Assembly (NCBI GenBank): GCA_037481875.1
Contig: JBBFKY010000003.1
Location: 241,235-305,234 of the forward strand
From: Desulfosoma sp.
GTDB lineage: Bacteria > Desulfobacterota > Syntrophobacteria > Syntrophobacterales > DSM-9756
DNA length: 64,000 nt
Direction of reading: 5' to 3'
The position numbers were made by a program, and so were the translations under genes. Positions 1-64,000 of this stretch are shown piece by piece. Position 1 is the first letter of the stretch, and each line of letters starts with the position of its first letter. The notes under the pieces are model-generated. The model saw nothing but the letters and a program-made list of their open reading frames with translations. It did no database searches and had not been told where the DNA came from.

Positions 1-769
1 GCCTAGGCTTTTCCCACACCGAAGCCGGTTGAGGAGCCGCTTCGAGAATGTTCAAAGCTTTGCCTTGCCAACGCGTGCCGGCTCCCGGCACCGGAAAAGC
101 GCCTCGAATAAGATTGTAAATGTTTTCTACTCCCTGGCGCCAATCGATCTGCGTGTGTTCCGGCTTAAGGGCCGGCTGAAAGGAGGCCAAACGAGGATCT
201 TGGGGAATTCTGGGCGCTTTCCCTTCCCGAATGAGGCGTACAGCCTTCGGAACCAATTTCACTCCCAAAGGATAAAGCTTGTTAAAATAGAGACTGGCCG
301 TGGTGTCATCCGAAGCGATCGGAACGGATTCCTGAAGCACGATATCCCCTGTATCCACGCCGTCGTCAATGTAATGGATGGTCACACCTGTTTGGAGCTC
401 CCCATGAATGATCGCCCAAGCAATGGCACTGCCGCCTCGATATTTGGGAAGCAATGAGGGATGGTAGTTAATGCCTCCAAGGGAGGCGGCTTCGATGACA
501 TCCTTGCCCATGTATTGCGTTACAAAGACGAGAACAAACAAATCCGGTTTCTTGTCCCGAACCCACTCCAGAACATCCTGCCCTTTGAGGGTCCGCGGCT
601 GCAACAGCGGAAGCCCTCGTTCCACGGCCAATTCTTTGAATGGGTTCGGCTTCTTGGCTCCCGGCACATCGGGGATTGTCATGGCTCCCACGACGTCCTC
701 TCCTTGATCCAACAATGCCTGCAAGCAGTCGCGCCCAAAAGGGGCCTGTCCAATGACAATCAGTCGCAT
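1..769 (-). CDS. Formyltransferase of the 10-formyl-THF hydrolase / Fmt family (partial)
   Basis: The reading frame starts at ATG 769 and stays open to the left edge, so the C-terminus is missing. It begins MRLIVIGQAPFGRDCL and carries the folate-dependent formyltransferase signature YHPSLLPKYRGG with the Asn-His pair, then DDGVDTGDIVLQ with the catalytic Asp. The later segment IDWRQGVENIYNLIRG and a following PGA belong to the C-terminal fold of this family. The wording VIGQ..FG, TIPD and AIAWAIIHGE resembles the hydrolase domain of 10-formyltetrahydrofolate dehydrogenase more than ordinary methionyl-tRNA formyltransferase, which starts with a MGTPxFA-type motif. The substrate is therefore 10-formyl-THF; whether the formyl group goes to water, Met-tRNA or another amine cannot be told from sequence. 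Confidence 0.85.
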   Translation of the reverse strand, partial: MRLIVIGQAPFGRDCLQALLDQGEDVVGAMTIPDVPGAKKPNPFKELAVERGLPLLQPRTLKGQDVLEWVRDKKPDLFVLVFVTQYMGKDVIEAASLGGINYHPSLLPKYRGGSAIAWAIIHGELQTGVTIHYIDDGVDTGDIVLQESVPIASDDTTASLYFNKLYPLGVKLVPKAVRLIREGKAPRIPQDPRLASFQPALKPEHTQIDWRQGVENIYNLIRGAFPVPGAGTRWQGKALNILEAAPQPASVWEKPR

Positions 770-1009
770 ACGCTCCCTCCCCATCATCACCATGTCTCCA
801 CAAGGTCTTCATCCCACAACGCCGATGACGGATCGGCCGAAATTCCGGGACAACTTCTTGCTGACATGGACAAGGCATGGAGCCTCAGGAAACGAGTGCG
901 AAACCGTGAAAAAGGAGCGCAGAATGTTCAGAAGGAGGCACCGAACCATAGGGACCGTCACTCGGCGGTGTTTGAACCATAGCAACGGCCCAGAAAAGGC
1001 GCAAGAAAA

Positions 1010-1153
1010 ATGACCTTCCTGGAAAAAATTCAGCGCGTCTCGATCGCACAAATGACCGAGGTACTCGGGATGCTTAAAAACAGTTATGAGTTCGCCGACA
1101 CCGCTTCACCTCAAGACGGACGAGGAGACAATCCACCATGCATGCAAGGTTAA
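1010..1153 (+). CDS. Possible 47-residue small protein upstream of the hydrolase gene
   Basis: A short frame beginning MTFLEKIQRVSIAQMTEVLG ends at TAA 1151-1153, overlapping the start of the next gene (ATG 1138) by 16 bases. The first half would form an amphipathic helix. The upstream AAAAGG is a weak ribosome site. The overlap could couple translation to the downstream gene, but the frame may also be chance. The rest of the interval between 770 and 1137 shows no other gene. Confidence 0.3.
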   Translation: MTFLEKIQRVSIAQMTEVLGMLKNSYEFADTASPQDGRGDNPPCMQG

Positions 1154-2250
1154 CGGATGAAAACAGTCACGTTCGTGTTCGGGCCAAGAAATGTTTGCTT
1201 CACATTGAGCTCAACCGGCCTGAAGCCCTAAACAGCCTTTCCCTCCCCATGATACGCCGTGTGGCCCAGGTGCTGAATGCCGCCGAAAAGGATTCGCAGG
1301 TGCGTTGTCTTCTTTTTACCGGCAGCGGCCCTAAGGCGTTCTGTGCGGGAGGCGATATCAAATGGGTGGCTTTGCAGGTGCGAGCAGGAAACCGAGCCGA
1401 TGCAGAGGCTTTTTTTCGTGAGGAGTACGCTTTGGATTTGTCCTTACATCGATACCCAAAACCTGTGGTCGTTGTGGCTCATGGGGTCACCATGGGGGGT
1501 GGGCTCGGGCTGGCAGCAGCGGCCGACATTGTCATTGCCACAGAAACCACTCACATGGCCATGCCGGAAACACGCATCGGCTTCTTTCCGGACGTGGGCG
1601 CTACGGGATGGCTCTTTGTGAAATGCCCTCCAGGGTATCCCGAATACCTGGCACTCACGGGAGACGATCTTCTGGGAGCTCACACGGTCCGTGTGGGTTT
1701 GGCCACGCATTTTGTGGATTCTTCTCAACAGCAGAGCCTGATTGACGCTTTGGAAGAAGCCTCCCCGTCGCTTCCTGGGAATCGAAAAGGGGCGGCCGCT
1801 TTTCTTGGCAAACTAGTCGCAGCATTTCAAAGCCATCATCCCCTTCCCGAAGATCCTGATATGGACGCATGGGTTCGGGACTACTTTGACGGCGTTTCCT
1901 CTGTGCCGACTCTTCTGGAGAATCTTTCCAAATGCCAGATTCAGAGTCGTTTGTGTGAAGGGGTGTTTCGACGTCTTTCCGAACGATCCCCTACGGCGGT
2001 TGGACTGACATTAGCGCTTCTCAAAGTGCAGAAAGGGCGGCCCCTAGAGACCGTTTTTGCCAGGGACGAAAAGGCCGCCGCATGGATCATCGGGCATCAC
2101 GATTTCTGGGAAGGTGTTCGAGCGCGTCTCATCGACAAGGACAATCATCCGCGCTGGAACCCGGCTCGATTTGATCAAGTGCATTCCTTTGGTTCGCTGG
2201 ATCCTATGCTGTTTGAAGAAATACACGCTGACGAGCCATGTCCTCGATGA
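1138..2250 (+). CDS. Enoyl-CoA hydratase/isomerase superfamily, 3-hydroxyisobutyryl-CoA hydrolase-like
   Basis: This 370-residue protein is a crotonase-fold enzyme. Visible motifs are the CoA/oxyanion segment FCAGGDIK (about residues 72-79), MGGGLGLAAAADIVIATE (about 122-139), and AMPETRIGFFPDVG with the catalytic Glu, followed by LALTG and GLATHFV. That combination, and the length near 350-380 residues, matches 3-hydroxyisobutyryl-CoA hydrolases (ECH_2 family, valine degradation) rather than plain 260-residue enoyl-CoA hydratases. Start ATG 1138 has GAGGAGA nine bases upstream. Its last 47 bases overlap the convergent galE gene. No valine-pathway neighbour is present, so a different acyl-CoA thioester is possible. 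Confidence 0.8.
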   Translation: MHARLTDENSHVRVRAKKCLLHIELNRPEALNSLSLPMIRRVAQVLNAAEKDSQVRCLLFTGSGPKAFCAGGDIKWVALQVRAGNRADAEAFFREEYALDLSLHRYPKPVVVVAHGVTMGGGLGLAAAADIVIATETTHMAMPETRIGFFPDVGATGWLFVKCPPGYPEYLALTGDDLLGAHTVRVGLATHFVDSSQQQSLIDALEEASPSLPGNRKGAAAFLGKLVAAFQSHHPLPEDPDMDAWVRDYFDGVSSVPTLLENLSKCQIQSRLCEGVFRRLSERSPTAVGLTLALLKVQKGRPLETVFARDEKAAAWIIGHHDFWEGVRARLIDKDNHPRWNPARFDQVHSFGSLDPMLFEEIHADEPCPR

Positions 2251-3169
2251 CTTCCGACAAGGTCTTAAAGGGATGGGTAAACCAAGTTTTTAAAAAGCGA
2301 TTGTCCGCCACCAATTCCGGCGGATCACCAGGCCGTTTGGGTTTTTCCACCACGGTGACTTTTCGGCCCAGGCTTTTTTCTACCGCCAAAACCACTTCCC
2401 GTACGGAAACTCCTGCCCCACGGCCCACGTTGGATACCAATCGTTCTCGAGCTTCCAAGACGCCCAGAGCCGCCACATGAGCTTCGGCCAAATCCAAAAC
2501 ATAAACGTAATCCCTTACGGCTGTTCCATCCGGCGTCTCATGGTCGGTGCCGTAAAGATAAAATGGAGCCCCAGTGAAAGCAGCTCTCATGAGGTTCGGA
2601 AGCACGTGGGTTTCCGGTTCGTGTTTTTCGTAGATTTCTCCATCCGGATCATTGCCCACCACGTTAAAATATCGAAGCATGGCGAGACGGATACCCACAA
2701 CAGGTGTGACCGTTTCTAGAATTTGCTCACACTGCCACTTGGACAAACCGTAAGGATTGGAGGGTTCCTTGGGATGATCTTCGTGAATGGGGCTTGTTTT
2801 CGCTTTCCCGTAGACAGCGGCGGAACTGGAAAACACCAAACGCTTGACACCCGCACGGGCCATGGCCCGCACCAAGGCAATGGTTCCTCCCACGTTGTGT
2901 TCGAAATAGGCCGCCGGATCTCGCATTGATTCCTCCACGAGAGCCAGCGCCGCAAAGTGAATCACCGCCTCCACTTTGAAAGCCCGCATGGCCTGATAAA
3001 GGGCTTCCTCGTGGCGAACGTCCCCATAGACAAAGGGACCGAACCGAACCCATTCCGCCCACCCACGGCTTAAGTTGTCGAACACAATCGGTGTATGGCC
3101 ATGTTTTCGAAGCGTTTTGGCGGTGTGGGAACCGATATAGCCGGCACCTCCCGTAACGAGGACGTTCAT
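2204..3169 (-). CDS. galE: UDP-glucose 4-epimerase
   Basis: The 321-residue protein starts MNVLVTGGAGYIGSHTAK, the Rossmann NAD-binding motif GxxGxxG of extended short-chain dehydrogenases. The catalytic Ser-Tyr-Lys set is visible as FSSSAAVYG and NPYGLSKWQCE (YxxxK), and the GalE-type substrate segment RYFNVVGNDPDGE follows. It interconverts UDP-glucose and UDP-galactose. ATG 3169 is preferred over the in-frame TTG at 3184 because AAAGGGG lies six bases upstream of the ATG. It is the last gene of the zinc-ribbon/nifS/pyrE/galE operon, 11 bases after the pyrE stop, and its 3' end overlaps the convergent hydrolase gene. Confidence 0.92.
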   Translation of the reverse strand: MNVLVTGGAGYIGSHTAKTLRKHGHTPIVFDNLSRGWAEWVRFGPFVYGDVRHEEALYQAMRAFKVEAVIHFAALALVEESMRDPAAYFEHNVGGTIALVRAMARAGVKRLVFSSSAAVYGKAKTSPIHEDHPKEPSNPYGLSKWQCEQILETVTPVVGIRLAMLRYFNVVGNDPDGEIYEKHEPETHVLPNLMRAAFTGAPFYLYGTDHETPDGTAVRDYVYVLDLAEAHVAALGVLEARERLVSNVGRGAGVSVREVVLAVEKSLGRKVTVVEKPKRPGDPPELVADNRFLKTWFTHPFKTLSEVIEDMARQRVFLQTA

Positions 3170-3180
3170 GGGTTCCCCTT

Positions 3181-3795
3181 TCAAAGGCTTTGACGTTTCC
3201 GCTCTTCATGCAGGGCCATGATTTCGTCTCGAAGAATCAAAGCGTCCACGTGCGGCACTTCCTGAAGGATATTTTCACGCCCGTTCATTTCCTGACGATC
3301 CACAAGCACCACCGCTCGCACCACCTCGTACCCCGCTTCCTTACAGGCTCGAATGGCCTGAATCGTGGACCCGCCCGTGGTGATGACATCATCCACCACC
3401 ACCACTCGATCACCTTCCCGAAGATTTCCTTCGATACGAGCCGGAATGCCGTGTTCCTTTTGGGCTTTACGCACCACGAAAGCCTGAACGGGATGCCCGT
3501 AGAGCCATGACGTGTAAGCCACCGCATTAGCAATGGGATCGGCGCCAAGTGTCAGGCCTCCGATACCGCGAACAGAAAGGTTTTTGATGCGTTCAAAAAT
3601 AAGATGACCGATGAGCACCAGACCTTCAGGGTCCAGGGTCACCCGTTTGCAGTTGAAATAGAAACGGCTCACAGCCCCGGAAACGAGTCTGAAACTCGGC
3701 GTGTCCGACACTTGAAAAGCCTGTTCCAGGATTTTTTCCTGAAGTCTTCGGCGCATGCCTTCCGTATCAGCCCATGGCAGGTTTGGAAGTTTCAT
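3181..3795 (-). CDS. pyrE: Orotate phosphoribosyltransferase
   Basis: The 204-residue protein contains the type I phosphoribosyltransferase PRPP loop VVVVDDVITTGGST (about residues 131-144), with the flanking GADPIANAVAY and FVVRKAQKEHG segments typical of PyrE. It joins orotate to PRPP to give OMP in pyrimidine synthesis. ATG 3795 is preceded by AGAGGGC. The stop of nifS lies 10 bases upstream and galE begins 11 bases downstream, so it is an internal operon gene. Nothing is missing relative to the family length. Confidence 0.93.
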   Translation of the reverse strand: MKLPNLPWADTEGMRRRLQEKILEQAFQVSDTPSFRLVSGAVSRFYFNCKRVTLDPEGLVLIGHLIFERIKNLSVRGIGGLTLGADPIANAVAYTSWLYGHPVQAFVVRKAQKEHGIPARIEGNLREGDRVVVVDDVITTGGSTIQAIRACKEAGYEVVRAVVLVDRQEMNGRENILQEVPHVDALILRDEIMALHEERKRQSL

Positions 3796-3805
3796 GAAAG
3801 CCCTC

Positions 3806-4951
3806 TTATGCGGAGTCTTTGAGGCGCCTTACGGCCTCTATGATAAGGGTGGCGGCTTTCTCCACGTGGTCTTCTTGGGTGAATCTCCCCACAGAAAACC
3901 GCAAGGTCCCCATGGCCACTTCCTTGGGAACTCTCATGGCTTCCAACACATGGGAAATGCGCACCTGGTCGCTGTGACAGGCGGCGCCCGCCGATGCCGC
4001 CACGTCGGGCATGGCGTTCAAGAGGGTATCGGCTGTGTACCCTGGAAATGAAATACTTAAAGTGTTGGGTAACCTTTGATCTGGGTGCCCGTTGAGGCGA
4101 GCATCGGGAAAGGATTCAAGCAAACGATCTTGCAGACGATCGCGCAAGGCCTTTAGGCGCGGAATTTCCCGCGAAAGTTCCTCTTGAGCCACGGCGGCGG
4201 CGGCCCCTAAGCCGACGATCTCCAGAACATTTTCCGTGCCTGGACGAAGCCCGCGTTCCTGTCCGGCCCCATAAAGGATCCTTTGCACAGGTGTTCCGCG
4301 ACGCACGTAAAGAGCGCCTACACCTTTGGGGGCGTAAAGTTTATGGCCCGCAACGGTGAGAAGGTCCACGCCTAAGTCTTCGACGTCCACAACCACCTTG
4401 CCCACACTTTGCGCCGCATCCGTATGGACAACAAGGCCCCGCTCCTTGGCAGCCTGGGCAATGGCTTTGACGGGCTGAAGCGTCCCCACCTCATTGTTGG
4501 AATGCATGATACTCACCAGAATGGTATCCGAACGAAAGGCGGCCGTCACCGCTTCGGGATCCACCATGCCATGGGTGTCCACACCCACAAAGGTGACATC
4601 AAAGCCCTCTTCCAGGAGAGCCAGACAGGGTTCCAGGACCGCCGGGTGCTCGATGCGACTGGTGACAATATGGCGGCCTTTTGACCTGAGGGCTCGAGCC
4701 ACACCGCACAGCGCCATATTGTTGGATTCGGTGCCGCCACTGGTAAAGACAATCTCCTCGGGGCTTGCGTGGATCAAAGCGGCCACGTGCGTGCGCGCAT
4801 CTTCCAGCAACGCCTTGGCTTTTCTTCCGTACACATGGGCGCTGGACGGGTTCCCAAAGACAGACTCCCAACAGGGCCGCATGGCTTCCGCAACCCTTGG
4901 ATCAATGGGGGTAGTGGCATTGTAATCCAAATAAATGGGAAAATCCTGCAT
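3806..4951 (-). CDS. Cysteine desulfurase, NifS/IscS family
   Basis: This 381-residue PLP enzyme removes sulfur from cysteine as a persulfide for Fe-S cluster or other sulfur transfer. It begins MQDFPIYLDYNATTPIDP, has FTSGGTESNNMA, HTDAAQSVGKV, and the PLP lysine in TVAGHKLYAPKG. The active-site Cys region reads SAGAACHSDQ rather than the usual SGSAC, a small departure to note. ATG 4951 is chosen because the frame becomes conserved there; an in-frame GTG six bases upstream sits closer to AAGGA and is an alternative start. No IscU or NifU gene is next to it; the neighbours are a zinc-ribbon membrane protein and pyrE. Confidence 0.9.
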   Translation of the reverse strand: MQDFPIYLDYNATTPIDPRVAEAMRPCWESVFGNPSSAHVYGRKAKALLEDARTHVAALIHASPEEIVFTSGGTESNNMALCGVARALRSKGRHIVTSRIEHPAVLEPCLALLEEGFDVTFVGVDTHGMVDPEAVTAAFRSDTILVSIMHSNNEVGTLQPVKAIAQAAKERGLVVHTDAAQSVGKVVVDVEDLGVDLLTVAGHKLYAPKGVGALYVRRGTPVQRILYGAGQERGLRPGTENVLEIVGLGAAAAVAQEELSREIPRLKALRDRLQDRLLESFPDARLNGHPDQRLPNTLSISFPGYTADTLLNAMPDVAASAGAACHSDQVRISHVLEAMRVPKEVAMGTLRFSVGRFTQEDHVEKAATLIIEAVRRLKDSA

Positions 4952-4974
4952 GACCACGCCTGTCCTTGAAAAAT

Positions 4975-5217
4975 TTAAACCTTCAGCGCACCTTGGCGTT
5001 CCAGATCCTTCCATTCTCGACGTGTGATGGGACGAAACTGGGCACTTTTGCATTGAGGGCATCCCATGTAACGCCCGTCGCTGGACTGCCGCCATAAGGT
5101 GTAAAGAAGCCCAGGAAGAAAAAGACAACACCACAAAGCGATTTCTTTGGAACGTGATCCCTTTTGCAGGAGCGTTGCCTCACCCATGTAGTCGCAGACA
5201 GAACACTTGATCTTCAT
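4975..5217 (-). CDS. Small zinc-ribbon protein with one membrane segment
   Basis: This 80-residue protein starts MKIKCSVCDYMGE and later has MGCPQCKSAQF, so two CxxC knuckles that could bind one zinc ion. Between them lies a hydrophobic stretch (ALWCCLFLPGLLYTLW, about residues 27-42) long enough for a membrane dip or a single helix. Such a split ribbon around a hydrophobic segment recalls LITAF-like proteins, but I do not recognise the family. GAAGGAG stands seven bases before ATG 5217, and a good promoter lies upstream, so this is the first gene of the operon that continues with the cysteine desulfurase 23 bases later. Confidence 0.75.
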   Translation of the reverse strand: MKIKCSVCDYMGEATLLQKGSRSKEIALWCCLFLPGLLYTLWRQSSDGRYMGCPQCKSAQFRPITRREWKDLERQGALKV

Positions 5218-5249
5218 AAAATCTCCTTCCTTCTCTGAATTGGCTCCCC

Positions 5250-5278
5250 TTTATAATTCCTGTGCCTTGTGATATCAA
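5250..5278 (-). promoter_or_regulatory. Sigma-70-type promoter of the zinc-ribbon/nifS/pyrE/galE operon
   Basis: On the minus strand a TTGATA box (5278-5273) and a TATAAA box (5255-5250) are separated by exactly 17 bases, about 33 bases upstream of the first start codon. The rest of 5279-5456 holds no gene that I can see. Confidence 0.65.
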
Positions 5279-5456
5279 CCTTTCAATGTTTTTCAGGTCC
5301 GGCAATGACGGCGATGGAATCAAACAACGTGAAGTGAAAAAGCATCTCAAGGACAAAGTCTTGATAAGGTCCTCTTGAGGTGCCAAAAAAGTGCGTTTTA
5401 AAAAAAGAATCTGTCCCGGCCGTGAGCCGGCCAAGCTTAGGATCGAGGGAAAGCTC

Positions 5457-5876
5457 ATGAAGTCCACCCTGCAAAAGCTCAGTGTGGTTTTCGCCGGAGG
5501 ATGCCTGGGAGGTCTGGTCAGTTCATGGCTGGCCTGTTATCTGGGCCAAGCCGGTATTCCCCAAAAACTGGGCGTGGCCATAGCTCCTGTTTGGAGCAAG
5601 TCCTCCGTGTACCCACGAATCGTCTGGGGTGGGCTATGGGGGTTTCTCTTTCTTTTGCCTCTGCTGCGAGGCGGATTTCTCGTGGGGGTTTTCAGCCGAG
5701 GGATCCTATGGAGTCTGGTCCCCAGCGCAGTACAACTTCTCTATTTTTTCCCGATTGTGCTGCATAAGGGCTGGTTCGGCCTCACCTTAGGGTCGCTTAC
5801 GCCTCTCGTGGTTTTTTCCTACAATGCCGTGTGGGGGCTGTGCGCCGCTTTGTGGATTTGGACGGCGCAAAAGTGA
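5457..5876 (+). CDS. Hypothetical membrane protein with four hydrophobic segments
   Basis: The 139-residue protein starts MKSTLQKLSVVFAGGCLGG and shows hydrophobic stretches near residues 8-30, 50-75, 78-102 and 110-136, so it is an integral inner-membrane protein. ATG 5457 has GAGGGAAAG upstream; the longer frame starting at 5391 lacks a ribosome site and adds a basic leader that looks noncoding. I do not recognise the family and see no catalytic motif. It precedes the DtxR-type regulator by 82 bases on the same strand. Confidence 0.65.
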   Translation: MKSTLQKLSVVFAGGCLGGLVSSWLACYLGQAGIPQKLGVAIAPVWSKSSVYPRIVWGGLWGFLFLLPLLRGGFLVGVFSRGILWSLVPSAVQLLYFFPIVLHKGWFGLTLGSLTPLVVFSYNAVWGLCAALWIWTAQK

Positions 5877-5958
5877 TTTTCATGCTTTTGCCTTTCTTGA
5901 CCTGAACGTCTCGGCACGGTATTTTCGGCCAAAAACCCAGGTTGAGGAACAAGAAACC

Positions 5959-6504
5959 ATGTCCAACGATACCGTGGAAGGGCTCTCGGCGAGCTTGGAA
6001 GACTACCTGGAGGTGATTTTCCATTTGGAAAACGCCCATCAAGCCGCTCGAGCCAAAGACATCGCGGATCAAATGAGCGTGCAACGCGCTTCGGTTACAG
6101 GGGCCTTGCGCGCTTTGGCGGGTCGGGGGCTTATCAACTACAGCCCGTACAGCAATGTGACGCTGACCGCTAAAGGGCGTCACGTGGCCAAGCAGATCAT
6201 TCGACGTCATCAAATTCTAAAAGATTTTTTTACAACGGCTTTGCGTCTTGAACCTGAACAGGCCGAAGCCAATGCCTGCCGTATCGAACACGCCATCGGC
6301 CCCGCGGCTTTTGAACGGCTCGTGCAGTTTTTGGAGTTTCTCAAAACCTGCCCTCGAGCCGGCCAGGACTGGCTCCAAGCTTTTGCCGATTATTGCCAAA
6401 AGGCCGAAGATTTCCCGGATTGCTTGGGGTGCGTCTCCAAATGTCTCGAAAAGGTGCGAAAGGAAGAAACCCTTCACGGTCAAGAGGCGCCCGACACCGC
6501 TTAG
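5959..6504 (+). CDS. DtxR/MntR-family metal-dependent transcriptional regulator
   Basis: The 181-residue protein begins with an N-terminal winged helix-turn-helix: SLEDYLEVIFHLE, AKDIADQMSVQRASVTGALR and VTLTAKGRHVAKQIIRRHQI, the classic arrangement of DtxR/MntR repressors. The dimerisation region LKDFFTTALRLEPEQAEANA follows, with Glu and His residues available for metal ligands. The C-terminus has two CxxxC-like cysteines (CLGCVSKC), uncommon in the family. It should repress genes when Fe(II) or Mn(II) binds. ATG 5959 lies 11 bases after GAGG. The gene is followed at 23 bases by a 72-residue protein, probably cotranscribed; no Feo or Mnt transporter is adjacent. Confidence 0.85.
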   Translation: MSNDTVEGLSASLEDYLEVIFHLENAHQAARAKDIADQMSVQRASVTGALRALAGRGLINYSPYSNVTLTAKGRHVAKQIIRRHQILKDFFTTALRLEPEQAEANACRIEHAIGPAAFERLVQFLEFLKTCPRAGQDWLQAFADYCQKAEDFPDCLGCVSKCLEKVRKEETLHGQEAPDTA

Positions 6505-6527
6505 ATCGGCCCCCAAAGGAGGTTCTT

Positions 6528-6746
6528 ATGAAAAAGATGTGGATTCAATTGAAGCCCGATTGCGATGAGAAAAGGGTCCTTCGAGATCTGGAGGAAATCG
6601 GCCGCATCGAAAAGGATCCCTCCACCCCAGGAAAAATCATTCTCACCTTTCACAACCAATCTGAAGCCGGAATCAAGATGAGTTGCTTCAAACTTCAGGA
6701 AGACTTTATTCATCTGTTTCAAGATTTCGATATGGTGAGACAGTGA
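6528..6746 (+). CDS. Hypothetical 72-residue protein linked to the DtxR-type regulator
   Basis: The protein starts MKKMWIQLKPDCDEKRVLRD and has no membrane segment or recognisable motif. A perfect AAAGGAGG stands six bases before ATG 6528, so it is surely translated. It probably forms a small alpha/beta domain. Its only context is the metal-dependent regulator ending 23 bases upstream. From 6747 to the hrcA promoter at 6963 I see no further gene. Confidence 0.7.
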   Translation: MKKMWIQLKPDCDEKRVLRDLEEIGRIEKDPSTPGKIILTFHNQSEAGIKMSCFKLQEDFIHLFQDFDMVRQ

Positions 6747-6962
6747 CCGCCAAGAGAGCCGCTTCGGAACCCGCTTGATGCGTCCTTTCCGCGGAGACGT
6801 CCCTTCCCCAAGCACCGAATCGTGCTGCGGTGTGGTTTTGTGTTCAAAACAAGGACAGGCTTCGCGGAAATGACTTGAAAGGCGCCTTGAGGTTCGGTGA
6901 CAACCCGTGCGTTCGTTTCCAAGTCCCCTGCTCTTTCCTGACCTCCAATCTGTGATCTTACC

Positions 6963-6991
6963 TTGACAAAATCACACAATAACACTATGTT
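6963..6991 (+). promoter_or_regulatory. Promoter of the hrcA-grpE-dnaK operon
   Basis: A consensus TTGACA (6963-6968) and TATGTT (6986-6991) are 17 bases apart. The CIRCE operator begins three bases downstream, so HrcA bound there would block the start region. Confidence 0.8.
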
Positions 6992-6994
6992 CGC

Positions 6995-7021
6995 TTAGCA
7001 CTCATCGACGTGGAGTGCTAA
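6995..7021. promoter_or_regulatory. CIRCE operator (HrcA binding site)
   Basis: The inverted repeat TTAGCACTC-N9-GAGTGCTAA is present without mismatch, the known binding site of the heat-shock repressor HrcA. It lies between the promoter and the hrcA start, giving autoregulation of the chaperone operon. Confidence 0.97.
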
Positions 7022-7041
7022 TTTTAAACCGGGCGAACCCT

Positions 7042-8112
7042 ATGAAGCTGAGCGAAAGAAATCAAAAGGTCCTGGAAGCGGTTGTGTGCGGCTACATTCG
7101 CAGTGGGGAACCTGTAGGATCCCGCACCGTCTCCAAGCATTACGGATTGAATGTCAGTTCGGCCACGATTCGAAATATCATGGCCGATCTCGAGGAGATG
7201 GGCCTTTTGCATCAGCCGCATACATCGGCCGGACGGGTTCCGACGGACAAGGGTCTTCGATTGTATCTGGATTCCATGCTCAAAATTCGAGAGCTGGAAA
7301 AGAGACAGCAAGCTCTGATTCGCAAGGCCTTTACTTCAGGACGCGTGGACATCGAAGAGCTTCTGCGTCGCACAAGCCAGGTGCTTTCGCGGTTTTGTCG
7401 ACAGGCAGGTATCGTTTTATGGCCCAGGTTGAGTGCCACACGGTTCAAACACATTGAATTTGTGCGGTTGCGGCCCCGTCAGATATTGGTCATTTTGATC
7501 ACCGCCTCTGGGCTGGTGCAACACACTCTGGTGGAATGGGACGAGGACATTCCTCAGGACAATTTGGACAAATATTCTCGGTACCTCAACGAGGTTCTTC
7601 AGGACATTCCTCTAAGCCGCGTCAAGGAACGTATCCTTCAGGAAATGGAGGGGGAAAAGGCTCTTTTTGATCAGCTGTTCACTCGAGCTCTGGAGCTGAG
7701 CCGGCGCGCCTTGCAGGAGGCTATGGAAAGTACCGATGTGCATATTGAAGGGCATAAGCATCTGTTGAGCAACCCCGAGTTTGCCGATGTGGAACGCATG
7801 CGGCGTATCCTGGAAGCTTTTGAAGACAAATCGCGCATCGTTCGATTGTTGGACCGAGCTTTGGACCCTTCTCGACAGGTGCAAATTATTCTGGGAACCG
7901 AAAGCGATATCAGCGAATTGCGTGAAATGAGCGTGGTTTCTTCGCCTTATGGTCGAGGCGAAACCATTTTAGGAGTGCTTGGCGTCATAGGGCCAACACG
8001 CATGGACTATTCACGCATCATTCCCGTTGTGACCTTTACGGCTTCACTTCTGAGTCACTTCCTGGAGGAACCGGAAGAAGCCTCCCTTTCGCAACAAAGC
8101 GACTCTTCATAA
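7042..8112 (+). CDS. hrcA: Heat-inducible transcription repressor HrcA
   Basis: The 356-residue protein starts MKLSERNQKVLEAVV and continues through the winged-helix region GEPVGSRTVSKHYGLNVSSA, TIRNIMADLEEMGLLHQP and TSAGRVPTDKGLRLYLD, all diagnostic of HrcA. The C-terminal GAF-like region includes SVVSSPYGRGETILGVLGVI and GPTRMDYSRIIPVV. It represses the chaperone operon via the CIRCE site just upstream and is controlled by chaperonin availability in known systems. ATG 7042 fits the family start; an in-frame start at 7015 would lie inside the operator and is rejected. First gene of hrcA-grpE-dnaK. Confidence 0.97.
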   Translation: MKLSERNQKVLEAVVCGYIRSGEPVGSRTVSKHYGLNVSSATIRNIMADLEEMGLLHQPHTSAGRVPTDKGLRLYLDSMLKIRELEKRQQALIRKAFTSGRVDIEELLRRTSQVLSRFCRQAGIVLWPRLSATRFKHIEFVRLRPRQILVILITASGLVQHTLVEWDEDIPQDNLDKYSRYLNEVLQDIPLSRVKERILQEMEGEKALFDQLFTRALELSRRALQEAMESTDVHIEGHKHLLSNPEFADVERMRRILEAFEDKSRIVRLLDRALDPSRQVQIILGTESDISELREMSVVSSPYGRGETILGVLGVIGPTRMDYSRIIPVVTFTASLLSHFLEEPEEASLSQQSDSS

Positions 8113-8213
8113 AAAACTTGAACAGTCGCCACGGTACACGCTGACAAAGGCCGTGGGAATGATTAGACAAGGCAAGCCAGGGAAACGGTAGGGGATATGG
8201 AGGACTTCAACTC

Positions 8214-8825
8214 ATGAACGAAGAAAGCAAGCCGGGGACCAACGAAGAACCCATGGTGGATGCAAGCAGTGACGCTCCCGCCTCCATCGATGCGGAAACG
8301 GGCGAAGAGGCCCCTTTCGGTGGCGACCTGAAGGCTCTTTTGGAAGAAAAAGAAGCCGAAATACAATCTCTGAAAGACAAGCTGCTCCGTCAAGCGGCGG
8401 ACATGGAAAACACGCGAAAGCGTTTGGAACGGGATCGGACCGAGGCCATTGCGTACGCCAATGAAAGCCTCATTCGGGAACTCTTGTCCGTGGTGGACAA
8501 TTTGGAACGGGCCATTCAGCATGCAGAGCAAAATAGTGACAATCAGACCCTCTTGGAAGGGGTCAAGATGACCCATAAGCATTTCCTGGACACCTTGGCG
8601 CGCTTTGGCTGTAGGCCATTTGAATCTGAAGGCAAGGAATTTGACCCCTGCTTTCATGAGGCTATTTTGCAGCAGGATTCACAGCACTATCCACCCAACA
8701 CGGTGATTCAGGAATTTCAGAGGGGCTACACCCTGCATGATCGGCTTCTCAGGCCGGCTTTGGTGGCTGTGAGCCGTGGGTCGCGCACTGCATCCTCTTC
8801 CCACGAATCGGAAAGTCCCGGTTGA
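8214..8825 (+). CDS. grpE: Nucleotide exchange factor GrpE
   Basis: The 203-residue protein has an acidic disordered N-terminus, then a long coiled coil (LEEKEAEIQSLKDKLLRQAA onward) and the conserved DMENTRKRLERDRTEAIAYA. The C-terminal beta domain shows FDPCFHEAILQQ and GYTLHDRLLRPALVAVSRG, typical of GrpE. It releases ADP from DnaK. GGAGG lies eight to nine bases before ATG 8214. It is the second gene of the CIRCE-controlled operon, 101 bases after hrcA and 95 before dnaK. Confidence 0.96.
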   Translation: MNEESKPGTNEEPMVDASSDAPASIDAETGEEAPFGGDLKALLEEKEAEIQSLKDKLLRQAADMENTRKRLERDRTEAIAYANESLIRELLSVVDNLERAIQHAEQNSDNQTLLEGVKMTHKHFLDTLARFGCRPFESEGKEFDPCFHEAILQQDSQHYPPNTVIQEFQRGYTLHDRLLRPALVAVSRGSRTASSSHESESPG

Positions 8826-8920
8826 CCTTGTTGAGGTTCGGGACGGGGTGGCTTAGAGGACACAGCTATTTTAAGATGTTCTCTTTTTTACTTCGATCTT
8901 CCTTTAAGGAGGCATAGACA

Positions 8921-10840
8921 ATGGCAAAAGTGATCGGCATTGATTTGGGCACAACCAACTCGGTTGTCGCCGTCATGGAAGGGAAAGACCCCAAGGTTTT
9001 GACCAATTCCGAAGGAGGCCGAACGACGCCTTCCATGGTGGCCTTTACGGACAGTGGAGAGCGGCTTGTGGGCCAAGTGGCGAAAAGACAAGCCATTACC
9101 AATCCGGAAAATACGGTCTTTGCCGTCAAACGGCTCATCGGCCGTAAGTTCAAATCACAAGAAGTTCAACGGGACCTGGAAATCTTGCCTTACAAGATCG
9201 TGGAAGCCGCCAACGGGGACGCCCATATTCTCATTCGGGGAAGGCAATACAGTCCTACGGAAATTTCCGCCTACATCCTCATGAAAATGAAGCAGACCGC
9301 GGAAGACTATCTGGGAGAAAAGGTCACGGATGCGGTGATCACCGTTCCCGCCTACTTCAATGATAGTCAAAGGCAGGCCACCAAAGACGCGGGTAAGATC
9401 GCAGGGCTCAATGTGCTTCGCATCATCAATGAACCCACGGCGGCCGCCCTGGCTTATGGGTTGGATAAAAAGAAAGATGAAAAAATCGCCGTCTTTGATC
9501 TGGGCGGCGGCACTTACGATATTTCCATTTTGGAAATCGGAGACGGTGTCTTTGAGGTGAAATCCACCAACGGGGATACTCATCTCGGCGGTGAGGATTT
9601 CGACCAACGCATCATTGACTGGTTGGCGGACGAGTTTAAGAAAGATCAGGGAATCGATCTTCGTAACGACAAAATGGCTTTGCAGCGTCTCAAAGAAGCT
9701 GCGGAAAAGGCCAAGATCGAACTTTCGTCCACCACGGAAACGGACATCAATCTACCCTTTATCACGGCGGATGCCACCGGCCCCAAGCACCTCAACATGA
9801 AACTGACTCGAGCCAAACTGGAAGCTCTCACAGAAGACTTGATCGAAAAGCTCGTTCCACCTATGCGTCAAGCGTTGCAGGATGCAGGGCTTACAGCCGC
9901 GGATATCAATGAGGTGATCCTAGTCGGTGGCATGACACGCATGCCTCGCGTGCAACAAAAGGTTCGAGAATTCTTCGGCAAGGAACCCCACAAGGGGGTT
10001 AACCCCGATGAAGTGGTGGCCGTAGGAGCCGCGATTCAGGCGGCGGTGCTTTCCGGCGAAGTCAAAGATGTGCTTTTGTTGGATGTGACCCCGCTGTCAC
10101 TGGGTATCGAAACCTTGGGCGGTGTCATGACCAAACTTATCGAACGCAACACCACCATTCCAACCCGAAAGAGCCAGATCTTTTCCACGGCCACGGACAA
10201 CCAAACAGCGGTGTCCATCCATGTCTTGCAAGGGGAACGGCCCATGGCCGCGGACAACAAAACCCTCGGACGCTTCGATCTAGTCGGCATTCCGCCGGCT
10301 CCTCGCGGGGTCCCGCAGATCGAGGTGACTTTTGATATCGACGCCAACGGTATTGTGCATGTATCGGCGAAAGACTTAGCCACCGGAAAGGAACAATCCA
10401 TTAAGATCACCGCCTCCAGCGGTCTGTCTCAGGATGAAATTGAAAGGCTGGTCAAAGAAGCCGAAATGCACGCTGAAGAGGACAGAAGGCGTCGAGAATT
10501 GGTGGATACGCGCAATCAGGCGGACGCCCTTATTTACAGCACCGAAAAGACGCTGAGGGATTTGGGCGACAAAGTGGATGCGGCCACTCGAAGCCAGATT
10601 GACGCCCAGATTGAAAAACTTCGCAAAGCCATGGAAGGGGACGACAAACGAGCCATCGAAAAGGAAATGGAACAACTGACCCAGGTTTCCCACAAGCTTG
10701 CCGAAGAAATGTACAAGAGAACAGCCGAACAGCAGGCTCAGGCAGGCTCACAGGGAGCTTCCGCTGGAGCGTCTTCTTCGGGTCGCAAAAGCGACGACGA
10801 TGTGGTGGACGCTGATTTTGAGGAGGTCAAGGACAAGTAA
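8921..10840 (+). CDS. dnaK: Molecular chaperone DnaK (Hsp70)
   Basis: The 639-residue protein is full length. The ATPase domain begins [18 protein letters not shown], with [28 protein letters not shown] and [13 protein letters not shown]; the substrate domain follows after the linker [15 protein letters not shown]; the C-terminal lid ends in the acidic [15 protein letters not shown] tail. AAGGAGG lies eight bases before ATG 8921. It is the last gene of the operon: dnaJ does not follow, and a strong hairpin stands 65 bases downstream. Confidence 0.98.
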
Positions 10841-10905
10841 AAAGAACGGAGCTGAACCGCAAAGTCTTGCGGTCTCCACCGATTTTTGATAGGCAGCCGA
10901 AGATG

Positions 10906-10938
10906 CAAGGGGCACGTGATCATCACACGTGCCCCTTG
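10906..10938 (+). terminator. Hairpin terminator after dnaK
   Basis: A perfect 13-bp stem (CAAGGGGCACGTG paired with CACGTGCCCCTTG) closes a seven-base loop. No long T run follows, so termination may be partial or factor-assisted. It separates dnaK from the lipoprotein gene. Confidence 0.75.
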
Positions 10939-11017
10939 TGTCATCCAGGATGGTTGATCGGAGGAATCCGGCATTGGTTTCTGCCTCATGGCGCATCTTT
11001 TCGCTTGAAGGAAGAAT

Positions 11018-12940
11018 ATGACCGCTAAAAAAGCTCCACGGCTTCTTGCCTGCATGCTTTTGCTGATGACCTTTGTCTTGAGCTGCGCACCGCGTCAGCA
11101 GGTGCGCGTCCTTATTCCTGAATCTGTGTTCCATGAGCCACCCCCTGCGGAAGCTCAAGCGCTTTGGAAAGAGGCCGTGGCGGCTCGAGAAGCCGGTCGT
11201 CTGGATGCCGCCCTGGCTGCCTTTCAACGCATCGCCTATTTCTTCCCCTCCAACGCTATTGCTCCTGCAGCCATCACGGCCCAAGGGGACATCTGGCTTC
11301 AAGTTCAAAACCCTAAAGCGGCTCGCCAAGCCTACGAAACGGCCCTCAAGGAATTTCCCCAATGGCGCGATGCCGTCACAGCACGCGTAGGAATCCTTGA
11401 GGCACGATGGCATGAGGGAGAAAATCGTAAAAAACTTATTGAAGAGGCCCAGGCCTTGTGGGAAGCCACGGCACCCCAGCCAGCCTGGAGACAGAGGCTC
11501 ATTCGCCTATTGGCGGGCCTTAACCGCGATGCAGGAAACGTGGACAGGGCCCTCTTCTGGCTGGACAAAGGCTATGCCGCTCAACCTTCCCCCGAAGACC
11601 AAAAACTGCTGGATCATGAAGCATTGTCCTTGATTTTGACCCTCGATGGACAAACGGTGGAACGGGCGCTTCAGACTTACAGTTCCCAACGCCTTGTGCC
11701 CTTTTTGCTTTACCGCCGCATTCAATGGAGTCCCCCTGAACGTCGTCGGGACGCTCTCCTGAAACTGATGGCTCAATACCCCGACCACCCGGTCACGCTC
11801 GCCGTCGACGAAGAACTTCGAGGTGCCTTGGCACCCCTGCCGGCCCCTGACCCCCAAAAGCTGGGATGCATGGTCCCTTTAAGCGGACCGCACAGCACGC
11901 ACGGAAGACGATTGGTCAAAGGCGTGGCCTTGGCTCTGAGACATTGGGAAAAGCTCTTTCATGGATCACCGGCCAGGTTGGTCCTAGCGGATACTCAGGC
12001 CAACCCCGATGTGGCATTCAGCACTCTGAACCAGCTGGTTCAAGAAGAACGAGTTTTGGCGGTGCTGGGCCCCCTGAGCCCGAAGAGCGTGGAAGTGATC
12101 CTGCCCATGGTCAATGAAAAAGGTATTCCTGTTGTCAGTTTTACAGAAAAACGACAAATAACCCAGCAGACACCTTTTCTCTTCCACGCTTTTCTTGATC
12201 ATCAGGACATGGTCGGCGCTTTGCTCACTTATTGTCGAAACACCATGAAGTTTAATAATTTTGGCGTGCTCTATCCGGAAGAACCCTATGGCCGCGCTTT
12301 AAGAGAAATTTTTGTTCGCAAGGTTAAAGAACTTGGGGCAAAAGTGGTGGTGGATACGTCTTATCCTTCGGGCATGACGGATTTTAAGGGCCCACTGCAA
12401 GTTGTCGCTCAACATGCACCCAAAGGATCAGGCGCCGAAATTTCGGAAACCCCTTTGGATGCCTTATTCATTCCCGACGCTGCCGAAACCGTTGCCCTCA
12501 TTGCTCCACAACTCCCCTACTACAATGTGGTGGGGATCACACTTCTGGGGACGAATCTCTGGGAAGAAAAATCCCTTTTGTCTGCGGGCGGAGCTTATCT
12601 GGAAGGCGCCCTGTTCCCATCCGCTTTTCGGGGGGATGGTTCCGGCATCTCAGATCCGGTTCAGGACGCCTTTGCCAGAGACTATCGTGAAACTTACGGG
12701 GAAGAGCCCGACTTTCTGGCCGCTCAGGCTTACACGGCGGCCTTGCTTACTCTGGCCGCTCGAGAACAGGTCCTCAAGGAAGGACAACCGGACCGCATGC
12801 ACTTTCGACAATGGCTGCTGCGAGTGGAATTGCCCAACGGTCCCTTGGGACCCATGCGGTTTGCCCCTGACGGCCATATGGAACGTCAGTATCCCATCCT
12901 CCAAATCAAGGGCGGCACCGTGGTTCGTGTGGACCGATAG
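11018..12940 (+). CDS. LpoA-like lipoprotein: TPR domain plus type I periplasmic binding domain
   Basis: The 640-residue protein has a lipoprotein signal peptide ending in the lipobox LSCA (Cys about residue 27). Residues 45-290 are helical TPR-like repeats (ALWKEAVAAREAGRLDAALA and later units). Residues 295-640 form a leucine-binding-protein-type domain: MVPLSGPHSTHGRRLVKGV, ADTQANPDVAFSTLNQLV, VLGPLSPKSVEVILPMV and FGVLYPEEPYGRALR. This arrangement matches LpoA, the outer-membrane activator of penicillin-binding protein 1A, and related deltaproteobacterial proteins. The binding domain may no longer bind a transported ligand. ATG 11018 follows AAGGAAG. It stands alone. Confidence 0.8.
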   Translation: MTAKKAPRLLACMLLLMTFVLSCAPRQQVRVLIPESVFHEPPPAEAQALWKEAVAAREAGRLDAALAAFQRIAYFFPSNAIAPAAITAQGDIWLQVQNPKAARQAYETALKEFPQWRDAVTARVGILEARWHEGENRKKLIEEAQALWEATAPQPAWRQRLIRLLAGLNRDAGNVDRALFWLDKGYAAQPSPEDQKLLDHEALSLILTLDGQTVERALQTYSSQRLVPFLLYRRIQWSPPERRRDALLKLMAQYPDHPVTLAVDEELRGALAPLPAPDPQKLGCMVPLSGPHSTHGRRLVKGVALALRHWEKLFHGSPARLVLADTQANPDVAFSTLNQLVQEERVLAVLGPLSPKSVEVILPMVNEKGIPVVSFTEKRQITQQTPFLFHAFLDHQDMVGALLTYCRNTMKFNNFGVLYPEEPYGRALREIFVRKVKELGAKVVVDTSYPSGMTDFKGPLQVVAQHAPKGSGAEISETPLDALFIPDAAETVALIAPQLPYYNVVGITLLGTNLWEEKSLLSAGGAYLEGALFPSAFRGDGSGISDPVQDAFARDYRETYGEEPDFLAAQAYTAALLTLAAREQVLKEGQPDRMHFRQWLLRVELPNGPLGPMRFAPDGHMERQYPILQIKGGTVVRVDR

Positions 12941-12978
12941 AGCACGGCCGCAGAATCCACGGATCAGCCGCCTCAGGA

Positions 12979-14043
12979 TCAATGGCCGGTGTCTGTGACA
13001 CCGGCCTCCGCGAAAGTCTTGATGTCCCGAAGAACGCGCGCTGAAACCTCCACCAGGCTCATGGCCAAGGCCGCTCCGGTGCCTTCTCCCAGCCGCATGG
13101 ACAGATCCAGCAAGGGAGGAATTCCTAGCAGCTCGATCATGGCGCCATGGCCCACTTCCTGACTGCGATGCGACACGAAAAGATAGTCCTTGGCGCGGGG
13201 AGCTATCTGGCAGGCGATAAGGGCTCCAGCCGTCGCAATAAAACCGTCACACACCACGGGCACCTGCGCCGCGGCGGCACCCAGAACCGCGCCGGCAAGC
13301 CCGGCGATTTCATAGCCGCCCACTTTTGCCAACACGTCCACAGGATCCAGCCTGTTGGGTCGGTTGACCTCTAGGGCCTTTTCCACGGCACGCACCTTGC
13401 GTTCCCAGGCCGCATCATCAATGCCGGTCCCACGACCCGTAAGTTCCTTGACAGGCTTTCCGGTGAAAACGGCCGCAATGGCCGTAGAGGGTGTCGTGTT
13501 TCCAATACCCATATCTCCCGTGCCGATAAGACCATAACCTTCTTCACGAACAGCCGCCAAGACAAGACGAGCCCCTTCCACAAGGCCGCGAACGGCCTCG
13601 GGTCGCTCCATGGCCGGCCCATGGGTGATGTTGCGAGTGCCTTTACCTATTTTCCGCCGGATTACGGCCCAGTCCTCGGGAAGATCCGAAGCCACTCCAA
13701 AATCCACCACACGCACATCCGCTCCCACATGGTCCGCCAAAACGTTGATGGAGGCCCACCCCTTGAGAAAACTGTAAACCATCTGGGCAGTGACCTCCTG
13801 CGGATAAGCGCTCACACCTTCTTCCACAACCCCATGATCCCCGGCCATGGTGAAGATGATTTTCTTGGAAACATCCGGAGACAAGCTCCTCGAAATTCCC
13901 CCCAGCCGAGCAGCCATCTCTTCCAGACGCCCTAAGGAACCTCTAGGCCGTATTTGAGACCGAAGCCTTTCCCAGGCTTGAGCTTCCCAATGAGGGTCCG
14001 AAGGCTCAAGGCTTTCCAAAATGTTTTTCAGTTCTTTTTCCAT
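12979..14043 (-). CDS. cobT: Nicotinate-nucleotide--dimethylbenzimidazole phosphoribosyltransferase
   Basis: The 354-residue enzyme transfers ribose phosphate from nicotinate mononucleotide to 5,6-dimethylbenzimidazole to make alpha-ribazole phosphate for the lower loop of cobalamin. Diagnostic segments are RPRGSLGRLEEMAARLGG, FTMAGDHGVVEEGVSAYP, GIGNTTPSTAIAAVFTG and the C-terminal EGTGAALAMSLV; the catalytic Glu is in that last region. ATG 14043 has GGAGG ten bases upstream. It is the sole gene controlled by the cobalamin riboswitch and terminator just upstream. Convergent with the LpoA-like gene. Confidence 0.96.
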   Translation of the reverse strand: MEKELKNILESLEPSDPHWEAQAWERLRSQIRPRGSLGRLEEMAARLGGISRSLSPDVSKKIIFTMAGDHGVVEEGVSAYPQEVTAQMVYSFLKGWASINVLADHVGADVRVVDFGVASDLPEDWAVIRRKIGKGTRNITHGPAMERPEAVRGLVEGARLVLAAVREEGYGLIGTGDMGIGNTTPSTAIAAVFTGKPVKELTGRGTGIDDAAWERKVRAVEKALEVNRPNRLDPVDVLAKVGGYEIAGLAGAVLGAAAAQVPVVCDGFIATAGALIACQIAPRAKDYLFVSHRSQEVGHGAMIELLGIPPLLDLSMRLGEGTGAALAMSLVEVSARVLRDIKTFAEAGVTDTGH

Positions 14044-14081
14044 GCAGTTGAACCTCCATCGGCATTATCCAACGGTTCCAT

Positions 14082-14118
14082 AAAAAAAGCCTTCGAGGTC
14101 CCAAGACCTCGAAGGCTT
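14082..14118 (-). terminator. Riboswitch-controlled intrinsic terminator before cobT
   Basis: On the minus strand a perfect 14-bp stem (AAGCCTTCGAGGTC with its complement) around a four-base loop is followed at once by a run of seven T. It lies between the riboswitch and the cobT start, so transcription can be stopped before the gene when cobalamin is bound. Confidence 0.93.
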
Positions 14119-14159
14119 ACCCTCAGGCACAGGTAAACATTCGGCCTGTTTGCTTTCCC

Positions 14160-14325
14160 CGTGGCAGGTCTTCTGGCTCGCGGATCTTCTGACTCTTCGA
14201 ACCTTCCCGCTTCCCAAATGGAAGCAGTGGCTTTCCTTCGAAGGCATCCCCGCTTACAGCGCCGGCCCAGCGCGACGGTCTTGCACCGCCTTCCCTATTC
14301 TCCCCTTATTTTCCGGGGCACCACG
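14160..14325 (-). promoter_or_regulatory. Cobalamin (B12) riboswitch
   Basis: Read on the minus strand the segment has the B12-element features in order: CGTGG of the closing stem, GGTGCAAGACCGTCGCGCTG, CGCTGTAAGCGGGGA, GCCACTG, AAGCGGGAAGG, and the near-invariant GAGCCAGAAGACCTGCC, then CCACG closing the stem. Ends are set by that closing stem and may be off by some bases. The terminator that follows makes it a transcriptional off-switch for cobT. Confidence 0.93.
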
Positions 14326-14498
14326 TAGGACCAGAAACCATGATGCTGAAGCGCTCAAAAAGTGAGCCTGATCCCCCCTTTCCCCGTGGCAGCGGTGGAC
14401 ACTCGAAGGCCGCCCCCTCCAATAGCTTCACGAGGCTCGCCCTTACCGCTTTACAAAAATGAGGCGACCGCCGAGCTCACCTTTTTTTGGTTCATTTA

Positions 14499-14774
14499 CT
14501 ACGGCTTTTTAGATGTTCGACGCAGGAGTTTCAGGGCCTTTTTGGTTTCCATCACAGGCACCACCTCTGCGACTCCCAAGTCCGTCCATTGAAACACCGC
14601 AGCCGCTAAATGGGCCTCATCTTCCGCCTCAAAAAGCCGAAACACTCGATGCCCTGTCACATCAAACCACTCCCCTTTCATTACTGTTCCGGGCACCTCG
14701 GGCAGTTGTTCCGTGCGCTGAATGACACGATCTCGATCTTCGGGAGCGTAACTAAAAATGGCCATAAAGAGCAT
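14499..14774 (-). CDS. DUF3303-like small protein
   Basis: The 91-residue protein starts MLFMAIFSYAPEDRDRVIQR and contains VTGHRVFRLFEAEDEAHLAA, the pattern of DUF3303-type ferredoxin-like-fold proteins whose function is unknown. ATG 14774 has AAGGAGG six bases upstream. It is divergent from the cytochrome gene with a shared regulatory region of about 185 bases. The C-terminus is lysine- and arginine-rich. Confidence 0.7.
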   Translation of the reverse strand: MLFMAIFSYAPEDRDRVIQRTEQLPEVPGTVMKGEWFDVTGHRVFRLFEAEDEAHLAAAVFQWTDLGVAEVVPVMETKKALKLLRRTSKKP

Positions 14775-14819
14775 AACGCGCCTCCTTGTGTGAGCCCCTG
14801 CCTGCTAACCTTTTTGATC

Positions 14820-14850
14820 TATATACTCCAACGGGCTCGGAAGGTGTCAA
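14820..14850 (-). promoter_or_regulatory. Candidate promoter of the DUF3303-like gene
   Basis: Minus strand TTGACA (14850-14845) and TATATA (14825-14820) are 19 bases apart, slightly long for sigma-70. GTATAT at 18 bases is an alternative -10. Confidence 0.45.
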
Positions 14851-14875
14851 GAAACGATTTCACTCCCGAAAGATC

Positions 14876-14905
14876 TTGACGCTATCCTGACAAGGTCACT
14901 ATAAT
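14876..14905 (+). promoter_or_regulatory. Promoter of the cytochrome c3 gene
   Basis: TTGACG (14876-14881) and a perfect TATAAT (14900-14905) are 18 bases apart, 55 bases before the GTG start. The strength fits an abundant periplasmic cytochrome. Confidence 0.75.
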
Positions 14906-14960
14906 CGAGCCCGTGAACAGAATCACAAAGAGAACATGTGACGAGAAAGGAGGTGACACA

Positions 14961-15410
14961 GTGAAAGGAAAGGCTTGGTTTGTTCCGTCGGTTTGTCTTG
15001 CCGTGGCTCTGTTTGTGGGAGCTCTCGTCGCCGTGGCGGCGGACGCTCCGGATGTAATCACCATGAACTCCACCTTGTGGCCCAGCCATACCAAGAGCAA
15101 TGTGCAGTTCACTCACAAGAAGCATGCCGAAGATTACAAGATCGCATGTGCCGAATGCCATCACGTGTACGAGGGTGGCAAGAATGTCTGGAAGCAGGGA
15201 GATCCTGTCCAAAAATGCCAGGAATGCCACAATGAACCGACCATTGAAGGCGAAAAGAAGCTTCCCCCGGAGCAGCAAAAGCTGAATCTCAAGCTGGCCA
15301 TGCATGGCAATTGCCAAGAATGCCACAAGAAACTGAAGGCTCAAAACCCCCAGAGCACAGCTCCCACGACCTGCGTCCAGTGCCATCCGAAAAAGGAAGG
15401 TCAAAGCTAA
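14961..15410 (+). CDS. Tetraheme class III cytochrome c (c3 type)
   Basis: The 149-residue precursor starts at GTG 14961, chosen because GGAGG stands seven bases upstream; the ATG-less longer frame has no such site. A Sec signal peptide covers about residues 1-27 (ending AVAADA). The mature part has four CxxCH heme motifs (CAECH, CQECH, CQECH, CVQCH) and extra histidines (FTHKKH, CHH, MHG) for axial ligation. Such cytochromes carry electrons between periplasmic hydrogenases or formate dehydrogenases and membrane complexes in sulfate reducers. All four motifs are CxxCH, while Desulfovibrio TpI-c3 mixes CxxCH with CxxxxCH. It has its own promoter and terminator, so it is monocistronic. Confidence 0.92.
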   Translation: MKGKAWFVPSVCLAVALFVGALVAVAADAPDVITMNSTLWPSHTKSNVQFTHKKHAEDYKIACAECHHVYEGGKNVWKQGDPVQKCQECHNEPTIEGEKKLPPEQQKLNLKLAMHGNCQECHKKLKAQNPQSTAPTTCVQCHPKKEGQS

Positions 15411-15438
15411 AGAGCCTTCAAAAGGTCCACATGCTTTA

Positions 15439-15480
15439 AACCCTCTCCCCCTTGATTCCAAAGGCGGAGAGGGTTTTTTC
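15439..15480 (+). terminator. Intrinsic terminator of the cytochrome c3 gene
   Basis: A 10-bp stem (AACCCTCTCC with GGAGAGGGTT) around a 17-base loop is followed by a T run at 15474-15479, 28 bases after the stop codon. Confidence 0.9.
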
Positions 15481-15515
15481 TTCATGAAACGTTGGCTTAT
15501 GAAAAATATGGACGC

Positions 15516-15555
15516 AAAAAGGCCCGGAAGATGGGAGCATCTTCCGGGCCTTTTT
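15516..15555. terminator. Bidirectional terminator between the cytochrome and ferredoxin genes
   Basis: An 18-bp perfect inverted repeat begins with AAAAAGGCCCGGAAGATG and closes a four-base loop, with A and T runs forming the outer stem on each side. On the minus strand it lies 27 bases after the ferredoxin stop; on the plus strand it backs up the cytochrome terminator. Confidence 0.93.
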
Positions 15556-15582
15556 CTGTCGCCTTTAAGGCCTCAGCGGCCT

Positions 15583-15768
15583 TTAGACTTCTTCGACCGT
15601 GATGGCGTCGCTTTCGCACACCTCCACACAGCTTTCGCAGCCGAGGCATTCGTCCTCATTGACGGGCTCGGCCTTGCCGTCCACGAGCTCGTAGACGTCC
15701 ACGGGACACACATCCACGCACTCGCCGTCGCCGGTGCACTTGCTCTTGTCTACCGTCACTTTAAACAT
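15583..15768 (-). CDS. 7Fe-type ferredoxin ([3Fe-4S]/[4Fe-4S]) like Desulfovibrio africanus ferredoxin III
   Basis: This 61-residue ferredoxin has a complete second cluster motif CLGCESCVEVC (Cys41, 44, 47, 51). The first motif reads C11-TG-D14-GE-C17-VDV-C21-P, so the second cysteine is replaced by Asp. That CxxDxxCxxxCP pattern is the one known from D. africanus ferredoxin III, whose [3Fe-4S] cluster can take up a fourth metal. It is an electron carrier in the cytoplasm. Downstream of dsrC, but a terminator lies between them, so it likely has its own promoter. ATG 15768 is preceded by GAGGAGG. Confidence 0.93.
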   Translation of the reverse strand: MFKVTVDKSKCTGDGECVDVCPVDVYELVDGKAEPVNEDECLGCESCVEVCESDAITVEEV

Positions 15769-15854
15769 GATACATCGTCCTCCTCGTGTGATCTTGTGAA
15801 AACTCGGCGGCAGGCCGTCCCTCCGCCCGTACGGTTTGGCTCATGCCGTCATGG

Positions 15855-15883
15855 CCTTTACTGACCTGGCCGGGCAAAGTCAA
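15855..15883 (-). promoter_or_regulatory. Candidate promoter of the ferredoxin gene
   Basis: Minus strand TTGACT (15883-15878) and TAAAGG (15860-15855) are 17 bases apart, about 87 bases before the start. The -10 box is weak. The region 15884-15995 otherwise shows nothing. Confidence 0.4.
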
Positions 15884-15995
15884 GAAAAATTAGGTTCCCT
15901 TCCTCGGGTCCCGTTCGTGATTCTTTTCTCATGCCCCAAGACCAAAAAGGCCTGCCGTCTTTCTTTTCGGGCTATGTCTAACGTCTTGAAAAGCC

Positions 15996-16026
15996 CCCCG
16001 AAGGGCTGAAGAAAAACCCTTCGGGG
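15996..16026 (-). terminator. Terminator after dsrC
   Basis: A 10-bp stem, CCCCGAAGGG with CCCTTCGGGG, surrounds an 11-base loop 15 bases after the dsrC stop. On the minus strand the loop holds a T run and the stem is followed by GGCTTTTC, so it is a moderate intrinsic terminator closing the dsr operon. Confidence 0.75.
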
Positions 16027-16041
16027 AAGCGCTCTCTCTGC

Positions 16042-16359
16042 TTACACGCAGCCCGTAGGTTTCGGCAGGCCGGCCATCTTACATGCACCCTTTCCCGGTC
16101 CGCTCGGAAAGAGCTCGTAGATGTATTTAAGCTTGTAACCGGTCACCTTGGTGAGGATCCGGACCATGGGAGCGATCCCGTGCTTACGGTAGTAGTCCTG
16201 AAGCACATGGATGATTTTCCAGTGTTCTTCCGTCAGCTCTTGAATGCCTTCCGATTCCTTGACGTACTCGACCCATTCCGGGCACCAGTTGTCAAAGCTG
16301 TCGATGAAGCCATCTTCGTCAAGGTTGAACACTTTCCCTTTGTACTCAACTTGTGCCAT
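16042..16359 (-). CDS. dsrC: Sulfur carrier DsrC (DsrC/TusE family)
   Basis: The 105-residue protein starts MAQVEYKGKVFNLDEDGF and has the family core YYRKHGIAPMVRILTKVTG. The C-terminal arm GACKMAGLPKPTGCV keeps both redox cysteines, Cys93 and the penultimate Cys104, so it is a true DsrC able to form the trisulfide with sulfite-derived sulfur from DsrAB, not a one-cysteine TusE. AAAGGAGG lies nine bases before ATG 16359; the longer frame to 16398 is rejected. It follows dsrN by 42 bases on the same strand and is the last gene of the dsr operon. Confidence 0.97.
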   Translation of the reverse strand: MAQVEYKGKVFNLDEDGFIDSFDNWCPEWVEYVKESEGIQELTEEHWKIIHVLQDYYRKHGIAPMVRILTKVTGYKLKYIYELFPSGPGKGACKMAGLPKPTGCV

Positions 16360-16401
16360 GGAAGCAACCTCCTTTGTTTTGGAATCTTCCGTAGACAACC
16401 G

Positions 16402-17853
16402 TCATACGGGGCTCTGTCCTATGAGGGATCTTGCCAAACAGTCTTGCATCACCCCCCCTTCCCGGCTTGCCCGGTATCGCCTGGCAGCTTGGACCATCCC
16501 TTGGGCCCAGGCTTCACAGCCCAAGGCATGCAGGTGGCTATAAGTTGCCAGCACGTTTTTATAGCATACTCCATCGCGACCTTCCAAGACCCCGAATCCC
16601 TTTTTCACACGAAAAGCGCATTCCACAAGTCCATGCACATCGACCACTCGTGAATAATGGAATTCGTGCCCTTTAAGCTCAATCCCTTCAGGAAAAAACG
16701 GTGTTTCTCGAATCGATTCCAACACCGTGTAGCCGTGTCCCTGAGGCTTCGTGCCCATGAGCACGGAAAAGGGAAAAATTCCTACCATGGGATAAAGTCC
16801 CTGAGCCGTCTGAATACCTTGGGAAAGATACATCAGACCCCCGCATTCCGCATAAACGGGAAGCCCATTTTCGACAGCCTCTTGAACGGATTTTCTAAAG
16901 GTCACATTGGCCACGAGAAGGGAAAGGTGCGTTTCAGGAAACCCTCCACCTATATAAAGCGCATCCACGTCAGGCAAGACGGGTGTCGTCGTGCTGTCCA
17001 TGAACACCAACTGCGCACCCGCTACTTGAAGGGCTTCCAAATTGTCCGGATAATAGAACTGAAAAACCCGATCTTGAATCACGCCGATACGAACGGGCTC
17101 AAAAAAACCACGGCTCAAGCCCTGTGGGAGCGCCTCAGCAGGCTGCCCCAGTGGCTCCGCGGTACGTGCCACATCGAGAATGCCATCCACATCCACATAC
17201 CGCAGCATGCATTCGGAGAGCCTCTCCAAGGTGTCCTGCAAACACAGGTGTTCCTGAACCGGCAATAGCCCCATGTGACGTTCGGGAAACATAATCCCCA
17301 CATCTTTGGGAAGCACCCCGAGAACAGGAACGCCGCAATCCCTGCGAATGGATTCTGCAACAACCCTTTCATGGCGGGATCCGGCAACGCGATTGAGCAC
17401 CACTCCCGCCACGTTCACTTGGGTATCCAGGCGCTGGCATCCCAGAACCATAGCGGCGGCGGTTCGCGTCACCTTGGTGACATCCAAGACAAGGACCACG
17501 GGGGCTTTGAGAAGCTTGGCCAGTTCGGCCGAAGAACAGGTTCCTCGAGCATCCACCCCGTCGTAAAGCCCTCGGTTTCCCTCGATGAGAGCCACATCCG
17601 CCCCTCGAGCCCGATGCACGAGGGATTGCAGGATTTTCTTTGGGGTCATCAAGTAAGGATCGAGGTTGTAGCAGGGTGAGGAGGCCGCACAACTGAGCCA
17701 TCCCGCGTCAATGTAGTCCGGGCCTTTCTTGAAAGGCACGACACGCAGCCCCTTTCCTCGAGTCAGAGCGGCGGCGAGGCCGGTGGACACCAGCGTCTTG
17801 CCGGCTCCTCCCCGCAAGGCTGCGATCAACAGACGCGGAGTGTTGTGCAGCAT
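16402..17853 (-). CDS. dsrN: Siroheme amidase DsrN / cobyrinate a,c-diamide synthase (CbiA/CobB family)
   Basis: The 483-residue protein begins MLHNTPRLLIAALRGGAGKT, a P-loop of the dethiobiotin synthase-like ATPase domain, with VPFKKGPDYIDAGWL and GLYDGVD following. The C-terminal class I glutamine amidotransferase domain has the nucleophile in YAECGGLMYLSQG and a conserved GHEFHYS. CbiA/CobB amidates cobyrinate side chains; in dsr operons its relative DsrN is held to amidate siroheme for DsrAB. Position directly after dsrB favours DsrN here. ATG 17853 is chosen over GTG 17901, which lies inside a hairpin. The spacing to dsrB is 56 bases. A dual role in cobalamin synthesis is possible. Confidence 0.85.
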   Translation of the reverse strand: MLHNTPRLLIAALRGGAGKTLVSTGLAAALTRGKGLRVVPFKKGPDYIDAGWLSCAASSPCYNLDPYLMTPKKILQSLVHRARGADVALIEGNRGLYDGVDARGTCSSAELAKLLKAPVVLVLDVTKVTRTAAAMVLGCQRLDTQVNVAGVVLNRVAGSRHERVVAESIRRDCGVPVLGVLPKDVGIMFPERHMGLLPVQEHLCLQDTLERLSECMLRYVDVDGILDVARTAEPLGQPAEALPQGLSRGFFEPVRIGVIQDRVFQFYYPDNLEALQVAGAQLVFMDSTTTPVLPDVDALYIGGGFPETHLSLLVANVTFRKSVQEAVENGLPVYAECGGLMYLSQGIQTAQGLYPMVGIFPFSVLMGTKPQGHGYTVLESIRETPFFPEGIELKGHEFHYSRVVDVHGLVECAFRVKKGFGVLEGRDGVCYKNVLATYSHLHALGCEAWAQGMVQAARRYRASREGGVMQDCLARSLIGQSPV

Positions 17854-17868
17854 CGTCGGTTCACCAGC

Positions 17869-17902
17869 GGTGCCGCCAGCCTTTTGCAGGGCCGGCGGCA
17901 CC
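17869..17902 (-). repeat. Stable hairpin between dsrB and dsrN
   Basis: Read on the minus strand, GGTGCCGCCGGCC and GGCTGGCGGCACC pair over 13 positions (one G-U) around eight bases. It starts seven bases after the dsrB stop and has no T run, so it is more likely an mRNA-stabilising or processing element than a terminator. Confidence 0.75.
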
Positions 17903-17909
17903 TGCCTTT

Positions 17910-19010
17910 TTAGAACTTGAACTGCGTTGTGGTCCGCCAGGTCATCATGGCGAGCCTGTAGTCGTCAATGTGCTCATGGCGGAATTCGATTCCTGTCTTT
18001 TCAAAGAACCGTTCCCACCCGATGCGTTCGATCCACTCCCCGACACGCTCATAGCGACGTGCATCGGAAGCGTAGGTTTCCAGCATCTTCTTGATCGTTT
18101 GAACCGTTGTCGGCCAACGCGGCGGTTCGTTGGGAATATAGGGCACGGCCAGCTTGGAGAACTTAGGCGGCACACGGGAGTTGGACACTTTGCCACCCAC
18201 CCACAGAGCGATACCGTCACCTTCGCCGTCCGCCAAGGGCAGGGCCGGACACATGGTGTAGCAGTTCCCGCAGAACATACAGCGGTTTTCGTTGATCTCG
18301 ACGCTCTTGTAGTCCCCGACCTTTTTCGGCTTGATGGCGGCCGTCGGACACGCCGCGATGACCAACGGAATTTCGCAAACGTTCTGGACACGTTCGTGCT
18401 CGATGATGGGCGGTTTACGGTGCACACCCAGAATCGCGATATCCGAACAATGGACGGCGCCGCACATGTTCAAGCAGCAGGCCAGAGAGATACGCACCTG
18501 GGCCGGCAGCTTATGCGAACCGAAATACTCAAACAGTTCGTCCATGACCGCCTTGACGATACCTGAAGCATCGATGGCCGGAGTATGGCAATGGACCCAA
18601 CCTTGGGTATGAACGACGTTGGTTACGCTGGCACCAGTACCGCCGATGGGGAACCAGTTGCCACGGCTCTTCAGATCGTCGATCAGAGGTTTGAGCTTGG
18701 CTTTGTCATCGACCATGAATTCGATGTTGTTTCGAGTCGTCCAGCGCACATAGCCGCCGCAGTGCTTGTCGGCGATATCGCAGACCTCTCGAATCAAGTC
18801 CACCGAAAGGAGACGAGCCGCACCCACGCGTACCGTGTAGACTTCGGCGCCGGTTTCGGAGACGTGGACCAGAACACCCGGCTCCAAAATTTCATGGTAT
18901 TTCCATTTACCGTAGTTTTCCTTGATAAATGGAGGGAAGAACTTGTCGTATTTCGGGGGACCGATATCGGTAAGACGATCTTTCATGATGTCACTAGGAT
19001 CGAATGGCAT
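17910..19010 (-). CDS. dsrB: Dissimilatory sulfite reductase beta subunit
   Basis: The 366-residue protein starts [19 protein letters not shown]. It has the siroheme/[4Fe-4S] segment [20 protein letters not shown] and an inserted ferredoxin domain [20 protein letters not shown] preceded by [10 protein letters not shown]. With DsrA it forms the alpha2-beta2 enzyme that reduces sulfite in the cytoplasm, passing sulfur to DsrC. GGAGGAG lies seven bases before ATG 19010 and overlaps the dsrA stop region (11-base gap), so translation of the two is tied. Length is normal for the family. Second subunit gene after dsrA; followed by the hairpin and dsrN. Confidence 0.97.
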
Positions 19011-19021
19011 GGTGTCTCCTC

Positions 19022-20296
19022 CTATGCATGATGCCGTTCGCGGTAAGCCTTCCCATCGCGTTCCCAGCCGCCAGGGACGTCCGCAGGATCGTAAAAGATG
19101 TAAGGATTAAAGCGAGGCGTATTGATCATGCGCGGATCGGGTTCCACCTCCACGGCCTTCAGGAATTCCCTCAAGCCGAGCCGCTGAATGAGTTCACCCA
19201 AACGCTCGCGGTTCTTGCCGTTTTCCATCCACCAATCCCACATCTTTTCCACGAAAGAGTGAAATTCTTCGTAAGGCGGTTCCATCTTCATGAAAGGAAT
19301 GATGACGCTGGAAAGCTGGGCACCCTCCAAAATGGGGGCTTTGGCGCCGCACAAAATGGTAGCGCCCACGTCGGTACCCGGCCGCAAGGCACGAGGCATC
19401 ACGTTGATGCAATGCATGCAGCGCGTACAGTCTTCATCCCAAATTTTCAGGTTCTTGCCGTCCCATTCCATGCAGCGGGTAGGACAGAGGTCGATGACTT
19501 CCTTTTGAATGTCCAGTTTACGTTTTTCAAACCCGTGGGATCCCCCGTTGGGAACCAGTTCGCCACCCACATACGCGCGCACGGCTTCCTGATCAATGCG
19601 GATTTTGTCCCTCCAGGTTCCGATGATAGAGCAATCGGCCCGGGCAATGGCCGCCACGCAGTCGTTGGGGCATCCAGAAGCCTTAAACTTAAACTTGTAG
19701 GGGAACATGGGACGATGAAGCTCGTCCTGATACCGCATCGTGATGTCATAAATGATGTCTTGGGTGTCCAGACAAGACCATTCGCAACGGGCTTTGCCCA
19801 CACAGCCTTCCGGAGTCCGCATGTTGGATCCGGAACCGCCCAGGTCCATGCCCAGCTCATGGGTCAGCCGGTAAAAGATGGGCTCCAACTGATCCGTAGT
19901 GGTCCCAAGCAAAATCACGTCGCCGGTGGAGCCATGCATGTTGGTCAAGCCGCTGCCGTGTTCTTCCCAAATGTCGCACAGCTTGCGGAGCACTTCGGAT
20001 GTGTAGAACTTGCTTGCCGGCTGATTGACACGCATGGTGTGGAAATGGGCCACGTTGGGGAAGAGATCCGGCCGGTCACAGTACCGCCCGATCACGCCGC
20101 CTCCGTAACCGAAAACGCCCACGATGCCGCCGTGCTTCCAGTGCCCCTCTTTGTGCTCATAGGACATTTCCAAGAGCCCCAGAAGGTCTTCGCACATGGG
20201 TTTTCTGGCCGCCACGCGCTTGATGTCGGTCACGAAGCTCGGCCATGGACCCTTTTCCAGTTCATCAAGCATTGGGGTCGCATGCTTTAAAGCCAT
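19022..20296 (-). CDS. dsrA: Dissimilatory sulfite reductase alpha subunit
   Basis: The 424-residue protein starts [20 protein letters not shown]. The siroheme and [4Fe-4S] ligands appear as [11 protein letters not shown] and [15 protein letters not shown], with the [19 protein letters not shown] and [13 protein letters not shown] segments seen in DsrA. The inserted ferredoxin domain shows CPTRCMEW and [16 protein letters not shown]. It is the catalytic subunit binding functional siroheme. AGGAGG stands seven bases before ATG 20296. dsrD lies 135 bases upstream and dsrB 11 bases downstream. An antisense frame of similar length is a shadow. Confidence 0.98.
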
Positions 20297-20431
20297 CCTT
20301 CTACCTCCTTAAGAGAATGAGAAAACCCGCTTACACACACCGACGCCCCAAAAAGCGTTCGGTCCCGGCAGCCTTTGATCCAGCTTACACCTTGAGCCAG
20401 AACCTGCTTCTTTGGGCGAACACCCCTAAAA

Positions 20432-20668
20432 CTATTTCATTTTTTCTTCTTCAGCCGCCACATCGTCCACGCCGGGCAGCATGTAAAGGGTCGTGCTGCC
20501 GCTCGACCAATACTTGACCTTGCCTTCTTCCACAAGCTCGTTGATGATCTTTTTTGCTTCACGCATCTTGAGCTCAGGCACGGCCTTGCAAAGGTCGTTG
20601 AAGTAAAGCTTGGTTTTTTTCTGAGTTTTCATGTACTCAAGAATTTTTGCCTTGGCCTCTTCACTCAT
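20432..20668 (-). CDS. dsrD: DsrD, activator of dissimilatory sulfite reductase
   Basis: The 78-residue protein starts MSEEAKAKILEYMKTQKKTK and contains YFNDLCKAVPELKMREAKKI and GKVKYWSSGSTTLYML, the winged-helix fold of DsrD at the usual length. DsrD raises DsrAB activity in vitro in published work and does not appear to bind DNA. AAAGGAGAGG precedes ATG 20668. Unlike the textbook dsrABD order it lies upstream of dsrA, as the first gene after the promoter, with 135 bases in between. The acidic EEEKMK tail is ordinary. Confidence 0.95.
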   Translation of the reverse strand: MSEEAKAKILEYMKTQKKTKLYFNDLCKAVPELKMREAKKIINELVEEGKVKYWSSGSTTLYMLPGVDDVAAEEEKMK

Positions 20669-20751
20669 GGTCCTCTCCTTTGTGATAGAAAAACAGCAAC
20701 ATCGGAAGCCTTTGCGCTCCCGCCGATCCATTCGCTACTGGTAAATGAGAA

Positions 20752-20767
20752 AGTGAATCTATTCACT
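20752..20767. promoter_or_regulatory. Palindromic operator candidate at the dsr promoter
   Basis: AGTGAAT-AG-ATTCACT (minus strand) is a perfect 7-bp inverted repeat with a two-base centre. It starts 14 bases downstream of the -10 box, so inside the early transcribed region, a position typical of a repressor site. The regulator is unknown; FNR/CRP-type and other symmetric sites have comparable geometry. Confidence 0.55.
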
Positions 20768-20780
20768 CGCAGCCCACACC

Positions 20781-20810
20781 TCTATAAACTTGGGTTTCAA
20801 GCTTTGTCAA
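20781..20810 (-). promoter_or_regulatory. Promoter of the dsrDAB-dsrN-dsrC operon
   Basis: Minus strand TTGACA (20810-20805) and TATAGA (20786-20781) are 18 bases apart; the start of dsrD is about 110 bases downstream. A consensus -35 box fits a highly expressed operon. Confidence 0.7.
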
Positions 20811-21056
20811 CAAAAAACCCGGCCGATGACGGCGCGTGGCAAAGCGCCGATCCTTTGGGGTTTCAATGTCATACCCGCCCTGCCGTGACATACGGAAAAG
20901 AACGTCAGGCTCAAAAACAGAGAATCACCTCCCTCGAGAGGACTCAAGGCGAAAAGGTTTCGTATCGTTTGGAGGGCGGGGACATCCGTTTGCCTTCCAA
21001 AATCCTCTTCCAATACTTGGAAGTACCTCTGACTATTTCTTGAGTCATCACGTGTA

Positions 21057-21450
21057 GGAGCCTGTCTGAGAACTCACAGTACCAAGGTCTCTCGCCGTTT
21101 CATGGGAGCGTGGGCGTCCCGCACGCATTAGGAGCGTGGCGCTCGCATCATGTGTGTGCTGGGAATCGATTTTCCGGAAAAGGTATGCTCTTTTTTCAAT
21201 GTCGCGCAAGCTGGTAGGTTTCTGCCGGTACCCCATCTGTAGAGGCGGACCTGTGTGTCCACCCCAAAGGATTGTCGTGCCTGAACGCCCTAGGGGCGGA
21301 CACATGGGTCCGCCCCTACGAGGGTGACCGAGAATTTATCTTTGGGAACGGAGAAGTCCCGCATACATAAACGGCAGGTCAGAGGCACGAGCTCGCAGGA
21401 AAACAAACGTCTTGCGGCGTAGGGGCAAGGCGGCGTCTCGCCCCTGCAAA
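21057..21450 (+). repeat. Intergenic repeat copy 1 (long form, plus orientation)
   Basis: The stretch starts with the family core (GTCTGAGAACTCACAGTACC near 21064) and runs through GC-rich hairpins such as AGGGGCGGACACATGGGTCC paired with its complement and AGGGGCAAGG...CGCCCCT. From about 21098 to 21450 it matches, in reverse orientation, 50061-50490; the shared TGTCGCGCAAGCTGGTAGG is exact. The whole interval 20811-21726, over 900 bases, holds no gene I can support beyond this repeat. Confidence 0.8.
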
Positions 21451-21726
21451 GGCTAAACCTGGCTGTTTCCTGGTGGTGCGGGCCTTGGGCCCGGTCTTTG
21501 TGCTGGTGTCCCGCCCTCAAGAGGAACGGGCTGGAAACTTGCTTTACCCGGGGAAAAAACCTGGTTCAGGCTTGTAAGGGCGAGGCGTGCTTCGCCTCTT
21601 CTTTGAAATGACATTCCATGCAACGGTCATGATGCGTTCTCGGAAAGGCTTCCAGTGTCACCGTTCGTTTTGCCGAGGTGGATGGAGTGGCACAAATGCC
21701 CAATCTTCCCCTCGTTTGACCTTTTC

Positions 21727-21755
21727 TTGACAGTGCCTCGTGCCCTTGTTAGGTT
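21727..21755 (+). promoter_or_regulatory. Candidate promoter of the TPR protein gene
   Basis: TTGACA (21727-21732) and TAGGTT (21750-21755) are 17 bases apart, about 95 bases before the start. The -35 is consensus, the -10 weak. Confidence 0.45.
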
Positions 21756-21850
21756 CCCGAGGCAATTTCGAAAGCGGGTGGAAATTCCCTCATTGGGGGA
21801 CGCCGCCACCCCCGTTCCAGGACGGACAAATCTTTGGTGCGAGGACGACC

Positions 21851-22465
21851 ATGACCGATTCTTCCAAAGAGGCAAAACAGCTTGAGTCGGATCTCAATCA
21901 ATATATTCGCTACCTACGTGAGCGGATTTTCTTCGAACCTGACTCGCCCGTGTTTCACTACAACCTAGGCTTGGCCTACGCACGTAAGGGCCTGCGCGCG
22001 GAAGCCATTGCGGAATTTCGTCAGGCCATCGCCTGTGATCCTTCCATGGCCCAAGCCTATGTGAATTTAGGAGGGCTTCTTTTTCAGGAAGGCGACTTGG
22101 ACAAGTGCATCGAGGCCAACCGAAAAGCTCTGGAACTGGATCCGACCCTTGCCATGGCCTATAGCAATTTAGGTTTTGCGTACCTTCAAAAGGGAGACCC
22201 GCAGGCCGCCGTCGCCGCCTGTCAAAAAGCGGTTGAGCTGATGCCGAATCTTTTACAAGCCTATAACAACCTGGCCATCGCCCACATTCAAAGGAGGGAA
22301 TGGCAGGAAAGCATTGCAGCCTCTCTTCGAGCTTTGGAAATCAAACCGGATTTTGCTCCGGCCCATTTCAATCTCTATGTGGCCTATGAAGCCTTGGGGG
22401 ACGAGGAAAATGCCGCCAAACACAGACAACGGGCCCAAGCCCTAGGCTATCCTCTGGATGACTAA
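21851..22465 (+). CDS. Tetratricopeptide repeat protein
   Basis: The 204-residue protein is made of about five TPR units; clear ones begin FHYNLGLAYARKGLRAEAIA, AQAYVNLGGLLFQEGDLDKC, AMAYSNLGFAYLQKGDPQAA, LQAYNNLAIAHIQRREWQES and APAHFNLYVAYEALGDEENA. There is no signal peptide, so a cytoplasmic scaffold or adaptor is likely; the partner is unknown. ATG 21851 with GAGGA six bases upstream is used; the longer frame from 21740 lies in sequence without repeats. The FKBP gene follows 55 bases later and may be cotranscribed. Confidence 0.85.
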   Translation: MTDSSKEAKQLESDLNQYIRYLRERIFFEPDSPVFHYNLGLAYARKGLRAEAIAEFRQAIACDPSMAQAYVNLGGLLFQEGDLDKCIEANRKALELDPTLAMAYSNLGFAYLQKGDPQAAVAACQKAVELMPNLLQAYNNLAIAHIQRREWQESIAASLRALEIKPDFAPAHFNLYVAYEALGDEENAAKHRQRAQALGYPLDD

Positions 22466-22520
22466 GCTCCTTTAGGTCTTTAAAGAAAAAGTAAAGTTCC
22501 CTTCACCTGGAGAAAACATC

Positions 22521-23024
22521 GTGTTAGTGGACGAAGAAGCTCCTTTGGAAGTGCTCAAAGACCGCCTTGTCGTACTGGAATATACCGTCACCCTTGAAGA
22601 CGGCTCTGTGATCCTTGGAGGAGACGAGCCGGCGGCCATGAATTTCGCCGTAGGCTACGGTCAGGTTCTTCCTGCGCTGGAAGCCCGCCTTTTGGGACAC
22701 AAGGAAGGGGAAACACTACAGTTTGTGATTCCCGCCGACGAGGCTTTCGGGCCCTATGATCCCCGCCAGGTAAAGCGTCGCTCTTTTGAAGACTTTCCTC
22801 AGGGCCGTGATCTCCAGCCCGGGAAATGGGTTCTCGCCTCCAACGACCGCACGGGCGCACGGTATAGCTATTATGTTCAGTCGAAAGACGACGAAGGGGT
22901 GGTTTTGGATTTCAATCATCCTCTGGCCGGACACGATCTTTACTATCATGTGAATATCCTTAAAGTTCGAGATTTGACCCCCGAAGAACTGGTCGAGCTC
23001 CGCCCGTGTCAAGGGGCGTCGTGA
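22521..23024 (+). CDS. FKBP-type peptidyl-prolyl isomerase, SlyD-like
   Basis: The 167-residue protein starts at GTG 22521, preceded by GGAGAAAA. It has the SlyD-like pattern VVLEYTVTLEDGSVI, a GYGQVLPALEARLLGHKEGE segment, and EAFGPYDPRQVKRRSFEDFP, followed by the insert-in-flap domain and NHPLAGHDLYYHVNILKV. Such proteins are cytoplasmic chaperone-isomerases. The His-rich metal tail of E. coli SlyD is absent. It probably shares an operon with the TPR protein. Confidence 0.88.
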   Translation: MLVDEEAPLEVLKDRLVVLEYTVTLEDGSVILGGDEPAAMNFAVGYGQVLPALEARLLGHKEGETLQFVIPADEAFGPYDPRQVKRRSFEDFPQGRDLQPGKWVLASNDRTGARYSYYVQSKDDEGVVLDFNHPLAGHDLYYHVNILKVRDLTPEELVELRPCQGAS

Positions 23025-23136
23025 CGTCCATGGTGCCGAAAGTTTTCTGAAGATAGCGAAAATTTTGAGTCTTCGGCACAGACCGTGAAAGGTTCGCACA
23101 CCAAACGCACGGGGGCCTGATCCCACCCGAAAGCCT

Positions 23137-23164
23137 GCGGGCGGACACTTCGGTCCGCCCCTAC
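23137..23164. repeat. GC-rich intergenic hairpin of the repeat family
   Basis: GCGGGCGGAC-acttcg-GTCCGCCCCT is an inverted repeat of the same kind as in the copies near 21.3 and 50.3 kb. It lies in the 295-base spacer after the FKBP gene, which holds no gene. Confidence 0.65.
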
Positions 23165-23319
23165 AGGGTCGGGTCCATGGGCGAATACGGGGGCGCTTTA
23201 AGGAATCGATGGAACAAACAAGCGAAAACCGGTGGAACGAAATGGCGTGCGGACGTTTAGGTTTCGGGATGAGCGGATTCTGCAGCCAGGACCGATCCCG
23301 CTTTATTGAAAGGAAGGTC

Positions 23320-23655
23320 TCAGGCCTTTTCCCCTTGGGTGCGTTCGAACCAGCGGCAGAACGCATACACAGCCATGGCTCTGTTGTCTTGGCGCAGCAA
23401 CCCCCGGCATAGATCCACCAGTTCCTTGTGATGGCTTCGCAGTCGTTCATCATGCCCTTGGCTTTGGTAAAACTCGGCAAGAATCATCCCGGCTTGTAAA
23501 GCTGTCGCACTGCGGATCTGTTCTCGAGGGTCTTTGGGTTCCTGAAAAGGATCCCAGTTTTCGTAGCCCATTTTCAGAATGCGCTGTTGCCCTCTTTTGG
23601 ACATCTGATCAAAAATAGCTTTCTTACGACGTTCGTATTCCTGGCGGTCTTCCAC
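23320..23655 (-). CDS. Hypothetical 111-residue protein downstream of the siroheme decarboxylase
   Basis: The protein starts at GTG 23655 (MEDRQEYERRKKAIFDQMSK) with ACAGGAG nine bases upstream, 14 bases after the ahbAB stop, so the two are cotranscribed. It is strongly charged and mostly helical, with the segment MSKRGQQRILKMGYENWDPF and a C-terminal region VYAFCRWFERTQGEKA. No membrane segment or metal motif is seen. I do not recognise the family; similar small helical proteins accompany heme genes in some sulfate reducers but I cannot confirm this. Confidence 0.65.
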   Translation of the reverse strand: MEDRQEYERRKKAIFDQMSKRGQQRILKMGYENWDPFQEPKDPREQIRSATALQAGMILAEFYQSQGHDERLRSHHKELVDLCRGLLRQDNRAMAVYAFCRWFERTQGEKA

Positions 23656-23669
23656 GAGCCAAACTCCTG

Positions 23670-24662
23670 TTACGGTTCATTCCAAAAAAGTTTGAGCCTG
23701 ATTTTTTTAAATTCTCGAGTGCTGAAAAGAATTCGGTATTCATCAAGCCCAACGGCTTCGGAAAGCCTTTTAGCGATCTTTCGGCATTCATTTTCCGTTT
23801 TGGCATGGATCATGGCATAGAGATTGTAAGGCCACTGCGCATGAAGAGGTCTCTGGTAACAGTGGCTGACTTCCGGGAAAGCGGCCAGAGCCATGCCTGA
23901 AGCGTCGATGCGTGATGGGTCACATTGCCAAACAACCATACCGTTGGCTCCAAATCCCGCCTGTCGGTGGTTGAGCACGGCCGCAAAGCGTCGAATCCAG
24001 CTCCAAGCCAACCATTGGCGAATAACGCCCATGAGATCCTCATCATTCATGCCCAAAGACCGACCCCATGCAGCAAAGGGACGAGGAACCAAAGGTAAAT
24101 CTTCTTGAAGGCATCGAACCAGTTTCACGTTATGCTCCGAGGCGTGAAAACGTTCCAAAGATTCCAAAGAAGCTTCCGGCAATCCTCCCGCGGAAGTGTC
24201 GGCTTCCGAATCTTCCAGCACATCCAGCACGACGGCGAGTTTATACTTTTTTAGAGCGGGTAAAATGAGCGTGGGCCATCCTCCAGCTTCCCGGGACAGC
24301 CTGGTCACCACGTCATCAAGGCTCCTGCCGGGTGGTACGGCAATGGTAAACCATAGGTTAAAGGAAGCCGGCCGAAGATAGTTATGGCTGACCCCAGGGT
24401 AAGCATTCACCACGCGAGCCGCTTGCTCCGTGTAAGCTTCCGGGACCGCCATGGCCACCAAGCTGCTTTGATACCCCAAAGCACCGGTGTTAAAGATGGC
24501 ACTGATCTGGCGAACCAAGCGCCCGGCCTTTAAGTTTTGGATACGAGAGAGGACCTCTTGTTCTTCAAGGCCGAGCCTTTCCCCCAGCACGGCGTAAGGC
24601 TTCGACTCGATGGGAAAAGAGCGCTGAATGTGGTCCAGCAGCCGACGATCGATACTGTCCAA
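23670..24662 (-). CDS. ahbAB: Siroheme decarboxylase, AhbA-AhbB fusion
   Basis: The 330-residue protein contains two Lrp/AsnC-like units. The first (about 1-150) has an HTH start MDSIDRRLLDHIQRSF, GLEEQEVLSRIQNLKAGRLV and HNYLRPASFNLWFTI. The second (about 170-330) has IRRFAAVLNHRQAGFGANGM, VWQCDP, and SHCYQRPLHAQWPYNLYAMI. These are the AhbA and AhbB signatures. The pair decarboxylates siroheme to didecarboxysiroheme on the heme pathway of sulfate reducers. The subunits are usually separate polypeptides of about 150-170 residues; here they are one. Start is TTG 24662 with AAAGGGA five bases upstream; its first residues match the family start. Confidence 0.9.
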   Translation of the reverse strand: MDSIDRRLLDHIQRSFPIESKPYAVLGERLGLEEQEVLSRIQNLKAGRLVRQISAIFNTGALGYQSSLVAMAVPEAYTEQAARVVNAYPGVSHNYLRPASFNLWFTIAVPPGRSLDDVVTRLSREAGGWPTLILPALKKYKLAVVLDVLEDSEADTSAGGLPEASLESLERFHASEHNVKLVRCLQEDLPLVPRPFAAWGRSLGMNDEDLMGVIRQWLAWSWIRRFAAVLNHRQAGFGANGMVVWQCDPSRIDASGMALAAFPEVSHCYQRPLHAQWPYNLYAMIHAKTENECRKIAKRLSEAVGLDEYRILFSTREFKKIRLKLFWNEP

Positions 24663-24782
24663 AGAAGTCCCTTTCTTCGCTCGAAATATGGGGCCTGCAA
24701 AAGTCAGTTTGGCATCCGTGCCTTCTCATGATAAACATTTTGAGCGGTTAAAGCCAAAACCTTTCTCGCTTGGGAGACTTTC

Positions 24783-26255
24783 ATGCCGTTGAAAATCCTT
24801 TTCTGTGCTTCGGAAGCCGTTCCTTTTGCCAAAACGGGTGGCCTTGCCGATGTGACCGCGGCTCTTCCCGAAGCTTTGGCCAACTTGGGGCATGACGTGC
24901 GGCTTTTCGTGCCGCTTTACCCCGCCGTGGAACGGAACGGGGACACGGTCAAAATCCTCGCCGAATGGATCCCCATCCATGTCGGCGTGCACACATACCA
25001 TGTGCATTTCTGGCAATGGATGCGGCCGTCGTCGTACCCTGTCTATTTCATGGAAAAAGACGAATTCTTTGATCGCCCCCACCTATATGTGCACCCTCTT
25101 CGCGGCGATTACGAAGACAATGCGGAGCGTTTCGTCACCTTTTCAAGAGCTCTTTATCCCCTTTGCAAACATCTGGATTGGATTCCCGACATCGTGCATC
25201 TCCACGATTGGCAAACGGCACTCGCCGCTGCCTGTCACTTCTTTCACTGGCGATATGATCAGGCCTTCGCCCGGGTTCGAACCCTGCTGACCATACACAA
25301 CCTGGCCCATCAGGGGCTCTTTCCCGAAAGCTACTTCAGCCTTACGGGCCTGCCCACGGAAGCTTACACCATCGAGGGGATGGAATTTTACGGCCAGTGC
25401 AATTTCCTCAAAGCGGGCATCGCCTACAGTGACCGCATTTCTACGGTAAGTCCCAGGTATGCGAGGGAAATTCTTGAGCCTAAACAAGGTTTCGGCTTGG
25501 ACGGTATCTTGCGCCGCCGTCAAAACGCTCTTGTGGGAATCCTGAACGGGATTGACACCGTGCAATGGAACCCTGCCGAAGATCCTTTCATTCCAGCCCC
25601 TTTTGACGCCGATCGCCTGGAAGGCAAAAAGGTATGCAAAGAAAAGGTTCTAGAGGAGCTGGGATTTCCTGACGTGGTTCGACAAAACCCCTTATGCGTG
25701 GTGGTCAGCCGACTGGTGCATCAGAAAGGAATCGACCTTATTCTGGAAGCCCTAGACGAGATGATGAATCTTTCCGTATCCCTGGCCGTCCTTGGGACGG
25801 GTGATCCTCATTTAGAACGGCTCCTCTTGCAGGCGCAATCGTGTCATTCCGAGCGCGTGCGTGTGGTGCTGGCTTTTGATGAGGGATTGGCTCATCGGTT
25901 AGAAGCCGGAGGCGACATCTTTCTCATGCCCTCTCGATACGAACCCTGCGGGCTTAATCAAATGTACAGCATGCGTTACGGGACCATTCCCATTGTCGCC
26001 GCCACGGGAGGTTTGGATGATTCCGTTGTAGATGCCGCCCAATTTCCCGAAACAGGAAACGGTTTCAAGTTTTACGTGCACACCAAGGAGGCCTTTTTGG
26101 CTGCTTTAAAGGAGGCTCTGGACACTTTTCAGGACTCGGAAAAATGGCGTGGCTTGCAGCAAAGGGCCATGCGAGAAGACTTTAGCTGGGATCGAGCGGC
26201 TCGGGCTTATGTTTCCTTGTATGAAGAGATGCTCGCCCCGTCAAGCGGGCCTTGA
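24783..26255 (+). CDS. glgA: Glycogen synthase (ADP-glucose dependent)
   Basis: The 490-residue GT5 enzyme starts MPLKILFCASEAVPFAKTGG; KTGGLADV is the ADP-glucose-binding motif. Further marks are LTIHNLAHQGLFPESYF, GILNGIDTVQWNP and the C-terminal MPSRYEPCGLNQMYSMRYGT with ATGGLDD. It extends alpha-1,4-glucan in the cytoplasm. ATG 24783 has GGGAG five bases upstream. The GlgC gene, making its substrate, lies at the right edge of this window, so the pathway is present but not in one operon. It converges on mgtE. Confidence 0.95.
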   Translation: MPLKILFCASEAVPFAKTGGLADVTAALPEALANLGHDVRLFVPLYPAVERNGDTVKILAEWIPIHVGVHTYHVHFWQWMRPSSYPVYFMEKDEFFDRPHLYVHPLRGDYEDNAERFVTFSRALYPLCKHLDWIPDIVHLHDWQTALAAACHFFHWRYDQAFARVRTLLTIHNLAHQGLFPESYFSLTGLPTEAYTIEGMEFYGQCNFLKAGIAYSDRISTVSPRYAREILEPKQGFGLDGILRRRQNALVGILNGIDTVQWNPAEDPFIPAPFDADRLEGKKVCKEKVLEELGFPDVVRQNPLCVVVSRLVHQKGIDLILEALDEMMNLSVSLAVLGTGDPHLERLLLQAQSCHSERVRVVLAFDEGLAHRLEAGGDIFLMPSRYEPCGLNQMYSMRYGTIPIVAATGGLDDSVVDAAQFPETGNGFKFYVHTKEAFLAALKEALDTFQDSEKWRGLQQRAMREDFSWDRAARAYVSLYEEMLAPSSGP

Positions 26256-26284
26256 AAACGCCAAGTCTCTTGGCTGGTTTCAAG
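26251..26284. terminator. Shared hairpin between glgA and mgtE stops
   Basis: GCCAAG-tct-CTTGGC is extended by CTTGAAAAC pairing with GTTTCAAG. It covers both stop codons of the convergent genes; the lack of a T run makes its strength uncertain. Confidence 0.6.
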
Positions 26285-27641
26285 CGCCGCTCGCCGTTAT
26301 GCGATTCATGAAGAGGGTTGCCAAGCCCAGAAAAAAGAAAAAGCCTCCTGTATCCGTAGCAGCCGTCACAAAGATGCTCGATCCCAACGCGGGATCCAAT
26401 TTAAGCTTTCGCAACACGATGGGAACGAGCGCTCCCAAGCATCCTGCCACGATCATGTTAAAAATCATAGCCAGCCACATGATGAGGGCAAGCCACGGAT
26501 TGTGGTGCCAGGCCAGTGTGATGACGGCAAGAACCGCACCGCACAGAGCTCCGTTGCACAACCCCACGGTCATCTGACGCAAGACGACCCGCCACGTGCC
26601 TTTGTCCAGAATTTCCCCTAAAGCAAGGGCACGTACGACCACCGTGAGGGACTGCGTGCCCGCATTACCTCCGAGGCCGGCTACGAGAGGCATGAGGGAT
26701 GCCAGGACGACGAAATGCGCGATGGTTTCCGAAAAGAGACTGACCGTATAGGAGGCGATGAGCGCCGTTCCCAGGTTCACCAAAAGCCAGGGAGATCGAA
26801 GCTTGACGGATCTGATGACAGGCGACGAAATTCTTTCGTCCGTATCCAAGCTGGCCAACAGATACATGTCCTCTGTAGCTTCTTCTGTGATGACATCAAA
26901 GATGTCATCGTAGGTGATGATCCCCACCAGGCGTTTTTCGCCGTCCACCACAGGCATGGCCAAGAAGTCGTAATGCCTCATTTCTTTGGCCACCAGCTCG
27001 ATGTCCATGTCCACCGGGACAGAAATCACCTGCCGGGACATGATGCGTTCTATCAAACTTTCCGGGCGGGCCATGATGAGGTCCCGCAAAGACACAATCC
27101 CGACAAGATGACGCCTTTCATCCACCACATAGGCGTAATATATGGTTTCCTTTTTGGGAGCCTGCAGGCGCAGGTCATCCAAGGCCTCCCGAACGGTTTG
27201 CGTGGCTATAAGGGAGGCGTAGTCGGTGGTCATGTAGGCCCCGGCACTTTCTTCGGGGTACGTGAGAAGCTTCAGCAGATTTTGTCGTTCCGCTTTGATC
27301 AGCAACGATAAAAGCTTATCCTGAAAATCCTCGTCCAGTTCTTCCACCAGGTCGGCCCTATCATCGGGACGCATCAAGGTGATAAGCCTCACCACCGTAT
27401 TCCGGCTAAGAAAAGGCAGTGTTTCTTTTTGTGTCTCAAAAGGTAGAAACTCAAAAATAGTGAGAACCTTTTCCGGCCCAAGCACCTCCACAATGCGAGC
27501 GATATCCTCGGGTTTGTATTGAGCCAGATGCAGGGCGGCATCGGCCGGGTGCATACTTTCCAAAGTCTGCTGCAACGCTTCCCACCGCTCGGTGATGCCC
27601 CCTTCATGGAGCAGACCTTCGAAACTTTCATTTAACGTCAT
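26280..27641 (-). CDS. mgtE: Magnesium transporter MgtE
   Basis: The 453-residue protein has the MgtE order: N-terminal helical superfamily domain (about 10-130; ALHLAQYKPEDIARIVEVLG and RLITLMRPDDRADLVEELDE), two CBS domains (about 135-255; GIVSLRDLIMA, GIITYDDIFDVITEEATED), then five membrane helices (about 280-453). The pore region shows SLMPLVAGLGGNAGTQSLTV, the family signature. It is a Mg2+ channel gated by cytosolic Mg2+. ATG 27641 has AGAGGGG upstream. Monocistronic, convergent with glgA. Confidence 0.95.
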   Translation of the reverse strand: MTLNESFEGLLHEGGITERWEALQQTLESMHPADAALHLAQYKPEDIARIVEVLGPEKVLTIFEFLPFETQKETLPFLSRNTVVRLITLMRPDDRADLVEELDEDFQDKLLSLLIKAERQNLLKLLTYPEESAGAYMTTDYASLIATQTVREALDDLRLQAPKKETIYYAYVVDERRHLVGIVSLRDLIMARPESLIERIMSRQVISVPVDMDIELVAKEMRHYDFLAMPVVDGEKRLVGIITYDDIFDVITEEATEDMYLLASLDTDERISSPVIRSVKLRSPWLLVNLGTALIASYTVSLFSETIAHFVVLASLMPLVAGLGGNAGTQSLTVVVRALALGEILDKGTWRVVLRQMTVGLCNGALCGAVLAVITLAWHHNPWLALIMWLAMIFNMIVAGCLGALVPIVLRKLKLDPALGSSIFVTAATDTGGFFFFLGLATLFMNRITASGA

Positions 27642-27752
27642 GAAAACACCCCTCTGCTTCTTTCACCGCCACTTTCTGTCTGCAAAGCTCTGCTCTGCTA
27701 GCAGAATCTCTCCAGCTTTTCAATGCCCCTTTCCGCACCCCTCCAAAAAGGC

Positions 27753-27781
27753 TTGACAGGCGTCGATGCGCCTTCTATTGC
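27753..27781 (+). promoter_or_regulatory. Promoter of the iron-sulfur protein gene
   Basis: TTGACA (27753-27758) and TATTGC (27776-27781) are 17 bases apart, about 85 bases before the start codon. Confidence 0.6.
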
Positions 27782-27865
27782 CAGCCTGCTTGGTTGATAA
27801 GACACCAGAAAAAAGTCGCTCCTGCATTTTTGCCGGTAAAGGCCAACCGAAAAGGAGATAGATCC

Positions 27866-28930
27866 ATGAACGAACTCGACGCCTACGAAAGGCTTGCACG
27901 ACATCTCGACCGATTGCCCGCAGGTTTTCCTCGCACGGAATCCGGCGTGGAATTGAAAATCCTTGAAAAACTCTTTACCCCGGAAGAGGCCCACCTGGCA
28001 GTTCTTCTTTCCTTGAAGCCGGAACCTGTGGAAAGCATTGCGGAACGAGCCGGATTACCCTCCCAAGAGCTGGCTACCAAATTGGAAGCAATGGCCAAAA
28101 AGGGGTTGATTTTTCGCCTGCGGAAGGGATCTGAAACCCGTTACATGGCGGCTCAATTCGTTATTGGTATCTGGGAATACCATGTGAATGCTTTGGACGA
28201 AGAACTCATCGCCTTGGTCAATGAATACATTCCTGTTTTTTTTGAAAAAAGTTTGGCTTTAAAAACGCCTCAGTTGCGTACCATTCCTCTACCCCGTTCC
28301 ATCACGCCGGAACAAAGCGTTATGCCTTACGAAGAAGCCCGCCGCATCCTTGCGGAACAGGATAAAATCGTTGTGGCTCCGTGTATCTGCCGCAAAGAAC
28401 ACGCAATGGTGGGAAAGGGCTGTGATCGTCCATTGGAAACCTGCCTCGTTTTCGGCTCGGGAGCCCAATACTATGAAGAAAATGGATTAGGACGCCCCAT
28501 CGATCAGGAAGAAGCCCATAAGATTCTGGAGATGGCCGAAGAGCATGCCCTGGTTTTGCAACCGTCCAACGCCCAGAAAGTGATGAACATCTGTCTGTGC
28601 TGCGGATGCTGCTGCCAAATCTTAAAGAATCTCAAAAAGCTTCCTACACCTGCTGATTTTGTCGTCAGCAATTATCTGGCTCGAGTTCGAGAAGAGGACT
28701 GTGTCGGATGTGAAACCTGCGTGGAACGCTGTCAGATGGATGCCATGGCCATGGCAGAAGGCATTGCCCACGTGGATTCCAAACGATGCATCGGCTGCGG
28801 CGTGTGCGTCCCTACTTGCCCGCAAGAAGCGATCGCCTTGGAACCCAAGCCGGAGGATCAAAAAAAGACTCCTCCGGCTCATCCCTTTGACCTGTATAAG
28901 ATGATGGCCCTTCAGCGCATGGCGTCATAA
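27866..28930 (+). CDS. 4Fe-4S ferredoxin-domain protein with N-terminal winged-helix-like domain
   Basis: The 354-residue protein starts MNELDAYERLARHLDRLPAG. Residues 30-110 resemble a winged helix (LLSLKPEPVESIAERAGLPS, AMAKKGLIFRLRKG). The middle has cysteine clusters APCICRKEHAMVGKGC...ETC and CLCCGCCC, and the C-terminus has two ferredoxin motifs, CVGCETCVERC and CIGCGVCVPTCP. Proteins of this type are common in sulfate reducers and methanogens, with unknown function, perhaps redox sensing or electron transfer. AAAAGGAG lies eight bases before ATG 27866. It is monocistronic with its own promoter. Confidence 0.82.
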   Translation: MNELDAYERLARHLDRLPAGFPRTESGVELKILEKLFTPEEAHLAVLLSLKPEPVESIAERAGLPSQELATKLEAMAKKGLIFRLRKGSETRYMAAQFVIGIWEYHVNALDEELIALVNEYIPVFFEKSLALKTPQLRTIPLPRSITPEQSVMPYEEARRILAEQDKIVVAPCICRKEHAMVGKGCDRPLETCLVFGSGAQYYEENGLGRPIDQEEAHKILEMAEEHALVLQPSNAQKVMNICLCCGCCCQILKNLKKLPTPADFVVSNYLARVREEDCVGCETCVERCQMDAMAMAEGIAHVDSKRCIGCGVCVPTCPQEAIALEPKPEDQKKTPPAHPFDLYKMMALQRMAS

Positions 28931-29061
28931 GGCCGATCCAGCGCCGGGATCATTCTTGGAGTATTTTCGACTATCGCTAGAAGTCGGTTGTCAGGCGTTG
29001 GAAAGAAACAAAGAGTTCGGTTTTCAAGGATCTCGATGACAGGGAATTTCTTTCAAGGTGG

Positions 29062-29095
29062 TTTTTGAGGCGGACTTCCATGTCCGCCTTAAAAA
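29062..29095. repeat. Hairpin with A/T-rich base in the 28.9-29.2 kb spacer
   Basis: TTTTTGAGGCGGAC and GTCCGCCTTAAAAA pair over 14 positions with a six-base loop. It may act as a terminator for the iron-sulfur protein gene 130 bases upstream; the GGCGGAC stem is also that of the dispersed repeats. The rest of 28931-29232 shows nothing. Confidence 0.6.
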
Positions 29096-29232
29096 AAAAC
29101 CTGAGTGGAATAGGATCGTGAGATCAAGGGCTTCCATGGCAGAAATCCTGTTGCAAGCCTTAGCCTGTGGAGAAGTTTTACACTTATAAACGTCAAAGAC
29201 TTCAATGAGGCGGACCGATCGCTCTTGGCCTC

Positions 29233-29976
29233 TCAGAGCGGATAAACATTTCCTGACTCGAGGATTCTCCAACCGCTTCGTGTCTCTCCCAACAGCAAGT
29301 TGATCTGCCAGCCCACTTTACAATGGTCGGTGATCACTTTGGGAACCTTGACTTCCAGAAGTCCGGTGTCCATGGTCACGCCGGAAAGGATGAGAACACC
29401 CGGCCGAATGTCCTCAACGACAAAATAGTCATCCAGTTCGTCGTCCCAGGTCCGGGGAGGATGGGTTTGGGAAAAATCGTAGAGCAACCGAGCAAGGCGT
29501 TCGGCGGCTGGAAGCTCCCTAGAGGCTTCCGCCGCTAAGTCCATGGCTTTGCGAGCTTCTTCCTTTGGGGCGTAGCTTTTGGCAACCAGCCATTTCATGA
29601 GAGCTTTGGTGACCGTTCCTGCCGCTCGTAGAAGCGATTCCGAAGCCATGACCTTGCGAATCATAAAAAATGTCAGAAATGTGGACACTCCAGAAGGAAT
29701 CTTTTCCGGACCAAAAATGGCGCAAAATGTTTGATCCTTGTAATCCACCAAGCGCCGGTACAGGGTGTTTTCTCCGGCCGTGGGCAGCTCTTGGTAACCG
29801 TAAAGATTCAAGGAGGTGTGAAAAAGAGAGATAACCTCCTCGTAGCGTCGAAAAGTCTGAGGTTTCAGACGTTTTTTCTGGTCCGAGAGAAATTCGGCAA
29901 AGATGTCCTCTATGTTGGGCTTGGCCACCATCGGAAAGGAGATGATGTTCCCTTTGGCGTTGGCTTCGTTTTTCAT
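29233..29976 (-). CDS. Hypothetical protein with integrase-like N-terminal helical region
   Basis: The 247-residue protein starts MKNEANAKGNIISFPMVAKP. Residues 22-65 (IFAEFLSDQKKRLKPQTFRR then YEEVISLFHTSLNLYG) look like the core-binding SAM-like domain of tyrosine recombinases, but the catalytic Arg-His-Arg-Tyr part is absent, so it is not a recombinase. The C-terminal 70 residues appear beta-rich (DDYFVVEDIRPGVLILSG onward). Start ATG 29976 has GGAG six bases upstream. No operon partner; function unknown. Confidence 0.65.
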   Translation of the reverse strand: MKNEANAKGNIISFPMVAKPNIEDIFAEFLSDQKKRLKPQTFRRYEEVISLFHTSLNLYGYQELPTAGENTLYRRLVDYKDQTFCAIFGPEKIPSGVSTFLTFFMIRKVMASESLLRAAGTVTKALMKWLVAKSYAPKEEARKAMDLAAEASRELPAAERLARLLYDFSQTHPPRTWDDELDDYFVVEDIRPGVLILSGVTMDTGLLEVKVPKVITDHCKVGWQINLLLGETRSGWRILESGNVYPL

Positions 29977-30032
29977 CGATACTCCGCACCGACCTCATAA
30001 GATGTGAACATGGCCCCTTATGGGTTCCCCGC

Positions 30033-30359
30033 TTATACCTTTCTTCCGCAAGAAGGGCAATACACAAAAGAGGGTTCCAAGGCCCTGCCACACGATGGAC
30101 ATCGATTTGTAACAGTTAAAGGTGGCGAAGGAGAAGGTCTTCCTTGAAAAACTTCATCCGGTGGCGCCGCATAACCGCATCGATCGCACATGAGCAGAGG
30201 TTCACCTTTTTTGACCGGAAAAAGTGGAATGAAGAAAAGGCTGAGGTAGTGGTCGATGCGTCTGAGGCGTGCTTGAGCCAGTCCACAAGCCGGGCATAAA
30301 CGCGGCGTTTCATCCAAGGTCTTGGTTTTGGGCTGAATGCCTCCGATGAAAAAGAACAC
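30033..30359 (-). CDS. Double zinc-ribbon protein
   Basis: The 108-residue protein starts at GTG 30359 (MFFFIGGIQPKTKTLDETPR), preceded by GGGGGTGAG. It has CPACG and CDRCG knuckles around a hydrophobic stretch (HYLSLFFIPLFPVKKGEP), then a second ribbon CPSCGRALEPSFVYCPSCG. The first half matches the zinc-ribbon family with the YxLxFFFIPLxP pattern found in many bacteria, function unknown. It is 56 bases upstream of the 247-residue gene on the same strand, so both may be cotranscribed. Confidence 0.75.
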   Translation of the reverse strand: MFFFIGGIQPKTKTLDETPRLCPACGLAQARLRRIDHYLSLFFIPLFPVKKGEPLLMCDRCGYAAPPDEVFQGRPSPSPPLTVTNRCPSCGRALEPSFVYCPSCGRKV

Positions 30360-30422
30360 TTTCTCTCACCCCCTGAGGTTTTTGCCCTTAGATTCCAGAT
30401 TCGGGGCTTCAGAACGCTTGCT

Positions 30423-30446
30423 GAAGCCTGTCCAAGAACTCGCGAT
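30423..30446 (+). repeat. Intergenic repeat core copy near 30.4 kb
   Basis: GCCTGTCCAAGAACTCGCGA matches the family core GTCYGAGAACTCACAGTGAC with few changes. The surrounding 30360-30679 spacer shows no gene. Confidence 0.6.
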
Positions 30447-30679
30447 CCCGATGTCTCTGAGGCCATTTCAAAGCAGGGTCAAGGTTTGTCCCACCCCCGC
30501 AAGCCTGAAACTTTCTCCTTTCCTGCATGCGCCGGCCTCCCGCCCAGACGAGAAGCCATCGGGAAGAACACGCTCTCGGGGACATGACGGTTTCATCTAT
30601 ACGGGCACGGAGCGCCGTACCCTTGCTCCTTGCAATACCTTTTCCTCGGGTGGTCCATTTTGAGTCCTCGAACACGTGG

Positions 30680-31723
30680 CTACACATTAAAACGAAAATG
30701 CACGATGTCTCCGTCTTTCACAGGGTAATCTCGACCTTCCAGACGAACAAGACCCTGTTTTCGAGCTGCGGCATAGTCTCCGGCTCGGCGCAGATCCTCA
30801 TAGGCCACCACTTCCGCCCGAATAAAGCCTTTTTTCATGTCTGAATGGACCACGCCGGCCGCTTCCACCGCAGGCAGTCCACAAGGAATCGTCCAGGCTT
30901 TGACCTCGTCCTCTCCAACCGTGAAAAAGCTCCCAAGCCCCAGGAGCTGAAAAGAACGTCGAATCACACGGTCCATGGCCGAATCCGTAATGCCGTAATC
31001 CTCTCGAAAAACAGCCGCATCGGCTTCACTAAGCTGCGCCATTTCCATTTCGAGCCTTCCTCGAATGACCAAAACATCCTCTAGACCCTTCAAGTCCTCG
31101 GGAACATGTGGATTATCGTCGTCATTGTTGACAACCACAAGGATGGGCTTGGCCGACAGAAAAGTATACCCTTTGAGTTCCGGAGCCGTTGCCAGACTCG
31201 GTTCGGTTCGTAAAGGTTTTTCTTGGTTGAGAAGTTCGGCGCACCGTTGCAGAAGTTCCAGTTCCACGGCGGCGGTTTTTCGACCTTTTTTGAGTTCCGC
31301 CTCGATGCGTTCCAGGCGTTTCTCCACCGTCGCCAAATCCGCTAAAAGGAATTCTTCTTCCAGTTCCCGAAGGTCTCGTGCCGGATGAGGAAGGCCGAGA
31401 GCGGGATCCGAAAAATTGCGCACCACGACGAGGAAAGCTTCCACCGGGCGCATGTGCGTCAGAAGCAAGGCCATGTAATCCTTTTTCTTTTCAGCAACTC
31501 CCGCTATTCCCTGAAGATCCGTGTAAGTCACTTGCGCCGGCGTCTTTTTTCGAGGTTGATACAAGCTGAACAACCACTCAAGACGGGTATCGGGAACCGG
31601 TACCACACCCAAAACCGGCACAACTTGCCCGGAAACGGCTGCGGATTCACCGGTGCGTTGGGTCAACGCATTAAAGACGGTGGTTTTTCCAGATCTGCTT
31701 AGACCAACAATGCCCAGTTTCAT
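30680..31723 (-). CDS. YchF-type GTP/ATP-binding protein, divergent
   Basis: The 347-residue protein starts MKLGIVGLSRSGKTTVFNAL (P-loop) and has the YchF-like DLQGIAGVAEKKK, a coiled-coil insert (EEEFLLADLATVEKRLERIE onward) and the C-terminal TGS domain ending DYPVKDGDIVHFRFNV. YchF prefers ATP and acts in translation and redox stress. Its G1 loop reads GLSRSGKTT, not the usual GLPNVGKST, and the nucleotide-specificity site is VVVNNDDDN, so it is a diverged member. GGGAAGG precedes ATG 31723. It is divergent, 44 bases away, from the SLOG-like gene. Confidence 0.85.
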   Translation of the reverse strand: MKLGIVGLSRSGKTTVFNALTQRTGESAAVSGQVVPVLGVVPVPDTRLEWLFSLYQPRKKTPAQVTYTDLQGIAGVAEKKKDYMALLLTHMRPVEAFLVVVRNFSDPALGLPHPARDLRELEEEFLLADLATVEKRLERIEAELKKGRKTAAVELELLQRCAELLNQEKPLRTEPSLATAPELKGYTFLSAKPILVVVNNDDDNPHVPEDLKGLEDVLVIRGRLEMEMAQLSEADAAVFREDYGITDSAMDRVIRRSFQLLGLGSFFTVGEDEVKAWTIPCGLPAVEAAGVVHSDMKKGFIRAEVVAYEDLRRAGDYAAARKQGLVRLEGRDYPVKDGDIVHFRFNV

Positions 31724-31767
31724 GTGCCTTCCCCTTAATCTTGCCGTTCCAAGCACTTCTTTGCATA

Positions 31768-33348
31768 ATGGTGATTATGGAAAAGCGTGTTTCTTTCATA
31801 CATCTTTCAAGGAACTTGAGCAATGCGTTGCTCCGGGCTGCCGCCGTGATGGAAGCGGAAGGGACTCTGAGCGGTCCGTTGCGACATGAACAGTTGGAGG
31901 CATTGATTCGAACATGGAGCCCCGACGCAAAGCTGGAACCCGCATGGGAGTCTTCCAGGAAGGCGCAGCGGGTGTCAACCGGATCGCCGAGGCTTCCAAA
32001 AATTCTTGAAAAATCAAAGACCCTGACCCACCAGTGGATGGCCCTGGGAACGAAAGTTCTCAGGTGCCGGTTTCCTCCCGGACATCCTATGGAATCCTGT
32101 CCAAAATATCTCTTTGCGTGGGGAACCCCGCCGGAACCGAACATCACCCTCTGTGCGGCTTTCAATTCACGCAAAGGGAAAAACACCCATGGCCAAGATC
32201 CTTGGGTGCTCGCTTTGCGTCAGGTCTTTGAACACATGGCGAAACATCCCGTGGGATGGGTGAGCAGCTATCAAACACCCGTCTACGATTTGACCTCATG
32301 CTGGGCGCAACTTTACCGTAAACCCCTTGTGCTTGTGGCTGTGCCTTCCCGCACTCGACCCGTTTTTCAGGAATGGATTTCTTATTTTCCAGACCTTAAG
32401 CCCTCATGGGTCCTTTCTTGTCTTCCGGGCCGCGCCGCCTGTTCGCCGTCCCGGTACGTGGTTTGTCGAGACCGCCTTGTGGCGGCCATAGCTCAGCATT
32501 TCTTTGTGCTTGCCGTCCGCGCTCAAGGCAATCTGGCTGAAGTTCTCTGGGATGAGTTGTCATTCCACCCTAAACACACCTGGGTTTTCCCATGTTCCAA
32601 GGTGTCCTCGGAAACGGAAGGAAACCGAAAAATTCTCGACTCCTTTCCCCATTGTACCCAAGCATGGCCTCAACCGAGCAAATCCGGCGTTTCAACCCCA
32701 AAACCCATGCACACCCCCATAACGAGGCGCTCCTTGTCAAAACCTTCGAGCCTCCAAAAGGAAGCCTTGCTTTTCCATTACACGAGATCGTGTCCCGGAC
32801 CGTGGCCTGGACAAAGCCGATGTGCCTGGGCTGAAGATCTGTTGAAGGCCAAGCCGTGGGCCGACCACACAGCCTTGGACACCCTGTGGCATATCCTTTC
32901 TGAGGGACGCGTGAGAGCCAGTGGACGGTTGATTCGCCACGGAATCCCCGTGGTGTCCTGGACACGCGTCGCCCCAGGGGATCTGTCTAAGCTTATACGG
33001 TGGAATCCCGCCTTGATTCGATGGACCTTTGAACCTTACGGGATCGCTGTCACAAAGCAAGTTTTGCAAGAACTTGGAGCCAAACCCGTCATTTATGCCC
33101 GTGAAGAGGATTATGCGAAGATTTCGGCAAAGGACCGTTTCCGATTTCAATTGCATCAGCCCGGCCGCATTTCATGGAAAAGAGAAAGGGAATGGAGGCT
33201 GCCTGCAGATCTTTTTTTGGATGAGTTGGACCCCGAAACCTGGTGGGCTTTTGTGCCAAGCCATGAAGAAGCATGCCGGCTTCAAGAAAATCTTGAGCGT
33301 CCCCGCCGCATTATTCCTCTGAGCGACCTGCCCGGCGAAGACTCGTGA
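31768..33348 (+). CDS. Protein with SLOG/DprA-like region and a C-terminal EREWR domain
   Basis: About 526 residues, not assigned to a named family. The region at about 110-265 resembles the Rossmann-like SLOG fold of DprA: FNSRKGK, VSSYQTPVYDLTSCWAQLYR (compare SGGxxG..D), a LVLVAVPS strand, and CRDRLVAAIAQHFFVLAVRA, which lines up with DprA's RNRIIAGLSxxxxVVEA. The C-terminal 85 residues have EPYGIAVTKQVLQELGAKPV, ISWKREREWRLPADLFLDEL and FVPS, a module I recall from uncharacterised bacterial proteins, some near defence genes. The canonical SGG loop is changed to SSYQT, so nucleotide binding is doubtful. The start is unclear (ATG 31768 or 31777), with no good ribosome site. Confidence 0.6.
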   Translation: MVIMEKRVSFIHLSRNLSNALLRAAAVMEAEGTLSGPLRHEQLEALIRTWSPDAKLEPAWESSRKAQRVSTGSPRLPKILEKSKTLTHQWMALGTKVLRCRFPPGHPMESCPKYLFAWGTPPEPNITLCAAFNSRKGKNTHGQDPWVLALRQVFEHMAKHPVGWVSSYQTPVYDLTSCWAQLYRKPLVLVAVPSRTRPVFQEWISYFPDLKPSWVLSCLPGRAACSPSRYVVCRDRLVAAIAQHFFVLAVRAQGNLAEVLWDELSFHPKHTWVFPCSKVSSETEGNRKILDSFPHCTQAWPQPSKSGVSTPKPMHTPITRRSLSKPSSLQKEALLFHYTRSCPGPWPGQSRCAWAEDLLKAKPWADHTALDTLWHILSEGRVRASGRLIRHGIPVVSWTRVAPGDLSKLIRWNPALIRWTFEPYGIAVTKQVLQELGAKPVIYAREEDYAKISAKDRFRFQLHQPGRISWKREREWRLPADLFLDELDPETWWAFVPSHEEACRLQENLERPRRIIPLSDLPGEDS

Positions 33349-33393
33349 CGATAATGAAAGGCTTTTCCTTTATTTAGAGATTTCGTGCTCGAA

Positions 33394-34554
<1,161 letters not shown>

Positions 34555-34824
34555 CTAGGTGGTCTGTGCCGCCACCGGGTAGACGCTGATCTTTTGGCGC
34601 TGCTTATCCTTGTATTCAAAGGCCACCACCCCGTCGATCAGAGCAAACAAGGTGTAGTCCTTACCGATCCCCACATTTTTTCCAGGATGAAATTTGGTAC
34701 CCAGCTGCCGGACCAAAATGTTGCCGGCACGGACAAACTCACCCCCGTATTTCTTAACGCCACGCCGTTGCCCGGCGCTGTCTCGACCGTTCCTTGAGCT
34801 GCCGCCTGCTTTCTTGTGTGCCAT
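34555..34824 (-). CDS. rpmA: Ribosomal protein bL27
   Basis: The 89-residue protein starts [20 protein letters not shown] and has [39 protein letters not shown], the standard L27 sequence. The N-terminal MAHKK shows no cleavable extension of the Firmicutes type. It lies three bases after rplU and upstream of obg. Confidence 0.98.
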
Positions 34825-34827
34825 GGC

Positions 34828-35202
34828 TTATGCCTCCTCATTCCCGGCCGCCTTGACCTCCGAGACGGTCTGTTGCGAGGTGATGGGCAATCGATCCTCG
34901 ATCCCCTCGATTTTCACCGCCGTATAGGCCTGTCGGTGCCCTTGCTTTTTGCGGGAATCCTTACGCCGCTTGTACTTAAAAATAACGATCTTGTCACCCC
35001 GGCCGTGCTCCACAATGCGAGCTCGCACCACCTTGCCCTCAACGAGAGGACGTCCCACATGAATCTCTTCTCCATCAGCCACCAGAAGCACACGATCCAA
35101 AAGGATCTCTTCTCCGGCTTCTCCGGGAAGCTTTTCCACTTTGAGCAACGCACCGGGTTCGGCTTTGTACTGTTTTCCCCCACATTCCACGATCGCGTAC
35201 AT
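34828..35202 (-). CDS. rplU: Ribosomal protein bL21
   Basis: The 124-residue protein starts [20 protein letters not shown], with [19 protein letters not shown] and [20 protein letters not shown], typical of bL21 (usual length about 103). The extra 20 residues are a C-terminal tail ([20 protein letters not shown]). ATG 35202 follows GGAGG; the longer frame to 35256 is unsupported. First gene of rplU-rpmA-obg; a terminator lies 58 bases upstream. Confidence 0.97.
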
Positions 35203-35259
35203 CGGCTCGTCCTCCGCCTTTTTGCTGCATGAGCCTCTCCGCTTTGTTCCTGACACGAC

Positions 35260-35282
35260 AAAAAAAGCGGCCCGCGGCCGCT
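35260..35282 (-). terminator. Intrinsic terminator of the small Cys-rich gene, upstream of rplU
   Basis: Minus strand AGCGGCC-GCG-GGCCGCT followed by TTTTTT is a textbook terminator. It ends the 43-residue gene upstream, and could also act as an attenuator for rplU-rpmA-obg. Confidence 0.88.
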
Positions 35283-35308
35283 CGGTGACAGGCGCACGGA
35301 GTGCTTTG

Positions 35309-35440
35309 TCATCTTCGAGCGTATGTGCCTTTCCGTGTGAGCATTTCCTGAAACTCTTTCAGTTTCTCACAATCTTCCAGGCACTTGTTTTTGTCCTGGT
35401 CCTTTTTGTCACAATCCAGACAAGGGCTTCGCAGTCGCAT
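35309..35440 (-). CDS. 43-residue Cys-rich microprotein
   Basis: A short frame starting MRLRSPCLDCDKKDQDKNKC continues CLEDCEKLKEFQEML and ends at TGA 35311-35309. The CxxC plus CxxxC spacing suggests a zinc or metal site, and the helical second half resembles small CxxC proteins I have seen in other deltaproteobacteria, without a known function. GGAG lies about ten bases before ATG 35440. A promoter (35478-35507) and a terminator (35260-35282) bracket the frame, strong support that it is a real transcript. Confidence 0.7.
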   Translation of the reverse strand: MRLRSPCLDCDKKDQDKNKCLEDCEKLKEFQEMLTRKGTYARR

Positions 35441-35477
35441 ACCATGCGGGCTCCTTCCAGAAGCGACGTAACGGGGT

Positions 35478-35507
35478 CTTATAAATGGCCTTCCTGGATC
35501 CTGTCAA
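35478..35507 (-). promoter_or_regulatory. Promoter of the microprotein and possibly rplU
   Basis: Minus strand TTGACA (35507-35502) and TATAAG (35483-35478) are 18 bases apart and about 40 bases upstream of the microprotein start. No other promoter for rplU-rpmA-obg is obvious. Confidence 0.65.
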
Positions 35508-35639
35508 GGTTTTTCCCTCGCTTCAGGGAACTCGCACATGAGCCTTCACAAAAGGCATGGATTGGCATAAAGAGGCCTTGTGTTGAGCGGCAATGATACC
35601 GGTGTGTTCATAAAGAAAACGGGAAGAGGAAATTTTGAC

Positions 35640-36986
35640 ATGACAACACATCAAAGCTCAGAGCGCGTCTTTTACCGAAACCTTCGCAAGACCTACCCCG
35701 TCGTGGATCGTGGTGAAGGGATTTTCATATGGGATAAGGAAGGCCGTCGTTACATCGACGGTTCCGGTGGTGCGTGCGTGGTCAGCATCGGCCATGGAGT
35801 GCCGGAGATTCTGGAAGCCATGAAAGCTCAGGCGCAGCGTATCTGCTTTGCTCATAGCAGCCACTTCACCAGTGAAGCCGCCCTGGAATGCGCCGACCTT
35901 TTAACCCGCATGGCTCCTGACCCTTCCCTCAATCGCGTCTATTTTCTTTCCGGAGGATCCGAGGCGGTGGAAACGGCCGTCAAGGTCGTGCGTCAATATT
36001 GGAGAGAAGTAGGAAAGCCGGATAAATACAAGGTAATCAGCCGTTGGACCAGCTTCCACGGAAACACCACAGGGGCACTGGCTCTAGGAGGTCACACTGG
36101 TCGTCGCCGCCATTATCTTCCTCTCTTCCTTCATACACCGCATATTGAACCGGCGTACTGTTACCGATGCCCCTTTGGACGGGAGCCCGAAACATGTCAT
36201 TTGGAATGCGCCGACCAACTGGAACGCACCATCAAATATGAAGGCCCGGACGCCGTCGCCGCCTTTATTGCCGAGCCCGTAGTGGGAGCCACGGCAGGGG
36301 CCTTGGTTCCCAAGGACGGTTACTGGCAACGTATCCGTGAAATTTGTAATGCTTATGAAGTGAAACTCATCGCCGACGAGGTCATGACCGGTGTTGGGCG
36401 AACAGGACGACGATTTGCCCTGGATCATTGGGGAGTCGTGCCGGATGTCATCGTCGCCGCAAAGGGCCTGAGTTCAGGGTATACGCCTTTGGGAGCCGTG
36501 GTGGTGAAAGAGGAAATCCACGAAGCCATCAAGCAAGGGACAGGGGCCTTCGTCCACGGCCACACCTACTGCCAGAATCCCCTATCTGTCGCCATTGGAG
36601 CAGCGGTGTTGCGTTACATCGAAGAACACAAGCTTGTCGAACGATCGGCCGCCATGGGCAAGGTGCTTCTGGAACACCTTCAATCCCTTCGAAAACATGC
36701 CATTGTTGGCGATGTACGCGGCCTCGGCCTGTTTGCGGGCATCGAACTGGTTCAAGATCGAAACACCAAGCAGACTTTTCCTCCAACCCTTAAAGTGAAT
36801 GCTCGAGTGGCCCAGGAAGCCTTTGAACGAGGCCTGATCACGTATCCAGGATCCGGAGGCGCGGATGGTATCCATGGAGATCATCTTCTGCTGGCTCCGC
36901 CATTTATCATCGATGAGGAAGGCATCGCCCACATGACACGTATACTTGACGATGCCTTGGGCGCCGTGTCGTCCCAGGTTCTCTGA
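35640..36986 (+). CDS. Class III pyridoxal-phosphate aminotransferase
   Basis: The 448-residue protein has the class III pattern: GEGIFIWDKEGRRYIDGSGG, FLSGGSEAVETAVKVVRQY (PLP phosphate), FHGNTTGALALGG, IADEVMTGVGRTG and the Schiff-base lysine in VIVAAKGLSSGYTPLGAVVV. An unusual Cys-rich insert YCYRCPFGREPETCHLEC lies before the catalytic core; such a C-x2-C...C-x3-C motif occurs in a subgroup acting on omega-amino acids. Substrate unknown; a beta-amino acid or diamine are candidates. ATG 35640 has AGAGGA ten bases upstream. The amino-acid ABC transporter is convergent downstream. Confidence 0.85.
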   Translation: MTTHQSSERVFYRNLRKTYPVVDRGEGIFIWDKEGRRYIDGSGGACVVSIGHGVPEILEAMKAQAQRICFAHSSHFTSEAALECADLLTRMAPDPSLNRVYFLSGGSEAVETAVKVVRQYWREVGKPDKYKVISRWTSFHGNTTGALALGGHTGRRRHYLPLFLHTPHIEPAYCYRCPFGREPETCHLECADQLERTIKYEGPDAVAAFIAEPVVGATAGALVPKDGYWQRIREICNAYEVKLIADEVMTGVGRTGRRFALDHWGVVPDVIVAAKGLSSGYTPLGAVVVKEEIHEAIKQGTGAFVHGHTYCQNPLSVAIGAAVLRYIEEHKLVERSAAMGKVLLEHLQSLRKHAIVGDVRGLGLFAGIELVQDRNTKQTFPPTLKVNARVAQEAFERGLITYPGSGGADGIHGDHLLLAPPFIIDEEGIAHMTRILDDALGAVSSQVL

Positions 36987-37118
36987 ACCCCTCGAGACTT
37001 TCAAGACCTTGTCTGCAATCGTGGCTCGATTCTTTACTGGGCACGTCGAGGCGTGCCCCTCTTTCTTGATCTCGACCCCTCAAACGCCGCTGCCCCTAAA
37101 ACCCAATCGAAAACCATC

Positions 37119-37280
37119 ATTTCCTTGAAGTGCGGGGCTTTGGCCCGCTTATGATGCGGGCGAAGTGTTCGCGCTTTAAGGACCTCGTCCGGTATCATTT
37201 TGTAGGGGCGAGGCGGGGCCTCGTTCCTACCTTGAAATGCCATTAAAAACCTTGGTGTTGCGAGTTCTCGGAGAAGCTCT
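37119..37280 (-). repeat. Intergenic repeat copy in minus orientation
   Basis: The reverse strand carries the core (CTTCTCCGAGAACTCGCAAC near 37272) and then GTAGGAACGAGGC...GCCTCGCCCCTAC at 37230-37202 with the GCGGGCCAAAGCCCCGC segment. The spacer 36987-37329 holds no gene. Confidence 0.7.
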
Positions 37281-37329
37281 CTGCGTCAGGTTTTTTACAA
37301 CACTTCAAATGATGTTCCGAAAAAGGTTT

Positions 37330-38010
37330 TCAAACCCTGTGGAATTCAAAACCAGGAAGGGTCAAACGTTTTTCCAAAGCTTTGAGAATCCATGTGGCAA
37401 GGGTGACAAACAGGAGGTAGACAAACCCTACAGCGGCAAAAACTTCGGTGTATTTGAAGGTGGAGGAGGCGATGATTTTACCTTCTCCTGTAAGTTCAAT
37501 GCACGTCACCATATAGGCCAATGAAGAATACTTGATCAGATAAATCCATTCATTGCCGCAGCCAGGAAGGGCTCGCCTTACGGCCTGAGGCAAAATGATA
37601 TACACGATGGTTTGCAAGCGGCTCATGCCGATGGCCTGAGCCGCCAAAATCTGACCGCGTTTGATGGCCAGCAAAGCCCCTCGAATGTACTCCGAATGAT
37701 AGGCCCCACTGCAGAGCGTAAAGCCCAGAACGGCGGCTTGAAAGGGTGTGAGGTACAGTCCGAGGCGAGGCATTCCGAAATACCAGATGTAGAGCTGCAC
37801 CAGAAGCGGAAAACCCCTGAAAACCGCCACATAGGCGTCAGCCAGCCAGCGAACAGGCGGCGCCGCATAGACTCGGCACGAGCCTGCCAGCACACCACAG
37901 GCAAAGCCCAATACAGCCGAAGGAACAATCAGGCGCACCGAAACCGCGGCACCTCGAAGCAAGGCAGGAATCAGTTCTCTCGAGAGAAAAATCAATTCTT
38001 CCGAAATCAC
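37330..38010 (-). CDS. Amino-acid ABC transporter permease (HisM/GlnP type)
   Basis: The 226-residue protein has about five membrane helices and the EAA loop of polar amino-acid permeases: GAYHSEYIRGALLAIKRGQI then LAAQAIGMSRLQTIVYIILP, QAVRRALPGCGNEWIYLIKY. It starts at GTG 38010, overlapping the stop of the ATPase gene (GTGA), so translation is coupled. Order is permease 1 (38781), ATPase, permease 2 (this). No binding-protein gene is found in this cluster. Confidence 0.9.
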   Translation of the reverse strand: MISEELIFLSRELIPALLRGAAVSVRLIVPSAVLGFACGVLAGSCRVYAAPPVRWLADAYVAVFRGFPLLVQLYIWYFGMPRLGLYLTPFQAAVLGFTLCSGAYHSEYIRGALLAIKRGQILAAQAIGMSRLQTIVYIILPQAVRRALPGCGNEWIYLIKYSSLAYMVTCIELTGEGKIIASSTFKYTEVFAAVGFVYLLFVTLATWILKALEKRLTLPGFEFHRV

Positions 38011-38759
38011 AATCGAGCACCTAACTGATCGATCTTCGCACAGAACTCGCGGGTGCGGGCGCATCTCGCCTCATCCAGGATGACGTTGGGAGGTCCCTGT
38101 TCCACGATCTGACCGTCTTCCATGAAGATCATTTCGTGAGCCAGAGCACGGGCAAATCCGATTTGATGCGTCGCCATGATCATGGTCATGCCGGAGGCTC
38201 CCAGATCTCGAATCACCGCATGCACCTCCCCGATCAGTTCCGGATCCAAGGCCGAGGTCGGTTCATCCAAAAGCATCACTTTTGGATCCAGAGCCAAAGC
38301 TCGAGCGATGGAAACCCTTTGTTTTTGACCGCCGGAGAGTTCCGCAGGATACTTGCCGGCATGCTCTGCCAGACCTACCCGTTCCAATTCTGCCATGGCG
38401 CGTTGATGCGCCTCTTTCCGATTCATTTTCTTCACTCGAAGGAGACCTATTTCCACGTTTCCCAGCGCCGTAAGGTGATCAAAGAGGTTGAATTCCTGAA
38501 AAATCATGCCAACCTGCTGCCGGTAAGCGTAAAGCTCCCTTTTACGGCAGGGATCGATGCGCCGTCCTTCCAGAACAATGCTCCCTTCGTCAGGCATGAC
38601 GAGGAAGTTGATCATCTGCAACAAGGTGCTCTTACCCGCTCCCGACGGACCTATAAGGACTTTGATTTCGCCTCGGCGCAACGCCAAGGAAACCCCCTTG
38701 ACGATTTCCTTATCCCCGTAATGCTTACGAATCTTATGAACTTCCAGAATGGTTTCCAT
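38007..38759 (-). CDS. Amino-acid ABC transporter ATP-binding protein (GlnQ type)
   Basis: The 250-residue ATPase has Walker A GPSGAGKST, Q-loop FQEFNLFDH, signature LSGGQKQR, Walker B VMLLDEPTSALD and the switch His in ATHQIGFA, the pattern of polar amino-acid importers. ATG 38759 (METILEVHKIRKHYGDKEIV) fits the family start; a GTG at 38777 lies too near the ribosome site. It lies between the two permeases. Confidence 0.93.
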   Translation of the reverse strand: METILEVHKIRKHYGDKEIVKGVSLALRRGEIKVLIGPSGAGKSTLLQMINFLVMPDEGSIVLEGRRIDPCRKRELYAYRQQVGMIFQEFNLFDHLTALGNVEIGLLRVKKMNRKEAHQRAMAELERVGLAEHAGKYPAELSGGQKQRVSIARALALDPKVMLLDEPTSALDPELIGEVHAVIRDLGASGMTMIMATHQIGFARALAHEMIFMEDGQIVEQGPPNVILDEARCARTREFCAKIDQLGARL

Positions 38760-38780
38760 GATCTTTTCGAAAAACACTCC

Positions 38781-39443
38781 TTAAACATAGCCCTTCATCC
38801 GGACCCTTTTATGAACGGCTCCCAGGAGGCGGGTTCCCGCAAAGGTAAGGAGCATGAAGAGAAGACCCGCACTGATGTAGATGGGAAGATGTTGATAGGT
38901 GCGGGAAGCCACATGGTGAGCGCGCGCCATGATTTCTGCCACACCCAAGGCATAAGTCACCGCGGAATCCTTGAGCAGAATCGCATACTCATTGGACCAG
39001 CCGGGAACCGCTAGACGCAGAGCCTGAGGAAGAACAATGAAAACCACGGCCTGCAGGTCACTCATACCCACAGCGCGCGCCGCCTGCATCTGGCCTTCGG
39101 GTATGGACAAAATGGCTCCTCTAAGAATCTGGGATTGATACGCGCCGCTGATGCACCCCAAGACAATAACGGCCACGGCAAAAGCGGAGAGATCCAAGCC
39201 CAGAAAAGGAAAAATTCCGAAGTAAAAAAGGAACAGAAGCACCAGCAAAGGAACGCCTCGAAAAAACCAAACGTAAATGCCAATGATCCGCCGAAGCCAC
39301 TTGGGACCATAGACCAGTCCAACGGCTAAAGGAAGGCCGATGGCCAAACCGAATGACAAAGCCCCCGCCACCACCACAAGAGTGACCCAGGTACCCTTGA
39401 AAACGTAAGGAAGGCCTTCCTTGAGAACCGCGATGAAATCCAT
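38781..39443 (-). CDS. Amino-acid ABC transporter permease, first subunit
   Basis: The 220-residue protein starts MDFIAVLKEGLPYVFKGTWV, with FFRGVPLLVLLFLFYFG, and the EAA loop GAYQSQILRGAILSIPEGQM, QAARAVGMSDLQAVVFIVLP. Together with the ATPase and second permease it forms an importer for polar amino acids. The start ATG 39443 has a poor ribosome site; an upstream frame to 39536 is basic and unlike the family. The spacer 39444-39821 before the TAXI gene is gene-free and has no clear promoter. Confidence 0.88.
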   Translation of the reverse strand: MDFIAVLKEGLPYVFKGTWVTLVVVAGALSFGLAIGLPLAVGLVYGPKWLRRIIGIYVWFFRGVPLLVLLFLFYFGIFPFLGLDLSAFAVAVIVLGCISGAYQSQILRGAILSIPEGQMQAARAVGMSDLQAVVFIVLPQALRLAVPGWSNEYAILLKDSAVTYALGVAEIMARAHHVASRTYQHLPIYISAGLLFMLLTFAGTRLLGAVHKRVRMKGYV

Positions 39444-39821
39444 GGTCTTTCGAACCCACCATCCATGAGCCCGCGCCGTCTTCAGCGCCCGCTTTGTGTT
39501 GAAACGTTGCAAAGAACGAGCGGTAACAGATAACAAACGCTTTAGGATCGTTCAAGGAAAATGGCGCCCTATACGGGAACCATTCCAAAGCCGCCAACGG
39601 TTCTAACAGGGTTGCACGGTTTCCGTTTTTTTGTTACCGAGAGGCAAACGGTAGAAAGTCGCCATAGAGGCACGTGACCTTTTTGAGCTTTCTTATGTTG
39701 GGTGAAGGATACCGGAAAAACACTCTTTCATCCTGTGGCTTGAAAAAGTCCGGGATGCAGCAGGGGGAAGGGCGGAAAATTTGGAGAATGAACATTTGCT
39801 AACCAGAGAAGGAGGATGAGG

Positions 39822-40811
39822 ATGAAGCGGAGCGCACTGTTTCTTACTATGGTCTTTGTGCTGGGAACGGTTTTGTTTGCCATGGGTTCTGTTCCGTGTC
39901 AGGCCAAGACGGTTTTTGTCACCATCGGCACAGGCGGCATCACCGGAGTGTACTACCCCACTGGGGGTGCCATCTGTAAGATGATCAATGACAAAAGAGA
40001 CACTTATGGCATCCGCTGCACTGTGGAAGCCACCGGAGGGTCGGTTTTCAACATCAACGCGGTTCTGGCCGGAGATCTGGAATTCGGTATCGCCCAATCG
40101 GACCGGCAGTATCAGGCCGTAAAGGGTGAGGCGGAATGGAAGGATAAGGGGCCTCAAAAGGATCTTCGAGCCGTGTTCAGCCTGCATCCCGAAGCCGTAA
40201 CATTGGTGGCGGCGGAAGATGCCGGAATAAAGACCCTTGCAGACCTCAAGGGGAAAAGGGTCAACATCGGAAATCCAGGATCCGGCCAGCTGCAGAATTC
40301 CATCGATGTTCTGACCGCTTTCGGAATGGATTGGCAAAAAGACATTAAGGCGGAACAAGCCAAAGCGGCGGAAGCTCCGGGGCTTCTGCAAGACGGACGC
40401 ATTGATGCTTTCTTCTACACCGTCGGCCATCCGAGCGGCGCTATTAAGGAAGCGACCGCCGGGCATCGTAAAGTGCGCTTCGTGCCCATTGAGGGAGCTC
40501 CCGTGGATGCCTTGATCCAGAAATACCCATATTATGCCAAGGCTATTATTCCTATCTCACTGTACGAAGGCGCCGGCAACAAGGAGGATGTTTCCACAGT
40601 AGGTGTCAAAGCCACCTTTGTCACGTCCGCAAAGACTCCGGATGATGTGGTTTACGCCATCGTCAAGGAGATTTTTGATAATTTGGAAAGTTTCAAATCC
40701 TTGCATCCGGCGTATGCCGTTTTGACCCCGTCCAACATGCTTGAAGGTTTGTCAGCTCCCTTTCATTCGGGTGCAGAAAAGTATTTTAAGGAAAAGGGCC
40801 TTCTAAAGTAG
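39822..40811 (+). CDS. TAXI-family TRAP transporter solute-binding protein
   Basis: The 329-residue protein has a Sec signal peptide (cleavage near VPCQA) and the TAXI signature: VFVTIGTGGITGVYYPTGGA, GGSVFNINAVLAGDLEFGIA, GKRVNIGNPGSGQLQNSID and DGRIDAFFYTVGHPS. It delivers an organic acid or amino acid such as glutamate in known cases to the fused permease. ATG 39822 is used because AGGAGG stands six bases upstream; ATG 39816 would overlap the site. First gene of the TRAP/BKACE operon. Confidence 0.93.
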   Translation: MKRSALFLTMVFVLGTVLFAMGSVPCQAKTVFVTIGTGGITGVYYPTGGAICKMINDKRDTYGIRCTVEATGGSVFNINAVLAGDLEFGIAQSDRQYQAVKGEAEWKDKGPQKDLRAVFSLHPEAVTLVAAEDAGIKTLADLKGKRVNIGNPGSGQLQNSIDVLTAFGMDWQKDIKAEQAKAAEAPGLLQDGRIDAFFYTVGHPSGAIKEATAGHRKVRFVPIEGAPVDALIQKYPYYAKAIIPISLYEGAGNKEDVSTVGVKATFVTSAKTPDDVVYAIVKEIFDNLESFKSLHPAYAVLTPSNMLEGLSAPFHSGAEKYFKEKGLLK

Positions 40812-40917
40812 AGCCGGGTTTGGAGTCGGCGGCACGTCATGGCGCACCGCCGACTCCCGTCTCCCTTGCCATCCCACCTCGATCCACTAGGAGTGTCTTC
40901 GTTTCAAAGGATCCAGC

Positions 40918-42978
40918 ATGACACCCGAACCGAAGGACCTGGACCAGGGTCTCGAATTGGCCAAAAATTTGGCCGATCAAGAAGCCGGCACGAGCAGGGC
41001 TAGCCGTGGCTTTGCAAAATGGGTCATCTCTACCGCGGCCATCTGTTGGTCACTCTTTCAGCTCTCCATTGCCAGTTGGCTTATTTTGGACTCATGGTAC
41101 GTCAGAGCCATTCATTTGGCCTTCGCCATTTTTATCGTCTACCTCAGTTTTCCTATGTTTCGAAAGCCACGTCTTGGAATCCGGTACTGGGCCGCGACGG
41201 ACCGAGTGCCTGCGCTGGATTGGATCCTCGCTGCGGCTGCCGCCATTTCGGCTCTCTATGTCATTCTAGACTATCAAGGAATCATCAACCGTTACGGCGC
41301 TCCCATTCCTCGCGATATCATCATGGGCTTCACCTTGATGGTGCTGCTTTTAGAAGCTTCTCGGCGCACCATTGGTCCGGCCTTGACCGTCATCGCCACG
41401 GTGTTCACACTGTACGCCTTTTTCGGGCCCTACATGCCGGACGTTATCGCCTTCAAAGGGGTTTCCCTGAATCGATTCGTCGGGCAAATGACCATGTCGA
41501 CGGAAGGCATTTACGGTATTCCGCTTGACGTTTCGGCCACTATCGTTTTTCTCTTTGTTCTTTTTGGATCCATGCTGGATAAGGCCGGAGCCGGCCAATT
41601 TTTTATTCAGTTGGCTCTGAGTTTGCTCGGAGGATTCAAGGGAGGGCCCGCCAAAGCCGCCATTTTGAGCAGCGGCTTGACGGGAATGGTTTCAGGATCC
41701 AGTATCGCCAATGTGGTCACCACAGGCACCTTTACGATCCCGCTTATGAAACGCGTGGGTTACCCTCCAACTAAGGCGGCGGCGATCGAAGTTGCCGCCA
41801 GCACAGACGGTCAGTTGGCTCCCCCAATCATGGGTGCCGCCGCGTTTATCATCGCCGAATATGTGAACGTGCCTTACATTGAAGTGGTTAAAGCAGCCGC
41901 TATTCCTGCTTTCGCCTCTTATGCCGCGTTGCTTTTCATCTCCCATATTGAAGCTTCCAAGCTGGGTCTGCAGGGGCTTCCCCGTGAAGAACTTCCCTCT
42001 TTTTTCAAAACCCTTTTGGGTGGGCTTCAATACCTCATCCCTCTGACCATGCTGATTTATGAACTGGTGGTTCTTCGACATACTCCCCAAATGTCAGCCT
42101 TTAACGCCATTTGGGTACTTGCCATTCTAATGCTTTTGCAGCCGTGCCTTCGCGCTATCAAACAAAAGCAGTCCCTGGGGGCCGGCCTAAAGAAGGGTTT
42201 TCTCGACATTCTTGCGGCACTGGATGCTGGGGCTCGCAATATGCTCAGTGTGGCCATGGCCACGGCTGCGGCCGGCATCATTGTCGGTGTGGTGGCCATG
42301 GGGTTGGGAGGATTGGTGAACCAGGTGGTGGATGGACTTTCAGGAGGCAACATCTATCTTCTGCTGGTCATCACAGCTATTGCCAGTCTTATCATCGGCA
42401 TGGGACTGCCCACCACCGCCACTTATATTGTCATGGCTTCGTTAACGGCACCGGCCATCGTCACTGTGGGCGGATCTTACGGCTTTGAAGTGCCCCTTAT
42501 AGCAGCTCATCTTTTCTGCTTCTTTTTCGGCATTCTTGCCGACGATACACCTCCCGTGGGTCTTGCAGCCTATGCAGCCTCGGCCATTGCCAAATCCGAC
42601 CCCATTCGCACGGGACTTCAGGGCTTCATGTATGACATTCGAACCGCTATTCTTCCCTTTATGTTTATCTTCAATCACGACCTCATCCTTTACGGCGTGA
42701 CCAGCTGGTCGCAAGGCTTGCTTATCTTTGTTATGGCCTGCCTCGGGAACTTCGCCTTCGCCGCAGCCACCCAAGGTTGGCTCATCACCCGCAATCGTAT
42801 CTATGAAGTCCCTCTGCTTCTTGGAGTGACCCTGATCATGATGCGCCCTGATTTGACAGCCTCATGGATCGGGCTCGATTTTAGCCGTCGCTATTGGGCG
42901 TACGCCCTCGGTTTGGTGCTTTTTGGATTTATCTTTTTTCTTCAAAAACTTCGCTGCCCTAAACAGGCGACCCCATAA
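40918..42978 (+). CDS. TRAP transporter fused permease (4TM-12TM)
   Basis: The 686-residue membrane protein joins the small DctQ-like and large DctM-like subunits, as in TAXI-type TRAP systems. After a hydrophilic N-terminus (1-35) there are about 16-18 helices. Diagnostic pieces are SGLTGMVSGSSIANVVTTGT, EVAASTDGQLAPPIMGAAAF, GMGLPTTATYIVMASLTAP and FGILADDTPPVGLAAYAASA. Uptake is driven by a Na+ or H+ gradient. AAAGGA lies six bases before ATG 40918. It lies 106 bases after the binding-protein gene and 30 before the BKACE gene. Confidence 0.94.
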   Translation: MTPEPKDLDQGLELAKNLADQEAGTSRASRGFAKWVISTAAICWSLFQLSIASWLILDSWYVRAIHLAFAIFIVYLSFPMFRKPRLGIRYWAATDRVPALDWILAAAAAISALYVILDYQGIINRYGAPIPRDIIMGFTLMVLLLEASRRTIGPALTVIATVFTLYAFFGPYMPDVIAFKGVSLNRFVGQMTMSTEGIYGIPLDVSATIVFLFVLFGSMLDKAGAGQFFIQLALSLLGGFKGGPAKAAILSSGLTGMVSGSSIANVVTTGTFTIPLMKRVGYPPTKAAAIEVAASTDGQLAPPIMGAAAFIIAEYVNVPYIEVVKAAAIPAFASYAALLFISHIEASKLGLQGLPREELPSFFKTLLGGLQYLIPLTMLIYELVVLRHTPQMSAFNAIWVLAILMLLQPCLRAIKQKQSLGAGLKKGFLDILAALDAGARNMLSVAMATAAAGIIVGVVAMGLGGLVNQVVDGLSGGNIYLLLVITAIASLIIGMGLPTTATYIVMASLTAPAIVTVGGSYGFEVPLIAAHLFCFFFGILADDTPPVGLAAYAASAIAKSDPIRTGLQGFMYDIRTAILPFMFIFNHDLILYGVTSWSQGLLIFVMACLGNFAFAAATQGWLITRNRIYEVPLLLGVTLIMMRPDLTASWIGLDFSRRYWAYALGLVLFGFIFFLQKLRCPKQATP

Positions 42979-43008
42979 GCGCTTATCGGAAGAGGAAGAA
43001 CGGTTTCC

Positions 43009-43857
43009 ATGGAAAAACTAATCATCACCGTGGCCCTTACCGGAAATGTTCCCACAAAAAACATGAACCCGCATGTGCCCATGACCCCGGAAGAGATCGC
43101 TCAAGACGTGCGCCGATGTGCCGATGCCGGTGCGGTTCTTTTTCATGTGCACGCTCGAGATGACCATCTTAAGCCCACCTTGGATGTGCAGCGTTACAAA
43201 GAAAACGTGCGGCGAATTAAGGAGCTTGCTCCTGACGTGATTCTTCAGTTATCCACGGGGGCTAGAGCCGGCAAGGACTGGGAAGCTCGAGCCAACCCTG
43301 TCAGACTCCTTCCGGAAATGGCGTCTTTCACCACCGGGTCCAACAATCTGCCCGGCATTGTCTACGAAAATTCTCCTCAGTTCATCGATTTTTTGGCAGG
43401 AGTGTTCAAGGAAACAGGGGTCAAGCCGGAAATCGAGGTCTTTGAAGCGGGCATGATCAACAATGCCCTCTATCTTCAGCGTAAGGGCCTCATCCATCCG
43501 CCTCTGCACTTTGACTTCGTTCTTGGGGCCCCAGGATCCATGCCCGGATCCGTCAAGAACCTTCTGTTTCTCTCCGAAAGCATTCCACCTGGATCGACAT
43601 GGAGCGTTGCCGGCATCGGCAAAATGGAAATACCGCTGGCCACCGCCGCGATTGTCATGGGAGGCCATGTGCGCGTCGGTTTGGAAGACAATCTTTTCAT
43701 GCCGGACGGATCCCCTGCCACCAATCCAAAACTTGTGGAGAAAATTGTGCGGATCGCTCGAGAAACGGGACGCGACATCGCCTCCCCGAATGAAGCTCGA
43801 AAGATTCTGTCCCTGGACCCGGCCAGAAAAGACCTCATTTTGACCATGCTGGACTGA
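43009..43857 (+). CDS. Beta-keto acid cleavage enzyme (BKACE, DUF849)
   Basis: The 282-residue TIM-barrel enzyme starts MEKLIITVALTGNVPTKNMN. It has the metal and substrate residues HVHARD (His-x-His), LSTGAR, EVFEAGMIN, and VGLEDNLF near the C-terminus. The family, founded by 3-keto-5-aminohexanoate cleavage enzyme, splits beta-keto acids with acetyl-CoA to give a CoA ester and acetoacetate. The residues fix the reaction type but not the substrate. Cotranscription with the TAXI-TRAP transporter suggests the imported compound or its product is a beta-keto acid. GAGGAAG precedes ATG 43009. Confidence 0.92.
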   Translation: MEKLIITVALTGNVPTKNMNPHVPMTPEEIAQDVRRCADAGAVLFHVHARDDHLKPTLDVQRYKENVRRIKELAPDVILQLSTGARAGKDWEARANPVRLLPEMASFTTGSNNLPGIVYENSPQFIDFLAGVFKETGVKPEIEVFEAGMINNALYLQRKGLIHPPLHFDFVLGAPGSMPGSVKNLLFLSESIPPGSTWSVAGIGKMEIPLATAAIVMGGHVRVGLEDNLFMPDGSPATNPKLVEKIVRIARETGRDIASPNEARKILSLDPARKDLILTMLD

Positions 43858-43861
43858 CCCC

Positions 43862-45439
43862 ATGTCTTTCTGGGATCGTCGACAAGCCATGGGGTGGGCT
43901 GCCGCCTTGCTGGGGGGCAGTGTCCTGGTGTCCCGGTTCATGGGTTTGGCTCGGGACAAGGTCATTTCCTACTATTTCGGAGCGACGGAAGAATCGGACG
44001 TTTATTTCGCGGCTTTCGTCATTCCCGATTTCATCAACTATCTTTTGGCAGGCGCCTATTTTTCCATCACCCTTATTCCCCTTCTCAGCCAACTCTTTCA
44101 AAAAGACGAAGAAGACGCGTGGCGTTTTTTTTCAGCCGTGACATTTTGGACCGCCATCATGAGTTCGGCCCTGTGCGCCGCCGTGGTTTTCTGGGCCCAA
44201 CCACTGGCTCGATGGGCGGCTCCAGGCTTAAGCCCTGAAGCGGCAAAACGCCTCGCTTTCTTCCTTCGCATCGTGGCTCCGGCCCAGGTGTTTTTTCTTC
44301 TCGGCTCCTGCTTCAGTGCCATTTTATATCTGCGAAAACAGTTTCAGGCTCCGGCCCTGACCCCGCTTATCTACAACGGTTTCATTATCGCCATAGGCGT
44401 TCTCATGCGTCGATCGGGAATGTCGGGTTTCTGTTGGGGAGTGCTGGTCGGAGCGTTTTTGGGAAATTTTTTTCTGCCTGTTACAGCTGTGCGCCATGGA
44501 GGCGGTTTTCGGTGGCGTTGGACCGTATGGCACCCTTGGCTGAAAAAATTCCTGGCACTGGCCCTTCCACTTATGATCGGTCAATCGGTCGTGGTGCTGG
44601 ACGAACAACTGGTACGCATTTTTGGATCCTTGGCCGCCGTCGGCGCCATCAGCTGGCTCAATTACGCCCGACGCATCATGCTTGTCCCCGTTGGTGTTGT
44701 GGCTCAAGCCGCCGGCACTGCGTCTTATCCCTTTCTTGCCGAAGCATACAGCAGCGGGAATATGGCAAAGTTTTTTGAAACCCTGAACACTGCTTTTCGT
44801 CATACCCTAGCCATTCTAATTCCTGTCTCTTTTTGGATGATATTGTGCGCCAAGCCCATCATCATTCTCATCTTTCAACAGGGGCGCTTCGGGGTCACGG
44901 ACACCGTGGAAACCGTCTGGGCCTTGCGACTTTTTCTCATAGTGGTGTTTTGTTGGGGGATTCAACAGATTTTAGGACGCGCCTACTACGCACGGCAGGA
45001 TACGATCACACCGGCCGTCATCGGTACGCTTTGCACTATGGCCGTGATTCCCTTGTATTACGTAGCGGCCGTGCATGGAGGCGCTCGAGGTGTCGCGGGG
45101 GCGAGCGCCTTTTCTGTTGCGCTCTATACGGGGGTCCTCTGTTTGTGGTGGAAGCACCGAATGGGCGCCCAAGCTTTTCAAGGCATCCTAAACCCATCCC
45201 TCAGGCTCACCCTTGTGACCCTTACCGCCGGGATCCCTTCAACCCTACCGCTCCTCTGGCCGTCTCGATGGTTATTATCCAACGAACTTCTCCAGGCCCT
45301 GTGTCAGTTGGCCCTTTCCGGCGTGATCTTCACCGTGACTTTTTTTACCCTGGGATTGCGATGGGCCAAAGATTTAGTCAGGCCTCTCTACCAACGCCTT
45401 CCTCTACCCAAGCCTCTCCGGTCCAAATTCCCACAATAG
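43862..45439 (+). CDS. murJ: Lipid II flippase MurJ
   Basis: The 525-residue protein has about 14 membrane helices and MurJ/MviN motifs: VLVSRFMGLARDKVISYYFG, SDVYFAAFVIPDFINYLLA and FQQGRFGVTDT. It moves lipid II across the inner membrane for peptidoglycan synthesis. It starts four bases after the BKACE stop, an odd operon pairing of a catabolic and a cell-wall gene. Its last 62 bases overlap the end of the convergent moeA gene. Confidence 0.94.
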   Translation: MSFWDRRQAMGWAAALLGGSVLVSRFMGLARDKVISYYFGATEESDVYFAAFVIPDFINYLLAGAYFSITLIPLLSQLFQKDEEDAWRFFSAVTFWTAIMSSALCAAVVFWAQPLARWAAPGLSPEAAKRLAFFLRIVAPAQVFFLLGSCFSAILYLRKQFQAPALTPLIYNGFIIAIGVLMRRSGMSGFCWGVLVGAFLGNFFLPVTAVRHGGGFRWRWTVWHPWLKKFLALALPLMIGQSVVVLDEQLVRIFGSLAAVGAISWLNYARRIMLVPVGVVAQAAGTASYPFLAEAYSSGNMAKFFETLNTAFRHTLAILIPVSFWMILCAKPIIILIFQQGRFGVTDTVETVWALRLFLIVVFCWGIQQILGRAYYARQDTITPAVIGTLCTMAVIPLYYVAAVHGGARGVAGASAFSVALYTGVLCLWWKHRMGAQAFQGILNPSLRLTLVTLTAGIPSTLPLLWPSRWLLSNELLQALCQLALSGVIFTVTFFTLGLRWAKDLVRPLYQRLPLPKPLRSKFPQ

Positions 45440-47339
45440 TTCCCGACTGCGAAGGGTCGTAGCCGCCCATGGCTTCCACAAGGCGTCGGAATCTTTCCGA
45501 GACGATGACGTTCAAGAGAGTTTGCATTTTGGCATCGTGCCAACACGCCTCAGGCACCACCAAGTCGTAGCGTTCTTCACACACGGGAATGAAGTCCAAC
45601 CCGAGAGCTTTCGCCGCTGCGTATATGGCCATGCCGCAGTCGGCACTGCCACTCAACACGTTCACCGCCACGGCCATGTGGGTGTATTCTTCCCAATCGT
45701 AACCTTGAATCCCTTCGGGACCGCGCCCAATTTTAGACAATTCGTAGTCCAGAAGAATTCGCGTACCCGACCCCGCTTGCCGGTTCACGAAACGCACATC
45801 CGTTCGAAAGAGATCCTCTACGCCTTGAATATTTTTCGGGTTTCCCGAAGCCACCACCAAGCCCTGACGGCGACGGACAAGCTGCACAAGACGCACGGGA
45901 GTTCCCTTGAGGTAGCGTTCCACGTAGGAACGATTGTAATCGCCCGACGCCGTATCCAAAAGATGGGCTCCCGCACAGTGTGCCTGACCTCGCTTCAAAG
46001 CCAGAAGTCCTCCCAGACTCCCCACGTTGCTGGAAGAAAGGTGCAATCTCGAATCCGCACGCTTGAGTTCCGCCGCCAGCACATCCACTGTGTTGTCATG
46101 ACTACCGATCATGACCACCGTGTGATCCAGATCCTCTGCGGAGCGTAAAAGACGCACTCGAACCGATTCCCCTTCTTGAATGCCTTCAGACTCTTGAGGA
46201 ATCTGGACCAAGCCGTCCGCACGCACCAGGGATGTGATCACGCCCGCTCCTCTTTGAAGGGGCATAGCCACCAGGCGGCCCTGGACGCGGCCCACAATGA
46301 CCCGAAGAAACTCTTCCAAACCCAGTTTCGAGGGCATCTTTCGGCCCATGACGGCTTCCACGGTATGCCAGCTTGGCTCGGCAAGACCTTGCATCCAATA
46401 CAGTAATGGACGAACAAACTGTTCAAAAGCCATAATGGCCGACACGGGATAGCCGGGAAGCCCAATAAAAGGCTTTCCTTCCAGGATTCCTAAAAGCACG
46501 GGTTTTCCCGGCATCATGGTAACCCCATGAACTAGTAAGGTCCCCAGCTCCTGCAGCAATGACGCCGTGTAATCTTCTGAGCCGGCGGAAGACCCCGCAT
46601 TGAAGACAATCATGTCGGCCTGGGAACCCGCCGCCTGCTGCATGTGAAACCGCAGGGTCGTCACGTCGTCTGGAATGCTCGGCTGGAGAAGGGCACAACC
46701 TCCTTCCTGAATCACCATGGCGGAGATTACCGCGCCGTTGAATTCCACAATCTGCCCGGGGGCCGCCGTGGCGGCTTTTTCCGCCGAAACCAGTTCGGAA
46801 CCTGTGGGCTGAACCCACACGCGAGGCCTGGCATAAACGGCGACCGTGGAAACCCCCGCAGCCAGAAGAGCTCCAAGGTCTGCAGGTCGCAGGCGATGTT
46901 GCTGAGGCAGGAGCAATTCGCCCGCCACAATGTCCTCCCCTACCTTGCGCACATGTTGCCATGGAAAGGCTGCGGTGCGAATCTCGATGGTCTTATCATC
47001 CACGGGATGCACGTGTTCAACCATGAGAACAGCATCGGTGCCTTCGGGTAGAGGGTCCCCGGTGTCGACGGCAAAAGTCTGTCGGCCGATGGTAAGCTGT
47101 TTGGGACGCACAGCACTGGCCCCGAAGGTTTCCGATGCTTTCACGGCGTAACCGTCCATGGCGGCTCCATGGTAATGGGGCACCGACAGACGTGCGGTCA
47201 CGGGCTGAGCCAACACACGGCCTAAAGCCTCAAGAACGGGTAGATGCTCAACCTCCGTTCGTCGGTCCTGAACCGCCTGCCGCCATTTCTCCCGAGCTTC
47301 CGCAAGGGTATGCATTTCCAAATAGATTTTTCTTTTCAT
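45378..47339 (-). CDS. moeA: Molybdopterin molybdotransferase MoeA with C-terminal PBP-like domain
   Basis: The 653-residue protein starts MKRKIYLEMHTLAEAREKWR. Residues 1-400 are MoeA: PHYHGAAMDGYAVKA, DTGDPLPEGTDAVLMVE, QPTGSELVS, GSSAGSEDYTASLL, GVTMMPGKPVLLG and GLPGYPVSA. Residues 435-650 form a periplasmic-binding-protein-like domain (PF12727-type: TVVMIGSHDNTVDVLAAELK, VNRQAGSGTRILLDYELSKI, SGSADCGMAIYAAAKALGLD), here cytoplasmic and possibly sensing molybdate. The enzyme inserts Mo or W into the cofactor. It ends an operon after the nitrilase-like gene, 19 bases away, and overlaps murJ convergently by 62 bases. Confidence 0.93.
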   Translation of the reverse strand: MKRKIYLEMHTLAEAREKWRQAVQDRRTEVEHLPVLEALGRVLAQPVTARLSVPHYHGAAMDGYAVKASETFGASAVRPKQLTIGRQTFAVDTGDPLPEGTDAVLMVEHVHPVDDKTIEIRTAAFPWQHVRKVGEDIVAGELLLPQQHRLRPADLGALLAAGVSTVAVYARPRVWVQPTGSELVSAEKAATAAPGQIVEFNGAVISAMVIQEGGCALLQPSIPDDVTTLRFHMQQAAGSQADMIVFNAGSSAGSEDYTASLLQELGTLLVHGVTMMPGKPVLLGILEGKPFIGLPGYPVSAIMAFEQFVRPLLYWMQGLAEPSWHTVEAVMGRKMPSKLGLEEFLRVIVGRVQGRLVAMPLQRGAGVITSLVRADGLVQIPQESEGIQEGESVRVRLLRSAEDLDHTVVMIGSHDNTVDVLAAELKRADSRLHLSSSNVGSLGGLLALKRGQAHCAGAHLLDTASGDYNRSYVERYLKGTPVRLVQLVRRRQGLVVASGNPKNIQGVEDLFRTDVRFVNRQAGSGTRILLDYELSKIGRGPEGIQGYDWEEYTHMAVAVNVLSGSADCGMAIYAAAKALGLDFIPVCEERYDLVVPEACWHDAKMQTLLNVIVSERFRRLVEAMGGYDPSQSGTIVGIWTGEAWVEEGVGREA

Positions 47340-47358
47340 AAAAGCGCGACGCCTCTTT

Positions 47359-48171
47359 CTAAACCCGCTGAAAACCGAACCGATTCCAAAACTCCCGTCG
47401 ATACCGTCGCACCGATCCCAGGTGCACCTCCGCCACATGCACCTGTTCCAGAGCGTCCAATTCCACCGTCACCCAATCGTCTATGGTATCCAGGCTACGA
47501 AACCAGCGCCGAAAAGCCGCCTTATCCACAAAGCGAGGCGGCTGAATAACAAAGCTTCCACCTCCGTGTTGCCGGTAGCGTCGATCGGCGATCAGTGCAT
47601 TGTAATCGGCCGTGTTGACACCCACCACGGCACAGAAATTGTCAAAGGCTCGCACTAAGGCCCCGGTTTTCCAATGACCTCGAAGAATAGGAAAGATGCT
47701 TATGTTAAAAACAATTTCCACGCCCTGATTGACCAGCTGCGTGGAGGCTTCGGGTTGTCCCCAAAAATCAATACAGACGGGAAGACCGATCTTTCCAAAA
47801 TCCACAGGAAAAGCGCGAAAGACTCCGTCGCCCGGGGTAATGTGCAGATGATCGCGCTCCAGAGCCCCCACGTTGAACTTGCGCTGACGACCTAAAAGGC
47901 GGCCGGAACGGTCGAACAGGGTTGCCGTGTTGTAAAGGTGCTCACCGTCTTTTTCCACTATGCCTGCCACAATGTACGTGCGTAAATCCCGAGCGGCCTC
48001 GGCCAGCACCTCCTCCCCGGCATAAGGGAAATACTCGGGAAAACACACGATATCCAGTTGTTGACCTCGAATTCTTTCCAATAGATGCAGACCGTGTGCG
48101 ATGTTTCTTGGATCATGGAATTCCGCGTATGGCTTGGGCTGGACCATCGCTACACGAATGGTGTCCTTCAT
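47359..48171 (-). CDS. Carbon-nitrogen hydrolase (nitrilase superfamily)
   Basis: The 270-residue protein shows the Glu-Lys-Cys triad: Glu in CFPEYFPYAGEE, Lys in LGRQRKFNVGALE and Cys in GLPVCIDFWGQPE. It hydrolyses an amide or nitrile; the substrate is unknown. It begins MKDTIRVAMVQPKPYAEFHD. AAGGAG precedes ATG 48171, whose ATG overlaps the stop of the upstream phosphodiesterase (ATGA), so the two are translationally coupled; moeA follows. Confidence 0.88.
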   Translation of the reverse strand: MKDTIRVAMVQPKPYAEFHDPRNIAHGLHLLERIRGQQLDIVCFPEYFPYAGEEVLAEAARDLRTYIVAGIVEKDGEHLYNTATLFDRSGRLLGRQRKFNVGALERDHLHITPGDGVFRAFPVDFGKIGLPVCIDFWGQPEASTQLVNQGVEIVFNISIFPILRGHWKTGALVRAFDNFCAVVGVNTADYNALIADRRYRQHGGGSFVIQPPRFVDKAAFRRWFRSLDTIDDWVTVELDALEQVHVAEVHLGSVRRYRREFWNRFGFQRV

Positions 48172-48977
48172 GGTCGCTCCTTCAAGGCGTTTTCATCGAT
48201 TGCAGAGGTATCTCTCCACACGAGATCAGCGTAATACGGAAAATGGTCCGAAGGATACCGGCCTTCAAAATGGTCTCTCACAATGCAGGCTTCTTGAACT
48301 CCAAAATGAAAAGAAACCAGAATCCAGTCCATGCGGCTTTTTTGCGGCACACCTGAAAAACCGTGGTGTGTTTTTTCCGTTTCCCCTTCCTCCTTGCCGG
48401 CAACACCCCAACTGTCCTGCAGGCCCACAGAGGGATCGGTCAAGATCCGGTGCACCAAGGATCCCGGCGCATCGTTGAAATCCCCCATAACGATGTGGGC
48501 TCCGGGATGTTCCGTCACCCACCGGACAAGAATCCTGGCCTGCTCCACGCGGGCTTCAACGCCTATATGATCCAGATGCGTCACGGAAATCCACAGGTCC
48601 TTTCCCGTAGCCTTTTCCACCACTTTGGCCCAGCTCATCATTCGAGGAAAGGCACTGTCCCAGTCTTTGCTTCGATGCACATGCGGGGTTCGAGACAGCC
48701 AAAATTCGGCGCCGTCCGCCACTATGCCCCACTCCTTGCGGAGAAAGAGGGTGGGATATTGGCATGTGTCATCCAATACGCGATGAGGTGCATGGATTTC
48801 ATAATCTTCAAGTTCCCGGTCCAAGTACTGAAGCATACTCCAGCGACCTTCCTGGGTTCCCAGCACGTCAGGCCGGTAGTAACGCACCGTTTTCACCACT
48901 AAATCACGGCGGTAAATCCAACTGTTTTCTCCATCCCTGTCGTTTTCAAAACGCAGGTTAAAGGTCATGACACGCAT
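48168..48977 (-). CDS. Endonuclease/exonuclease/phosphatase family protein
   Basis: The 269-residue protein starts MRVMTFNLRFENDRDGENSW and has the metal and catalytic residues of the EEP fold: LGTQEG, THLDHIG, GDFNDAPGS and SDHFPYYADL. There is no signal peptide, so it acts in the cytoplasm, on a phosphodiester or phosphate ester of unknown identity. AGGAAC precedes ATG 48977. First gene of the EEP/nitrilase/moeA operon. Confidence 0.88.
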   Translation of the reverse strand: MRVMTFNLRFENDRDGENSWIYRRDLVVKTVRYYRPDVLGTQEGRWSMLQYLDRELEDYEIHAPHRVLDDTCQYPTLFLRKEWGIVADGAEFWLSRTPHVHRSKDWDSAFPRMMSWAKVVEKATGKDLWISVTHLDHIGVEARVEQARILVRWVTEHPGAHIVMGDFNDAPGSLVHRILTDPSVGLQDSWGVAGKEEGETEKTHHGFSGVPQKSRMDWILVSFHFGVQEACIVRDHFEGRYPSDHFPYYADLVWRDTSAIDENALKERP

Positions 48978-49315
48978 GGTGTTCCTGCCGTTTTCCTCAA
49001 GGTATGAAAGGGTTTCCCTTTCTCAAAATGGCAGATTCCAAGCCCTCTGACAACTCATTTCCCTGTTTTTTTCATTCATGTTTCTTTCTCCATTTGCCGA
49101 TCAAAGGAAGTGAAAGGCAAGGGAATTGCATGTAGTAAAGACTAACAACAGGCGTTAAACCCTTACTGGAAAAGGGGTTCCGTTCTGGAACCTTTGCGGT
49201 TCCAAAAGGTCTTTGGGTCCGCCGGAAAGACTGACAAAGAGCCGTGGGTTTCAGATTTCGAGCCTTTGACGCCTTAAAACGAACCGCCCGCATGGGCGCA
49301 TGAAGGAGACAAGAC
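48978..49315. other. Gene-free spacer with one small hairpin
   Basis: No gene is seen. A 6-bp stem GGAACC-tttgc-GGTTCC stands at 49187-49203. The AAGGAG before 49316 is the ribosome site of the next gene. Confidence 0.5.
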
Positions 49316-49441
49316 ATGGAGGCGACCATGGGTGTTTCTGCTTGGTTTGGCTACCTGTTTCTCTGGACTTTAGGATTCGCCGCGGCGGTGTGGGCGGCCA
49401 GACGGCTCGCCGTGGAAAAGCGTCCCTCGCGTCCTGAGTGA
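49316..49441 (+). CDS. 41-residue single-pass membrane microprotein
   Basis: A frame from ATG 49316 (AAGGAGACAAGAC upstream) encodes MEATMGVSAWFGYLFLWTLG followed by FAAAVWAARRLAVEKRPSRP and ends at TGA. Residues 8-29 form one membrane helix and the C-terminus is basic, so it would face the cytoplasm. Its size and shape recall the small accessory subunits of membrane complexes such as CcmD or symporter helpers, but no partner gene is nearby. A short frame, so evidence rests on the ribosome site and helix. Confidence 0.55.
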   Translation: MEATMGVSAWFGYLFLWTLGFAAAVWAARRLAVEKRPSRPE

Positions 49442-49549
49442 CCTTTTAAGGCCTTTGGCAAGCCGTCAAAGGACCCTTTCTCACCGCCATCTACCGAGCT
49501 TGGGCACTCGCGGAGCACCTCCAATGCCGTGTCGCAAAGGAGGTCTCAC

Positions 49550-49915
49550 ATGAAACGATCCTGCCAAAACTGCACAAGCTGTCATTGTGAAACATCGGAA
49601 AACCTGTTTGTGGATGATTTCTTCCGCAGGGAAAACGCCTGCGTAGAAGGGGATTCCATGGCTTCTCACGGAGACAATCGGGATCAACTCTTTGAAAGAT
49701 TCCGATTAAGCCTCGATCCCACGCACCATAGATACGTGGCCGGTTATCAATGGTTCTGTCGTGTGTGTGGAAAACCCGTCGCCAGTGAGGAAGTATGGTT
49801 TCCGTGCCGTCAAAAATTCGTCACAGTCAAAGTGGTCTGCCACCTCGGCTGCCATAACCACTGGCGTCTAAAAATTTACGCCCAACGTCCTGTGGGTTTA
49901 GTCAACGTGTGCTGA
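49550..49915 (+). CDS. Cys- and His-rich hypothetical protein
   Basis: The 121-residue protein starts at ATG 49550 behind AAAGGAGG. The N-terminus MKRSCQNCTSCHCETSENLF has four Cys, and the C-terminal half has FCRVCGKPVASEEVWF and VCHLGCHNHW, so one or two metal sites are likely. The N-terminal cluster stands before a disordered stretch and may be independent. I do not recognise the family. It lies about 110 bases after the membrane microprotein on the same strand. Confidence 0.65.
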   Translation: MKRSCQNCTSCHCETSENLFVDDFFRRENACVEGDSMASHGDNRDQLFERFRLSLDPTHHRYVAGYQWFCRVCGKPVASEEVWFPCRQKFVTVKVVCHLGCHNHWRLKIYAQRPVGLVNVC

Positions 49916-50060
49916 ATGGTGACCAGAAGGTTCTGCGAGGACGTCTTTTTCCCGGGAGCGCGTCTGAAAACACATTTTTCCCTGGGAACTCGGGCGTCCC
50001 GTCCGCAAAATGAGCGATCCGGAAGCGCGTCCTGTGGAAATACCCCCGTTTCGGGTCTGT

Positions 50061-50490
50061 TGGGGCATGGCGGCGCCTTGCCCCTGCGCTGCAACATCAT
50101 TGTTTCCCCGGGAGCTCGGGCCTCTGACTTGCCGTTTAAGCGGTCGGGACGTCCCCGCCCTGAAGGACAAATTTTCGGTCATCGTTGCAAGGGTGCACCG
50201 CTGAACCCGTTTCTATGCAGAACCTACAGGTATGTACGGACCCATGTCTCTGCCCGAATCAAGCACGATCCATAGGGGCGGACCGATGTGGCCGCCCCTA
50301 GGCCGTTCAAGCACGACAATCCTTTGAGGCGGACACCAGGTCCGCCCCTCTACAGATGGGCTAGCGGCAGCACCCTACCAGCTTGCGCGACATAGAAAAA
50401 AGACCATGGCTTTCCTGGAAGCTCGATTTCCACCACGCTTGTGTTCCGAACGCCACGCTCAGGATAAGCGCGGGATCCCTGCGCTCCCAG
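50061..50490 (-). repeat. Intergenic repeat copy 2 (long form, minus orientation)
   Basis: The reverse strand matches 21098-21450 over most of its length. Shared blocks include TGTCGCGCAAGCTGGTAGG, GTAGAGG(GG)CGGACCTG, AAAGGATTGTCGTGC and AACGGCAAGTCAGAGG (one change). This copy has an extra 80-base insert. Neither copy carries a transposase, terminal inverted repeats that I can see, or any open frame worth naming. It fills the 49916-50618 spacer. Confidence 0.85.
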
Positions 50491-50618
50491 CGGAAACCCA
50501 GTTTCAGGCCTTTTGTGGAAAGCGTGGTTGATGATCCGAGCTCACAGACCCGACTTTTGGGAATGACTGATCCTGAACGAAGTCGCACGAAACCCTAGGG
50601 CCATCCCTGTGATGGTTT

Positions 50619-50810
50619 CTAGGTTTCGGTTCTGCCTTTGGCTTTGTAAAAGTCTATCAGGAACTGGGCCTCGATGGGGGAAAGGTCGAAACGCAAAATG
50701 GCCTCATGAACAATTTTTTGAACAGGTTTGTCCGGGCTTTCCTGCACACAGGAGGACACCCACTTCACGGCCTTGCGAATGGCTTCCCCTTCGGGCATTA
50801 CCGTCGTCAT
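50619..50810 (-). CDS. Hypothetical 63-residue helical protein
   Basis: The protein begins MTTVMPEGEAIRKAVKWVSS at ATG 50810 with GGGGAG about ten bases upstream, and ends FLIDFYKAKGRTET. It is predicted helical, with IVHEAILRFDLSPIEAQFLI as the core. Similar proteins with MPEGE at the start are, to my recollection, found in other sulfate reducers, function unknown. It stands alone. Confidence 0.65.
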   Translation of the reverse strand: MTTVMPEGEAIRKAVKWVSSCVQESPDKPVQKIVHEAILRFDLSPIEAQFLIDFYKAKGRTET

Positions 50811-51002
50811 GAACGTTTGCTCCCCTTCTCTGACTTTTCCCATTTTCGTCGGAATGTTTTCGGCACCCTTGCACCTTTTTTCACCACTTTTTTAGCATCT
50901 ATGTCTCAGTCTGTCATGTGCATTTCGGGGCTCTGAAAAACCACGCGTCAATCGGCTCTGGACGCAAGCAACAAGAGGACTTAATGAATAAAAACAACGA
51001 AT

Positions 51003-51024
51003 CCTTGGAATGCACGTTCCAAGG
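51003..51024. promoter_or_regulatory. Perfect palindrome upstream of the YceI gene
   Basis: CCTTGGAA-tgcacg-TTCCAAGG is an 8-bp inverted repeat 51 bases before the YceI start. It could be an operator or a leader hairpin. No promoter boxes of note are seen in 50811-51074. Confidence 0.45.
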
Positions 51025-51074
51025 TGCCTGTGAAAACCACGCATGGTTTTTGGTCACTCATGAAGGAGTGCACG

Positions 51075-51689
51075 ATGAAGAAAAAACCAAACCCCTGGAT
51101 TTTGGCGTGGATGGTCTTCAGCGCAAGCTGGAACGCGACGGCGGCGTATGGGAAGATTTGGACTTTTGACCCTTCACACACCAGCGTCACTTTCACTATT
51201 CAGCATATTTTGGCAAAGGTTGCAGGAACGTTCGATGATGTTCAGGGCTACGTCGTCTTTGATCCGGCACAGCCTGAAAAGGGTTCCGTGCACGTCACCA
51301 TTCCCGTAAGATCCATTAATACGCGCGTGGATAAACGGGACGCTCACCTGCGGTCTCCTGATTTTTTTGATGCCGAAAAGTACCCGGTGATGACTTTTAT
51401 GAGTTCTCAAATTGTTCCTGGAAATGATTCAAAAACGTTTGTCGCTCGAGGAACGCTCACCATCAAAAACATAAGCCGGCCCTTGGACTTACCCTTCGTA
51501 TACCTCGGCACCCGACCCCATCCCTTTGATGCGTCAAAAGAAATCATTGGTTTTGAAGCCCAGACGATCATCGACCGTCTGGAATTCGGAGTGGGTAACG
51601 GGCAATTTTTTCGCCAAGGTTTGATCGGCAAAGATGTCTTTGTGGCAATTTTTGTGGAAATGCTTCGAGAAAGGGAAGAATCGAAATAA
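51075..51689 (+). CDS. YceI-family lipid-binding periplasmic protein
   Basis: The 204-residue precursor has a Sec signal peptide (MKKKPNPWILAWMVFSASWN, cut near ATAAYG) and the lipocalin-like YceI features: FDPSHTSVTFTIQHILAKVA, GYVVFDPAQPEKGSVHVTI, FFDAEKYPVMTFMSSQI and FGVGNG. Family members bind isoprenoid lipids in the periplasm. ATG 51075 has AAGGAG six bases upstream. The transglutaminase-like gene follows at 46 bases. Confidence 0.9.
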   Translation: MKKKPNPWILAWMVFSASWNATAAYGKIWTFDPSHTSVTFTIQHILAKVAGTFDDVQGYVVFDPAQPEKGSVHVTIPVRSINTRVDKRDAHLRSPDFFDAEKYPVMTFMSSQIVPGNDSKTFVARGTLTIKNISRPLDLPFVYLGTRPHPFDASKEIIGFEAQTIIDRLEFGVGNGQFFRQGLIGKDVFVAIFVEMLREREESK

Positions 51690-51735
51690 GGCTCAGAGGG
51701 ATTTTTCCCTGAAAGGATCCTGCGAGGAAAAGCTC

Positions 51736-52422
51736 ATGATGCGACAATACCTGGAACCCACGGCCATTTTGGACTGGAACCATCCTCGGGTCCTGGCTTT
51801 TGCGCACGAAGCCGTTGAGGATGCCAAGGATCCGGTGGAAAAGGCCGTTCGATTGTACGAAGCAGTTCGCGATCGGATTCGCTATGACCCTTACGCACCC
51901 TTTTATCGACCGGAACATTACCAAGCAAGCCAAGTGCTGAAGCGAGGCCGAAGTTTTTGCATTCCCAAAGCAGGTCTTCTTTGCGCCGTGGCCCGCTCTC
52001 AGGGGATTCCCGCTCGAGTCGGTTTTGCCACCGTAAAGAATCATTTGGCCACTAAGCAACTTCTGGATTATCTGGGCTCCGACCTCTTCGTTTTTCACGG
52101 CTACACGGAACTTTTTCTCGAGGGGCGCTGGGTCAAGGCGACTCCGGCCTTCAACAAGGAACTGTGCCTTCGACACGGCGTAGACCCTCTACACTTCGAC
52201 GGCCGAAAGGACTCTTTGTTTCATCCTTACAATAAACAACAACAAAAGTTCATGGAGTACGTAGCCTATCACGGAGACTACGCGGACATTCCCGTAGAGA
52301 CCATTTTGGATGCATGGAAAGCCGCCTACGGAGCCCAACGGGTTCAGGCATGGATCGACGCAATGGAAAAAGCAGACCCTGGAGTTTCACGCGTGTTTGA
52401 AAACGAAGACCTGGTCTCATGA
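51736..52422 (+). CDS. Transglutaminase-like cysteine protease family protein
   Basis: The 228-residue protein has the papain-like triad in order: Cys in RGRSFCIPKAGLLCAVARSQ, His in VFHGYTELFL, and Asp/Asn-type in WVKATPAFNKE. Starts MMRQYLEPTAILDWNHPRVL at ATG 51736 behind GAGGAAAAG. There is no signal peptide, so it is cytoplasmic or modifies another protein. Most bacterial members are proteases or amidases of unknown substrate. It follows the YceI gene and precedes a DUF5619-like gene. Confidence 0.85.
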   Translation: MMRQYLEPTAILDWNHPRVLAFAHEAVEDAKDPVEKAVRLYEAVRDRIRYDPYAPFYRPEHYQASQVLKRGRSFCIPKAGLLCAVARSQGIPARVGFATVKNHLATKQLLDYLGSDLFVFHGYTELFLEGRWVKATPAFNKELCLRHGVDPLHFDGRKDSLFHPYNKQQQKFMEYVAYHGDYADIPVETILDAWKAAYGAQRVQAWIDAMEKADPGVSRVFENEDLVS

Positions 52423-52515
52423 CCCCATGTCTTCCCTATCATTCCATGGCCTCTGTCCGAAAAGTGAGATGAAAGCTTGCACTTCCCTCCATTTCACTAG
52501 AAAGGATGATGTTCC

Positions 52516-52833
52516 ATGATGGTGCCAATCAGCAAGACATGTATCCCTTTGGAAAAATCTATGCTTGAAAACGTGGTGAATCTTACAGATCGACCGGAAA
52601 CCTTGAGTTTCGATGAAGCTCGCCGACTGGCCGACCATGAAGCGGCCAAAAGATCGAAAAACCCTATGCTTCTTGCCTGGTACGACCGTCGACGCGGTCT
52701 TTTCTCGCCTAATGTGGAATGCTGCGAGCCATCCAAGCCCGCCTGGCTTGTCTATGCTCAGTCTCGTGGGGCGGACTGCACCATTGCCGTCAATGATCTG
52801 GATTATGTTTTTCTTTATCGATCCACAGAGTAA
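52516..52833 (+). CDS. DUF5619-like small protein
   Basis: The 105-residue protein contains LSFDEARRLADHEAAKRSKN, PMLLAWYDRRRGLFSPNVEC, a CC pair and RGADCTIAVNDLDYVFLY. I recall this pattern from a domain of unknown function (DUF5619) common in anaerobes. ATG 52516 is preceded by AAAGGA at ten bases; a second ATG at 52561 is possible. It follows the transglutaminase-like gene on the same strand. Confidence 0.7.
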   Translation: MMVPISKTCIPLEKSMLENVVNLTDRPETLSFDEARRLADHEAAKRSKNPMLLAWYDRRRGLFSPNVECCEPSKPAWLVYAQSRGADCTIAVNDLDYVFLYRSTE

Positions 52834-52856
52834 CCCCCCTGTAGGCTGTTCCCTTT

Positions 52857-53627
52857 CTAAGGGGACAGCCCCACTTTCCGCATCAAATTCAGCCCGTGAA
52901 TGATAGGAACGGCGAAGGTGATACCGCTGGGGGTTTCCAAGACTTTTTCTTTGCCTTGAGTGACCAAAACCTTGTTCACGATTCCGAGGACTCGGCCCGT
53001 GTTCGGATGAAACAGTGGACTTCCACTATTTCCAGGATAAGCGGTTGCGTCCAATTGATACACTTCAAAGGCGTTTCTGAGCCGTTGCACGAGATCCGGG
53101 GTGAGGGTTTGGCCGGATTTGACCGGAATCATCATAGGAGTTACAGCCGAAATGATTCCTCGATGAGTCACCGGATATAGACCAAGAACCATACCGATGG
53201 GAAACCCCGTAAAGGCGATTTCTTGACCTTCCCTAACCGGGGAGGGGTCCAAACCGAGAGCTGGCAGCGGTTCTCCTTTCATGCGCAAGAGCACTACATC
53301 ATGTTCGTCATCCCGAACCACTTCCTGCAGTTCTCTTATCTGCACCTGGGAACCTCGACCCAAGAATGCCGCCAGAACTTCACGGTGCTCTTTGTTAAGC
53401 TTTTCAGGAAGCACGTGGGCATTGGTCAAGATATGCGCACCCTGAGCCACGACAAATCCTGTGCCCAGAAAAACCGAAGGCGGCCGACGCAAAGCCTCGT
53501 ACGTGCCCACGGCCACGACGGAGCGACGGACCAATTCGATGGTCTCCGGAAGTCCACCGAAAGCCTTCTGCGCGACCAGAAGGACAAACGGGAACCATAA
53601 CCATCGCAGGCGATTTTTCGAAAACAT
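52857..53627 (-). CDS. Trypsin-like serine protease (DegP/HtrA type), exported
   Basis: The 256-residue protein starts at ATG 53627 with a signal segment (MFSKNRLRWLWFPFVLLVAQ, then KAFG). The catalytic triad is visible: His in ILTNAHVLPEK, Asp in DDEHDVVLLRM and Ser in AYPGNSGSPLFH. There is no PDZ domain at the C-terminus, so it is a short protease rather than full HtrA. CGGAGA precedes ATG. Convergent with the DUF5619-like gene. Confidence 0.88.
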   Translation of the reverse strand: MFSKNRLRWLWFPFVLLVAQKAFGGLPETIELVRRSVVAVGTYEALRRPPSVFLGTGFVVAQGAHILTNAHVLPEKLNKEHREVLAAFLGRGSQVQIRELQEVVRDDEHDVVLLRMKGEPLPALGLDPSPVREGQEIAFTGFPIGMVLGLYPVTHRGIISAVTPMMIPVKSGQTLTPDLVQRLRNAFEVYQLDATAYPGNSGSPLFHPNTGRVLGIVNKVLVTQGKEKVLETPSGITFAVPIIHGLNLMRKVGLSP

Positions 53628-53834
53628 GACCGAATCTCCGGAGTGATTGCCTGAGCTGATGAAAAAGCCCCATTCCAAAGCTCGACATCAAGAAAAATGA
53701 TCCGATTTTGGAAGGGCACTTCAACCTGGACTACGTTTGAAAACGGATTTCTCCCACAATAGCGAATCTGTAGCCTGATACTTAGGCAGATGATACGCCC
53801 GTGCCCCCTTGAAATGTCCTGGTTTCGGATCTGC

Positions 53835-53968
53835 AGAGGCGACCCGCGCCTCGTCCCTACAAACCTAAAACGGTGTCTTTTCCTCAGAGGGCTGACTTCT
53901 AGCCCCTCGTTTGTGCGGGCGGAACGTCCGCGCCCCACTGGAAAAATTTATTCTCAGACAAGCTCTTA
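53835..53968 (-). repeat. Intergenic repeat copy in minus orientation
   Basis: The reverse strand holds AAGAGCTTGTCTGAGAATA (core, 53968-53950) and then GTAGGGACGAGGCGC...GCCTC at 53860-53835. The 53628-53975 spacer contains no gene. Confidence 0.65.
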
Positions 53969-53975
53969 GGCAGCC

Positions 53976-54761
53976 TCAAGCACTCTTTTGGAAGGATCCT
54001 TCCAGACCAAGAAGCCCGATGAGAAAGGCTCGAACGTTTTTCCCCAGAACGGCGTGATTGTAACCTCCCTCTAGAACGGCAAAACATCCTGCATTTAATC
54101 GTACGCAAGCCGCCCGCACCATAGCACCCATGGAGGCATAATCTTCAGTCAGAAGCAGACCGCCCCAGTCTTGCTGATGGGCATCAAAGCCCGCTGAAAC
54201 AGCGATGATGTCGGCTTGGGTTTCCCCGAGATCCTTTTCCACAAGCCGAAGGAATTCTTTTCGATCCTCGGCTTGAGGGTTCAAAATGGCGACGTAGCCT
54301 TTTTCGCCAAGAATGTTAACAGTGCCGTCTCCGTAGTGGAGGTCGAAATCCAGAACGTAAGCCGTGTTGATGTAGCCATGGTGTTTGAGATGTTCCACAG
54401 CGATGGCCACATTGTTGTAATAACAAAATCCCCAGGAACTATCGGCGGATGCATGATGTCCAGGTGGCCGTACCAGGGCAAAAGAAGGCCTTTGCAAACC
54501 TTCCACGGCGGCCATCACGGAGGCTCCGGCCGCCAAAGAAGCGACACGGTCCAGCCCTTCACGAATCACTTCTTGGATATGTCGTGACGTGTGAACCCTT
54601 TGAATATCTTCCCAGGAAGCCGGAAGAGCCTCACGGAACTCACTTAAATCAGCAATGGCATCACGAATACATTCTATGCGTCCAGGAGCCGCGGCGGGAT
54701 CTCGAGTGTAGGATTCCAGGAAAAGATCATGGGTGAAGACAGGAAGTCGATGCTCTTTCAT
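53976..54761 (-). CDS. Histone-deacetylase family deacetylase
   Basis: The 261-residue protein has the class II HDAC-type motif set: RPPGHHASADSSWGFCYYNN, DFDLHYGDGTVNIL (Asp-His-Asp zinc ligands), SAGFDAHQQDWGG and EGGYNHAVLG. Bacterial members are acetylpolyamine amidohydrolases or acetoin-utilisation type deacetylases; the full family length is about 300, and this one lacks some N-terminal part. It begins MKEHRLPVFTHDLFLESYTR. GGAGG lies seven bases before ATG 54761. Confidence 0.9.
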   Translation of the reverse strand: MKEHRLPVFTHDLFLESYTRDPAAAPGRIECIRDAIADLSEFREALPASWEDIQRVHTSRHIQEVIREGLDRVASLAAGASVMAAVEGLQRPSFALVRPPGHHASADSSWGFCYYNNVAIAVEHLKHHGYINTAYVLDFDLHYGDGTVNILGEKGYVAILNPQAEDRKEFLRLVEKDLGETQADIIAVSAGFDAHQQDWGGLLLTEDYASMGAMVRAACVRLNAGCFAVLEGGYNHAVLGKNVRAFLIGLLGLEGSFQKSA

Positions 54762-54864
54762 AATGAGCCTCCAATGGCTTACCAGGTGTCTGAGAAACGC
54801 CGTTTTCCAGGAAGCGCGCTGGTCTCACCCCCAATGAGAATCAGGCCAGAGGCCCGGGTTTTTA

Positions 54865-55255
54865 GAAGCGTGCCCAAGAACTCACAATGACCCCTCCGCC
54901 GTATTGTGTTCATGGTAGGAGCGAGGTGAGGCCTCGCCCCTAAAAGCCGGAAATTGGCCCGTGCCCTGGAACCTTGGGCTCCTGGCCCACCATTTGTGCG
55001 GGCGTGCGGCCTGCGCTCCCACGGAGAATTTCGTTTTTGGACCACCTCGTGAGAACATTTCCGTAAGACGACATGCTCGAAAAAGCTCCTGGAAGCTTGT
55101 CCGAGAACACACAGTGACCGTGCGTCCAAGGCCGTTTTCAACTAAAGCCGAAGCGGCGCCTCGCCCCTACAGGCTGAAACTATGTCCACTCCAGGAATTA
55201 CAGGGTTAGGCCCGCTATTTGTGAGGGCAAGCCAGCCAACCTTTCAGGTAACGGT
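54865..55255 (+). repeat. Tandem pair of intergenic repeat copies
   Basis: Two cores, GCCCAAGAACTCACAATGAC at 54871 and GTCCGAGAACACACAGTGAC at 55099, are each followed by a GC-rich hairpin (near 54914 and 55150) and by TTTGTGCGGGCG or TTTGTGAGGGCA segments. The whole spacer 54762-55261 has no gene I can support. Confidence 0.75.
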
Positions 55256-55261
55256 TCGTTC

Positions 55262-56200
55262 TCAGTGAGCTTCCTGAGGAGAAGTCTTCATCAGCTCACG
55301 CACATGATGGAGCCCGGCTTTGACATCTTTTTCCGGAGTCCCAGGTTTCAGTTCCATAATCAAAGGGAGGCCCTCACGGCATGCCAGGTGGACGACGGGC
55401 TTCAAATCAATGTGACCAGATCCTGGGGAAAGATGATCGTTTCTTCCGTCGGCATCGTGAATATGAACCCCTGCCAGCTTATGTCTCCAGGTGTGGAGCA
55501 TTTCCATGGGATCTCCCCAACCGAAAATCTGCATCAAATACCCATGTCCGGTGTCGTGCCAATATGCCAGCGGAGCTCCTTCCAGTTCGTCGAAAAGTAT
55601 CTGGTATTCCTCCATGTTCGGCATTTCGTGGTAGTGAGCTCTGTTTTCCAAGACGAGCTTAACATCCAGTCTTTCAGCCTCCCGTGCCAGCCGGTCTAGA
55701 CTCCAAAGCAAAGCGTCAAGAAACGGTTTTCGCCGTTCCCGACGCTCGGCCAACTTGCGCTCCAAAAAAGCACGATACACCGAGCTTTGAGCTCCGGCGG
55801 TTTCCCACAGTGTCACAAGGGTTCCAAGCTCGGCGTCCATGGCGACGTAACCGCAGTGCAGCACCACTGATGAAGCTTCCATCTCATGGGCATGTTCCAT
55901 TGTCTTGACGGTCCATCGCACGGCTCGAAGGCGTTCCTCACGATCTGGATGACTTAAAAGAAAAGGCTCGGAGCTGACGCGATCCCAAGGCACCGGATCA
56001 GGAACAGGGCAGAAATTATGTAAACTGAAAAGTTTTAACCCAGACCCTTTAAGAGCCGCCGCCAGCTGCTGAAACATGGGCGGGGGTAAACGGTAGTCCA
56101 ATTCCAGCCCTGTCACTTCGAAGGCCTTGCAGCGTTCCACCACCTCCCGCCCATGGCTGAGCTGTCCCGCCGCCCAAGACGTAGAGATTCCAAGAACCAT
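55262..56200 (-). CDS. Sugar phosphate isomerase/epimerase-like TIM-barrel protein
   Basis: The 312-residue protein starts MVLGISTSWAAGQLSHGREV and has the xylose isomerase-like fold: VVLHCGYV, LVLENRAHYHEMPNM, WHDTGHGYL, and GVHIHDADGRNDHLSPGSGH with the metal-binding His and Glu residues. Substrate is unknown; the AP endonuclease 2 superfamily includes isomerases, epimerases and endonucleases. Placed after xthA (3-base gap) and uvrD, a DNA-repair role should be kept open, though its TIM-barrel residues are of the isomerase type. Confidence 0.8.
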   Translation of the reverse strand: MVLGISTSWAAGQLSHGREVVERCKAFEVTGLELDYRLPPPMFQQLAAALKGSGLKLFSLHNFCPVPDPVPWDRVSSEPFLLSHPDREERLRAVRWTVKTMEHAHEMEASSVVLHCGYVAMDAELGTLVTLWETAGAQSSVYRAFLERKLAERRERRKPFLDALLWSLDRLAREAERLDVKLVLENRAHYHEMPNMEEYQILFDELEGAPLAYWHDTGHGYLMQIFGWGDPMEMLHTWRHKLAGVHIHDADGRNDHLSPGSGHIDLKPVVHLACREGLPLIMELKPGTPEKDVKAGLHHVRELMKTSPQEAH

Positions 56201-56203
56201 TGC

Positions 56204-57004
56204 TTAAGCCTCCGGTTGCCTTTGAGCCACGTCAAAGACGGCCACCAAGGGCGTGTGATCACTGGGCTTCGCCTGTGCCCGTGGCGTCATGTCCACGAAA
56301 CAATCCACACAGAGACGCGCCACGGGTTCCGTGACCAGCATGTGATCGAGACGCCACCCCAAGTTACGGTCAAAACTTTTGGGAAGTCGATAGTCCCAAA
56401 AGGTAAATTGCTTGTCCTGAGGATGCAGGCGTCGAAAAAGATCAACCAATCCCCAGGCCATGAGTTCCTTCAGCTTGGCGCGCTCTTCAGGATGAAAGCC
56501 GACTTCGCCCTCCAACCGTTTGGGGTCGTAGACATCGAGGGGTTCGGGGGCCACATTGATGTCACCCGTCCACATGACTGAACTTTGAGGGGAAAAGCGA
56601 TCCCGAATCCATCGGCCCGTGCGATCCAAAAAATCCAGCTTGTAGCGAAAAGCGGGATCTTCCGGTGATCGTCCCTGCGGCACATAGGTGTTAATGATCC
56701 AAAACCCATTGAGGTATACGGCCAGAAAACGTGCCTCCTGGTCCAGCACCGAATCACCCGCTTCCATGACCACGGACTCAGGAGTTTCCCGAGTCAGAAT
56801 CGCAACGCCGTTAAACGATTTTTCACCCTTGACAAGACACTGATAACCCAGAGATTCAAAGGCTTGTCGAGGAAAAGCTGCATCCTGGCATTTGGTTTCC
56901 TGTAGGCACAACACATGAGGCTGTTGTTCGGAAATCCAGGCCAGCAGCAGGTCCAGGCGCGCCCGTACACCGTTGACGTTGAATGTCGCCGCCTTCCATA
57001 ACAT
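56204..57004 (-). CDS. xthA: Exodeoxyribonuclease III
   Basis: The 266-residue EEP-fold nuclease starts MLWKAATFNVNGVRARLDLL, with LCLQETKCQD, GDINVAPEPLDVYDPKRLEG, RLDHMLV and a final SDHTPLVAVF. It cleaves AP sites and removes 3' phosphates in base excision repair. ATG 57004, 12 bases after uvrD; the TIM-barrel gene follows three bases later. Part of the uvrD-xthA operon. Confidence 0.95.
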   Translation of the reverse strand: MLWKAATFNVNGVRARLDLLLAWISEQQPHVLCLQETKCQDAAFPRQAFESLGYQCLVKGEKSFNGVAILTRETPESVVMEAGDSVLDQEARFLAVYLNGFWIINTYVPQGRSPEDPAFRYKLDFLDRTGRWIRDRFSPQSSVMWTGDINVAPEPLDVYDPKRLEGEVGFHPEERAKLKELMAWGLVDLFRRLHPQDKQFTFWDYRLPKSFDRNLGWRLDHMLVTEPVARLCVDCFVDMTPRAQAKPSDHTPLVAVFDVAQRQPEA

Positions 57005-57016
57005 TTTACGCCTCGC

Positions 57017-58912
57017 CTACCAACTTCGTCGCACGACACATTCTTCCGGAAGTTCAGATAAAAACCGGCTCGGCCTCACCACATCCCCTTTTCTCACCAT
57101 GGCATGGGAAACGTACAGCTCGCCGGCGGCACGCGTCATGGCCACATAGAAGAGCCGCCGTTCTTCTTCAAGACCTTGAAGATTTTCTTCAGTCACGGGA
57201 CCGCCTGCGGCCGGCTGAACCGAGCGCCAATGGGGCAATAGACCTTCTTCTACACCGATCACAAAAACCACTTGGAACTCCAGACCCTTGGCCGCATGAA
57301 ACGTCGCCAGACGAACCCCGGTGCCCGCTTCGGCGTCGTCTTGATCTTCACGAATCAGGGCACAAGATTCCAAATACGATTCCATATCCGAGGCTTGACG
57401 TGCCGCATGGATCATCTGCTCGATGTTTTCCACGCGTGATACGAAATCTTCATCCCCTTCGCTGATGTCCCTCAGGTAATCTTCATAGCGGCACGTTTTC
57501 ACCACGGTTTCGATCGCTTCATGAGGCTTCAGTCCTCGAAGGTGTTCCAGGAGGTTCAAGAGTTCTTCGACAGCGGTGGCAACTTTTTTGCCGAGAAGTC
57601 CGCGGTCTAAAGCGCGTCGACATTTTTCCTGAAGTGGAGTCGCGGAGCCTCCTGTGGCCAGAATCTTTTTCAGGGTGGCCGTTCCCAAGCCTCTTCGAGG
57701 CACGTTCAGAATGCGCTCAAAGGCCACATCATCTCTAGGATTCAGAGCGCTCATCAGATACGCATGAATGTCCTGCACCTCACGGCGTTCAAAAAAACCT
57801 CGCCCCCCCATCATGGTATAGGGCACCCCTTTGTGACGCATGGCCCGTTCCAAAACCATGGAGCAGAATTTTGTTCGATAAAGCACCGCTATGTCCCGAA
57901 AGGGTATGCCTTGTGAAAGGTGCAGTTCTCGGCAATGCAACGCCACCCATTGCGCCTCGTCATCGTCGCTAAGGAACCGCCGCAGCTCGACAGGTTTGCC
58001 GTCGCGACGGCTGAAACACTTCTTTTCAATACGTGAAACGTTCTTGGCGATCAGGGCTTCCGCCGCTGCCACGATCGGCCGTGTGGATCGAAAGTTTTCT
58101 TCAAGGCGAACGATTTTGGCTTGAGGATAATTTGTTGGGAAATGAATAAAAAAGGATGGATCCGCCCCTCGGAATTGGTAAATGCTTTGGTAATCGTCTC
58201 CCACAACCGTCAGATTCCCGTCTCGAAGCAGCAGATCCATGATGCGGCACTGAACGGCATTGGAGTCTTGAAACTCGTCGACCAACACATAATCGAACAA
58301 CTCTTGGCAGCGGCGCCGTACGGATTCATTCTTGGTGAGAAGCTCTCGTGTGAGGGCCAAAATATCATCGAAATCCACGGCATTGTGCTGAGCCAGAATG
58401 CGATTGTACAGTTCGTACACTTCTTGAACACGGTACAGTCGGCTTCCTGTTGCCAGATACGACCAAGGATCATCGCTGTTCTTGGCCCGAGAAACGGCGG
58501 CTCGATAAGCGTTCAGGTACGTGTGATCAATGTCCAGTTCCGCCAAAGCCTTTTTCATGTCCATCCGCTGTTGGTATTCGGAATGGATGCTCAAAGGGCG
58601 CGTATAGCCCAAGAGATCACAGTGTTCCTTGAGAATCTGAAAGCAGGCGCTGTGAAAGGTGCGAACCCAGGGAAAGGCGTGCGCAGGCTTCCCCGTCATC
58701 GCCTCTAGACGACGTTTCATCTCATCGGCAGCCTTGTTGGTGAAGGTAATGGCTAGAATCCTCGTGGGATCGTAACCCAGAACGTTCACAAGATAGGCGA
58801 TCTTGGCGGTCAAAGTTCGCGTCTTGCCACTTCCGGCGCCGGCCGCAACCAAAACAGGGCGCCCGAGAGATTCCACAGCTTCCTGCTGTGCCGGTGTGAG
58901 TGTGATGTCCAT
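57017..58912 (-). CDS. UvrD/Rep family DNA helicase
   Basis: The 631-residue protein is a superfamily 1A helicase: Walker A AGAGSGKTRTL, ITFTNKAADEM, motif II VLVDEFQDSN, motif III VGDDYQSIYQFRGADPSFF, RLEENFRST, and motifs V-VI TFHAAKGLEFQVVFVIG, RRLFYVAMTRA. It lacks the long C-terminal tail of UvrD and PcrA (about 720 residues), closer to Rep. It unwinds DNA in repair and replication restart. ATG 58912; xthA is 12 bases downstream. Confidence 0.95.
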   Translation of the reverse strand: MDITLTPAQQEAVESLGRPVLVAAGAGSGKTRTLTAKIAYLVNVLGYDPTRILAITFTNKAADEMKRRLEAMTGKPAHAFPWVRTFHSACFQILKEHCDLLGYTRPLSIHSEYQQRMDMKKALAELDIDHTYLNAYRAAVSRAKNSDDPWSYLATGSRLYRVQEVYELYNRILAQHNAVDFDDILALTRELLTKNESVRRRCQELFDYVLVDEFQDSNAVQCRIMDLLLRDGNLTVVGDDYQSIYQFRGADPSFFIHFPTNYPQAKIVRLEENFRSTRPIVAAAEALIAKNVSRIEKKCFSRRDGKPVELRRFLSDDDEAQWVALHCRELHLSQGIPFRDIAVLYRTKFCSMVLERAMRHKGVPYTMMGGRGFFERREVQDIHAYLMSALNPRDDVAFERILNVPRRGLGTATLKKILATGGSATPLQEKCRRALDRGLLGKKVATAVEELLNLLEHLRGLKPHEAIETVVKTCRYEDYLRDISEGDEDFVSRVENIEQMIHAARQASDMESYLESCALIREDQDDAEAGTGVRLATFHAAKGLEFQVVFVIGVEEGLLPHWRSVQPAAGGPVTEENLQGLEEERRLFYVAMTRAAGELYVSHAMVRKGDVVRPSRFLSELPEECVVRRSW

Positions 58913-59092
58913 GAATAGTCCTTTGTCTTCCTTTCTGCATCATGGGGTTCCCATCAGAGGGGAAAATCTTAGAAGCAAAGAGATCGAACTGCAACCCATC
59001 CTTGTGAGGCTGAGGCGATTTGTGTTAATCTTCCGATCGCTCTTGCGGTATGGGCAGTAAAAAATGACGTTATGCATCATGGGGATGGGCCA

Positions 59093-59380
59093 GTGGAAAA
59101 GATCACTGTGGAGGAAGTTCGACATGTGGCGGAGTTGGCTCGGCTCAGTCTCAGTCCCGAGGAAGAGCTGGCCATGACCAAGCATCTTAATATGATTCTG
59201 AAATACATGGACAAACTTAGCGAAGTGGACACGACCCATGTGCCTCCCACGACCCATGCCATAGAGCAGGAAAACGTGTTTCGACCGGACCAGGTTCAGA
59301 ACTCTTTAGATCGAGACATAGCCCTTTCCAATGCTCCTCAGAGCGATGGCGCTAATTTTGTGGTCCCCCGAGTGATCTGA
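59093..59380 (+). CDS. gatC: Aspartyl/glutamyl-tRNA amidotransferase subunit C
   Basis: The 95-residue protein has the GatC core: [40 protein letters not shown] and [10 protein letters not shown], ending NFVVPRVI. Start GTG 59093 gives the usual length; the in-frame ATG 59072 adds seven residues and is a possible alternative. It stabilises GatA in the GatCAB complex that amidates Asp-tRNA-Asn and Glu-tRNA-Gln. gatB is not in the window. Confidence 0.93.
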
Positions 59381-59402
59381 ATTTTGTGAAGGAAAGAAAG
59401 AA

Positions 59403-60860
59403 GTGTCTGTGACGCACTTGACTATTCACGAGCTTCGAAAAGCCCTGCTGGCAAAAGAATTCAGTGTGACGGAAGTGGTTCGCGCCTATCTGGACCGGAT
59501 CGAAGCGCTGAACCCTCAACTCAATTGTTTTCTCACAGTCACCGCCGAACAGGCCCTCAGTGACGCCCAAGACTACGATGCCGGCCGAAAAAGCCTCACG
59601 GCCTTTCCTTTGGCAGGGATCCCTTTGGCCATCAAGGATGTTCTGTGCACTCGGGGCATTCGCACCACGTGTGGCTCAAAGATTCTTGAAAACTTTCACC
59701 CACCCTACGACGCCACCGCCGTCGAAAGGCTGAAATCTGCGGGAGCCATCCTTTTAGGGAAAACAAACATGGACGAATTCGCCATGGGCTCGTCCAATGA
59801 GAATTCGGCTTTCGGTCCTGTAAGAAACCCCTGGAATATGAACCATGTCTCCGGAGGATCCAGCGGCGGGTCCGCCGCGGCCGTCGCCGCCGACCTGTGC
59901 GCCGCTGCTTTGGGAACAGATACTGGAGGGTCCATTCGGCAGCCGGCTTCCTACTGCGGCATTGTCGGTTTGAAACCCACCTATGGACGCGTGTCCCGCT
60001 ATGGGTTAGTGGCTTTTGCCTCTTCCCTCGATCAGATCGGACCCATGACCAAAGATGTTCGAGATGCCGCTCTGTTGCTTTCTCTACTAGCAGGGCATGA
60101 CCCCAAAGATTCCACATCCATCGCTCGACCGGCCGACGATTATCTTTCGGCCTTGGCGCTTCCCGTTCGTGGGCTTCGTGTGGGATTACCAAAAGAGTAT
60201 TTCAACGAGGGGATAGACCCCGAAGTGGCTTCAGCCACCGAAAAAGCGTGCCAAGTTTTTAAAGAACTTGGCGCGGAACTCATGGATATCTCTCTTCCTC
60301 ACACCGAATACGGTGTCGCCGCCTATTACATCATCGCTCCGGCGGAAGCCAGCTCCAACTTGGCACGTTATGACGGCGTTAAATACGGGTATCGATTTTT
60401 CGAAGCTCGAGATCTTCTAAGCATGTACAAGGAGTCTCGAAGCCGAGGGTTCGGAGCGGAAGTCAAACGACGCATTATGTTAGGAACCTACTGCCTGTCC
60501 TCCGGCTACTATGACGCCTACTACCGTAAAGCTTCCCAGGTGCGTAGCCTGATTCGGCAAGATTTTCTCAAAGCCTTTGAGCGCTGTGATGTGCTGTTGG
60601 CTCCCGTATCGCCTACCGCGGCCTTTATCTTGGGCGAAAAGACTCAAAACCCTCTTCAAATGTACCTCAACGACGTCTTTACTCTACCGGCAAGTTTGGC
60701 CGGTATTCCCGGCCTTTCTATTCCCTGTGGCTACACTTCCCAGGGCTTGCCCATCGGCCTGCAAATCCTCGGGCCGCACTTGGGCGAAGCGGTGGTGCTC
60801 AGAGCAGCCTTCCATTTCGAACAGGCCACACGAGAAGAACGGCGCACGGTTTCGTTATAA
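59403..60860 (+). CDS. gatA: Aspartyl/glutamyl-tRNA amidotransferase subunit A
   Basis: The 485-residue amidase has the Lys-Ser-Ser triad: Lys in [12 protein letters not shown], cis-Ser in [15 protein letters not shown] and Ser in [16 protein letters not shown]. It releases ammonia from glutamine for GatB. Start GTG 59403 follows AAGGAAAG. gatC ends 22 bases upstream. Confidence 0.97.
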
Positions 60861-60997
60861 TCGCTCGGGATTAAGCTCTTCAGGGTCCCGGTGAGCAAGC
60901 GTTTTCGTTGTGTCAATAGCTTGACGATTCTGCGACGTTTCTGTAGCAATAGAAAACGTCTCGCTGCCCCTTGCACTCACACAGCGAAAGGCTTGCC

Positions 60998-63115
60998 ATG
61001 GCCCTTGAGGAAAAGACCCAAAAAGCCAAGGCCCAGCACGTTTTCGGCAAACTGGTCATTCGCTACGGATTGGCTTCCAAGGAAACCGTTCAAAAGGCTT
61101 TGGAAACCCAAAAAAAATTGGCATCAGCGGGTGAAAAGAAACTTCTAGGAGAAGTTCTCGTCGAGATGGGCGTCATCAGCCCTGCTCAGATGAGGGCTCT
61201 TCTCAAGTTGCAGCGCTTTTATCAGCTTCGAGAACGGGAAAAACCTCTTTTATCCCACGCGGTTTCTAAAGGCTTTTTGCTTCCAAGGGACGAAAAACGT
61301 GTGCTGGCTCGCCAGATGGAGCTTTTTAAACTGGAAAGGAAATACTATTCCATCGAACACGTTCTTTACGAAGAAAACATTCTGAACCTCAGCGCCATAC
61401 AAGCCTTGAAAGAATCCTTTGCGGCAAGCGTCTCGCCGAGCCTTGAGACCGAATCCACCGTCTGTACAATAGAGCCCCAAGCTTCCGAGACGGCTTCAGG
61501 GGTTTCTTCTGAACGCCTCAAATTCCTTGAAGAGTTTTTCGACGTCGTCGTGTCTTCGGATTGTCTCGAAGCTTCTCTAACCTGGACAAAGAAGCCTCCT
61601 TCCGATGTTACTGTCGAAGAATTGCACGCCCTTCTTGATAGGCACGGTATCTGCCACGGAAGATCATTGCCTACAGACCTTGTCCAGCAATGGGTCTCCA
61701 AGCCAGGCTCTAAAGGCTCTCTTGTGGTCGCCCGCGGTGATTCCCCGGTGCCCGGCCGAGATGCTTCCGTTCGGTACCATTTCGACACGGATCCACTTAA
61801 GGTCGGACGACTTAGAAAAGGAGGATCCGTGGACTTTCGTGACCGAGGGGAAATCCCCCTGGTTCGAGAAGGCGATCTTTTGGCTGAGAAAATTCCACCC
61901 GTACCCGGAACCCCAGGTATCGACGTTTTCGGTCGTTCGATTGAACCGCCCAAGCCTCGGGATATCCTTTTGCGCTGTGGCAAAGGAACCACTCGTTCCG
62001 AAGACGGCGCGCACATTTATGCTGCACGGACCGGACGTCCCCAAATAACTGCCGATGGCAAGATCAGTGTCCATTCGGAATTGGAAATCTCCGGAGACGT
62101 GGACCTCAAAACAGGCCATGTGATCTTCGACGGCGATGTGAAAATCAGTGGCACCATTACGGCAGGTTTTCGGGTCAAAGCGGCCTCGGTGACGGCTTCG
62201 GAGATTCACGGCGGTGAAATCATCGCTGAAGGTAACGTGAGCATTTCAGGCGGTGTCATCAATGCCTCGATCCGCGCACAAGGCCAGGTCAAAGCACGAC
62301 ATGTTGCGGGAAGCACCGTGGAGGCCTGCGGTGATGTGGCCATCGCCACCAGCATTGTGGACAGCATTATCGAAACCTCAGGGTCTTTGCTCGCTCCAAG
62401 CGCCACCATTCTGTCCTCACAAGTGACGGCTTTCGAAAAAATGCTCCTGCTTCATGTAGGCTCGGAAAAATCCAAAAGCTGTCGACTTGTTATGGGTGAA
62501 GACCCCATTTTGAAAAGAAAACTGAGCTCGCTGCGAGATCGAATGCAATACCTTAAAGATCGAGCTTTGCGATTTAAGAACGCCGAAAGCCGACAAAGAA
62601 AGGCCCTAAGTGGCATTGAGCTGGCCATTGGAAAAGTTGTGCAATTTCAGGATCGAACCCTTTTGGAAATTCGTAGGCTTGAGGAACAGGGAGCGCTCGA
62701 AGGCAGCGCCGAATCCGTTCACGTGCATCTGAAGGATCTCAGAAAGGCCATCTCGAATGCTGAACAAAAGGTAGAGAAATTGTTTCAAGTGCAGGACGCC
62801 CTCAAATCCTCGCTCGGGCGACTGATCGATCGAAGAACCCAGTGCGCTCGAGATCTAGCCGAGTTGCAAGAGGAAACCCAAGCCCTTATGCAGTGGGCCA
62901 AGATGAGAAAAGATCGGCCTGAGATCATCGTTCAAGGCGTAGTGGCTGCAGGAACAGTGATCGTCGCCACCGAGTCCTCCTGGAAAGCCATGGAAAGAGT
63001 GCAGGCCGTTCGCTTCGTGGAAAAATCCGTGGAAGACCCTCACACAGGCACCATGAGAAAGAAGGTGACCTTGGCCGGTCTGGAAAAGAGCTCTCCTCTG
63101 CGCCCGCATCCTTGA
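60998..63115 (+). CDS. FapA (DUF342) family protein
   Basis: The 705-residue protein has an N-terminal region of MshEN-like helical repeats (GKLVIRYGLASKETVQKALE, GEVLVEMGVISPAQMRALLK), a DUF342 domain in the middle (about 230-490) with right-handed beta-helix repeats (GDVDLKTGHVIFDGDVKISG, IHGGEIIAEGNVSISGGVIN), a coiled coil (about 500-640) and a short beta end. FapA-like proteins are polymer-forming or regulatory; a link to flagellar, pili or cell-envelope control is possible. AAAGG six bases before ATG 60998. It follows gatA by 137 bases with no terminator seen. Confidence 0.85.
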   Translation: MALEEKTQKAKAQHVFGKLVIRYGLASKETVQKALETQKKLASAGEKKLLGEVLVEMGVISPAQMRALLKLQRFYQLREREKPLLSHAVSKGFLLPRDEKRVLARQMELFKLERKYYSIEHVLYEENILNLSAIQALKESFAASVSPSLETESTVCTIEPQASETASGVSSERLKFLEEFFDVVVSSDCLEASLTWTKKPPSDVTVEELHALLDRHGICHGRSLPTDLVQQWVSKPGSKGSLVVARGDSPVPGRDASVRYHFDTDPLKVGRLRKGGSVDFRDRGEIPLVREGDLLAEKIPPVPGTPGIDVFGRSIEPPKPRDILLRCGKGTTRSEDGAHIYAARTGRPQITADGKISVHSELEISGDVDLKTGHVIFDGDVKISGTITAGFRVKAASVTASEIHGGEIIAEGNVSISGGVINASIRAQGQVKARHVAGSTVEACGDVAIATSIVDSIIETSGSLLAPSATILSSQVTAFEKMLLLHVGSEKSKSCRLVMGEDPILKRKLSSLRDRMQYLKDRALRFKNAESRQRKALSGIELAIGKVVQFQDRTLLEIRRLEEQGALEGSAESVHVHLKDLRKAISNAEQKVEKLFQVQDALKSSLGRLIDRRTQCARDLAELQEETQALMQWAKMRKDRPEIIVQGVVAAGTVIVATESSWKAMERVQAVRFVEKSVEDPHTGTMRKKVTLAGLEKSSPLRPHP

Positions 63116-63271
63116 ATAGTCTCATAACTTGCAAGACCTTAAACTTATCTTGATTGGACAAGCCCCTAAAGCTTACTCAGGACCGAACGAGAACCATTCT
63201 AGACCTGGCATTTCCAAGGGTGGGCCCACGGTGCATCGCGACCTTGCATTCGCAATCGTATGGAGCGGCTT

Positions 63272-64000
63272 TTACGTTCTAGGAAAGGCGCCTCGAGGTA
63301 CCACGGTAATGCCTCGCGGTGTCACCACAAAACGCGTTCGATCCTCCAAAGGAGAAACACCGATTTCCGTATAGGGGGGAATCACGTTATCCTTATCGAT
63401 AATGGCTTTCTTGATGCGGCAATGGTGCCCTATTTCCACATTGTCCATGATCACCGATTCATCCACTTGCGCATGGTTGTTTACGATCACGTTGTAGGAG
63501 AGCACTGAATGACGGACAATGCCTCCACTGATCAAGCAACCATGAGGAACCACGGAATCTCGAGCCGTGCCGGTACGCTGCGAACCCGAATCGACTGTGG
63601 AAACCAAAAACTTGGCCGGAGGCACCTGTCTCTGAAGGCCTCTCATGGGCCAACGGCGACCGTAAAGGTTGAAAAAGGGGGCACTCCCCGTGAGGTCCAT
63701 ATTGGCGTTCCAATAAGCGTCCAGACTCCCCACATCCCGCCAGTAGCTGGAATCCCTTGTCGGATATTGGGTCTTGAAATGATATCCCTCTTGCGGATCA
63801 TAAACGGGAACCTCATCCTTGATGAGATTATACCGTCTGTAGGGGTAAGCGTAGACGTTGGCTTCGCGCACCAGCCGAGGGATAATATCCTTGCCGAAAT
63901 CTTCGTCATCGCCTTCCTTCAGCACCCGCAAAAGCACATCCCTTTTGAAAAGGTAAATGCCCATGGAAGCCAGACTTCGGGAAGCATCATCGGGCATGGG
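63272..64000 (-). CDS. glgC: Glucose-1-phosphate adenylyltransferase GlgC (C-terminal part)
   Basis: The frame is open to the right edge, so the N-terminal nucleotidyltransferase part is missing. The visible part has MGIYLFKRDVLLRVLKEG, DFGKDIIPRLV, YWRDVGSLDAYWNANMDLTG and the left-handed beta-helix ending VVPHGCLISGGIVRHSVLS, DNVEIGHHCRIKKAIIDKDN. It makes ADP-glucose from glucose-1-phosphate and ATP, the substrate of GlgA. The 63116-63271 spacer shows no other gene. Confidence 0.95.
   Translation of the reverse strand, partial: PMPDDASRSLASMGIYLFKRDVLLRVLKEGDDEDFGKDIIPRLVREANVYAYPYRRYNLIKDEVPVYDPQEGYHFKTQYPTRDSSYWRDVGSLDAYWNANMDLTGSAPFFNLYGRRWPMRGLQRQVPPAKFLVSTVDSGSQRTGTARDSVVPHGCLISGGIVRHSVLSYNVIVNNHAQVDESVIMDNVEIGHHCRIKKAIIDKDNVIPPYTEIGVSPLEDRTRFVVTPRGITVVPRGAFPRT

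What the first reader, a model, noticed from the sequence alone, without database searches (positions are those of the whole stretch)
31768..33348. SLOG/DprA-like protein with a C-terminal EREWR module, possible new system
The central region resembles the nucleotide-binding fold of DprA and SLOG sensor proteins but with an altered glycine loop, and the C-terminal module has a conserved-looking EREWR segment. It is divergent from a YchF-type GTPase with a changed P-loop, 44 bases apart. SLOG domains often act as nucleotide-signal sensors in defence and stress systems, so the pair could be a signalling unit.
Basis: partly seen in the sequence, partly recalled or inferred. Interest (0 to 1): 0.6.

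Follow-up and report, generated by a model that had tools for sequence, protein, structure and literature searches.

The report
DprA-like protein fused to ADP-ribosyltransferase-fold domain
This gene makes an undescribed but widespread bacterial protein that joins a module related to the single-strand-DNA-binding protein DprA to a second module shaped like enzymes that attach ADP-ribose to DNA, so it may be a one-piece sensor and modifier of exposed DNA.

Summary
The 526-aa gene at 31768-33348 is real: 38 of 58 other related genomes carry it. The Rossmann part is DprA-type. AlphaFold2 (pLDDT 91.6) aligns residues 14-314 with ShosA (Z 19.2) and pneumococcal DprA (Z 17.1), including the N-terminal SAM-like domain. 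Residues aligned with ssDNA-binding R52 and R143 of H. pylori DprA are kept in 61 and 65 of 69 homologues. DprA's usual C-terminal winged helix is replaced by a second domain (334-526), related to AbiGi (hhalign 95%), whose model best matches DarT, the ssDNA ADP-ribosyltransferase (Z 7.2-7.8). H337, R340, W346, P347, E473, E475 and R477 are invariant in 69 of 69. A short GPWPG insert marks the fused copies. The family occurs in about ten phyla, broadly follows taxonomy, and was not found in phages or plasmids. No constant partner or toxin/antitoxin neighbour was seen. The YchF-like neighbour is conserved only in the window's order. Most likely mechanism, inferred and unproven: an ssDNA-bound ADP-ribosyltransferase.

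The parts
31768..33348 (+). Gene for a 526-aa DprA(SLOG)-ART fusion protein
   Evidence: ORF; homologues in 39/59 genomes and 80 named loci
31768..32082 (+). Residues 1-105: helical SAM-like N-terminal domain of DprA type
   Evidence: AF2 model; the VIA alignment to ShosA and DprA starts at residue 14-16
32083..32667 (+). Residues 106-300: Rossmann (SLOG) domain of DprA type
   Evidence: Foldseek E 2e-8, VIA Z 17-19; profile against PDB DprA/ShosA; TIGR00732 in 8/69 members
32161..32175 (+). Residues 132-136 FNSRK: replaces the DprA G-x-R loop; R135 aligns with ssDNA-binding R52 (R48 in J99) of H. pylori DprA
   Evidence: S134 68/69, R135 61/69
32467..32475 (+). Residues 234-236 RDR: R234 aligns with ssDNA-binding R143 (R139 in J99) of H. 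pylori DprA; D235 69/69
32668..32766 (+). Residues 301-333: linker (lower pLDDT in its first part)
   Evidence: pLDDT 72/60/63 around residues 301-330
32767..33345 (+). Residues 334-526: AbiGi-related, DarT-like ART-fold domain in place of the usual DprA winged helix
   Evidence: AF2 pLDDT 93.5; VIA DarT Z 7.2-7.8; hhalign to AbiGi 95.1%
32776..32787 (+). Residues 337-340 HYTR: first ART-type strand; H337 and R340 69/69
32797..32811 (+). Residues 344-348 GPWPG: start of an insert present in SLOG-fused copies and absent from the aligned standalone copies
33184..33198 (+). Residues 473-477 EREWR: candidate catalytic glutamate E475 (E473, E475, R477 69/69)
   Evidence: position against DarT E160 by the end points of the structural alignment
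30680..31723 (-). YchF-like GTPase, divergent neighbour (only near-full-length YchF-type match in the genome); neighbour only around the window's order

Best explanation
The gene encodes a one-piece protein in which a DprA-type module (SAM-like domain plus Rossmann/SLOG domain) binds single-stranded DNA and carries, in place of DprA's usual winged helix, an ADP-ribosyltransferase-fold domain of the AbiGi/DarT kind. The most likely mechanism is that binding to exposed ssDNA (stalled forks, damage, incoming DNA) places or activates the ART domain, which uses NAD+ to ADP-ribosylate nucleic acid (ssDNA first choice) with E475 as catalytic glutamate and H337 and R340 in the NAD+ site. Shown here: the architecture, the two folds as confident models, the conservation, the largely vertical inheritance and the lack of a constant partner. 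Inferred: ssDNA binding, NAD+ use, the DNA target, and the role as a chromosomal DNA-stress response rather than a mobile toxin-antitoxin.
For: DprA part: AF2 pLDDT 91.6; Foldseek and VIA best ShosA and DprA, Z 15.5-19.2; profile match to PDB DprA/ShosA; PF02481 in 11/69 members, best 1.9e-10; TIGR00732 in 8/69, best 4.5e-9; the HpDprA ssDNA residues R52 and R143 (PMC4489622) align with R135 (61/69) and R234 (65/69). ART part: AF2 pLDDT 93.5; VIA rows 1-7 are all DarT entries, Z 7.2-7.8 over 134-147 residues, followed by KptA/Tpt1, Arr and other ARTs; invariant H337, R340, E473, E475, R477; H and the EREWR residues also kept in the standalone copies aligned; the end points of the structural alignment (model 5-196 against DarT 6-207) put E475 near DarT E160. 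Solitary gene, single copy in nearly all genomes, tree broadly follows taxonomy.
Against: No activity data. DarT similarity is seen in structure only: hhalign against a DarT alignment gave 0.2%, Foldseek alone E 0.11, and Z below 8 can mean only a common arrangement. The third HpDprA ssDNA residue (K137) has no strictly conserved counterpart, only a basic stretch. A DNA-modifying ART without a neighbouring macrodomain or NADAR antitoxin would need self-control. Standalone copies sit beside ybeY, ligA and tatD, which fits RNA or DNA maturation as well as DNA modification.
Confidence: 0.42

Rival explanations
1. The ART-fold domain acts like KptA/Tpt1 or another nucleic-acid clean-up enzyme: it removes a phosphate or repairs an end of RNA or DNA using NAD+, and the DprA part brings it to the strand. 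A household repair protein, not a toxin.
For: Largely vertical inheritance over many phyla; standalone copies in a phoH-ybeY-lnt gene order, behind ligA and behind tatD; KptA/Tpt1 among the ART matches (Z 4.2-4.8).
Against: The KptA match is weaker and covers 80-86 residues against 134-147 for DarT; it covers only part of the domain.
Confidence: 0.2
2. A fused abortive-infection protein: a DprA-like sensor as in ShosA/PsyrA joined to an AbiGi-like domain, which senses phage replication and stops growth.
For: PADLOC models PsyrA (9/69, best 1.3e-11), ShosA (4/69) and AbiGi (6/69) match family members; ShosTA is discussed as sensing DNA replication or recombination intermediates (PMC10732053).
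Against: No toxin partner of those systems beside the window gene, varied and mostly household neighbours elsewhere, nothing found in phage, plasmid or viral collections, tree broadly follows taxonomy, frequent presence in relatives (28 of 37 good genomes).
Confidence: 0.18
3. The C-terminal domain is a non-catalytic ligand- or DNA-binding module, and the whole is a regulatory or recombination-mediator DprA paralogue.
For: DprA accessory domains are variable (PMC4489622); the DarT link is by fold only.
Against: Eight C-terminal residues are invariant in 69 proteins whose identity to the window protein goes down to 21%, several of them polar and typical of an active site.
Confidence: 0.15
4. 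One reading: a SLOG sensor of a nucleotide signal working with the YchF-like GTPase as a signalling pair.
For: Divergent YchF-like neighbour in 17 of the 30 nearest loci, with distances from 44 bp to several hundred bp.
Against: The pair is confined to the window's order; in some relatives the neighbour is ThiC, and in other phyla it is unrelated. The YchF-like gene is the genome's only near-full-length YchF-type match, so it probably has its own household role. The SLOG is DprA-type, not LOG/YpsA-type.
Confidence: 0.05

Closest known systems
DprA / Smf (PF02481, TIGR00732)
   Same: SAM-like N-terminal domain plus Rossmann domain, Z 15.5-17.1; motif blocks around the G-x-R loop, SG.A.G.D, RNR and KSG are recognisable; two ssDNA-binding arginines kept
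   Different: The winged helix seen in H. pylori and R. palustris DprA is replaced by an ART-fold domain; FNSRK replaces the glycine loop; the genome also has its own true DprA (236.6 bits)
ShosA and PsyrA (DprA-like antitoxins)
   Same: Best structural match (8zva, Z 19.2) and PADLOC PsyrA/ShosA matches in family members
   Different: No adjacent toxin; carries its own ART-fold domain; chromosomal and largely vertically inherited
DarT (ssDNA ADP-ribosyltransferase, PF14487)
   Same: Best fold of the C-terminal domain, Z 7.2-7.8; HxT on the first strand and a late glutamate
   Different: No sequence-profile match, extra GPWPG insert, no DarG macrodomain neighbour, fused to a DprA module
AbiGi (PF10899) and DUF2971
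   Same: Profile-profile match to AbiGi 95.1%, E 3e-8; shared H[FY]T, CFCDIPL-like, YGI, PVxY and E[RK]EWR blocks
   Different: The AbiGi copies fetched are separate proteins without the DprA module; the window protein itself gives no Pfam AbiGi match
LOG / YpsA SLOG enzymes and sensors
   Same: Same Rossmann class, Z about 9-10
   Different: Much weaker than DprA; no typical LOG PGGxGTxxE motif

Membership tests
DprA (PF02481) | SAM-like plus Rossmann fold of DprA | tested here: met
   VIA Z 17.1 to 3uqz over 249 residues, 19.2 to ShosA over 273
DprA (PF02481) | Sequence profile match | tested here: inconclusive
   11/69 members match PF02481 (best 1.9e-10) and 8/69 match TIGR00732, but the window protein itself matches neither
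DprA (PF02481) | ssDNA-binding basic residues (HpDprA R52, K137, R143) | tested here: inconclusive
   R52 and R143 equivalents kept in 61/69 and 65/69; K137 not strictly kept
DprA (PF02481) | RecA loading, transformation role | not testable with these tools
   Needs biochemistry
ART superfamily | ART fold with NAD+-site residues on the first strand and a late catalytic glutamate | tested here: inconclusive
DarT (PF14487) | DarT sequence profile | tested here: not met
   PF14487 is not among the families matched by members; hhalign 0.2%; none in the own genome
DarT (PF14487) | Neighbouring macrodomain (DarG) or NADAR antitoxin | tested here: not met
   Window neighbours are YchF-like, zinc ribbon and ObgE; not among the recurrent neighbour families of distant loci
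AbiGi (PF10899) | AbiGi profile | tested here: inconclusive
   hhalign 95.1%; 10/68 members match at E<=1, best 5.1e-5; window protein none
AbiG system | AbiGi next to the AbiGii toxin | tested here: not met
   The genes beside the window gene are YchF-like and ObgE, no nucleotidyltransferase-type toxin
ShosTA / PsyrTA | DprA-like antitoxin beside its toxin (ShosT or PsyrT) | tested here: not met
   Neighbours listed; no such gene beside the window gene
LOG phosphoribohydrolase | PGGxGTxxE motif | tested here: not met
   The equivalent stretch reads RxxGN; R251 68/69, G254 64/69, N255 39/69

The most novel reading that the evidence does not exclude
A widespread, largely vertically inherited, antitoxin-free DNA ADP-ribosyltransferase in which a DprA module senses single-stranded DNA and switches the ART domain on in cis, meaning that ADP-ribosylation of DNA would be a regular chromosomal DNA-stress response in several bacterial phyla and not only a mobile toxin.
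Probability: 0.25. Interest if true: 0.85.

Novelty: new variant of a known kind. Interest (0 to 1): 0.6.

Why it matters
DprA-type ssDNA binding and ART-type nucleic-acid modification are well known separately. I found no description of the two in one chain, though the open-access search was limited. If active, it would be a self-contained sensor and modifier of ssDNA in sulfate reducers, Planctomycetes, Zixibacteria and others, and would give the AbiGi/DUF2971-type domains, whose biochemistry is unknown to me, a testable activity.

Tried and rejected
Direct Pfam, NCBIfam, PADLOC and PDB sequence searches with the single protein gave nothing; only the family alignments did. hhalign of the C-terminal domain against DarT gave no signal, and AbiGi against DarT none either, so the DarT link rests on structure. 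Foldseek alone ranked DarTG first with a poor E-value. A viral-structure search gave weak matches, among them a phage putative RNA 2'-phosphotransferase. Searches for mobile copies (viral contigs, phages, plasmids) found none; the phage and plasmid searches used the window protein alone and see only fairly close relatives. The neighbour scan used mechanically picked ORFs in distant loci and lists only the 25 commonest families, so a rare antitoxin could be missed. The PD-T4-6 and mads matches there come from one or two proteins and look like ordinary kinases and similar genes; I do not count them as defence. Literature searches for ShosA and PsyrA, for SLOG-ART fusions and for DUF2971 gave no paper on this fusion. 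In the tree, some MAGs are labelled Myxococcota although their titles say only Deltaproteobacteria, so the scatter of that label is not evidence of transfer.

Full report
1. The observation. The reading frame at 31768-33348 (+) encodes 526 aa. It is a gene: homologues were found in 39 of 59 genomes listed, the own genome included, and in 28 of 37 good-quality ones. Identity is 62% and 53% within the genus, and differences to those two fall mostly at third codon positions. The neighbour claim is right too: the YchF-like gene on the other strand begins at 31723, 44 bases away, with P-loop GLSRSGKT, and scores 248 bits on TIGR00092 against a cut-off of 279.

2. Family. An alignment of 28 relatives was used to fetch 80 named loci from Desulfobacterota (Desulfosoma, Desulfacinum, Desulfoferrobacter, Desulfomonile and others), Planctomycetes (Rhodopirellula, Blastopirellula), Zixibacteria, Calditrichota, LCP-89, Lindowbacteria, Hydrogenedentota and others. 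A 69-sequence alignment has nine invariant residues: D235, H337, R340, W346, P347, L373, E473, E475, R477.

3. N-terminal two thirds. The AlphaFold2 model has pLDDT 91.6. Foldseek's best matches are ShosA (8zva) and DprA, E down to 2e-8. VIA gives ShosA Z 19.2 over 273 residues (model 14-314), pneumococcal DprA 17.1, H. pylori DprA about 16, and LOG-type structures about 10. The family profile finds ShosA and DprA among PDB sequences. PF02481 matches 11 of 69 members and TIGR00732 matches 8. In H. pylori DprA, R52, K137 and R143 are needed for ssDNA binding (PMC4489622). The profile alignment puts R52 on R135 (61/69) and R143 on R234 (65/69); K137 falls in a basic but variable stretch. So this is a DprA-type module with a changed loop (FNSRK), more likely to bind DNA than a small nucleotide signal (inference). 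The genome keeps a separate ordinary DprA.

4. C-terminal third. Residues 326-526 were modelled alone (pLDDT 93.5). VIA ranks seven DarT structures first (Z 7.2-7.8, 134-147 residues), then a string of other ART folds, KptA/Tpt1 and rifampin ARTs included. Foldseek by itself is weak (E 0.11), so the fold assignment is good but not certain. By sequence the domain belongs with AbiGi: hhalign 95.1%; PF10899 in 10 of 68 members, best 5.1e-5. It does not match a DarT profile. The first strand carries HYTR and a late strand EREWR. The end points of the structural alignment (model 5-196 on DarT 6-207) place E475 close to DarT E160, the catalytic glutamate (PMC11543638). That is an inference, because no coordinates could be superposed here.

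5. A linked detail. Standalone copies of the domain (about 184-216 aa, no SLOG) in other families keep H and EREWR but lack the roughly 22-residue stretch beginning GPWPG that the fused copies have (W346 and P347 are 69/69 in the fused alignment). Only a handful of standalone copies were compared. That insert may be where the ART domain meets the DprA module or its DNA (inference).

6. Context. Around the window's order the YchF-like gene is divergent and adjacent in 17 of the 30 nearest loci and in 14 of the 80 named ones; many of these are the same genomes under two locus ids. Elsewhere the neighbours are ThiC, a prepilin-peptidase and helix-turn-helix gene group, or varied, mostly household genes. 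No macrodomain, NADAR or toxin partner recurs. The tree broadly follows taxonomy: Planctomycetota, Zixibacteria and LCP-89 are each one side of a branch, and the window's relatives form one well-supported clade (quick tree, some branches weak). Phage, plasmid and viral collections gave no match. This looks like a chromosomal, largely vertically inherited gene and not like a mobile defence island.

7. Mechanism. Best-supported: an ssDNA-binding DprA module that brings an NAD+-using ART domain to exposed DNA (confidence 0.42). The rivals are a KptA-like repair role (0.20), a fused abortive-infection protein (0.18), a non-catalytic module (0.15) and the YchF signalling pair (0.05).

8. Novelty. 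DprA, DarT, AbiGi, ShosA and PsyrA are known. I did not find the DprA-ART fusion described, and no family library searched names it. I rate it a new variant of a known kind, interest 0.6.

Noticed in passing
L142:3661-4215 (+), also L143, L144, L145: Standalone ART-fold/AbiGi-like domain gene directly behind ybeY (start and stop overlap in L142), in a phoH-ybeY-[ART]-lnt order, in one family of the phylum.
   Followed up: partly
L147:187-792 (-): Standalone copy of the same domain directly downstream of an NAD-dependent DNA ligase gene (ligA).
   Followed up: partly
L148:196-819 (-): Standalone copy directly downstream of a TatD-DNase/radical-SAM fusion gene.
   Followed up: partly
30680-31723 (-): The only near-full-length YchF-type protein of this genome scores below the YchF equivalog cut-off and has a changed P-loop (GLSRSGKT); it is well conserved (61-88% identity) next to this gene in the order.
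   Followed up: partly
L146:3242-4492 (+): A 416-aa protein with a weak match to the ART-like domain profile plus a C-terminal DUF4427.
   Followed up: no
29233-29976 (-) and 30033-30359 (-): An integrase-N-terminal-like protein and a zinc-ribbon protein that stay next to the YchF-like gene in several relatives of the family.
   Followed up: no
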